Both the position numbers and the translations under genes were made by a program. A model generated the notes under the pieces. The model did no database searches. It was not told the origin of the DNA and was given only the letters and a program-made list of their open reading frames with translations. Shown piece after piece: positions 1 to 29,529 of a stretch of 29,529 nt of DNA. The first letter of the stretch is position 1. Every line of letters begins with the position of its first letter. The stretch is taken from the IMG/VR virus record IMGVR_UViG_3300032236_000318, positions 1-29,529 of that record; one strand, written 5' to 3'. The DNA comes from a virus.

Positions 1-20
1 GCTGTGTAGTTAATTGTCAT
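1..20 (-). CDS. start of a truncated late gene
   Basis: Only the first six codons (MTINYT) are inside the window. An ATG reads leftwards from position 20 and is preceded by GAGGACAAC, a reasonable ribosome binding site, 7 bases after the stop of the fibre-like gene. It continues the minus-strand late operon beyond the left edge. Nothing can be said about function. Confidence 0.45.
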
Positions 21-27
21 GTTGTCC

Positions 28-1032
28 TCATTCTGTCTCGATTAAAACCCAACTTGGTGAATCTGTTGTGTCAATTGTTGACCAGCCCGCAGTTTGTGCG
101 TCACCTATATTCTGCCACGAAGGAGTCTGGCTGTCATCAATTAAACTCCAATAAAGTACTCCCATCATTTCAACTTGCCCAATTACCGCACTACCCGTTA
201 ATGTAGCACCTCTGCCTGTCATTGTCACCGTGCCAACTGCACCGTTTGAACCAACTCCAGTCAATTGAATTGTTATGCTAGTTCCAACTGTTTCAACATT
301 ACCTGTGGCTGAAGCGCTTCCTAGCGGTACCGCCAAAGCCCCAACTTGACCTGTTGCGCTAACACCTGTCAGACTCAACGTTTTGGCTTGTACTACAGTT
401 CCAACATTACCAGTAGCGCCTACGCCTGTCAATGCAATTGTTAGACTTGGGGCAACTGTTCCTACGTTTCCGGTGGCTGCATCTCCAGTCTCACCATCTG
501 CGTTTGTTACAGTAACCGATCCAACTGCACCAGATCCAGCAACGCCTGTAATACCAAATGTCTTACCGCCGGTAACAGAACCAACCAAACCGCTTGCTAG
601 AACGCCCGTTAAAGCAGCCGTGTTGCTGATGGACACCGATCCAGTTGTACCTGTAGCGCCTACACCAGATAGGTATATTGAGATATTAACTGTGGTTGAT
701 CCTACCGCCCCACTTGCTCCAACACCAGTCAAAGCTAGCGTTGTGTTAGCCCCAACTGTTCCTACGTTTCCAGTAGCAAAATCCCCTGTCTCAGCCTCAG
801 AACCACTAACCACCAACGTGCCTACATTACCTACAGCCCCAACACCTGTCAAAGCTATCGTAATGTTTGAGCCTACTGTGCCAATATCTCCTGTTGCATT
901 AACACTTGTAACTGGAGTACCCAAAATACCCCAAGCACCCTGACCCCAAGTACCAGCGCCCCATCCATCAGTGGTGGGTACGCCTTGTCCAAAGTTGCCA
1001 TTGCCCCACGGATTAACGCCCCATCCAGCCAT
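28..1032 (-). CDS. repetitive tail-fibre-like virion protein
   Basis: The 334-residue protein has three zones. Residues 1-36 are Trp/Gly-rich with repeated WG pairs. Residues about 40-290 carry roughly 14 degenerate repeats of the type GAxGxVGTV, alternating with short Thr/Ser beta-strand-like stretches (for example ALTGVGATGNVGTV). The C-terminus has a different repeat built on W..I.DxQTPxW and DAQTAGW. Such Gly/Ala/Thr repeats and WxxI-DSQTP tails are typical of fibre or appendage proteins of uncultured aquatic phages; I infer a fibre-like virion role. No enzymatic or peptidase domain is seen. The repetitive coding sequence also opens a long antisense frame, which I regard as a by-product. 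It is the last complete gene of the late operon in the window. Confidence 0.6.
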   Translation of the reverse strand: MAGWGVNPWGNGNFGQGVPTTDGWGAGTWGQGAWGILGTPVTSVNATGDIGTVGSNITIALTGVGAVGNVGTLVVSGSEAETGDFATGNVGTVGANTTLALTGVGASGAVGSTTVNISIYLSGVGATGTTGSVSISNTAALTGVLASGLVGSVTGGKTFGITGVAGSGAVGSVTVTNADGETGDAATGNVGTVAPSLTIALTGVGATGNVGTVVQAKTLSLTGVSATGQVGALAVPLGSASATGNVETVGTSITIQLTGVGSNGAVGTVTMTGRGATLTGSAVIGQVEMMGVLYWSLIDDSQTPSWQNIGDAQTAGWSTIDTTDSPSWVLIETE

Positions 1033-1042
1033 AACTCACCTA

Positions 1043-1525
1043 TTAGGTAGTAGACAAACGCAATAAAGCAGTTGATGTTGTGTTGCTTGGCATTGTCAGT
1101 GTAAATGTTCCGGCCGTAATAGTCTGTGAACCAAATGTGTGAACGCTAACTGCAGCATTCGCTTGCGTTGAGTTATAGATCAAAACCGTATCAAATGCAG
1201 TAGTTAGCGTAACTGTTGTGTACACCAAATTGGCTGAAGGAGTCCAGTACGCCACGCCAGCAGTTGCTGAACTATTGGTAGACGTAGGAGCCGTTGCATT
1301 TGTTACCGTAATACCGCCAGCCGTGTATCCCGTACCAGACACTTCGCCTGTTGCAGAATATGCTGTAGTCGCTGCGTTAATAGCAGGACTTGCGGTGGTT
1401 GTGTATAAAGCGGCTTTAAATGTATCTGCCGCAGTTGTTCCACGAGTTGGGGATGTACCGAAGTTATGGGTAGCAGTCAATAACTGCCCCATGAAAGAAG
1501 TACACATACTTTGGGTATTTGCCAT
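1043..1525 (-). CDS. virion structural protein, paralogue A
   Basis: This 160-residue Thr/Ala/Ser-rich protein is clearly related to the protein encoded at 1731-2168. Both share an N-terminal segment ending in NFG, then an ALYTT/ALFTA strand, a GEVxGTGYTAGG motif, a Thr-Pro-Thr-Ser-x-x-Asn-Ser stretch, an LIYN-S strand with nearby Asn, a DFGS/TFGS turn, and a C-terminal P..xxSTAxLRx end. I know this family from uncultured phages as a small beta-rich virion protein of undefined place (tail or decoration). The ATG at 1525 follows an AAAAGGACTTATT-type ribosome binding site. No membrane segment or catalytic motif is visible. Confidence 0.6.
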   Translation of the reverse strand: MANTQSMCTSFMGQLLTATHNFGTSPTRGTTAADTFKAALYTTTASPAINAATTAYSATGEVSGTGYTAGGITVTNATAPTSTNSSATAGVAYWTPSANLVYTTVTLTTAFDTVLIYNSTQANAAVSVHTFGSQTITAGTFTLTMPSNTTSTALLRLSTT

Positions 1526-1536
1526 AATAAGTCCTT

Positions 1537-1731
1537 TTAGCCAAATGCGGCCGCTACGAGGTCAGAGAAAGGGGAAGTTTTTAAAGTCACATGAGCTGAA
1601 CGATGAACAAGTTCACCATCCAACCAATACTCAGTCCATGTTGTATATTCAATTTCATTATCGACGGAACCTTCTCTTTTCTCAAGAAGAGAGTCATCCA
1701 TATCGCCTTTAGTTGTTGTAACTAATGCCAT
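1537..1731 (-). CDS. small conserved phage protein (64 aa)
   Basis: The protein starts MALVTTTKGDMDD and is acidic at the N-terminus, with a central WTEYWLDGELVHRSAHVTLK segment. I chose the ATG at 1731 because it forms a TAATG overlap with the stop of the upstream gene and has AAGGAT a few bases before it; a longer frame to 1800 would overlap the neighbour by 70 bases. I have seen similar short proteins in aquatic phage late operons, but no function is known to me. It sits between the two paralogous structural genes. Confidence 0.6.
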   Translation of the reverse strand: MALVTTTKGDMDDSLLEKREGSVDNEIEYTTWTEYWLDGELVHRSAHVTLKTSPFSDLVAAAFG

Positions 1732-2168
1732 TATGCAATCCTTAGAATAGCGGTAGAAGCCGCTGCGGTTGGAAACTGGACTGTAAATGTATTTTGACAA
1801 GTTTTATCTGAGCCAAAATCAAGAACACAAACGGATGAGTTGCTTTTACTAGCATTGTAAATCAAGGCCCCACGAGCTGTAAACGCCGCAGGAGACCATA
1901 ATACATCTGCAAAAGACCAATATGCAGTTGTACTATTAGTGCTAGATGTAGGAGTTGTAGTAATTACAAGTTGTTTACCACCAGCGGTATATCCTGTTCC
2001 TGTCACTTCACCTACCATACCAGACATGTATTGAGTAGTTGAAGCGCTCAAATTAGCATTTGCTGTGAACAAAGCAATGTAAAACGTATCTGGACTAGTT
2101 GGACCAAAGTTTTGTAAACCTTGAGCCAACTGAATCTTAAAACTAGTGGTAGCTGTTTGATAAAGCAT
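1731..2168 (-). CDS. virion structural protein, paralogue B
   Basis: The 145-residue protein is the second copy of the family at 1043-1525. Shared landmarks are the DTFYIALFTA strand, EVTGTGYTAGG, a Ser/Thr-rich TPTSSTNSTTAYW segment, GALIYNASKSN, VLDFGSDKT and a terminal AAASTAILRIA. The family is known to me from uncultured phages as a putative tail or decoration component, based on its late-operon position; the exact virion location is unknown. The start codon overlaps the upstream stop as TGATG at 2166-2170, implying translational coupling. Confidence 0.6.
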   Translation of the reverse strand: MLYQTATTSFKIQLAQGLQNFGPTSPDTFYIALFTANANLSASTTQYMSGMVGEVTGTGYTAGGKQLVITTTPTSSTNSTTAYWSFADVLWSPAAFTARGALIYNASKSNSSVCVLDFGSDKTCQNTFTVQFPTAAASTAILRIA

Positions 2169-2842
2169 CAGGTGACCGCCTGCCTAAATTGCCCAGAACG
2201 ATAAGCATCTTGACGTTCCATACCATCACCCAGACGTTTAGCCAACGCAAGCGCTTCTTGATATTTGCCGTTATAGAGCGCCATCATATCTTGCTCACCC
2301 TTCATGTAGGTGTACGCCTCAACCAAAGAACCGTACAAAAGCACAGAGTCAAAATTATCCCCAAGCCAAGTCTGCCCACCAGAGATAGTTGTAATAGATT
2401 CAGGATAATAGTAATAGTGCAACTCAGCAGTATAGGCAGTGTCTGGAGTGGGACCAAGAATAAAGGTAAGTTCATTCGTAATAGTCCCACTTGTGACAGT
2501 TGGGCCAAATAAAGCGTAATACTTAGGCGTCCCATAATCTGTTGGATTTGGGTATGCTTGACGCATAAAGTTAACGTCTTTATTTAATAAATATAAATAT
2601 TCTCCTCCACCAACAGGATATAAAGCTAAAGAATAAGTAGCTAAATAATCATTTGGGGCAGATAAATATTTGTTTTGAGCTGTAACATTTCCCGTCATAT
2701 TTTTACGTAGTGAAGGAAATTGAACTGAATTGTATATACGTTGCTCAGCCTGCGTAATAAACACAGGAATTTCAGCGATAAAGTTCGCTTCAGTATTCTC
2801 TGTATAAGCACTGATCGCAGCGCTGAGCTGGGTATAGTTCAT
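2168..2842 (-). CDS. adaptor/connector-type virion protein (SU10-adaptor-like)
   Basis: The 224-residue protein begins MNYTQLSAAISAYTENTE and contains ITQAEQRIYNSVQFPSLRK, LSAPNDYLATYSL and an aromatic-rich ELHYYYYPESI strand, ending with an alpha-helical region containing GSLVEAYTYMKGE. I recognise this arrangement from phage proteins annotated as head-tail adaptors related to that of phage SU10; this is a recollection of family features, not a search. It would sit under the portal and receive the tail. It overlaps the next gene by ATGA (2839-2842). A tail-tubular role is the main alternative. Confidence 0.6.
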   Translation of the reverse strand: MNYTQLSAAISAYTENTEANFIAEIPVFITQAEQRIYNSVQFPSLRKNMTGNVTAQNKYLSAPNDYLATYSLALYPVGGGEYLYLLNKDVNFMRQAYPNPTDYGTPKYYALFGPTVTSGTITNELTFILGPTPDTAYTAELHYYYYPESITTISGGQTWLGDNFDSVLLYGSLVEAYTYMKGEQDMMALYNGKYQEALALAKRLGDGMERQDAYRSGQFRQAVT

Positions 2843-3129
2843 GCCATCGGGCCTCTAGACATTAAACCTTTAGTTGCAGCGCCTGTTCCACGCATCTTAA
2901 TACCAGAAGTCTTAGGTGCGGGATAGTCATTGCTACGGCTATTTGCAACAGAAACATTTGCATTGCGCAAGTATTCTTTGTTGTTGGCTACGCCAGCCTC
3001 TTCAATAAGTTCTTTTTTACCGTCCATTGTATGAGGAACAGCATAAGCTTCGGCAGGGAGATTGTCCCTGTTTTTACCTACACGAACAGAAGGACTGTTC
3101 TTGGTTGTATCTTTAGTGAAAATGGCCAT
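2839..3129 (-). CDS. small conserved virion-associated protein (96 aa)
   Basis: I start this gene at MAIFTKDTTKN (ATG at 3129). It has GAGGTGG just upstream and lies 1 base from the previous stop; the longer frame to 3168 would overlap the neighbour. The C-terminus reads KTSGIKMRGTGAATKG followed by LMSRGPMA, a Gly/Arg/Lys-rich pattern that recurs in small proteins of related aquatic phages. No domain of known activity is visible. Its place among structural genes suggests a virion or assembly role. Confidence 0.6.
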   Translation of the reverse strand: MAIFTKDTTKNSPSVRVGKNRDNLPAEAYAVPHTMDGKKELIEEAGVANNKEYLRNANVSVANSRSNDYPAPKTSGIKMRGTGAATKGLMSRGPMA

Positions 3130-3130
3130 C

Positions 3131-3352
3131 TTAACCACCTCTTCCTGTACGGCGTTGATTAGCAACACGAGCCAAATTACGACCCATAGTCATCATCATT
3201 TTACTTGTAACACCACCTTTAGCAAGCTTCAACATTGTACCTTTGCCGCCTTTATGTTCTTGCGAATCGTGCTGTTTAAATGCTTTTTTAATCAAGGCAA
3301 CATCTTGTTTTTTGTCTGCTGCCATGTCTTCTTTCATATCACTCTTAGCCAT
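3131..3352 (-). CDS. small basic protein (73 aa)
   Basis: The protein is Lys/Met-rich, with an N-terminal KSDMKEDMAADKKQDVALIKKAFKQHD helix-prone half and a C-terminal Arg/Gly tail (NQRRTGRGG). A GTAGGAG ribosome binding site precedes the ATG at 3352. Its stop is one base from the next start. The charge would suit nucleic-acid or capsid-interior contact, but that is a guess; I do not recognise a characterised family. Confidence 0.55.
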   Translation of the reverse strand: MAKSDMKEDMAADKKQDVALIKKAFKQHDSQEHKGGKGTMLKLAKGGVTSKMMMTMGRNLARVANQRRTGRGG

Positions 3353-3361
3353 AATTAACTC

Positions 3362-3790
3362 CTACGTTGTAGATATTGTAACTGTACCAACTTGCACAAC
3401 TGGTATCAAGTAGTTTGGTGTTAAAACCGTATCAAATTGACTTGCTCCGCCAACAGGATTCCAGCCCCACTGAAATACTCGACTACCGCCGCTTGGAAAT
3501 CCATCTTCCAAAATTGTGGTATTGCTACCTAATTCCTCTTGCAAACCTGTCAATCCAGCAGCTTCATAGCTTCTGTCCGGTCTGGGATCACGTAGACCTT
3601 GTGGGTCATCTACAGGAAACATACCCAACTGTAGCTGGGGCTGATCTGGATCCCAACACGACGGACAAACAAGCAAGTTATAAACCTTGGTCTTAATAAT
3701 CTCTTTTCTAAGAACCTTTAGCTTATATCTATAGCCACAACGATCGCATTCGGCAATCGCATTTTTGCCTGATGCAAACTTATTCCCCAT
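3362..3790 (-). CDS. zinc-ribbon virion-operon protein (142 aa)
   Basis: Starting at MGNKFASGKN, the protein has a treble-cysteine/zinc-ribbon signature: Cys15-x2-Cys18 and Cys42-x2-Cys45 (CDRCG, CPSCW), separated by a basic stretch (YKLKVLRKEIIKTKVY). This is followed by an acidic Asp/Pro-rich segment and a C-terminal beta-rich half ending VVQVGTVTISTT. The ATG at 3790 forms TAATG with the stop of the upstream connector gene, so the longer frame to 3871 is unlikely. Zinc ribbons of this type next to connector genes occur in other aquatic phages. A structural or DNA-contact role is inferred. Confidence 0.6.
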   Translation of the reverse strand: MGNKFASGKNAIAECDRCGYRYKLKVLRKEIIKTKVYNLLVCPSCWDPDQPQLQLGMFPVDDPQGLRDPRPDRSYEAAGLTGLQEELGSNTTILEDGFPSGGSRVFQWGWNPVGGASQFDTVLTPNYLIPVVQVGTVTISTT

Positions 3791-4719
3791 TATGTCCCCA
3801 TAATGTACTGTTGACGGGGTACAAATCTCTGGGCTGCCGTCTCTCTGTCCTCGCCAGCCGCTAATTCCCAAGCCTCATCGTACTGGGCTTTCAACATAGG
3901 AAGACGATTTACGCCTTCTGGAGTCTTAATCCCAATGTAATAGGCCAATCCTGCAATCATGCAAGGTATAAATCTAAACGGAATGTCCATGACATTAACG
4001 CCACCCCCCGCATCTTGCGTACGGCGCAGTCTCCAATAGACAAATTGATACTGTTGCGCCCCGTCAGGAGTAGGCCAAACTGTAATGGCTGGAAGATTTT
4101 GATAGTTAACTGCTGCTCCTGATGTATGAGCAGCAGCTGTAGTGTTATTCTGGCCACGGAAACAGTTACCAAGCTGGTTACCGCTTACATATCCGTAGTT
4201 AATTGTCTCAGTACCAATTTGAATAAACCCAGTATTGGGTAGTCCAACGGTCGAAGAAAGGGTAATTAAGGTATCTGTACTGTTTATACTTGCAGCTAAA
4301 GTAGCTGTAGTAACGTACTGTTGACCATCCATACGCTGAACCCATACTTGAATAGGTCTAGCTTGAGTTAATTTATTAGGTAAAGTGGCATAGGTAGAAA
4401 CACTAATACGAGTAATCGTCAAATCAGCCTGATTAGACATACTGTTAGCGTTTGTACGGATCACATGTTCGATCAAATCTACCGTGTCATTAGGCAAAGC
4501 GTAAGTATTTAGACCTTGAACAAGATCAATAACACCAGAATCAATCGTCCACATGTTGATGCCACGGTTCGCCCAGTCAGCAAACATGATATTAAGGCTA
4601 CGACGAGCGCTTCTGAGATCATATCCTGTCCTCATTTCAGAACCTACACGTTCAAAAGCTTCCTCAACAATCTCTGTGAGGTCTAAATTAAACGATGCTG
4701 TTCCTGATGTATTGCTCAT
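3790..4719 (-). CDS. connector/tail accessory protein (gp4-like candidate)
   Basis: The 309-residue protein starts with an alpha-helical region (IVEEAFERVGSEMRTGYDLRSARRSLNIMFADWANRGINMW), then SGVIDLVQGLNTYALPNDTVDLIEHVIR. Head-completion or tail accessory proteins of podoviruses have this kind of layout. A central beta-rich Thr/Ser section contains a YGYVSGNQLGNCFRG turn, and the C-terminus has a YYIGIKTPEGVNRLPMLKAQYDEAWELA helix. I infer a ring-forming connector below the portal, analogous to P22 gp4 or SU10-type adaptors; similarity is by architecture and recollection only. It overlaps its neighbours by ATGA upstream and TAATG downstream. Confidence 0.6.
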   Translation of the reverse strand: MSNTSGTASFNLDLTEIVEEAFERVGSEMRTGYDLRSARRSLNIMFADWANRGINMWTIDSGVIDLVQGLNTYALPNDTVDLIEHVIRTNANSMSNQADLTITRISVSTYATLPNKLTQARPIQVWVQRMDGQQYVTTATLAASINSTDTLITLSSTVGLPNTGFIQIGTETINYGYVSGNQLGNCFRGQNNTTAAAHTSGAAVNYQNLPAITVWPTPDGAQQYQFVYWRLRRTQDAGGGVNVMDIPFRFIPCMIAGLAYYIGIKTPEGVNRLPMLKAQYDEAWELAAGEDRETAAQRFVPRQQYIMGT

Positions 4720-4967
4720 TTAGCCATTCTCATGTTGTCTATCAGATTAGGATAGGGTCTACCAGCTTTCTTAGCCGCAGCTTTAGCCGCAGCTTTTTTA
4801 GCAGGGCTTAACTTTTTATGCTTTTTAGCGGGATTGGGTGTATCCCAAACTTTCCCGCCTTCAGCATACATTTCTACATCTTCGGGTTTATCCTTACGAT
4901 GTATAGTCTTAGCCTTTGTTGGCATTTTAGAAGGCATGATAGCCCCCATGCCACGAGACGGCATCAT
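4716..4967 (-). CDS. small Lys/Ala-rich basic protein (83 aa)
   Basis: The start at 4967 (MMPSRGMGAIMPSKMPTK) overlaps the upstream stop as ATGA; a start at 4991 is possible but overlaps more. The middle has an EMYAEGGKVWDTPNPAKKHKKL segment, then an AAKAAAKKAGRPYP lysine/alanine run and a DNMRMAK end. Such short basic proteins are regular members of this kind of phage late operon. Their job is unknown; the basic helix may bind DNA. Confidence 0.55.
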   Translation of the reverse strand: MMPSRGMGAIMPSKMPTKAKTIHRKDKPEDVEMYAEGGKVWDTPNPAKKHKKLSPAKKAAAKAAAKKAGRPYPNLIDNMRMAK

Positions 4968-5155
4968 TTTTTGTACATCCCACCGCCGCACATTTTACGA
5001 ACTTTATCTTGCTCGTACTCATGTCCAGCTGCTTCTTTCATAAAATCTTGGCTATGATGCTTGTATCCAGCACCATGCTTTTTGACTTGCTCATGCATCA
5101 TTTCATGCTTTGTAGATCCAAGATTCTCAGGCATAAATTTAACGTCGTTTTCCAT
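4964..5155 (-). CDS. small Met/His/Lys-rich protein (63 aa)
   Basis: A clear AAGGAG precedes the ATG at 5155. The protein is rich in Met, His, Lys and Glu (for example HEMMHEQVKKHG) and ends CGGGMYKK. I do not recognise a family. The stop overlaps the next start as ATGA. It belongs to the run of small basic or amphipathic proteins between the connector genes and the holin candidate. Confidence 0.5.
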   Translation of the reverse strand: MENDVKFMPENLGSTKHEMMHEQVKKHGAGYKHHSQDFMKEAAGHEYEQDKVRKMCGGGMYKK

Positions 5156-5164
5156 GACAACTCC

Positions 5165-5821
5165 TTATAAGTATTTACCCTTAGTACGACCACGCATGGC
5201 TATACCATCACCACGAGAAGAAGCGGTACTACCGCCTTTTTTATAACTGTCTGAATTAGCATAAGACATGGCACGCTGACGTATGTCTTCACCAATATTT
5301 TCATTACTGCCAGACCTAATGTCACCTTCAGGAACATTAACTTCTGTTTCTTTTTTAGACCTATAAGAAGCTTTACTTGGTTTTGAATCCAAGTCTCCTT
5401 TAGCAATACGTGCTTTAGATTCTTCAGAAAGTTCAACTTTCTCTCTAGGTGTAGCCATTTTCTCGGCCAAATCACCTAAACCAGATTTATCAACAAGCTT
5501 TTTACCTACGCCTGTCTTTTCATCAAGCGCACGTCCAGCAGCCCATCCAGCCTCTAAAGCGGCTCCAGCGGCTCCTGCACGACCAGTAGTACGAGTAAGA
5601 GCCTTACCGCCAGCTTCTTGTTGTTGCAGGCGGTTATAAGCTCTTTCAGCAGGTGCGTCTAAACCTTTTTTAATCCTAGCATTGTCAGCAGATTGTGACG
5701 CTACTACGTCTTCTTTTGGGTGAGGTAAGTAGCTTTTAGCATTGGTTTGATTGGGGGAACGATACGTATATCCTTCCTTTGCAGGCTTGTTTAATTTAGG
5801 TTTTAAATCTTCAAGAGCCAT
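5165..5821 (-). CDS. late protein with C-terminal RGDGIA motif (218 aa)
   Basis: The 218-residue protein is Lys/Ala/Ser-rich. Residues about 80-100 form an Ala/Gly-rich helix-prone region (RAGAAGAALEAGWAAGRAL), and a charged region follows. The last 18 residues read SSRGDGIAMRGRTKGKYL, nearly the same as the tail of the next gene upstream in the operon and similar to residues 111-124 of the 139-residue protein. I infer that this tail is a shared sorting or docking signal. I recognise no enzyme. An internal virion or ejection protein is one possibility. Confidence 0.6.
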   Translation of the reverse strand: MALEDLKPKLNKPAKEGYTYRSPNQTNAKSYLPHPKEDVVASQSADNARIKKGLDAPAERAYNRLQQQEAGGKALTRTTGRAGAAGAALEAGWAAGRALDEKTGVGKKLVDKSGLGDLAEKMATPREKVELSEESKARIAKGDLDSKPSKASYRSKKETEVNVPEGDIRSGSNENIGEDIRQRAMSYANSDSYKKGGSTASSRGDGIAMRGRTKGKYL

Positions 5822-5829
5822 GATAGACC

Positions 5830-6735
5830 TTAATACATTTTGCCGCGAGTACGGCCTTTACTTGCTATACCATCACCACGTTTAGATGCTGATGAACGAG
5901 TTGTGCTGCTTGAAACCGTTTTTGTTTTGGCTTTACCTTTGGCTTTTAATGTCCCGCCTTTTTTGTAGCCATACTTACCAGCACCGCCAGTAGTATCTGC
6001 TTCGCTAAGTTCTTTCTTTAATAAACCTTTTTCCATAAGTTTATCTTTGATTAATTCCTTAGCAGATTTACCAAATTTAGAGGCTTCTTTAGGCCCAGCC
6101 GTCCACATATTTGGATTAGTAACTGCGCTACGATCGGCAGCTTTTAAAGCATCGTAATATTTTTTAGCTTTGTAAGCCCCAGCGCCTACTCCAGCTACCC
6201 CAGCGCCTACTCCAAGACCTTGTATGATTTTTCCTAATTCACTAGGATTATCTACAGGTTCACCACCTTGAACAGTTGGGCCACCCCCAGGAATACTTTC
6301 AGGACCTACTGGACCTGCTGGTCTTGCTCCTTGAACCATTCTTACAGGCCCTTGAGTAGATCTACCTTGAGTGTTATCTGGTATATATACATCAGGTAAT
6401 TGAGGAATGTTTCTCAAAGGAAGTGGTCTACCATTGGCGTCTAAACCTTGGCTTGCGTTGGAAGGTCTATTGGTTCTAACAGGTACTCTACCTGTTCTGT
6501 TACCAAAAGCTTCAGTAGCATAAGAAGTGTCTTCTGGCATTGATACTTCAGTCTCCCAACCCGCTCCAGTTGTATCTGGACCTTGGCCAGGAGCATAATT
6601 AGGAGTTTCACCAAACGTACGTCTAGGCTGAACATCGTCTGGAACGCCAGCAGCGGAATTACCGCCACCTTGTTTCCTACTCATCAATAAGCCTAATGCT
6701 CCAAGAGCAGCAAGCCCTGCTAGGTTCTTCGCCAT
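5830..6735 (-). CDS. late protein with hydrophobic patches and RGDGIA motif (301 aa)
   Basis: The N-terminus is hydrophobic (LAGLAALGALGLLMS, residues 5-19). A long Pro/Gly/Asn-rich low-complexity section follows, then a Gly/Ala/Val hydrophobic stretch at about 170-189 (IIQGLGVGAGVAGVGAGAY), a Lys-rich region, and a terminal KRGDGIASKGRTRGKMY. The two hydrophobic patches could contact membrane, as in proteins ejected with DNA, but that is inference. Its last residues match those of the 218-residue neighbour, from which it is separated by 8 bases. Confidence 0.6.
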   Translation of the reverse strand: MAKNLAGLAALGALGLLMSRKQGGGNSAAGVPDDVQPRRTFGETPNYAPGQGPDTTGAGWETEVSMPEDTSYATEAFGNRTGRVPVRTNRPSNASQGLDANGRPLPLRNIPQLPDVYIPDNTQGRSTQGPVRMVQGARPAGPVGPESIPGGGPTVQGGEPVDNPSELGKIIQGLGVGAGVAGVGAGAYKAKKYYDALKAADRSAVTNPNMWTAGPKEASKFGKSAKELIKDKLMEKGLLKKELSEADTTGGAGKYGYKKGGTLKAKGKAKTKTVSSSTTRSSASKRGDGIASKGRTRGKMY

Positions 6736-6745
6736 GATTGGCTCC

Positions 6746-7165
6746 TTATCTTTGGTTCATACCCAATGCTTTGCCGCCCTTCATTGTAGGCAATTTACCT
6801 TTGGTCTTGCCTTTTTGTGCAAGTCCATCACGGCTAGGAGCTGCGGTTCTTACTTTAGCCATTTTCTCGGCTGTAATTCCGCTTTTCTCTCTGCTAGGTT
6901 GTTTGCCAGTAGTCATACCACCAGAAGCCATCTTTTTCATAACGCCACCCTTTTTCATAACAGCCATATCTCCATGATTGGTTTTAGGCTTGTTGATTGA
7001 TTGAATATCAGCACGGCCTTCTGAGCCTTTGCCGAAACTTTTTCCTTTATCTGCTTGAGCAAAATCTTGCCCAACAGACTGGGGAACTCCCGCTTTCTTG
7101 GCGAACGCTGGATTGTGAGCCACCGCCTCCATGAACTTATGTTGTCTAAGGGATGTACTAGGCAT
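6746..7165 (-). CDS. conserved late protein with SRDGLAQKGKTKGK motif (139 aa)
   Basis: The N-terminus MPSTSLRQHKFMEAVAHNPAFAKKAGVPQSVGQDF is familiar from uncultured phage proteins of unknown function, often near lysis genes. A Lys/Gly/Met-rich middle follows, then SRDGLAQKGKTKGK at residues 111-124, a variant of the RGDGIA tail of the two following genes. The start lies 8 bases inside the end of the holin candidate gene, so translation may be coupled. No catalytic signature is visible. Confidence 0.6.
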   Translation of the reverse strand: MPSTSLRQHKFMEAVAHNPAFAKKAGVPQSVGQDFAQADKGKSFGKGSEGRADIQSINKPKTNHGDMAVMKKGGVMKKMASGGMTTGKQPSREKSGITAEKMAKVRTAAPSRDGLAQKGKTKGKLPTMKGGKALGMNQR

Positions 7166-7343
7166 CTTTTCTCCCTGTCAATCCCTTGACTGTATCGGTT
7201 TCCCAAATACGAATACCCATCCAAATGACAGTAAAAATGCCGCCAATAAGCCCCACAATAGGTGGAAACCATTGCATAAAACCGCCTAGTCCTACGACTA
7301 CTGCGGCTCCATCAGCCATAGTTTTTGCGTCATGTGTGTCCAT
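7158..7343 (-). CDS. putative holin
   Basis: This 61-residue protein has a short charged N-terminus, two hydrophobic segments (about 12-24 and 27-46, GLIGGIFTVIWMGIRIWE) and a charged tail (KGLTGRKDA). Length, two predicted membrane spans and charged C-terminus fit small phage holins, which form holes in the inner membrane at lysis. The IFTVIW-IRIWET-V pattern is one I associate with phage holin-like proteins. No endolysin is recognisable nearby, so the role is inferred. The ATG directly follows the stop of the upstream gene. Confidence 0.5.
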   Translation of the reverse strand: MDTHDAKTMADGAAVVVGLGGFMQWFPPIVGLIGGIFTVIWMGIRIWETDTVKGLTGRKDA

Positions 7344-7589
7344 TTAGCATTTCCATGCCCGAAGGCTTTTGTTAATCCGGCTGTTTGGGTCTTTTGCTGT
7401 CTTGGTAGAGGTCAGCTTTTCTTTCATTCCAGTCATTCGCGCACAGAAGGACTTTTTCCTTGATCCGCCCTCGGGTTGGGGAGGCTTTAAATTCATCCCC
7501 TCCTTCTTTGCGGATGCCCGGCCTTTGGCGTTTAGACCACCGTTCGGATTCTTCCCTTCTTTGCGTTGCCATGCTGGACTCTTAGCCAT
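7344..7589 (-). CDS. small basic conserved protein (DUF6321-like)
   Basis: Starting at MAKSPAWQRKEGKNPNGGLNAKGR, this 81-residue protein is strongly basic and ends INKSLRAWKC. The AWxRKEGK.P.GGLN.KGRAS opening and the LRAW ending match a widespread small phage family that I recall as DUF6321; no function is known. I chose the ATG at 7589, which overlaps the upstream stop by 8 bases; the longer frame to 7625 would add 12 residues inside the neighbour. Confidence 0.6.
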   Translation of the reverse strand: MAKSPAWQRKEGKNPNGGLNAKGRASAKKEGMNLKPPQPEGGSRKKSFCARMTGMKEKLTSTKTAKDPNSRINKSLRAWKC

Positions 7590-8073
7590 AAAACACCGTT
7601 GCGGCAATGTTAGTTGGAACACCACAATAGATGCCGTTGTTGGTCAATATACCTTCACCGGGAATCAATACGTTAACAGGCACGCTGTTAGTAATATCGA
7701 TTTCCATCAAGATATTAGGGTAAATACTTACGTTGCCACTTTGTGAGCCAGAAGCCACTGTGACCGTAAAAGTAGTTACGCCAGTAACGGTGATTGTGTA
7801 AGGGCCTGTTGCAGCACCACCAGTAGTAAACACCAACAGAACTCTATCGCCTGTTGCAAGTCCATGTCCAGCAGCTACAGTTACCGTACAAGTTGTGGTT
7901 GTAACGCTATACGTTCCGCTGATGCTAACATTGCTAGTGAAAGCCACGTTAGCAGGTGTACCAGAAGTTGTGTTGGATACCACGGCACCTTTAAGACGGG
8001 TACGTCCGGCATAAACTAAACCAGAGGTACCCACCATAATATGCTGGGATTTGACGTCGGTTTGCATTCCCAT
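7582..8073 (-). CDS. Thr/Val-rich virion protein (163 aa)
   Basis: The N-terminus MGMQTDVKSQHIMVGTSGLVYAGRTRLKGAVV is followed by a beta-rich Thr/Gly/Val region and a C-terminus with PNILMEIDITNSVPVNVLIPGEGI. That closing pattern suggests a beta-sandwich virion component, possibly decoration or tail, but I cannot place it. TAGGAG precedes the ATG at 8073. It is the second gene after the intergenic leader that follows the capsid gene. Confidence 0.55.
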   Translation of the reverse strand: MGMQTDVKSQHIMVGTSGLVYAGRTRLKGAVVSNTTSGTPANVAFTSNVSISGTYSVTTTTCTVTVAAGHGLATGDRVLLVFTTGGAATGPYTITVTGVTTFTVTVASGSQSGNVSIYPNILMEIDITNSVPVNVLIPGEGILTNNGIYCGVPTNIAATVFYG

Positions 8074-8086
8074 AGGATGCTCCTAA

Positions 8087-8557
8087 TTAGACTTGGCTAG
8101 GGTTAGCAGAACCGTCAGAACCACGTACAGCATATTTAGCGATCAAAATACCTGAACCTGCGCTCAATGTTGCGCCTGTATAAGTGATGATTGCGTCTGT
8201 AGAACCTACGTTAGCCCACAATGCAGCTTGTGCTTGTGAACTTGGAGTAATTGACAAAATACCAGCTGTACCTGTAGTAATTGTCAATGCACCAGCGGCT
8301 GTGCCGTTGATGTAAACGGTAAACGTACCAGATGAACCAGAAGTAAATGTAGCTCCTGATTGGTTCAAATAAACTTCGAGAAGTAGTGCGCCAGCGGGCA
8401 ATACAAAAGCTTGTGTGGTGGCTGCATCGTTATATGCTACTGATGCAATTTGAGATACGTTGGTGACACCCATATTGCGGATAGTGCCCGCAGTTGTGCC
8501 AGTTGTGTTTTTAACAGTGCCCAATAACCAAGGGCCTAGATGCGTTGCGAATCCCAT
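8087..8557 (-). CDS. beta-rich virion protein downstream of capsid (156 aa)
   Basis: The 156-residue protein is Ala/Thr/Gly/Ser-rich. It has an N-terminal GFATHLGPWLLGTVKNTT segment, a central FVLPAGALLLEVYLNQSGATF strand pair and an ILIAKYAVRG ending, consistent with an all-beta decoration or head-fibre-like protein; its function is not established. It is the first gene after the capsid terminator and has AAGGAGCATCCTC before its ATG. The same AGGAGCATCCT string precedes the next gene. Confidence 0.55.
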   Translation of the reverse strand: MGFATHLGPWLLGTVKNTTGTTAGTIRNMGVTNVSQIASVAYNDAATTQAFVLPAGALLLEVYLNQSGATFTSGSSGTFTVYINGTAAGALTITTGTAGILSITPSSQAQAALWANVGSTDAIITYTGATLSAGSGILIAKYAVRGSDGSANPSQV

Positions 8558-8654
8558 GAGGATGCTCCTTATACATGCGTTGTGGCGTATCTATCTGCAT
8601 GAGGTCAGCCGGGGCTGTTAGATACACCGGAATCCCGGAATGACTCTAATATAC
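8558..8654 (-). promoter_or_regulatory. structured leader (and weak promoter) after the capsid terminator
   Basis: Read on the minus strand, GTATCTA (8619-8625) pairs with TAGATAC (8587-8593), with an inner CAGCC/GGCTG stem (8606-8617). A tandem CCGGAAT pair (8627-8633, 8635-8641, plus-strand reading) lies just upstream. TATATT lies about 17 bases after TTGTGC on the minus strand, a weak promoter that would overlap the terminator. The stem could stabilise or be a processing site of the downstream mRNA. Confidence 0.4.
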
Positions 8655-8684
8655 ACTAAAAGAAAAGGGGGCACAAGGCCCCCT
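8655..8684 (-). terminator. intrinsic terminator after the major capsid gene
   Basis: On the minus strand a perfect 7-bp stem AGGGGGC/GCCCCCT with a 5-base loop is followed by TTTCTTTT. It begins 8 bases after the capsid stop codon, a textbook Rho-independent terminator. Some readthrough or a second promoter must supply the downstream genes. Confidence 0.8.
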
Positions 8685-8691
8685 AATCTTA

Positions 8692-9603
8692 TCAGGACGA
8701 ACCTGAAGAACCCCAGATTCCCAATGGATCTGACCAGCCGAAGCTGTAACGCTCACGAGACTTGTAACGTACGTTACCTGTATCGAAGTCGCCATCCATT
8801 GATTGGCTCAAAGGTGTACGGATGAAGTGCTTCAAGCCGTTAGGCACGTCAGTTGTCAAATACCAACCGTTGTTATCGGTCAAGAAGTGATTAACTGTGT
8901 AGCCTTCAGGAATTGCGCCCATCTGTTTGATAGCGTTGATGTCGTTATCGGTTGTACCAACACGGAGTTCGGTATCCAATAAACGCTTAGCAACGAACAT
9001 CAAAGCTGGAGGAACGATCAATTTCTTGGGCTTTGCAGCGATCAAGAGACCACGCTCGTCTGTCCAAGCAGCGATTTGAATAACGGCGGCTTCCAAGGAA
9101 GTCTCGTTCAAATCAACTTGAGTAGATGGAGTGTTAGCGTTTGTGCTTCCGTTCACCAAGGGGTGAGCAGTAGAGAACAAAGAAACACCGTCACCACCTG
9201 GGTAACCAGCGCTGAAACCGTTATTGATAACGGCAGCGGCTTTCACCTGCTTGGTATAGGCCATAGCACGGGCCAAACCTTTGGTGTAACGAGCAGACAA
9301 GCTGTCGTACAAGTTATCTTCAATCGCTTCTTCAGTGATTGAGAAACCCAAAGCAATGGTTTCGTGGTTATAGCGAGTTGTCCATGCCTCTTGAGCATTG
9401 TCATAAGCGATGGCTGAACCCTCGTTTTTGACTGGTGCTGCAGAGAAACCAGACAATTTGGTCTCTTCTTCAAAAGAACGCTCAGAGGTCTCTGTTTCGT
9501 AGATCTCTTTGTGCTCTTCGCCGTAACGTGCATACTCTAAACCGAACAATGCGTTCAAGCCTGGGAGCAGCTCTTTCAATAGTTGTGCGCGTGAAATAGC
9601 CAT
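8692..9603 (-). CDS. major capsid protein
   Basis: The 303-residue protein has the hallmarks of a Mu gpT-like, HK97-fold major head protein. These are an N-terminal helix ending in LFGLEYARYGEEHKEIYETETSERSFEEE, the YNHETIALGFSITEEAIEDN segment, LARAMAYTKQVKAAAVINNGF, a GVSLFSTAHPL loop, a KPKKLIVPPALMFVAKRLLDTE strand-helix, and a C-terminal FDTGNVRYKSRERYSFGWSDPLGIWG. It forms the icosahedral shell. It lies next to a decoration-like gene and the scaffold-like gene, and its own terminator follows. GGAGCTTAAATC precedes the ATG. No N-terminal protease cleavage signal is evident. Identification is from family recollection and context and is firm. Confidence 0.9.
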   Translation of the reverse strand: MAISRAQLLKELLPGLNALFGLEYARYGEEHKEIYETETSERSFEEETKLSGFSAAPVKNEGSAIAYDNAQEAWTTRYNHETIALGFSITEEAIEDNLYDSLSARYTKGLARAMAYTKQVKAAAVINNGFSAGYPGGDGVSLFSTAHPLVNGSTNANTPSTQVDLNETSLEAAVIQIAAWTDERGLLIAAKPKKLIVPPALMFVAKRLLDTELRVGTTDNDINAIKQMGAIPEGYTVNHFLTDNNGWYLTTDVPNGLKHFIRTPLSQSMDGDFDTGNVRYKSRERYSFGWSDPLGIWGSSGSS

Positions 9604-9619
9604 GATTTAAGCTCCTTGA

Positions 9620-10447
9620 TTATGCTACGTAATAGCGATGTGCGCCGAAGTTGAACTTAACCAACACTTCGGGGGTTACGACCAATACAACAGTACCAGC
9701 AACTTGAGTTGTTACAGAAGTTACAGTAAGAGTTGTACTACCTGTGGTTGATACAGTAGAAGCAGCGCTCAAGGTAGAACCTGTGAACTGCAACTGACCA
9801 TTTACCAAGTTGAACACGTCAGTTCCGATTGGTAAGAAAGTACCTACTGCCAAGCCAGAAACTACAACAGATGTACCAGATGGAGCACCACCGGAAACGT
9901 ATGTTGAAGAATAGCTAACTTGTGTATCAGGAACCAAGTTCAATACACGGAAGCCACCGCCAGAAGCTGTAGCAGAAGCACCAACAACTGACAAGCTACT
10001 GTTACCAGTAGATGCGGAACCAGTTTGTGTTCCACCAGCCATGTTCACACCCAAGAGGATGGAAGAAGCTGAACCAATTGTTGTACCACCAGCAGTTGTA
10101 GTAACTGCCATACGCATAACTTGGTCAGGATCGTCACCGACGATTGCAGTAATGTCACCAGCAGTTACGCCACCGGGATAGTACTGTGAGTATTGACGTT
10201 GCTTGGTCGTGGGGTTTGTGTAATAGCAACCCAAGAAAACACCAACCGTTGTATTGGTAGTGCTAACGGGGTAAGTTGCAATAACAACATAACCTGCGGA
10301 TGTAGTAACGAGATCACCGTAAAACAGAGCGGTGCCATAGTTATACTGAATAGGCAAATTTCTTGTCGATCCAGCAAATACTTGGCCACCGATCAGGTTT
10401 ACGGGCTTTGCGCCGTAAGGGGCTGAGACAGTTGGATAAGCAGCCAT
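9620..10447 (-). CDS. head decoration-like virion protein (275 aa)
   Basis: The N-terminus MAAYPTVSAPYGAKPVNLIGGQVFAGSTRNLPIQYNYGTALFYGDLV is typical of a virion protein commonly encoded just before the major capsid gene in uncultured phages. The remainder is Thr/Ser/Val/Gly-rich and beta-prone, with a VGDDPDQVMRMAV segment and a closing VKFNFGAHRYYVA. I infer a capsid-associated (decoration) role from position and composition; no characterised member comes to mind. TAGGAGTCCTTAA precedes the ATG. Confidence 0.6.
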   Translation of the reverse strand: MAAYPTVSAPYGAKPVNLIGGQVFAGSTRNLPIQYNYGTALFYGDLVTTSAGYVVIATYPVSTTNTTVGVFLGCYYTNPTTKQRQYSQYYPGGVTAGDITAIVGDDPDQVMRMAVTTTAGGTTIGSASSILLGVNMAGGTQTGSASTGNSSLSVVGASATASGGGFRVLNLVPDTQVSYSSTYVSGGAPSGTSVVVSGLAVGTFLPIGTDVFNLVNGQLQFTGSTLSAASTVSTTGSTTLTVTSVTTQVAGTVVLVVTPEVLVKFNFGAHRYYVA

Positions 10448-10467
10448 TTAAGGACTCCTATAAAAAT

Positions 10468-10926
10468 TTAAGAACCAGAACCGAAAGATACCTTGCTTTC
10501 TCTCTGTTTAAAGAGAGGCATACGAGGGTCACTTTCGCGCATAAACGTATTGTCAACCGATTCCATCTGAGCTTTGTTTTGCTTGTCGTAATAAGCGGCA
10601 CGCTGTTCCATAAACTCGGAAGGGATGCGACATAACAATAAGCCACCAATTTCAATGTTGCCTTTAAAGCGACCTTCAGTGGTAGCGTAAACCATCATTT
10701 CAGGATAATCTTCTGCTTTGCAGGGTTCATATCCTTCTCGTAACTTAGAGGAGATGTTACTTGGATCTGCCACACCCATAGTGCTTATGCGGATGTACCT
10801 GTGCTTCCAACCTGGACGTTCGTCTGGGAAAGGTAAGGTTTCAGGTGCTTGCCATGCAGCGGGCCTTTGAAAGGTTTTACTGCGAGCATCCATCTCACGA
10901 TTCAATCTATTTTGTGTTTCAGCCAT
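10468..10926 (-). CDS. conserved virion-operon protein (152 aa)
   Basis: Recognisable blocks are LNREMDARSKTFQRPAAWQAP, GWKHRYIRISTMGVADPSNISSKLREGYEP, an AEDYPEM block, GRFKGNIEIGGLLLCRIPSEFMEQR and ESVDNTFMRESDPRMPLF. This block order is conserved in many T7-like and aquatic podovirus-like phages next to scaffold and capsid genes. The protein has no assigned function that I know. Its place between scaffold and decoration genes suggests a head-assembly or minor capsid role. Confidence 0.65.
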   Translation of the reverse strand: MAETQNRLNREMDARSKTFQRPAAWQAPETLPFPDERPGWKHRYIRISTMGVADPSNISSKLREGYEPCKAEDYPEMMVYATTEGRFKGNIEIGGLLLCRIPSEFMEQRAAYYDKQNKAQMESVDNTFMRESDPRMPLFKQRESKVSFGSGS

Positions 10927-10928
10927 TT

Positions 10929-11897
10929 TTAACCCCTATCTCTAAGTAAAGCAACCTGTTTAGCGTATAACTCCAAAGGAACCCCAAGGCGACGCGCAGT
11001 CGCAGCTTCTGATGCCTTTAGCCTAATACGATTAGGCGATGTGCTGCGTGTAGCCGGAGCCACTACAGCTGTTTGTTTTGCACGGCGAGGACTCTCGTCT
11101 TCATCCGGATCAGAAGTTCTTTTTTTGAGAGGTACTTCAACATCCTCTTCGCTCTGAAAATATTCAGGGAATCTTTTGCGCATCGTTTTATCGATGGTTT
11201 GAAAGTACTCTTCAGTACCTACGTAGTTCGGACCATACTCCCTTGCCAATTTCTTGTCAAGTCCTATAGCCAAACTTGTCATTTCATCGTCTTTTTGCCA
11301 CCAATCAGAGTTAGATTCCACCCATCTCAATGTACGGGGAGAAATCTTAGGCTGTTGTTGCTGCTGCATTTGCGGCATAGGCTTATCTTCCACCTCGATA
11401 GGACGCATCGTAAATGCTCTATCTAAGCGAACTGTCGCCTTTGCTATCTCCTCTTGCGCTTCTGCCAACGCATCTGGATCAGCAATTTCAAAAGCTTTCT
11501 TGTATTTAGCTTTAGCTGCATCTAACTCAACTTGTGCGGATGATTTAGACTGTTCGACCATGATTTTTGAACCATTGGCCAGCTGTTGTTGGAGGCGTTT
11601 ATTCTCTTCATAAACTTGTTTTGCAAAGCTTTCAGCTGCTTCTCTTTCACGAAGAGCCTCTTCTTTAGCACGACGTTCATCGTGATAGCCTTTAGTAAAT
11701 CGTTTGATCCGCTTTTGGACTTTCTCATCGTAGGAATCTAACTCTTCGTCAGTAACTTCCTCGACAGGAGCCGCCATAGGCTTACGACCACGATCCTCTT
11801 CAGGCGTGTCATCCTCGATTTCAATCTCAAATTTATCATCTGAGTCCTTAACTTCTATTTCCTGTTCGTCAGGAAACTTAAATTCTTGTTCAGCCAT
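10929..11897 (-). CDS. scaffolding-protein candidate
   Basis: The 322-residue protein has a strongly acidic N-terminus (residues 1-35), then a long charged coiled-coil region (about 55-165, with YDEKVQKRIKRFTKGYHDERR and EEALREREAAESFAKQVYEENKRLQQQL), a Gln-rich linker (174-184), and a C-terminal domain (SPRTLRWVESNSDWWQKDDEM...). Position immediately before the capsid cluster, an acidic coiled-coil composition and this length fit phage scaffolding proteins, which direct capsid assembly and are removed later. The C-terminal residues are basic, as needed for coat binding. Identification is by composition and context only. Confidence 0.7.
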   Translation of the reverse strand: MAEQEFKFPDEQEIEVKDSDDKFEIEIEDDTPEEDRGRKPMAAPVEEVTDEELDSYDEKVQKRIKRFTKGYHDERRAKEEALREREAAESFAKQVYEENKRLQQQLANGSKIMVEQSKSSAQVELDAAKAKYKKAFEIADPDALAEAQEEIAKATVRLDRAFTMRPIEVEDKPMPQMQQQQQPKISPRTLRWVESNSDWWQKDDEMTSLAIGLDKKLAREYGPNYVGTEEYFQTIDKTMRKRFPEYFQSEEDVEVPLKKRTSDPDEDESPRRAKQTAVVAPATRSTSPNRIRLKASEAATARRLGVPLELYAKQVALLRDRG

Positions 11898-11907
11898 TTG
11901 TTACTCC

Positions 11908-12318
11908 TTATGCAGCTCGTGTAATACCACGGGGATCTTCAACAGTAGCTTCAACTGAATCATCATTGATGATTCTGAATTCACGACCATGAATTTTCAG
12001 GCGTGTACCTGAATTGGGACGGACGATAACGAAATCGCCAACTTTACAAGAAGGCCCGCTGGGGAAACGGGTTGGATCTTTGTAGGCGTCTGGCCCGAGC
12101 TTGACTACAAATAAGACGGGGGTAAGCATTTCCTCTTTCCAAATTTCTTGGCTAGATTTAACGATCCCAATCTCACTGTCTGCATACTCTTCCATTGCTT
12201 CTGGTACGACGCACAAAAGCTGAAAACGTACAGGCTCCGGCAACTGCTTCGCTTTCTGTTCGGCATTCGTATTGAGGATGCCAGAAAGATCCACAGCACT
12301 TACATCAAATTCAGTCAT
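11908..12318 (-). CDS. GroES-like co-chaperonin
   Basis: The 136-residue protein (start MTEFDVSAVD, ATG at 12318, 8 bases inside the upstream gene) carries the C-terminal GroES pattern CKVGDFVIVRPNSGTRLKI (residues 91-109) followed by HGREFRIINDDSVEATVED. Its RFQLLCVV strand and TPVLFVVKLGPDAYKDP correspond to the core beta-barrel before that. Residues 41-63 would correspond to the mobile loop that contacts GroEL. Phage co-chaperonins such as T4 gp31 adapt the host GroEL for capsid protein folding. Placement between portal and scaffold supports a head-assembly role. The fold call is by motif reading and needs confirmation. Confidence 0.7.
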   Translation of the reverse strand: MTEFDVSAVDLSGILNTNAEQKAKQLPEPVRFQLLCVVPEAMEEYADSEIGIVKSSQEIWKEEMLTPVLFVVKLGPDAYKDPTRFPSGPSCKVGDFVIVRPNSGTRLKIHGREFRIINDDSVEATVEDPRGITRAA

Positions 12319-12505
12319 CAATATTCTCCATTCGTTGCACAAGGTCTTTGACAATGGTTTCTGCGTAGGTTAGACCCCGGATAACCCCACAGACGTGACG
12401 ATACTCGTCAAACGTTTTTGCTCCTCCTCCTGCGAGGAAGGTGACCTGATCGTTTCTGAGCTTGTCGTACTCAGAAACTAGGTGATTCAATATTTTGTCG
12501 TCCAA
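12311..12505 (-). CDS. small helical protein between portal and co-chaperonin (64 aa)
   Basis: The protein reads as helical: NHLVSEYDKLRNDQVTFLAGGGAKTFDEYRHVCGVIRGL then VKDLVQRMENIDD. The start codon is TTG at 12505, immediately after the portal stop (TAA), with AAGGAGCG six bases before it, so this non-ATG start is well supported. Similar short proteins occur at this place in related phages; function is unknown. Confidence 0.6.
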   Translation of the reverse strand: MDDKILNHLVSEYDKLRNDQVTFLAGGGAKTFDEYRHVCGVIRGLTYAETIVKDLVQRMENIDD

Positions 12506-15022
12506 TTACGCTCCTTTTTTGGGTTGTTGCTTATTCTTCTGAATGTTCTGAAGAATAGTAGATGTGCGGTTGTGGGACATTTCCGCTCTATGTTTGGCAA
12601 TGTCAATGCCAAGTTTCGTACCTTCCAACTCCTGTTGCTTCTGCAACTTATCTCTAGCCGCGGCTGCTGTAGCACCGACCTGCATGGCTGCAATCTCTTT
12701 CTGAGCTGCGATGCGTGATTCTTCAATCCGCAACTGATCTGCTTTAGCCGCTGCTTCAATCTGTTGTTTCTGCTGTTTGAGCTGCAATTCGCCTTGTTTG
12801 AGCTGGAGTTCTTGCATCTGCATCTGGACGATGGGGTCCTGCATCTTCTGCTGGGCTGCTGCTTGCTGAGCTTGAGCCTGTGCCATCTGAGCCATTTGAC
12901 CGCTGGCCTGAGCCACTGCAAGAGCGATTTTGTCTGCCATTTCTGGAGATACTTTGGTCTCTTCTCCAGTCTCCTCATCCTCATGAGGTAAGACACCGCC
13001 AATCATCATCTCAACCTGCTTCCTGTACTCCATACCCATGTGTTCTGCAATGTGAGCTTGGATGCCAGAAATAATCTGCTGCATCATGGGATTTTGCTGC
13101 AATAAGCCCATGATCTGTGGGTTCTGCATGATGGATGTATGAGCCGCAATATGTGCCTGATGATTCTGCTCCATGAACGCTTTCACGGGCTTCTTCATTG
13201 TCAACATATTCTGGTTCTCAGTGACTGGATCAACGGGCTTCTCGTCATCCTCAATTGGCACCAACTTATTAGCATTCTTAATGCCAATTACTTCGATCAT
13301 TTGACGATGTAAGAGAGGTAAGTTATAAAGTTGAGGAGCTTGTTGAGCTAACTGCAACACCGCTTGATACTGCACAATTTTCTGTGCCATCGTAGAGGCG
13401 TTAGGATCTGATACAGGGATCACATCCACAGAGTCATAATCACTACGTCTAGCTTTCCTACTGCCTTCTTCTGGCTGATAGTCGTAGTCTTCTGGTGTGT
13501 AGTCAGCGATGATATTTTTGAGTAACTTGAACTCTTGTCTCATGGTATAGTGCATACGAGCCTGCACTGCCCCCATCACCTTCAAAGTTCTCTCCAAAAT
13601 CGCTAGTGTTGTACCCACAGGAGTCTGTGCTGACATGTCGCTCACGCTCATGTCCCCGCTCGACGCAAACGTCTTGCCTTCTTGGATAATGTTCTGCAAT
13701 AATGAGAACAATACTTGGCTTGGCTCCTTGTATGGAAGCGGTAAAATATTGTCTCTGATTGAGCCTGATGGGACGTCCACATCTCTGAATTCACCGGGAG
13801 AAATCGGTGTATCATCACCTTTCAATCTGAGTCCTCTGGACTTCAAACCGCCGGGTAAATTAGACAGCGTACCCGCATCAATCAATTGACGCTGAATGAT
13901 GGTCGCAGACTTGGCGTATCCACCAATTAAGTGGATCAAACCATAGCCATAAAAGCCAAATCCAGGGATGTATTGATAGTGTACGAAGTGATTTCTCTTG
14001 GTACATAACTCATCGTCCTCGTACCAATTTCTGCGAATAGCTAAGATCGTGCTAGACCCTTTCTCAAGAGTCACGATATAGGGCAATGCTATACCTGTTT
14101 CTTCGCCTTTTTTATTGACGTGTTCATAGCCTGACAAGTCTAAATTGACCTGCATCTCAAGCACACGATAGCGATCATCTTGGATCGCAGACATGCCATT
14201 CTCTTGGGCTTTCTGCTTCTCAACTTCATCGAGTTCACTGGATGGCTCACCCAAATCTACGTCTAAGTAAAAACCCGCAACCATGAGCTTTCTCAACTCA
14301 TTCTCGGTCTTACGCATAACATGAGTAACCCTCTCAGCAGACGCTAGAGATGATGCTCCGTATGGTACTACAATATCTTCCGCAGGTACAAACATCGCTA
14401 CCTGCCGACCTAAACTAGGATCATAATAAATCTTCTTAAATGCTGATCCTGCAAGGGGTAAATTCCATAACATCTTCTCATGTTCTGGTCTGTATTCAGG
14501 CATCACTTCAGTCAACTGATAGTTCATATCGTCCCGTACACGGTTCGATGCGTCCTGTTTATCGGGTGTTTCTTTACCAATAATCTGTGTTTTTACAGGG
14601 CCTTGAGCGGGAAAAGTCTCCATAATCCCTTCACTCTGGAACCTAACAACAGACTCTGTAAGCATCGGGTGGAATACGCCGCAAGCTCCCTGCCAAGGTT
14701 CTGTACGTTCCTCGTACTTCAAACCCAATAGTTTCAAACCTTCTACATAAGTCTGTATCCAGTCTTTCCTATCCCCAGAGTCTTTTGTAAAGTCGCTAAT
14801 CAGTTCACTAGCTAAACTCTCCAAATCTGATGAGTCCATGAACTCAGCTAAGTTCGCATCAAACTCTCCGCTGTTGTGCTGCTTGGCTGGCTCCAGATCA
14901 ACGTCAATATCCCCTGCATGGAGATGCACGGCCTCTGGATCCTCAATCTCAATCTCGATCGGCCCCTGATCTATCTCACTCAAACCTGCTGGAGCTGCGT
15001 ATAAACTTTTAGCGATTGCCAT
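12506..15022 (-). CDS. portal protein
   Basis: At 838 residues this is the largest gene. It contains typical large-portal segments: DWIQTYVEGLKLLGLKYEERTEPWQGACGVFHPML, VRFQSEGIMETFPAQGPVKT, then HEKMLWNLPLAGSAFKKIYYDPSLGR and VPAEDIVVPYGA. These are followed by RNWYEDDELCTKRNHFVHYQYIPGFGFYGYGLIHLIGGYAKSAT. The C-terminal quarter (about 690-800) is Gln-rich coiled coil. The portal forms the dodecameric DNA gate at one capsid vertex. Length and pattern resemble P22- and SU10-type podovirus portals. It lies between the HExxH gene and a small helical gene and stops directly before the next start. Confidence 0.85.
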   Translation of the reverse strand: MAIAKSLYAAPAGLSEIDQGPIEIEIEDPEAVHLHAGDIDVDLEPAKQHNSGEFDANLAEFMDSSDLESLASELISDFTKDSGDRKDWIQTYVEGLKLLGLKYEERTEPWQGACGVFHPMLTESVVRFQSEGIMETFPAQGPVKTQIIGKETPDKQDASNRVRDDMNYQLTEVMPEYRPEHEKMLWNLPLAGSAFKKIYYDPSLGRQVAMFVPAEDIVVPYGASSLASAERVTHVMRKTENELRKLMVAGFYLDVDLGEPSSELDEVEKQKAQENGMSAIQDDRYRVLEMQVNLDLSGYEHVNKKGEETGIALPYIVTLEKGSSTILAIRRNWYEDDELCTKRNHFVHYQYIPGFGFYGYGLIHLIGGYAKSATIIQRQLIDAGTLSNLPGGLKSRGLRLKGDDTPISPGEFRDVDVPSGSIRDNILPLPYKEPSQVLFSLLQNIIQEGKTFASSGDMSVSDMSAQTPVGTTLAILERTLKVMGAVQARMHYTMRQEFKLLKNIIADYTPEDYDYQPEEGSRKARRSDYDSVDVIPVSDPNASTMAQKIVQYQAVLQLAQQAPQLYNLPLLHRQMIEVIGIKNANKLVPIEDDEKPVDPVTENQNMLTMKKPVKAFMEQNHQAHIAAHTSIMQNPQIMGLLQQNPMMQQIISGIQAHIAEHMGMEYRKQVEMMIGGVLPHEDEETGEETKVSPEMADKIALAVAQASGQMAQMAQAQAQQAAAQQKMQDPIVQMQMQELQLKQGELQLKQQKQQIEAAAKADQLRIEESRIAAQKEIAAMQVGATAAAARDKLQKQQELEGTKLGIDIAKHRAEMSHNRTSTILQNIQKNKQQPKKGA

Positions 15023-15031
15023 AATGTGTCC

Positions 15032-15841
15032 TTAAATTAATTTGTTGCCACCGGAGATGGACTTATCAACCATGCCACCATTTGCAAAACCTAATGCTGA
15101 TTTAAGTTTTTCCATAGTAGATTTTGGGTTGGCGGTATATCCTGGATCACTTTTGTCTTCCTGCATTGTGTATGCAGGTAAGTCACGGGGATCTAAACGT
15201 GTCTGTCTCAGTCCTGTAACTGCGTTGTATGCAGCTCTTTGTTCAGGAGTAGTAAATATATTTTCCCTAACATAAGGATCATCTGTCAGGCGTTTATTTC
15301 TAGCTTGTTCAATAGCTGATAAACTAGCAAGCTGTTCTTTTAAAAGATTATTAGCAAGTCTACCTTGATAGTCCATCTCTTCTCTAGAAAAATACGCACT
15401 TTCAGGATCAAGTCCCCATTTAGACTGTAAATATGGTGCGTGTTCTACCAGTCTTTTTACAACGTCGTATCTATCGCCGCCCTTAGATCCTTTCACCATA
15501 TTGTCCCATTCTTCATGGATCCTATGGCCACCTTGTAACTCTAGCGCATGTTCTAATTCATGTTTTAATGTCTGTTTATAATTAGGTGTATCCGCATTCA
15601 TTACAACGGCTGATCTGCCTGGATTCTGTCTATCTGGTACAGCAAACCCGCCTATGCCTGCGTTTCTACCCATACCAACTTCACCAATATTTAACCCGGG
15701 TAGTCCTGCCGCCGTATACGGCATCTTCCTTTGTGTCGCTGCAGACAAGCCAGATACCTGGGCTGGATGAATCCCTTCTTCCCTTATCATTGCCTTCATC
15801 ATCTCAGGCGTTATCTTATCTATGTCATAAGTATTCGGCAT
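15032..15841 (-). CDS. putative zinc metallopeptidase-like protein (HExxH)
   Basis: Residues 94-98 are HELEH inside KQTLKHELEHALELQGGH, an HExxH zinc-binding and catalytic motif in a hydrophobic-charged helix. A later SAYFSREEMDY (about 148-158) could supply a glutamate third ligand; H106 is less likely. The N-terminus has a MPYTAAGLPGLNIGEVGMGR stretch, and the C-terminus ends FANGGMVDKSISGGNKLI. Lying between TerL and portal, it takes the place where some phages encode head maturation factors, so a capsid or virion protease is one option and a virion cell-wall or host-protein peptidase another. I do not know a named family. Loss of activity cannot be excluded. Confidence 0.5.
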   Translation of the reverse strand: MPNTYDIDKITPEMMKAMIREEGIHPAQVSGLSAATQRKMPYTAAGLPGLNIGEVGMGRNAGIGGFAVPDRQNPGRSAVVMNADTPNYKQTLKHELEHALELQGGHRIHEEWDNMVKGSKGGDRYDVVKRLVEHAPYLQSKWGLDPESAYFSREEMDYQGRLANNLLKEQLASLSAIEQARNKRLTDDPYVRENIFTTPEQRAAYNAVTGLRQTRLDPRDLPAYTMQEDKSDPGYTANPKSTMEKLKSALGFANGGMVDKSISGGNKLI

Positions 15842-15850
15842 GATTAGTCC

Positions 15851-17365
15851 TTAAACAGTGTAATAGCCTTGTCTTCTCTTACTTCTGAACGCTTGTATGG
15901 GATCAGGCTCATCACTAGGCAGTCTAATAAAGCCACCTTGTCTAAACCTAATCAATGCCTGTGTTGTTGAATCGACCAAATCGTCGTTGGTCCCAGATGG
16001 AAAGTCATTACATTCCTCAATAACTTCTTTTGCCCATCTTCTATCAGGTGCCCATACTATCCCAGACGAGAATAAGTCCGAGACGGCGTTCACCCTAGAG
16101 ATCTTATCTTGTCCTTTACCTGGTGTAAACTCCCCAACAGGTATACCCATACGTCTTAGCTCTTGATATAGCGCTGCACCGTTGGATTTTTTCTCCACAA
16201 CGAACGCATCTGGCTCCCAATCTTTGTATTCTTCAAGTACAAGACGCTTTAGCTCAGGGAATTCCATCCGCTTCTTGATCGAATTCAACAAAATAATGTT
16301 GAAATTGTTAGTTTCCTCGTTAAAAAACACGCCCCAAGTCGTTAAAGCGTTAAAGTCAGCCCGATTTGAAGCTTCTTGAGCCGCATCAAGGCTCATAATC
16401 GTAAATTCACAGCTTGGCGGGTCATCTTTATCCCAAATTTGCCACCATTCCCGCTTAATTAGAGCGCCTTCTTCAGATACTGGGTTCTGCATGTACTGGG
16501 CTTGCCAATAACGGGGATCCATACCCGCTTTTTTACCCAATAATTCATCTAAAGACCAGAAATCTCCCCATAAAGGCTTGTCATTTAGGATGGCTGGGAA
16601 CTCTACTACCTCCCAAGGATCAACATCTTCTTCTCTTGCCATCTGACTAATGATCTGACCCGTCAAATCCAGCTTACTCCAGCGGGTCATCACCACAATA
16701 ATTGCACCACCTGGCATAAGACGCTGCAAAGGACCAGACTGAAACCACTCCCAAGCAGGAAGGAATACATCGGGTCGTCCTGTCTTAGCTTCCTGTTCTG
16801 AATGTGGGTCATCAATAATAAAAAGATCAGCACCGCGGCCTGCAAGAGCACCACCGACACCAATAGCAAAGTATTCACCATTAAAATTTGTCCCCCATCT
16901 TGACGCAGATTTTGAGTCAGCTTGCAGTTCTACGTTTGGAAACACGTCCTTGTACTGGTCTGACCCCACCAAATTCCTGACTCGACGGCCAAAATTGACC
17001 GCCAAATCCGCCGTATGGGAGGACATAATGATCTTCTTATGAGGGTATTTACCTAGAAACCATGCAGGTGCTAGGTAAGAAATCATTTCCGATTTGCCAT
17101 GCCTTGGAGCAATATTGACGATAACCCTCTTCTTTTTACCCTCCGCAATCTCTTCAAATATCTTGGCCAGACGTTTGTGGTGAGGACCAACTTTATAGCC
17201 GGGGTATACATGGTCAATAAATGTGAGAAAGTCATCTTTACCTATTTGTTGCGTGGAATCCGCGTACCATTTTTTAACAAGATCCAAAGCCTTACGTTTC
17301 TCATCCTCTGGCATGGACGGAATCTTTTGTTTAAGGGCTTCTATCTGTTCAGGCTTTAGGCGCAT
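15851..17365 (-). CDS. terminase large subunit (ATPase/nuclease)
   Basis: The 504-residue protein has the two-domain packaging motor layout. The ATPase part has Walker A APRHGKSEM (about 86-94), a SSHTADLA motif, Walker B LFIIDDPH (about 181-188), and a VVMTRWSKLDLTG coupling segment. The nuclease part has acidic metal sites in SLDAA, PDAFVVEKKSNGAAL and NDDLVDSTTQAL. It cuts concatemers and pumps DNA through the portal. I use the ATG at 17365; an in-frame TTG directly before it is possible. The gene overlaps the preceding TerS candidate by 17 bases. Confidence 0.9.
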   Translation of the reverse strand: MRLKPEQIEALKQKIPSMPEDEKRKALDLVKKWYADSTQQIGKDDFLTFIDHVYPGYKVGPHHKRLAKIFEEIAEGKKKRVIVNIAPRHGKSEMISYLAPAWFLGKYPHKKIIMSSHTADLAVNFGRRVRNLVGSDQYKDVFPNVELQADSKSASRWGTNFNGEYFAIGVGGALAGRGADLFIIDDPHSEQEAKTGRPDVFLPAWEWFQSGPLQRLMPGGAIIVVMTRWSKLDLTGQIISQMAREEDVDPWEVVEFPAILNDKPLWGDFWSLDELLGKKAGMDPRYWQAQYMQNPVSEEGALIKREWWQIWDKDDPPSCEFTIMSLDAAQEASNRADFNALTTWGVFFNEETNNFNIILLNSIKKRMEFPELKRLVLEEYKDWEPDAFVVEKKSNGAALYQELRRMGIPVGEFTPGKGQDKISRVNAVSDLFSSGIVWAPDRRWAKEVIEECNDFPSGTNDDLVDSTTQALIRFRQGGFIRLPSDEPDPIQAFRSKRRQGYYTV

Positions 17366-17906
17366 CAATTACTTTCGCTTGAACATTGATCGTGCGGCTC
17401 TCTAATTTAGACAGCATCTCCAACAACTCGTTTTCAACTTCTTCAATAGATTGATGTTTGATAGTTGTCTCTGTGCGTTTCTTAAACGCATCGACGCCAT
17501 CAACTTCACCTAAAGCACGAAGAGCTTGCATTCTTATTTTGGCATCTGGACTTGTAGTCTCTGCGACCAGACTGTTGACCACATACTTTTTAAGTTCGGC
17601 TAAGTCTTTGACAAGATAAGAATCGTGTTGAGCGACCATTCCAGCGAGGTAGGCAATTGTTCCATTAGAGTATGTAGCGAGTTGGGCGGCAGAGTCAGGC
17701 TTGGCCATCATGTCCTGTACGACATGTCTAGCTATATCCTTTTCGTCTTCGCCTGGTTCTATAGGTTCGCCAGTTAAATCAGATATTAACTTAACTGTCC
17801 TAGCCCTCATCTCTAACTCTTCAGTTGAAGATAGTTCAGGCATTGCGTCGCTCATGGACGACGGCATTGGAACATTGGAATCGATGTCAGGGAAAAGTTC
17901 AATCAT
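17349..17906 (-). CDS. terminase small subunit candidate
   Basis: Starting at MIELFPDIDSNVPMPSSMSDAM (ATG at 17906, 185 aa), the protein has helical segments (TSKEE-like STEELEMRARTVKLISDLTGE, then DSAAQLATYSNGTIAYLAGMVAQ) and a C-terminal coiled-coil-like EEVENELLEMLSKLES. I associate this arrangement with small terminase-like proteins encoded directly before TerL in uncultured phages. Position as first late gene, overlapping TerL, fits. A TTG frame to 17927 begins only about six bases after the predicted transcript start and is unlikely. The Shine-Dalgarno GGAG is 15 bases from the ATG, an unusually long spacing. Confidence 0.6.
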   Translation of the reverse strand: MIELFPDIDSNVPMPSSMSDAMPELSSTEELEMRARTVKLISDLTGEPIEPGEDEKDIARHVVQDMMAKPDSAAQLATYSNGTIAYLAGMVAQHDSYLVKDLAELKKYVVNSLVAETTSPDAKIRMQALRALGEVDGVDAFKKRTETTIKHQSIEEVENELLEMLSKLESRTINVQAKVIDAPKA

Positions 17907-17939
17907 AGGAGGAAAGTGGCACTCCAAAGTAATAGCCGT

Positions 17940-17967
17940 AGTATATATTAAAAATTGATTACTGCAA
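17940..17967 (-). promoter_or_regulatory. late promoter (sigma70-like)
   Basis: On the minus strand TTGCAG (17962-17967) and TATACT (17940-17945) are separated by 16 bases and placed about 34 bases before the TerS ATG. They match four and five of six sigma70 consensus positions. It would start the late transcript at about 17933. Confidence 0.55.
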
Positions 17968-18124
17968 GAAATTAGTTGAATTCTGGAGAGCTAAAAATAT
18001 TACTTAATAACTTTACTAATAAATTATGGGAATTTTTTGCGAAATATTTTTTGGAAAGCGTAAAGTTTTTGATAGGGGGTGGGTTGAAAGTTTGGTGGAG
18101 TGAAGTGTTATTTGTGCGTTTCAT

Positions 18125-18146
18125 GGGGTATGGGGGGAGGGATGGG
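18125..18146 (+). other. G-quadruplex-type motif
   Basis: Four G-runs (18125-18128, 18132-18137, 18139-18141, 18144-18146) with loops of 3, 1 and 2 bases match the usual G3+N1-7 pattern. Further G-runs (18062-18184 region) make the plus strand of this interval unusually G-rich. Confidence 0.55.
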
Positions 18147-18200
18147 ACCCAATCCAAATCAGGGGGGTGGGGGAGGCGGTGGGGCGTCCCCAGCCGAAAA

Positions 18201-18220
18201 GTGTAAAGTTATGCTATAAT
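18201..18220 (+). promoter_or_regulatory. early promoter P1
   Basis: GTGTAAAGTT (18201-18210) is followed by an extended -10, TGCTATAAT (18212-18220). No good -35 is present. The same layout recurs at 20647 and 21574. The predicted start is about 18227, where a stem-loop CACCGA-AAC/GTTA-CGGTG (18228-18251) begins. Confidence 0.65.
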
Positions 18221-18286
18221 TCAATCACACCGAAACGATCCTGTTACGGTGCGTTAGAAGATCATTAACACAGCAAAGGAAACGCT

Positions 18287-18736
18287 ATGCAAAGCAGAGC
18301 AACCCAAGCCTACGCACAGGCAATTGAAAGTGCATCGTACTCAGTAGCTTTAGCTACTAAGCGTTTAAACACCATCAAGGCTAACCGCAAGATGATCGGC
18401 AAAGTGCTTAGATCATTGGACAAGGTGCTTGGCAACAAGGATCGTCTCCACTTGATGGAGAATGACAATATGCCTCATGTGTATGTTGTTATGTATGACC
18501 TAGAGTCTTTCAAAGATGAAAGGTTAATGAGGATCTTAGGTCATTTCTCGGAAACGATGAATGACATGGAGACCGAAGACTGGGCTAAATCCGTTAACAG
18601 GGATTACAGGTTCAAGTCTGCTACTTACTCAGCGGTAGTCAGCGCTTATGTAAGGAATGACAGTCCAACCTGCCGTAAGGTGTTGGTTGGTACGGAGCTA
18701 CAGACTGTTGAGAAATACGAGATAGTCTGCGATTAA
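18287..18736 (+). CDS. hypothetical early protein (149 aa)
   Basis: First plus-strand gene behind P1, with AAAGGAAACGCT before the ATG. The N-terminal half is helical and basic (AIESASYSVALATKRLNTIKANRKMIGKVLRSLDKVL); the middle has an HVYVVMYDLESFKDERLM strand-helix and the end resembles a beta-rich ATYSAVVSAYVRND. I do not recognise a family. Being first in an early operon, a host-takeover or regulatory role is conceivable but unsupported by motif. Confidence 0.6.
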   Translation: MQSRATQAYAQAIESASYSVALATKRLNTIKANRKMIGKVLRSLDKVLGNKDRLHLMENDNMPHVYVVMYDLESFKDERLMRILGHFSETMNDMETEDWAKSVNRDYRFKSATYSAVVSAYVRNDSPTCRKVLVGTELQTVEKYEIVCD

Positions 18737-18741
18737 TCAAC

Positions 18742-18759
18742 GGGGGGCGAAAGCCCCCC
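18742..18759 (+). other. GC hairpin with GAAA loop
   Basis: GGGGGGC-GAAA-GCCCCCC is a perfect 7-bp stem with a GNRA tetraloop between two genes. No U-run follows, so it is not a standard terminator; it may stabilise mRNA ends or cause pausing. Confidence 0.6.
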
Positions 18760-18777
18760 ACTAACCAGAAAGTTTAT

Positions 18778-18990
18778 ATGCAATTAGTTTATTTAGATAA
18801 CGGCAAGCCCGTTGAGACAGGTGACATCGTAGACCTTGATGACGGCAAAGCTGTTGTTGAGTACATCACAGAGCCACACAAGCCCGCATCAACTGGGCGC
18901 GTAGGCATCAAGTACGTTGAGAACAAATGGACAATGGAATACTTTCCATCTGTGATCGGTGCAGAGTGGATCGGTAGGACCGACCAATAA
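18778..18990 (+). CDS. hypothetical small protein (70 aa)
   Basis: The protein reads as a small beta-rich domain: VYLDNGKPVETGDIVDLDDGKAVVEYITEPHKPASTGRVGIKY, ending VIGAEWIGRTDQ. The EPHKPASTGRV and GAEWI pieces are familiar to me from small phage or prophage proteins without function. No strong ribosome binding site is visible (AGAAAGTTTAT before the ATG), so translation may rely on the upstream gene. A strong terminator follows. Confidence 0.6.
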   Translation: MQLVYLDNGKPVETGDIVDLDDGKAVVEYITEPHKPASTGRVGIKYVENKWTMEYFPSVIGAEWIGRTDQ

Positions 18991-18992
18991 CA

Positions 18993-19024
18993 AGAGAGGG
19001 CGCAAGCCCTCTCTTTATTTTTTT
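18993..19024 (+). terminator. intrinsic terminator
   Basis: A perfect 9-bp stem AGAGAGGGC-GCAA-GCCCTCTCT is followed by TTATTTTTTT. It closes the P1 operon three bases after the 70-aa gene. Confidence 0.85.
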
Positions 19025-19036
19025 GCCTAACGGCTA

Positions 19037-19128
19037 TTGATACCAGTTATGTGTCCCCGCGCGAAGCTGGGCGACTGCGTGAGCGAGAGTGCTCGGCTTA
19101 TATAGTTTATCGGATTGACCCGATTAGT
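19037..19128 (+). repeat. non-coding repeat element, copy 1
   Basis: TGATACCAGTTAT, a CGCGCG patch and TTATATA-TTTATCGG occur in the same order here and at 19918-20004, with a diverged middle. This copy stands just before promoter P2. It ends in a palindrome copy (19108-19125). Confidence 0.6.
19108..19125 (+). repeat. leader palindrome, copy 1
   Basis: TATCGGATTGACCCGATT matches 14 of 18 positions of the element TATCGGATCAATCCGATA. It lies upstream of P2, unlike later copies. Confidence 0.6.
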
Positions 19129-19130
19129 TG

Positions 19131-19139
19131 TGCTATAAT
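19131..19139 (+). promoter_or_regulatory. early promoter P2
   Basis: TGCTATAAT is an extended -10 identical to that of P1, but GTGTAAAGTT is missing. The predicted start (about 19146) coincides with a stem-loop. Confidence 0.55.
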
Positions 19140-19145
19140 TCTCTT

Positions 19146-19175
19146 ACACCATCTAATTCTAGTGGTGTGTTTTTT
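19146..19175 (+). promoter_or_regulatory. 5' stem-loop with U-run (possible attenuator)
   Basis: ACACCA pairs with TGGTGT (19146-19151, 19163-19168) with an inner CTA/TAG pairing, followed by GTTTTTT. As the predicted transcript begins here, it may protect the 5' end or stop transcription early. Confidence 0.45.
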
Positions 19176-19198
19176 AAATCTTTTTAAAGGTAAGCAAA

Positions 19199-19858
19199 AT
19201 GCAAAGCAAAGCAAAACCCCCAGTAATATCCTTAGCCGATATTGGATATAAGACAGCGGAAAATATTGATGGCAATATGGCAAACGCTCAAATGATAATG
19301 GATAGGGATTCTAAGTTCCCCAATGAAATTACAGAAGAAACCTTAGAGGGTTTGACCATTGGTTTTCAGCGTAAGTACCATGAGAAAAAAGGTTCACAAC
19401 TGTATTATAAGAGTGTTGATGAGACAACTAAAAAATCAGTTTTGATCCCTATTGGAAAAAAAGAGGATGCACCAAAAGGGCGAGAGATAATCGACATGAA
19501 TTTAAATTATGCGTTATCTGTTGAACCCTTCCAATATGGTGAAATGAGAAAAACTGAACCCGAAAAACGCGCACTAGTGGAAACCCTTAAATCCCAATTC
19601 ACCAAGTACAAGCACGATTGTCTGAGGGCATTGGTCAATTGTGCTAAGAAAATTATTGATGAGCGTAATGGTGTAGTCACTTCCACTAGAAAATCAAATA
19701 AGAATTTTATTCAAACCCTAGAATATATTTTTAGTGATCCTAAGAATGGTTTAGATAAAAAAGTCAAAACCCTTAAAAACAAAAGCGATTTAACTGCCGA
19801 TCCCGTTTTGTACAATATGGCAAAAGAGGCATTCTTTAAGGTCTACACCAAAAAATAA
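19199..19858 (+). CDS. hypothetical basic protein next to the origin candidate (219 aa)
   Basis: The 219-residue Lys-rich protein is mostly helical with no known motif. Landmarks are EITEETLEGLTIGFQRKYHE, then SVLIPIGKKEDAPKGREI, a KSQFTKYKHDCLRALVNCAKKI helix with two Cys, and a highly basic C-terminus (KKVKTLKNKSDL). AAAGGTAAGC precedes the ATG; P2 lies 60 bases upstream and a terminator follows. It stands directly beside the iteron-rich stretch, so it may be an origin-binding or replication protein. That is a guess from position and charge only. Confidence 0.6.
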   Translation: MQSKAKPPVISLADIGYKTAENIDGNMANAQMIMDRDSKFPNEITEETLEGLTIGFQRKYHEKKGSQLYYKSVDETTKKSVLIPIGKKEDAPKGREIIDMNLNYALSVEPFQYGEMRKTEPEKRALVETLKSQFTKYKHDCLRALVNCAKKIIDERNGVVTSTRKSNKNFIQTLEYIFSDPKNGLDKKVKTLKNKSDLTADPVLYNMAKEAFFKVYTKK

Positions 19859-19876
19859 ATAACTAACCACTCAAAG

Positions 19877-19902
19877 CCCAGTCTTCGGACTGGGTTTTTT
19901 TT
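19877..19902 (+). terminator. intrinsic terminator
   Basis: CCCAGTC-TTCG-GACTGGG, a perfect 7-bp stem with a UUCG tetraloop, is followed by eight T. It closes the 219-aa gene unit. Confidence 0.9.
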
Positions 19903-19917
19903 CGCCCAAAATTTTTA

Positions 19918-20004
19918 TGATACCAGTTATATGTCGTCGCGCGTGTGAACAAGCGTGCCCATCCACAAAGCAAACTTTATATAATTTATCGGATCGATCC
20001 GATA
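19918..20004 (+). repeat. non-coding repeat element, copy 2
   Basis: Second copy of the TGATACCAGTTAT / CGCGCG / TTATATA-TTTATCGG arrangement of 19037-19128. It stands directly before the TTCCAA cluster and no gene follows it closely. Confidence 0.6.
19987..20004 (+). repeat. leader palindrome, copy 2 (perfect)
   Basis: TATCGGATCGATCCGATA is a perfect 18-base palindrome, the most symmetric of the six copies. It lies beside the first TTCCAA site rather than before a gene. Confidence 0.65.
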
Positions 20005-20380
20005 TTCCAAGATTCCAACACGACTGGAATATTGGAATCACGTTTTGGAATATTGGAACAAGAGATACTTTAAGGATTGCTTAAAATATCTTATGGGTTG
20101 AATTGCGCCTAGCAGATTCCAATTTGTGTGTACGCTGAAAGTATTCAATTCTAACAAAGTGTAAAGTAGTTCCAATATTGGAATAAAAATTGGAACTTTG
20201 TAAGTGCTTGATTCTAAAGGGGAATTCGGGAATTTTAACCCGATTATTCCAAGATTCCAATGTTTTCCAAGTAGGGGGCGGTTTTGAGAGTTTGTGAAGA
20301 TCAAGAGTCTTTTAGCTGATGCAATACTTCATCACACACAACTTCACTATAAGTTAGTAAGCACTCACTACAAGCATAAG

Positions 20381-20389
20381 TTATCCACA
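20381..20389 (+). other. DnaA box
   Basis: TTATCCACA matches the bacterial DnaA-box consensus exactly and sits inside the iteron cluster. Confidence 0.55.
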
Positions 20390-20446
20390 GCTTTGCATAA
20401 CACCCTCTCAATCCCCCCGTCCTATAAAAAGACTGGAATATTGGAA

Positions 20447-20520
20447 TATTAGAATATATAAAATATATTTATATATATTTAGTATTAATAAATAGAGTAG
20501 TAACAATACTAAACTTAATA
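20447..20520. other. A+T-rich tract (possible unwinding element)
   Basis: This stretch is nearly all A and T with repeated TATATA/AAATATATTT, adjacent to the DnaA box and iterons. This is the composition of duplex-unwinding elements of origins. Confidence 0.5.
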
Positions 20521-20646
20521 CTTTTCCTTACAAAAATTCAGTTCCAACACGATTCCAATTTTCAGTTCCAAATTCCAGTAAAAATCGCCTAACTTTACAC
20601 TTCACCATTTTCACCATAACTTTTTTCCATAAACCCCTTTCATAAA

Positions 20647-20666
20647 GTGTAAAGTTATGGTATACT
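20647..20666 (+). promoter_or_regulatory. early promoter P3
   Basis: GTGTAAAGTTATGGTATACT combines the shared 10-mer and an extended -10 (TATACT at 20661-20666). The predicted start near 20673 coincides with a strong stem-loop, CGTTGC/GCAACG (20672-20699). A reverse copy of the 10-mer lies at 20591-20600. Confidence 0.7.
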
Positions 20667-20711
20667 GTATTCGTTGCTGAAGAACAATCTTAGGCAACGC
20701 TCTAAATAGTT

Positions 20712-20729
20712 TATCGGATCAATCCGATA
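20712..20729 (+). repeat. leader palindrome, copy 3
   Basis: TATCGGATCAATCCGATA has 8-base arms around CA. It lies in the leader of the 117-aa gene, about 39 bases after the predicted P3 start. Confidence 0.7.
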
Positions 20730-20763
20730 GTCGTTTTAACTTTAACCTTGAAAGAGAACCATT

Positions 20764-21117
20764 ATGCAAGCAAACTTTTTATTATCCCCACGCTTCATGC
20801 GTAAAGCAAAGCGTTACGTCCCATCAATTCCAACGATGGATAAAGCAATTCTTAATTGGTCAACTGACCAGTACATCACAGGGTTTGGCGCAACCCAATG
20901 CCATGAGGGTGACGCGGAATACTATCGCACAAACGTATGCGATCCTGACTTTAACTTTGACGAGTTCCATGATGAGCAAACGCTTGAAAGCGATTGTGAA
21001 TCGTGCGGTCTGAGGATTATCGAATCGGACACACCCGATGGGAGCATCAGCGACGAGGACGACGAGATGCAAGATGCGTTCCTCTGTGAGCTTGAGTATC
21101 AACTGAACAATGCTTAA
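20764..21117 (+). CDS. hypothetical acidic protein (117 aa)
   Basis: Basic first 20 residues (SPRFMRKAKRYVPS) precede a strongly acidic C-terminal half rich in Asp and Glu. Cysteines lie at 46, 59, 78 and 81 (the last two as CESCG), which may be a metal site. I do not recognise a family. Acidic small early proteins can mimic DNA, but nothing proves that here. AAAGAGA precedes the ATG; it is the first gene of the P3 transcript. Confidence 0.6.
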   Translation: MQANFLLSPRFMRKAKRYVPSIPTMDKAILNWSTDQYITGFGATQCHEGDAEYYRTNVCDPDFNFDEFHDEQTLESDCESCGLRIIESDTPDGSISDEDDEMQDAFLCELEYQLNNA

Positions 21118-21127
21118 AGGATAGATC

Positions 21128-21256
21128 ATGAACTGGAAGAACTATGAACGAGGAACAGTCTGCGTTGTACGTCTGTTCAATGGCAAGCCCGAAGCCCTGC
21201 GTTTAGTGGATCAACACCACTACAAGGAATGGGTTGGGTGCTTTTCAATCATTTAA
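21128..21256 (+). CDS. 42-aa hypothetical protein
   Basis: The short frame MNWKNYERGTVCVV...VGCFSII has AAAGGATAGATC before its ATG and fills the gap between two genes. The NGKPEALRLVDQHHYKEW section recalls the NGKPV motif of neighbours at 18778 and 21693. Function unknown. Confidence 0.5.
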   Translation: MNWKNYERGTVCVVRLFNGKPEALRLVDQHHYKEWVGCFSII

Positions 21257-21265
21257 GGAAGTAAC

Positions 21266-21523
21266 ATGAAACATCATAAATTCTTTGCCACACGCCCATT
21301 ACTAAACAGTATGCAATCGGCACAAACATACATGGTCAAAGCATTAAAACCCTACAAGAGAGACTTGAAACGATCCTCTGTATATGCGTACAAGTATGAG
21401 CTTGAGCTTGAGCTTGAGCGTTTATCAGGGAAAAGCAATAGAAGAATACCAGTAGGTTTTATACGAGCGTTTGGGCATACGCACTATTTCGCAGGGTGCT
21501 ATGTTGGCGCAGAGAACGATTAA
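21266..21523 (+). CDS. hypothetical protein with ELELELE tract (85 aa)
   Basis: A basic protein with KALKPYKRDLKRSSVYAYKY, then an ELELELERL run encoded by a tandem GAGCTT repeat (21398-21420), and a C-terminal FGHTHYFAGCYVG. AAGGAAGTAAC precedes the ATG. No family recognised. It is the last gene before a terminator. Confidence 0.55.
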   Translation: MKHHKFFATRPLLNSMQSAQTYMVKALKPYKRDLKRSSVYAYKYELELELERLSGKSNRRIPVGFIRAFGHTHYFAGCYVGAEND

Positions 21524-21558
21524 CTTATAGGGACAAACACCTATAAGTATTTTCTTTA
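21523..21558 (+). terminator. intrinsic terminator
   Basis: ACTTATAGG/CCTATAAGT, a perfect 9-bp stem with an 8-base loop, is followed by ATTTTCTTT. It overlaps the stop codon of the 85-aa gene. Confidence 0.75.
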
Positions 21559-21573
21559 ACCATGTTGCATTAT

Positions 21574-21593
21574 GTGTAAAGTTATGGTATACT
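21574..21593 (+). promoter_or_regulatory. early promoter P4
   Basis: The same 20 bases as P3 (GTGTAAAGTTATGGTATACT) occur here. The predicted start (about 21600) coincides with stem-loop 21602-21634 (CACT/AGTG and inner ATGC/GCAT). Confidence 0.7.
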
Positions 21594-21656
21594 ACACCTG
21601 TCACTCGAATGATGCGTAAGGCATGACTCAAGTGGCAATCATTCAGTTAAATAAAG

Positions 21657-21674
21657 TATCGGATCAATCCGACA
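21657..21674 (+). repeat. leader palindrome, copy 4
   Basis: TATCGGATCAATCCGACA lies in the P4 leader, 18 bases before the start of the 79-aa gene and just before its AAAGGA. Confidence 0.7.
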
Positions 21675-21692
21675 TTCAGTAAAGGAATCAGT

Positions 21693-21932
21693 ATGGGAAA
21701 GCTAAAAAGTCTTTTAATCGATACCAACGAGCAAGATCGTTTGGCACTCGAATCAATCAAACCCAAGGTACACATCCTCATGTGTAACGGCAAGCCAGTA
21801 GACACATACGTTGACCGCATGACCGCAGACTACGAGATGCACCTGTGCATACAAGGCGATGCGCAAGAGCTTGGACAAAGCAACTCTTACGAGATTGTAA
21901 CCCTCCCCCTCAGAACTCATAGGATCGACTAA
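21693..21932 (+). CDS. hypothetical protein (79 aa)
   Basis: First gene behind P4, with AAAGGAATCAGT before the ATG. It contains IKPKVHILMCNGKPVDTYVDRMTADYEMHLCIQGDA, a small alpha/beta pattern with the NGKPV piece seen in other early proteins of this window. No function known. The TAATG overlap with the next gene suggests coupled translation. Confidence 0.6.
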   Translation: MGKLKSLLIDTNEQDRLALESIKPKVHILMCNGKPVDTYVDRMTADYEMHLCIQGDAQELGQSNSYEIVTLPLRTHRID

Positions 21933-22147
21933 TGACTCAACGCATGAAACCCATGTGTGTGAGATGTGGCGATACGTTCTCCCCCAAACGTGCAAACGCA
22001 GGGTATCACCTGTGCTTGTGGTGTGGTGAGGAGGACGCTAGGTCACGCAAGCACACTATCGCACCGATGCACAAATCAAACTATATGCTCATCACAAATC
22101 GTGAGGATCTTAAAGGTATCAACAACAAGGGAGGATATTACAAATGA
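21932..22147 (+). CDS. zinc-ribbon protein (71 aa)
   Basis: Cys9-x2-Cys12 and Cys28-x2-Cys31 (CVRCGDTF and CLWCGEE) form a two-knuckle zinc site. The C-terminus has IAPMHKSNYMLITNREDLKGINNKGG, a conserved signature I know from small phage proteins of Burkholderiales. DNA or RNA binding is likely but unproved. It is coupled upstream through TAATG and downstream through ATGA. Confidence 0.65.
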   Translation: MTQRMKPMCVRCGDTFSPKRANAGYHLCLWCGEEDARSRKHTIAPMHKSNYMLITNREDLKGINNKGGYYK

Positions 22148-22359
22148 AACTGGAACAACAAGTAAACGAAGTAAGGGAACTAACCGACAGACTAGGTGAC
22201 TTGCTCGATGGGAAAAGCATGAGCGTAATCATGCCTGTACTGTCACGCTTGTACGCACAATGCGCCTTAGACATGGGCATGACCAAGGAAGACTTTGTAG
22301 ATGTGAACTCTGCAATCTATTCACTCTTGTCTGATATGTCAGACGAAGTAGTCCACTAA
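22144..22359 (+). CDS. hypothetical helical protein (71 aa)
   Basis: A helical, mildly acidic protein (LEQQVNEVRELTDRLGDLLDG, later MTKEDFVDVNSAIYSLLSDM) overlapping the previous gene by ATGA. No family recognised. A palindrome-bearing leader separates it from the DUF3150-like gene. Confidence 0.6.
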   Translation: MKLEQQVNEVRELTDRLGDLLDGKSMSVIMPVLSRLYAQCALDMGMTKEDFVDVNSAIYSLLSDMSDEVVH

Positions 22360-22365
22360 ACAAAT

Positions 22366-22383
22366 TATCGTATCAACCCGAAA
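22366..22383 (+). repeat. leader palindrome, copy 5 (degenerate)
   Basis: TATCGTATCAACCCGAAA matches 15 of 18 positions. It belongs to a 26-base block (22365-22390), including the AAAGGAAATT ribosome binding site, that is repeated exactly at 23305-23330. Confidence 0.65.
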
Positions 22384-22394
22384 GGAAATTTAAA

Positions 22395-23303
22395 ATGAAC
22401 TTTGAACTATCACAACCCAAACAAGTTATCTCTTTATCTACGTCAGCTAGCATTGTCTCAGTAGAAGTCAATGTGTGGACTGCAACAAAGCAAGATCGTG
22501 CGATCTCGAACGAGGTCACGACCATGAAGAATGCAGATGCGGAGGCAGGCAAGTTCACCAAGAACTTGCTCTCAAGTTCACCCGAACACAAGGCGCTGAT
22601 GAACTATCGGCAAACAGTATATAACTGGCTTCAGCGTTCCACTTATGATTGGGCAGGTTCTAGCCGTTTGTTGCCATTGGTCAACCTTGAGAAGTTTATG
22701 AAAGATTTCGAGGCGCACGATAAAGAGTTTAATCGGTTGCTTGACGAGTTCATCTTAAAGTATCCACAGATTGTGAGCGACTCAGCTTTCAAGCAGGGAG
22801 ATATGTTTGATAGATCTCAGTATCCCGACGTCGATCAGGTGCGTTCTAAGTTCCGCATTAAGTTGTTTGTTACAACTGTGCCGACTAACGATTTCCGTTC
22901 AAACATTTCCTCGGTCATAGCCGATGATTTAAAGAACCACTATGAGCGTCAGGTGAGCGAGATCATTGATAACGTGATGGTCGATGCGAGCGAGCGATTC
23001 CTAGAGATTGCATCTCGCATAAGCAATGCTTGTACGGAAGTCACACCCGATGAGGACGGCAAGGTCAAGCGCAAGAAGATCTACGACACAACCATTACAC
23101 AAGCAAAGGAGTTATGCCAGACACTAAAGGATTTCAACTTAACAAACAATCAGGCATTGGAGGATGCCCGATCACAACTGGAGAACGCATTGCGTGATGT
23201 ATCCGTAGAGGATCTGCGTGAGAGTTCGTATGTTCGTAGTGTGGTCAAGAACGATGTGGACGACATACTGTCCAAGTTCGCACCACTCAAGTCTTTTAAT
23301 TAA
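22395..23303 (+). CDS. DUF3150-like partner of the MoxR/VWA pair
   Basis: The 302-residue helical protein has an early VNVWTATKQDRAISNEVT block, then FTKNLLSSSPEHKALMNYRQTVYNWLQRSTYDWAG, RLLPLVNLEKFMKDFEAHDKEFNRLLDEFILKYP and SKFRIKLFVTTVPTNDFRSN. I recall this block order from DUF3150-type proteins encoded with AAA+ ATPase and VWA genes in phages. It may be an adaptor or substrate of the ATPase. It ends 30 bases before the ATPase gene and is preceded by the same leader block, so the two may be regulated alike. Confidence 0.65.
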   Translation: MNFELSQPKQVISLSTSASIVSVEVNVWTATKQDRAISNEVTTMKNADAEAGKFTKNLLSSSPEHKALMNYRQTVYNWLQRSTYDWAGSSRLLPLVNLEKFMKDFEAHDKEFNRLLDEFILKYPQIVSDSAFKQGDMFDRSQYPDVDQVRSKFRIKLFVTTVPTNDFRSNISSVIADDLKNHYERQVSEIIDNVMVDASERFLEIASRISNACTEVTPDEDGKVKRKKIYDTTITQAKELCQTLKDFNLTNNQALEDARSQLENALRDVSVEDLRESSYVRSVVKNDVDDILSKFAPLKSFN

Positions 23304-23305
23304 TT

Positions 23306-23323
23306 TATCGTATCAACCCGAAA
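23306..23323 (+). repeat. leader palindrome, copy 6 (degenerate)
   Basis: Identical to copy 5 (TATCGTATCAACCCGAAA) and placed before the ATPase gene. The exact repeated block spans 23305-23330. Confidence 0.65.
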
Positions 23324-23333
23324 GGAAATTCAA

Positions 23334-24401
23334 ATGTCACAAATCAATTTTAATCTCACATTGTCAATCGACGAGACCAAAGACTTCATCAAAGTAATGG
23401 CAGATCAAGTTACACCTGTCGTGGTATCTGAGCCGGGGGTCGGCAAGTCAACCATACTGAAGACTCTTGAAGCTGAGATGGGAGACGAGTACGATTACAT
23501 CTATGTCGATTGTCCTGTTAAAGATATGATGGACGTTGCGGCGAGCATTCCCAACCATGATACCAAGTCTCTCGAATACTATGTGTCAGACTTGTTCAAG
23601 ATCAACAATGGTCGTAAGAAAGTCATCATGCTCGACGAGTTTATGAAAGCACCCAAACTCTTGCAGATCATCTTTACTAGATTAATGCTTGAGAGAACTG
23701 TCGGCGATGTGCCCCTGCCCGAAGGTTCGTTGTTGTTTGGTACAAGTAACAATGCAAGCGATGGTGTGGGTGACAATATGCTCGCTCACGCAGGCAATCG
23801 TGTAACGATCATCAACATGAGGAAACCCAATCACATGGAGTGGAATGTGTGGGCGACTAACAATGGGATTGCTAGACCGATCAGGGCATGGGCATCAATG
23901 AATACCAAGGCGTTCAAGTCTTACAAAGATCCCGATCAGAAAGACAATGAGTATATCTTTCAACCCTCATCTACTAGTAAGCAGTTTGTCTCACCTCGCA
24001 GTCTTGCTAAGGCATCTACTATCGTCAATCGTAGAGACAAGATCACAGAGAATGCTCTCATGGTTGGTCTTGCAGGTACTATCGGCGAGGCAGGCGCGAG
24101 ATCAATGTCTGCGTTCATTGCGCTAGAGGGCAAGCTGATGTCGTTCGCTGATGTGATGAAGAACTCATCAACTGTTAAAGTTCCTGATGATGTGTCTGCT
24201 CTTGTGATGATGATGTTCGAGGCGGTCGATAACATTCAGACTCAAGATGAGTTGAACACATACATGGAGTTCGTGAATCGTATTAAGAATGCAGAGATCC
24301 AGTCTATATTCTTTACGATGATTATGCACACTCGCCCCAAGATCGCTAGGTACAACGATGCGATCAACAAATGGGCGGTTAGTAACCACAAGTTAATGTG
24401 A
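23334..24401 (+). CDS. MoxR-type AAA+ ATPase
   Basis: The 355-residue protein has Walker A EPGVGKST (residues 33-40), Walker B VIMLDEF (97-103), a sensor-1 region LLFGTSNN (133-140) and a conserved arginine in AGNRVTII (156). A helical lid section (SPRSLAKAST) comes before the C-terminus. MoxR ATPases are remodelling machines that usually work with VWA-domain partners, and the next large gene encodes one. AAAGGAAATT precedes the ATG. It likely forms a hexameric ring and acts with its partner on an unknown target. Confidence 0.85.
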   Translation: MSQINFNLTLSIDETKDFIKVMADQVTPVVVSEPGVGKSTILKTLEAEMGDEYDYIYVDCPVKDMMDVAASIPNHDTKSLEYYVSDLFKINNGRKKVIMLDEFMKAPKLLQIIFTRLMLERTVGDVPLPEGSLLFGTSNNASDGVGDNMLAHAGNRVTIINMRKPNHMEWNVWATNNGIARPIRAWASMNTKAFKSYKDPDQKDNEYIFQPSSTSKQFVSPRSLAKASTIVNRRDKITENALMVGLAGTIGEAGARSMSAFIALEGKLMSFADVMKNSSTVKVPDDVSALVMMMFEAVDNIQTQDELNTYMEFVNRIKNAEIQSIFFTMIMHTRPKIARYNDAINKWAVSNHKLM

Positions 24402-24408
24402 GGTGAGA

Positions 24409-24510
24409 ATGTCTTACATAAAGTACAACCCTATTAGGTGCTACTTTGCGATAGTGTATTTGCTATCGTTTGTAGTGTTGATTCTAGATTTATTTGTTTG
24501 GAGAAGATAA
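24409..24510 (+). CDS. 33-aa single-pass membrane microprotein
   Basis: The frame MSYIKYNPIRCYFAIVYLLS then FVVLILDLFVWRR has a hydrophobic core of about 20 residues and positive ends. GAGGTGAGA precedes the ATG and its stop overlaps the VWA start as TAATG. It may anchor or regulate the AAA/VWA machine at the membrane, or only serve as a coupled leader. Confidence 0.5.
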   Translation: MSYIKYNPIRCYFAIVYLLSFVVLILDLFVWRR

Positions 24511-25712
24511 TGTTAACTCAAGAAGAAAGAGTAATGAAAGCGCACATCACAATGATGAAGCACCCTGAGACTGCGCTGTATTCGGGTGTGATGATGATGG
24601 GTACAACTGAGGTAGTCGATACACCTGTGACTGCGTACACCGATGGTGTAAACAAACGCTATGGCAGAGCATTCTTAGAGAAGGTCTGTAAGGATCAGCT
24701 TGAGGTCAATGGTCTAGTCTTGCATGAGAACTTGCACATCTCTCTACGTCACATGATCCACAATCGTGATTTGTTTGAAGAAGACAGATCTATTGCAAAT
24801 CAGGCGGCTGACTATGTGGTTAACTCTATCATCAATAACTTGAAAGATACAAGGCTAGCCAAACTGCCCGAAGGTGGGCTATACGATCCTAAGTTCAAGG
24901 ATATGTCCATGCGTGAGATCTATCGCATCTTGAAGGAAGAACAAGAGGAAGGCGATGGAGGCGGTGGAGGTGATGACCAAGGTAATGGATCGGGTTCACC
25001 CGATAAGAAGAATAAGGACTACGAGTTCGATGAGCATGACACAAGCGGTGGCATGACAACCGAAGAACTCAAGGAAGCTAACGAGCGTATCGATAGAGCG
25101 TTGCGTGAGGGTGCGTTGCTTGCAGGGAGATTGGGTGTTGATATTCCTAGAGAGATCACAGAGATACTCAAGCCTGTGGTTGATTGGAAAGAAGCTCTGC
25201 GTGACTTTGTGTCTGCATCATGCAAAGGTAAGGATGAGTACACATGGCGCAAATTCAATCGTAGGATGCTTGCTAACGATATGTATCTACCAACTGTGGA
25301 GAATGAAACAATTGGTGAGGTCATTGTCGCTATCGATACGTCAGGTTCTATCGGTCAGGATCAGATCAATGAGTTCGCTTCAGAACTGGTATCTATCTGT
25401 GAAGCCGTTGAGCCTGATGCGGTGCGGATTTTGTGGTGGGATACCCAAGTGCATGGGCAACAAGTGTTCACCGATAACTACGCAAACATTGGTGGAATGC
25501 TCAAGCCACAAGGCGGTGGTGGAACTAGAGTATCGTGTGTATCCGATTATATCAATAAGCACAAGCTGAAAGCTGAGTGTGTAATTGTATTCACAGATGG
25601 TTATCTTGAGAACAATGTGAAGTGGGAGATCAGCGATCCAACATTGTGGATGATTACGGATAACAAAAATTGGGAAGTTCCAAGCGGTAAGAAAGTTATA
25701 TTCAACAGATAA
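24510..25712 (+). CDS. DUF2201-like metallopeptidase-domain/VWA protein
   Basis: Starting at MLTQEERVMK (400 aa), the N-terminal domain has HENLH at 72-76 within GLVLHENLHISLRHMIHNRDLFEED and NQAADYVVNSII, matching the DUF2201 N-terminal (putative metallopeptidase) pattern. A Gly/Asp-rich linker (about 149-163) follows. The C-terminal VWA-like domain has a MIDAS motif DTSGS at 276-280, a GGGGT at 335-339 and FTDGY at 361-365. VWA proteins of this kind pair with MoxR ATPases. I start at 24510, which has GGAGAAGATA before it and a TAATG overlap; an earlier GTG at 24438 would cover most of the microprotein. Confidence 0.8.
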   Translation: MLTQEERVMKAHITMMKHPETALYSGVMMMGTTEVVDTPVTAYTDGVNKRYGRAFLEKVCKDQLEVNGLVLHENLHISLRHMIHNRDLFEEDRSIANQAADYVVNSIINNLKDTRLAKLPEGGLYDPKFKDMSMREIYRILKEEQEEGDGGGGGDDQGNGSGSPDKKNKDYEFDEHDTSGGMTTEELKEANERIDRALREGALLAGRLGVDIPREITEILKPVVDWKEALRDFVSASCKGKDEYTWRKFNRRMLANDMYLPTVENETIGEVIVAIDTSGSIGQDQINEFASELVSICEAVEPDAVRILWWDTQVHGQQVFTDNYANIGGMLKPQGGGGTRVSCVSDYINKHKLKAECVIVFTDGYLENNVKWEISDPTLWMITDNKNWEVPSGKKVIFNR

Positions 25713-25721
25713 GGAGAAGGT

Positions 25722-26648
25722 ATGTTCTACGATATAAGCAAAACAAATTATGAGACGCTGAAAAAGCGTTCACAAAAAATCAAACCATACAGGGGGAGTG
25801 ATGCGTTCCCTCTAGGTTTTAGAGAGTATTCAGACAGACACTTTCGTCCGTTGAAGAACGAGGAAGGCTTTGAGCTTTACTATGCAGATCGGCAGGTCAT
25901 AGATCAGACGATAAAGGCAGGGAATCTACAAATGGATAACGCTAGGTATTGGAGGAATCCGTTTGCGATTGTGCGTGCGGATAATTCGATAGAGTTTATT
26001 CGTGGCACAGGTGTGATGAGCGAGAACTTAATCTTGCAACAGATGCTCAGTAGTAATGTGTTTCATTCCAAACCGCATTGTGGCACGTTGATTAGAAGAA
26101 TCGTTGGGAATACAGATGGCAAGAGCGATACGTTCCAGTACATCATGCACCCGATGTTCAGAGGTCTGAGGCTTGATATGGATACTCTCAAGGCGGTTAC
26201 TCCGTATGAGATATACACTAAAAGAATTGTTCGGAACGAGGCGAAAGAATATCTAAAGCGGTTCGAGGATACCAAGAGCGTGGGCATGACAATGCTTAGA
26301 GCAATGCGAGCCGATGGTATCAACGAGTTGATACAGGATGTTCGTGGTGAATCGTATTCAAACTATCAGAAGAAGTTCTATGAATCGGTCGATAGTAATT
26401 ACTATCTCGACGCGTTGATGTGTTTCTTTCTACATGAGTCAAGCATATGGTGGGATATCACAGAAGACAATAAAGATAGATTCTTTCATAGGCTAGAGAA
26501 CGTGTTGGATAAAAAGTTCAATGACTATGTGCTCAAGAACTCTAACATAGGATTTCAACTGGTGAAGTTGGAGAGTGAAGAGCTGTTTCCTACTTGTAAG
26601 TGGGGATACAGTATTGTGTGTAATGGTGAAGAAGTTGTTCGTCTATAA
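25722..26648 (+). CDS. hypothetical protein downstream of VWA gene (308 aa)
   Basis: AAGGAGAAGGT precedes the ATG, 9 bases after the VWA gene, so co-transcription is likely. Recognisable pieces are KKRSQKIKPYRGSDAFPLGFREYSDRHF, YWRNPFAIVRADNSIEFIRGTG, and a region ending SSIWWDITEDNKDRFFHRLENVLDKK. The YRGSDAFPLG.R..S.R.F section may be a small core. I do not recognise a family. It may be a further component or the substrate of the ATPase system. Confidence 0.6.
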   Translation: MFYDISKTNYETLKKRSQKIKPYRGSDAFPLGFREYSDRHFRPLKNEEGFELYYADRQVIDQTIKAGNLQMDNARYWRNPFAIVRADNSIEFIRGTGVMSENLILQQMLSSNVFHSKPHCGTLIRRIVGNTDGKSDTFQYIMHPMFRGLRLDMDTLKAVTPYEIYTKRIVRNEAKEYLKRFEDTKSVGMTMLRAMRADGINELIQDVRGESYSNYQKKFYESVDSNYYLDALMCFFLHESSIWWDITEDNKDRFFHRLENVLDKKFNDYVLKNSNIGFQLVKLESEELFPTCKWGYSIVCNGEEVVRL

Positions 26649-26660
26649 GGAGAAATGCAA

Positions 26661-27608
26661 ATGGAAAAGTTTTTATCAAGCTATGGGTTTGCCAATAGTG
26701 CAATGAATGTAATTGAGAAACAAGGTGGATTGAAAGAGTTGGTGCATGAGTTCTGTACTGCGTTCAATGTTAAAGTTACACATAACGCTAGCAATAGTAT
26801 GGAAGATAGAGAAGGTATGTTGCTTAGAAAGTATGTGAATGTAGTGGACAACAATGGTTTTCCATTGGGTTCATTGCGTGTCGATAAGAACTACAACGGC
26901 GATAAAGTCTATGTATATGAGTGCGACACGATTGTCAACAAGGCTAAAGCAAGTGCTAACTCAAGTCAGAATGCTAGGGACTCAACAAAGATTAATGGTC
27001 TAATAAAATCTTTGAAGACTAACAACGAGTATCCACGGGCTGAGAGTACCTATAAACATTTCATACAAACAATGGGTTATGGATTCGGTACTCTTGATAG
27101 GGATCGTATGCAATCAAATATAAATATCAGTATGGAAACATTCATGGGTATGGCGCATCAAATCCTAGGACTTCCCTCTGAGAAATTTACTGTGGATAGG
27201 CAAGAACTACAAACGTATATCGATAACTATGAGAAAACAGAAGCTAAGAGGCAAGAAGGATTGAGTGTATCTAAAAGATTCGCTAAAGGTGTGACTGTCG
27301 TACGCCTACCCTCTGGTGGGTATAGAGGTAACAACGATGGGTTCTATATGATAGGCAAGGGGGCTTATGACTCTGTTCTAAACAAACCATTGATTACAGA
27401 ACCATTCGTTAGATACGATTCCATATCCGATAGTCCGTTAGCAGGGTTGGCAGTCATGTGTAAAACTTATACGAGTAAGGGTAATCATTACACGCTTGAT
27501 AATGATTTCGGAATATCCCGAAATGATACTTACATTGCTGACCTAGACATTGTTACTTGCTTTGGTAACAGTATTCACCTCTTGCTTATACCTGACAATG
27601 CAGAATAA
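26661..27608 (+). CDS. hypothetical protein (315 aa)
   Basis: I start at MEKFLSSYGFANS (ATG at 26661), where GGAG is 8 bases upstream; an ATG at 26655 is only 2 bases from it. The protein has an N-terminal LKELVHEFCTAFNVKVTHN region, a DRQELQTYIDNYEKTEAKRQEG helix, and a C-terminal beta-rich half (VVRLPSGGYRGNNDGFYMIG). No motif of known function. It follows the 308-aa gene in the same unit. Confidence 0.6.
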   Translation: MEKFLSSYGFANSAMNVIEKQGGLKELVHEFCTAFNVKVTHNASNSMEDREGMLLRKYVNVVDNNGFPLGSLRVDKNYNGDKVYVYECDTIVNKAKASANSSQNARDSTKINGLIKSLKTNNEYPRAESTYKHFIQTMGYGFGTLDRDRMQSNINISMETFMGMAHQILGLPSEKFTVDRQELQTYIDNYEKTEAKRQEGLSVSKRFAKGVTVVRLPSGGYRGNNDGFYMIGKGAYDSVLNKPLITEPFVRYDSISDSPLAGLAVMCKTYTSKGNHYTLDNDFGISRNDTYIADLDIVTCFGNSIHLLLIPDNAE

Positions 27609-28032
27609 GTATCCGCTACCCATACACCCTTCCCCTATAACACATTGGGCGGTTGGGGATTACATTCGTGTACCTATGGTTATCAATGACGATGAGTTTA
27701 TTCTATCGGTTGGCGACAACGATATAAGGATATACACAGATGAAACATTACCTGATTTCATCAAGTCATTGATGGCGATGATACACGTGTTTACCCCTAA
27801 CCTATTTAATTTTCTAGACGGCACAAATGTGTTTAGACCTTCCTCTGAGAAGTATTATGTCAATCAACATTCTATCTATGATAACAATATGGATAGAAGA
27901 TTAGACGAAATAGGCTGGCAATTGACTTCGCACTTTTATATGTTAATATTGACAACCAATCAATTCAATGAGGTAAAGAATGGCAACGCCCGAAAGGAAG
28001 ATAAAAAACAAAGCGACAACTGCCCTAGCTAG
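27598..28032 (+). CDS. hypothetical protein (144 aa)
   Basis: The start at 27598 (MQNKYPLPIHPSPITHW) overlaps the previous gene by 11 bases. It contains VGDYIRVPMVINDDEFILSVGDNDIRIYTDETLPDFIK and a C-terminal helix. The end overlaps the nuclease gene by 53 bases. No family recognised; the longer frame to 27550 is less likely. Confidence 0.5.
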   Translation: MQNKYPLPIHPSPITHWAVGDYIRVPMVINDDEFILSVGDNDIRIYTDETLPDFIKSLMAMIHVFTPNLFNFLDGTNVFRPSSEKYYVNQHSIYDNNMDRRLDEIGWQLTSHFYMLILTTNQFNEVKNGNARKEDKKQSDNCPS

Positions 28033-28297
28033 ACTAGGCGCATACTACACATTCCCTATGACAGGTGGATATGGAAGTTCGGGTGTACCCGATATTTTAT
28101 GTTGTTATAGGGGTGTGTTCATTGGGCTAGAGTGCAAAGCAAATGGAAACAAAACCACACGCTTACAAGATGCACATCTTGCAGAAATAAATTTGAACCA
28201 AGGTATTGCGTTTGTCGTTGATGAACACAATGTAGATAATCTTTATAACATTTTGAAGGAGAAGGTAGATGAACACATCAATGCTCAAAAGAGCTAG
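27980..28297 (+). CDS. VRR-NUC domain nuclease
   Basis: The 105-residue protein has the compact PD-(D/E)xK pattern of VRR-NUC proteins: SGVPDIL (Asp38), then YRGVFIGLECKANGNKTT with Glu51-x-Lys53, and a following Gln63 in RLQDAHLAEI. A basic N-terminus (MATPERKIKNK) and a final helix complete it. Phage VRR-NUC enzymes act as structure-specific or junction-resolving nucleases in replication and recombination. The ATG has GAGGTAA before it and overlaps the preceding gene by 53 bases. Confidence 0.8.
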   Translation: MATPERKIKNKATTALARLGAYYTFPMTGGYGSSGVPDILCCYRGVFIGLECKANGNKTTRLQDAHLAEINLNQGIAFVVDEHNVDNLYNILKEKVDEHINAQKS

Positions 28298-28451
28298 AAA
28301 GCTATGGTGCTTGGATTACATTCCATACCATCAACAACGTGCGAACATACGAGAGTGGGTTCGAGCGATAAGGGTGGTTGGAGATAACTGGCTTCTATTA
28401 GAGAACATTAAACGCAAGGACAAAGACTATGAACTCAACAGTAATACATAA
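28269..28451 (+). CDS. hypothetical basic protein (60 aa)
   Basis: AAGGAGAAGGTAG precedes the ATG, within the nuclease gene end. A basic, Trp-rich protein (KLWCLDYIPYHQQRANIREWVRAIRVVGDNWLLLENIKRK). No family recognised. Confidence 0.5.
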   Translation: MNTSMLKRARKLWCLDYIPYHQQRANIREWVRAIRVVGDNWLLLENIKRKDKDYELNSNT

Positions 28452-28461
28452 AGGGGAAACT

Positions 28462-28659
28462 ATGCACGCAACACTATCGTTTGCGTATCCTGAAGACGAA
28501 CTAAAATTAAAAGACGCGTTGAATGGAGAGAAGTACAGGAACGCATTAGAAGAGATACACGAACACATCAAAGCAATGTACAACGATAACAATAGTCCTG
28601 ATTTTGTTATTGTGTCTATCAGCACGATTATAAAAATTGCGTTCGAGGAGGTGTTATGA
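28462..28659 (+). CDS. small conserved phage protein (65 aa)
   Basis: I start at MHATLSFAYPEDELK because AAAGGGGAAAC lies directly before it. The ATLSF-PEDE opening followed by an ALNGEKYRNALEEIHEHIKAM helix recalls a small phage family without function. Its stop overlaps the next start as ATGA. Confidence 0.55.
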   Translation: MHATLSFAYPEDELKLKDALNGEKYRNALEEIHEHIKAMYNDNNSPDFVIVSISTIIKIAFEEVL

Positions 28660-28772
28660 CGGATACGTTTTATAACGTGATGGCATGGGTATTTATTCTA
28701 TTTGGTATGGTCGGCATGGCAACCATGATCGGCTTATGTTTTTGGTTAATCAATGAGGAGATGAACAAATGA
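28656..28772 (+). CDS. 38-aa single-pass membrane protein
   Basis: The frame MTDTFYNVMAWVFILFGMVG then MATMIGLCFWLINEEMNK has one long hydrophobic span and charged ends. It is linked by ATGA overlaps on both sides and has GAGGAGGTGTT before its ATG. Function unknown. Confidence 0.55.
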   Translation: MTDTFYNVMAWVFILFGMVGMATMIGLCFWLINEEMNK

Positions 28773-29053
28773 TTGCAATTAAGATGCACAAGAAAAGAGA
28801 GAAGATAGGCATGAGTCCCATAGCTGAGGTATTACTTGCTATGGTAATTGTCGAGAGTGATAAGGGTATAACCATAATGGGTTTACTCAATCATGCAATG
28901 AAGAACAAGCTAGGTTCGCCTGCGACTAATCATCGTGCGCTTGACTGGCTGAGAGCGAACAAGTTTGTAAAGACAGTATCTATTGATGGCAATCAACGTA
29001 CCAAATACTTAGCGCCATCTAAAAAAGGATTAACACACTTCAAGGGGTTGTAA
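28769..29053 (+). CDS. possible winged-helix protein (94 aa)
   Basis: SPIAEVLLAMVIVESDKGITIMGLLNHAM and NHRALDWLRANKFVKTVSIDGNQRTKYLAPSKKGLTHF suggest a helix-turn-helix with a wing, as in MarR/PadR-like or replication-initiator winged helices. Here L..A...N.G.T..GL and T..RALDWL are the helix cores, and QRTKYLAPSKKG the wing. A transcriptional or replication role is inferred. No ATP or catalytic motif. Confidence 0.5.
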   Translation: MIAIKMHKKREKIGMSPIAEVLLAMVIVESDKGITIMGLLNHAMKNKLGSPATNHRALDWLRANKFVKTVSIDGNQRTKYLAPSKKGLTHFKGL

Positions 29054-29223
29054 TGATGGACGACAAAGCAGTTGAAAAAGCATACAACATATTGGCTATG
29101 CATCATTCAGAGTTATTAAACATGAACGCAGAACTGCAAAGGCGTTTAGATGAGCGCCGTATATGGCCTCAGATTTGGTACAAGATCAAGCGTATGTTTA
29201 CAAGGAGAAAATGGAATGATTGA
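29053..29223 (+). CDS. 56-aa hypothetical protein
   Basis: A TAATG start follows the previous gene. The protein is helical with a basic, Trp-rich end (RRIWPQIWYKIKRMFTRRKWND), a possible amphipathic membrane-contacting helix. AAGGGG lies before the start. Confidence 0.5.
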   Translation: MMDDKAVEKAYNILAMHHSELLNMNAELQRRLDERRIWPQIWYKIKRMFTRRKWND

Positions 29224-29410
29224 ATTATCTTTTACTGATGTATTGTTTATTGTATGGGGCGGTATCGCAACTGGATTGGCTTGCCACTTCTATGCGAAAG
29301 AACGAGGTCACAATATGTTCGTGCGTTCGTTGATCCACAATAAAGAATTGAGAGATGACTTCTTTGTGAAGATGGATGAACACATTGCAGAAGAGGAGAG
29401 ACGAGCATGA
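29216..29410 (+). CDS. small membrane protein (64 aa)
   Basis: The start MIELSFTDVLFIVWGGIATGL has AAGGAGAAAATG before it. One N-terminal hydrophobic segment (about 5-22) is followed by a charged helical tail (KELRDDFFVKMDEHIAEEERRA). Function unknown. It overlaps the previous gene by 8 bases and the next by ATGA. Confidence 0.55.
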   Translation: MIELSFTDVLFIVWGGIATGLACHFYAKERGHNMFVRSLIHNKELRDDFFVKMDEHIAEEERRA

Positions 29411-29529
29411 GTTTAATAACTGAAGAAAAAATGTGGGATTCATGGGTGAAATCAGGCGGCGATATTTATTTGTATGCTGACTTGGTAGCAGAACATGAGC
29501 GTGAGGAATGCATCAAAATTGTTATGCAA
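29407..29529 (+). CDS. truncated plus-strand gene at right edge
   Basis: The ATG at 29407 overlaps the previous stop as ATGA and 41 codons stay open to the last base (MSLITEEKMWDSWVKSGG...). The gene continues outside the window and is not recognised. Confidence 0.5.
   Translation, partial: MSLITEEKMWDSWVKSGGDIYLYADLVAEHEREECIKIVMQ

Follow-up and report, generated by a model that had tools for sequence, protein, structure and literature searches.

A dense cluster of short repeats in a noncoding gap of the window (the whole stretch of virus DNA that was analysed, 29,529 nucleotides) very probably serves as the origin of replication for a large and almost uncultured group of water phages, tailed and with genomes of about 60 kb. 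We consider it highly probable that this is a theta-type iteron/IHF origin whose initiator, a phage-encoded, self-loading DUF927 primase-helicase, reads the iterons through its winged helix. The features of an iteron-type origin are found here as a noncoding repeat cluster, an A/T tract, an IHF site and a covarying initiator candidate. An origin had been proposed in an earlier note made from the window alone, and that proposal is now supported by the conserved position and layout of the cluster in about 100 relatives, by the IHF consensus and by the covariation of the primase-helicase.

The iteron cluster in the window

Sixteen exact TTCCAA/TTGGAA sites lie within 567 bp (positions 20005-20571), where the densest 567 bp in 500 first-order shuffles of the window held at most five, and the density that had first drawn attention to the cluster is thus borne out; a search for clusters of any hexamer in 60 shuffles gave a maximum of seven copies per cluster. 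The whole window contains 37 such sites against 21 expected, and the 21 beyond the array correspond to the chance level, so that a genome-wide stoperator pattern of scattered sites is not seen in the window. Three one-base variants (TTCCAG/CTGGAA) bring the total to 19, and the noncoding gap that contains them all (19859-20763) measures about 900 bp and is flanked on the left by the gene of a 219-aa protein and on the right by the next rightward gene, which starts at 20764. The features of the region are the following:

19199-19858, forward strand: gene of the 219-aa protein, ending 146 bp before the array
19987-20004: palindrome TATCGGATCGATCCGATA at the left array edge, repeated on the right side
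20005-20577: iteron array of 16 exact and 3 variant sites, orientations ++----++--+++--++++, in the same place in relatives
20201-20213, reverse strand: perfect IHF consensus, TAAGTGCTTGATT = WATCAANNNNTTR, unlisted in the earlier note
20247-20270, forward strand: tandem iterons TTCCAAGATTCCAATGTTTTCCAA, serving as inner forward pair in the opposed layout that is conserved
20261-20432: spacer between the opposed tandem pairs, with ...GGGGG...GAAGATCAAGAG...GCAA common to relatives
20381-20389, forward strand: perfect DnaA box TTATCCACA, clade-specific (6 of 59 arrays)
20433-20446, reverse strand: tandem iteron pair CTGGAATATTGGAA, adjoining the A/T tract
20437-20515: A/T-rich tract inside the cluster, 87% A+T, candidate unwinding element
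20647-20666, forward strand: early promoter-like repeat GTGTAAAGTTATGGTATACT, adjoining the array
20712-20729: palindrome TATCGGATCAATCCGATA after the promoter
21932-22147: gene of a 71-aa Cys4 protein (69-71 aa in relatives), kept in 59 of 59 array loci

No consensus RNA fold was found for the spacer, Rfam and tRNA scans returned no match, and dyad arms inside the tandem pairs exceeded shuffles in just 9 of 30 arrays. A further tandem iteron pair occurs at 17867-17880, within the first part of the gene for the small terminase; it is also seen in three relatives (L002, L004 and L005) and is absent from other site classes. The promoter-like repeat is found at 18201, 20647 and 21574, as two identical copies and one with two changes. 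The palindrome TATCGGATNNATCCGATA, at 19987-20004, 20712-20729 and 21657-21674, brackets the array and trails the early promoters, with weaker copies between 19110 and 28092; allowing up to two mismatches, ten copies are present against 0.56 expected. Among 59 relatives, 26 have another palindrome with the same stem on both sides of the array, and the palindrome is therefore a second motif that changes in concert.

Iteron arrays in related phages

Relatives were reached through the 302-aa protein encoded at 22395-23303, which was scanned against viral contigs and yielded 21 loci, then 80 of 289 matches, and then 65 and 80 loci. Where the upstream DNA is long enough, nearly all loci show one short motif densely repeated 1.4 to 3.9 kb before the 302-aa gene, and about 100 viral contigs carry an array in this same place. 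The repeats, whose absence from close relatives had been named beforehand as a possible refutation of the origin, are present in all of them. The layout recurs from array to array: single sites, a forward tandem pair with a period of 8-9 bp, a spacer and a reverse tandem pair are followed by the A/T tract, further sites and the promoter-like repeat. Among 26 tabulated arrays, whose rows are related and for which no probability is hence given, the forward and the reverse pair stand 132-134 or 143-146 bp apart, save in one array (138 bp); the two distance classes differ by one helical turn. The clade of the window has a longer spacer between the opposed pairs.

The closest relatives have TTCCAA in common with the window, and the other site classes are TGTTCCA, TGTTCTA, TGTTCAA, TGTTCTG, TGTTCCGG, GGTTCAT and TGTTCAT. 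Within each genome nearly all of the 8-19 sites are the same version of the motif, and the sites switch in concert while flanking elements and layout stay unchanged. Sharp class switches in nearly identical genomes amount to only about two or three independent events. One contig of 63.6 kb (G023, the source of loci L126 and L145) carries the same primase gene end at both of its ends, which suggests a complete, circularly assembled genome.

IHF consensus, A/T tract and DnaA box

The IHF consensus is strongly enriched in the arrays. In a first sample, 57 of 59 arrays contain it, with 78 sites where 3.5-3.8 would be expected in all; a second sample of 40 arrays, dominated by one subclade, has it in strict form in 14 arrays and with at most one mismatch in 24, compared to 5 of 300 random windows. 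A 60-mer of 80% or more A+T is present in nearly all arrays. The tract that the earlier note had described does exist in the window, although it lies inside the cluster instead of adjoining it. The DnaA box had been named among the established parts of many origins. A perfect box is indeed there; it recurs in only the six arrays noted above, all of the window's clade, and is therefore a clade-specific extra, secondary to the rest of the origin. The sequence TTATNCACA occurs three times in the window against 1.7 expected, which is not significant on its own. Among iteron-type origins a conserved DnaA box is optional.

Cumulative GC skew had been suggested as a check on the origin. The minimum lies near the array without coinciding with it, at 2.2 kb in the window and at 1.5-3.5 kb in five long contigs; it does not discriminate, because it coincides with the switch in gene direction between divergent genes.

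Covariation of the primase-helicase with the iterons

Five genomes that are more than 90% identical in many proteins and belong to different site classes (G008 and G012 with TGTTCCA, G010 and G011 with TGTTCTA, G009 with TGTTCAA) were compared across 30 shared protein families. The family that tracks the site class best, and first by far, is the DUF927 primase-helicase of about 989 aa, with identities of 0.83 and 0.92 within classes and of 0.37-0.56 between them. Next in rank, and following the class weakly, come two neighbours of the primase-helicase (a 72-aa protein and a 100-aa HTH protein) and DNA polymerase A; no tracking of the class is seen in the same comparison for the 219-aa family, the 302-aa protein or the ATPase. 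Between TGTTCTA and TGTTCCA genomes, the first 350 residues of the primase-helicase are mostly 64-86% identical (46% in the lowest block) and the rest 21-58%, and this drop near residue 350 places the break within the primase-helicase gene itself.

A broader comparison took in 42 genomes with both array and primase-helicase, correcting identity for that of marker proteins and permuting the class labels. Genomes of the same class show an excess identity of 0.049 for the C-terminal winged helix (permutation p = 0.001), against 0.019 for the AAA+ part (p = 0.06) and 0.013 for the N-terminus (p = 0.11); these p-values serve as guides, since label permutation ignores shared ancestry. Among these 42 genomes, clear covariation with the site class thus appears in the winged helix only. 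An earlier permutation test with 24 genomes had given p = 0.03 for the winged helix, and parsimony of the site class on the gene trees of 24 genomes required 7-10 changes on every tree, which does not separate one gene from another. Individual pairs illustrate the pattern: a TGTTCCA genome (L067) and three TGTTCTA genomes (L154, L157 and L174) are 0.73-0.81 identical in the AAA+ part and 0.66-0.69 in the C-terminal domain, and TGTTCTA pairs with lower AAA+ identity still reach 0.73-0.80 in the C-terminal domain. The residues EPRG in the winged helix are present in all TGTTCTA rows and seem to go with that class; as its determinant they were discarded, having been chosen after the fact and occurring also in a GGTTCCA genome (L200) and in two TTCCAA rows.

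Homology and fold of the primase-helicase

The gene is found in every contig of at least 30 kb brought in through the array loci, and in these relatives it lies 16-20 kb from the array. The window ends before that distance is reached, and tblastn finds no primase gene in it; synteny with contig G002 would place the primase-helicase of the window phage some 16 kb past the array. The relatives' DUF927 proteins, which have primase and helicase matches, also match by profile the SaPI protein 8tch, SaPIbov1 Rep (E 2e-12), and the SCCmec protein Cch, 5dgk (E 1e-9). An AlphaFold2 model of the last 618 residues of the G002 protein (pLDDT 81) ends in a C-terminal winged helix and has 5dgk as its best fold match (Foldseek E 4e-23; VIA Z 31.6 over 479 residues), together with 8tch, a replication initiator with helicase activity (Foldseek E 7e-20; VIA Z 28.3). 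MCM comes next among the folds (Z 13), and the VIA alignment extends to residue 604 of 618. The order of domains is a primase-like N-terminus, an MCM-like AAA+ helicase and the C-terminal winged helix. Cch, with its DUF927 domain, is related to SaPIbov1 Rep, and the C-terminal domain of SaPI Rep recognises an origin of short iterons (PMC7581432); the part of the phage protein that covaries with the sites is therefore the part expected to read them.

Relatives of the primase-helicase occur in just 15 phage records, and in five of these the match covers most of the protein. In Pseudomonas phage Rollin, whose protein is 25% identical, the repeats form another array, AAAAGGTAG, accompanied by a single IHF site of matching form and by a TAATAATAA tract. 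For the isolates closest by terminase, DSL-LC04, 023Pt_psg01 and HTVC027P, the annotation names a different primase, and the parts of them that were examined contain no IHF-bearing array of this kind.

Neighbouring genes

The 219-aa protein had been suggested as a binder of the repeats, a suggestion that fails on its identity, which ignores the site class. In nearly every locus that extends so far, a homologue precedes the array. A model of the protein (pLDDT 86.6) found no fold match in the PDB, and a single-query search of viral contigs found none in sequence. The family diverges fast, at about 47% identity compared with 82-96% for most neighbours, and two loci carry two tandem copies upstream of the array (L007, 6222-7650; L008, 6263-7715). 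Two further candidate binders were set aside, namely the Cys4 protein, which does not split by site class, and the 100-aa HTH protein, whose putative recognition helix is nearly constant. The MoxR-like pair encoded at 23334-25712, an ATPase and after it a DUF2201 metallopeptidase/VWA-like protein, is kept throughout the group.

Alternative explanations

Repeats, an IHF site and a nearby terminase could also denote a packaging (cos or pac) region, with the repeats bound by the small terminase and IHF helping as at lambda cosB, where repeats are likewise combined with IHF. Some 2 kb separate the array from the small terminase gene, which has the tandem pair described above within it, and TerS is more divergent than its neighbours. 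TerS does not, however, track the site class, being almost identical in a TGTTCCA and a TGTTCTA genome (L047 and L017), the pair inside terS is missing from every other class, and cos and pac alike can do without an A/T tract, all of which makes packaging very improbable. That the array is instead an operator or enhancer, through which a transcription regulator would control the early promoter at 20647, is very improbable as well. A promoter-like repeat does stand directly to the right of the array, also in the relatives examined, and the conserved HTH protein beside the primase-helicase follows the class weakly in its identity, but its putative recognition helix, SRxTxHSWFRG, is nearly the same across site classes, the replication protein covaries far better, and 19 sites over 570 bp with an A/T tract and opposed pairs exceed the need of one promoter. 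A regulatory role of the array in addition to that of an origin is possible.

A partition centromere, in which a parS-like array would serve a plasmid-like stage, is brought to mind by TGTTCCAC of one relative, which equals half of the bacterial parS. Most of the sites, nevertheless, are single or repeated in direct orientation, the proteins searched gave no match to the ParB family, and the phages look lytic in the parts examined, so that we consider this extremely improbable. A last alternative keeps the origin and assigns its reading to another protein linked to the primase-helicase, the latter covarying through linkage only. The neighbours of 72 aa and 100 aa and DNA polymerase A, which come next in following the class, speak for it; the differences in these three proteins are small, the HTH recognition helix barely changes, the break falls inside the primase gene and the strongest signal is in the winged helix of the primase-helicase, and we regard linkage as unlikely.

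Proposed mechanism and implications

In the proposed iteron/IHF origin, the approximately 19 short iterons, the IHF bend site and the A/T tract would form a nucleoprotein complex with the primase-helicase encoded about 16-20 kb downstream, the winged helix of which would recognise the iterons. The two opposed tandem pairs would seat two hexamers facing in opposite directions, IHF would bend the DNA, the A/T tract would open, and the phage polymerase would then replicate outward in both directions. In the clade of the window, DnaA may assist. What the analysis establishes is the conserved architecture, the enrichment of the IHF consensus, the joint change of sites in a genome, the covariation, and the homology and fold of the protein; direct binding, unwinding, direction, the loading of a double hexamer and the presence of the primase gene in the window phage are inferred.

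Ectopic lambda origins block lambda (PMC4488673), and shared iterons can therefore carry a cost. We tentatively suggest, at somewhat short of an even chance, that the iteron sequence is a replication type code under diversifying selection, in which sharing iterons would be punished by co-infecting relatives, satellites or origin-targeting nucleases, and in which the winged helix and all 10-19 distant sites would be swapped at once, with variation in the bases next to a constant TGTTC core. Such a type code, if true, would mean that nature has sampled orthogonal pairs of initiator and origin across the whole family. On the one hand, the results would supply an origin and a candidate initiator for a large group of phages, of which the searched collection contains almost no isolate, and would extend the range of the SaPI-Rep/Cch type of initiator beyond small islands, to tailed phages of some 60 kb. 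On the other hand, the joint change of a distant origin and its initiator, at many sites at once, would be a natural record of change in a recognition code, and the change in the DNA code of the initiator becomes testable by simple swaps.

Comparison with known systems

The system works like a SaPI-Rep or a P4 origin, yet differs from both in tested features. With SaPIbov1 Rep and SCCmec Cch the phage protein shares the MCM-like AAA+ helicase and the C-terminal winged helix, and with SaPI the origin shares short iterons, which are read there by the C-terminal domain (PMC7581432). The phage protein differs from these in the primase-like part fused at its N-terminus, and the origin, which in SaPI lies directly downstream of rep, is here 16-20 kb away, includes an IHF site and is carried by large tailed phages of environmental samples.

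P4 alpha also combines primase and helicase in one protein, its helicase being of a different family. The type 1 iterons of P4 (TGTTCACC, from the record annotation) form pairs 9-10 bp apart and, as here, in both orientations; they have the core TGTTC in common with TGTTCCA, TGTTCTA and TGTTCAA and differ in the rest, and the shared core may reflect convergence or chance. The IHF consensus was not found in the P4 ori, and no second array of the same site, comparable to the second cis region crr of P4, occurs within the loci examined.

The iteron plasmids R6K and pSC101 resemble these phages in iterons, IHF site, A/T-rich tract and, for the clade of the window, the DnaA box; unlike in those plasmids, the initiator here would be the helicase itself and not a winged-helix plasmid Rep, and the DnaA box is not conserved. 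A parallel in the coupling of initiator and origin iterons is found in PLE, the satellites of ICP1, where iterons and the DNA-binding domain of RepA covary and have been swapped several times (PMC8263062). The PLE initiator is of the unrelated RepA_N type, and escape is driven there by the phage nuclease Odn.
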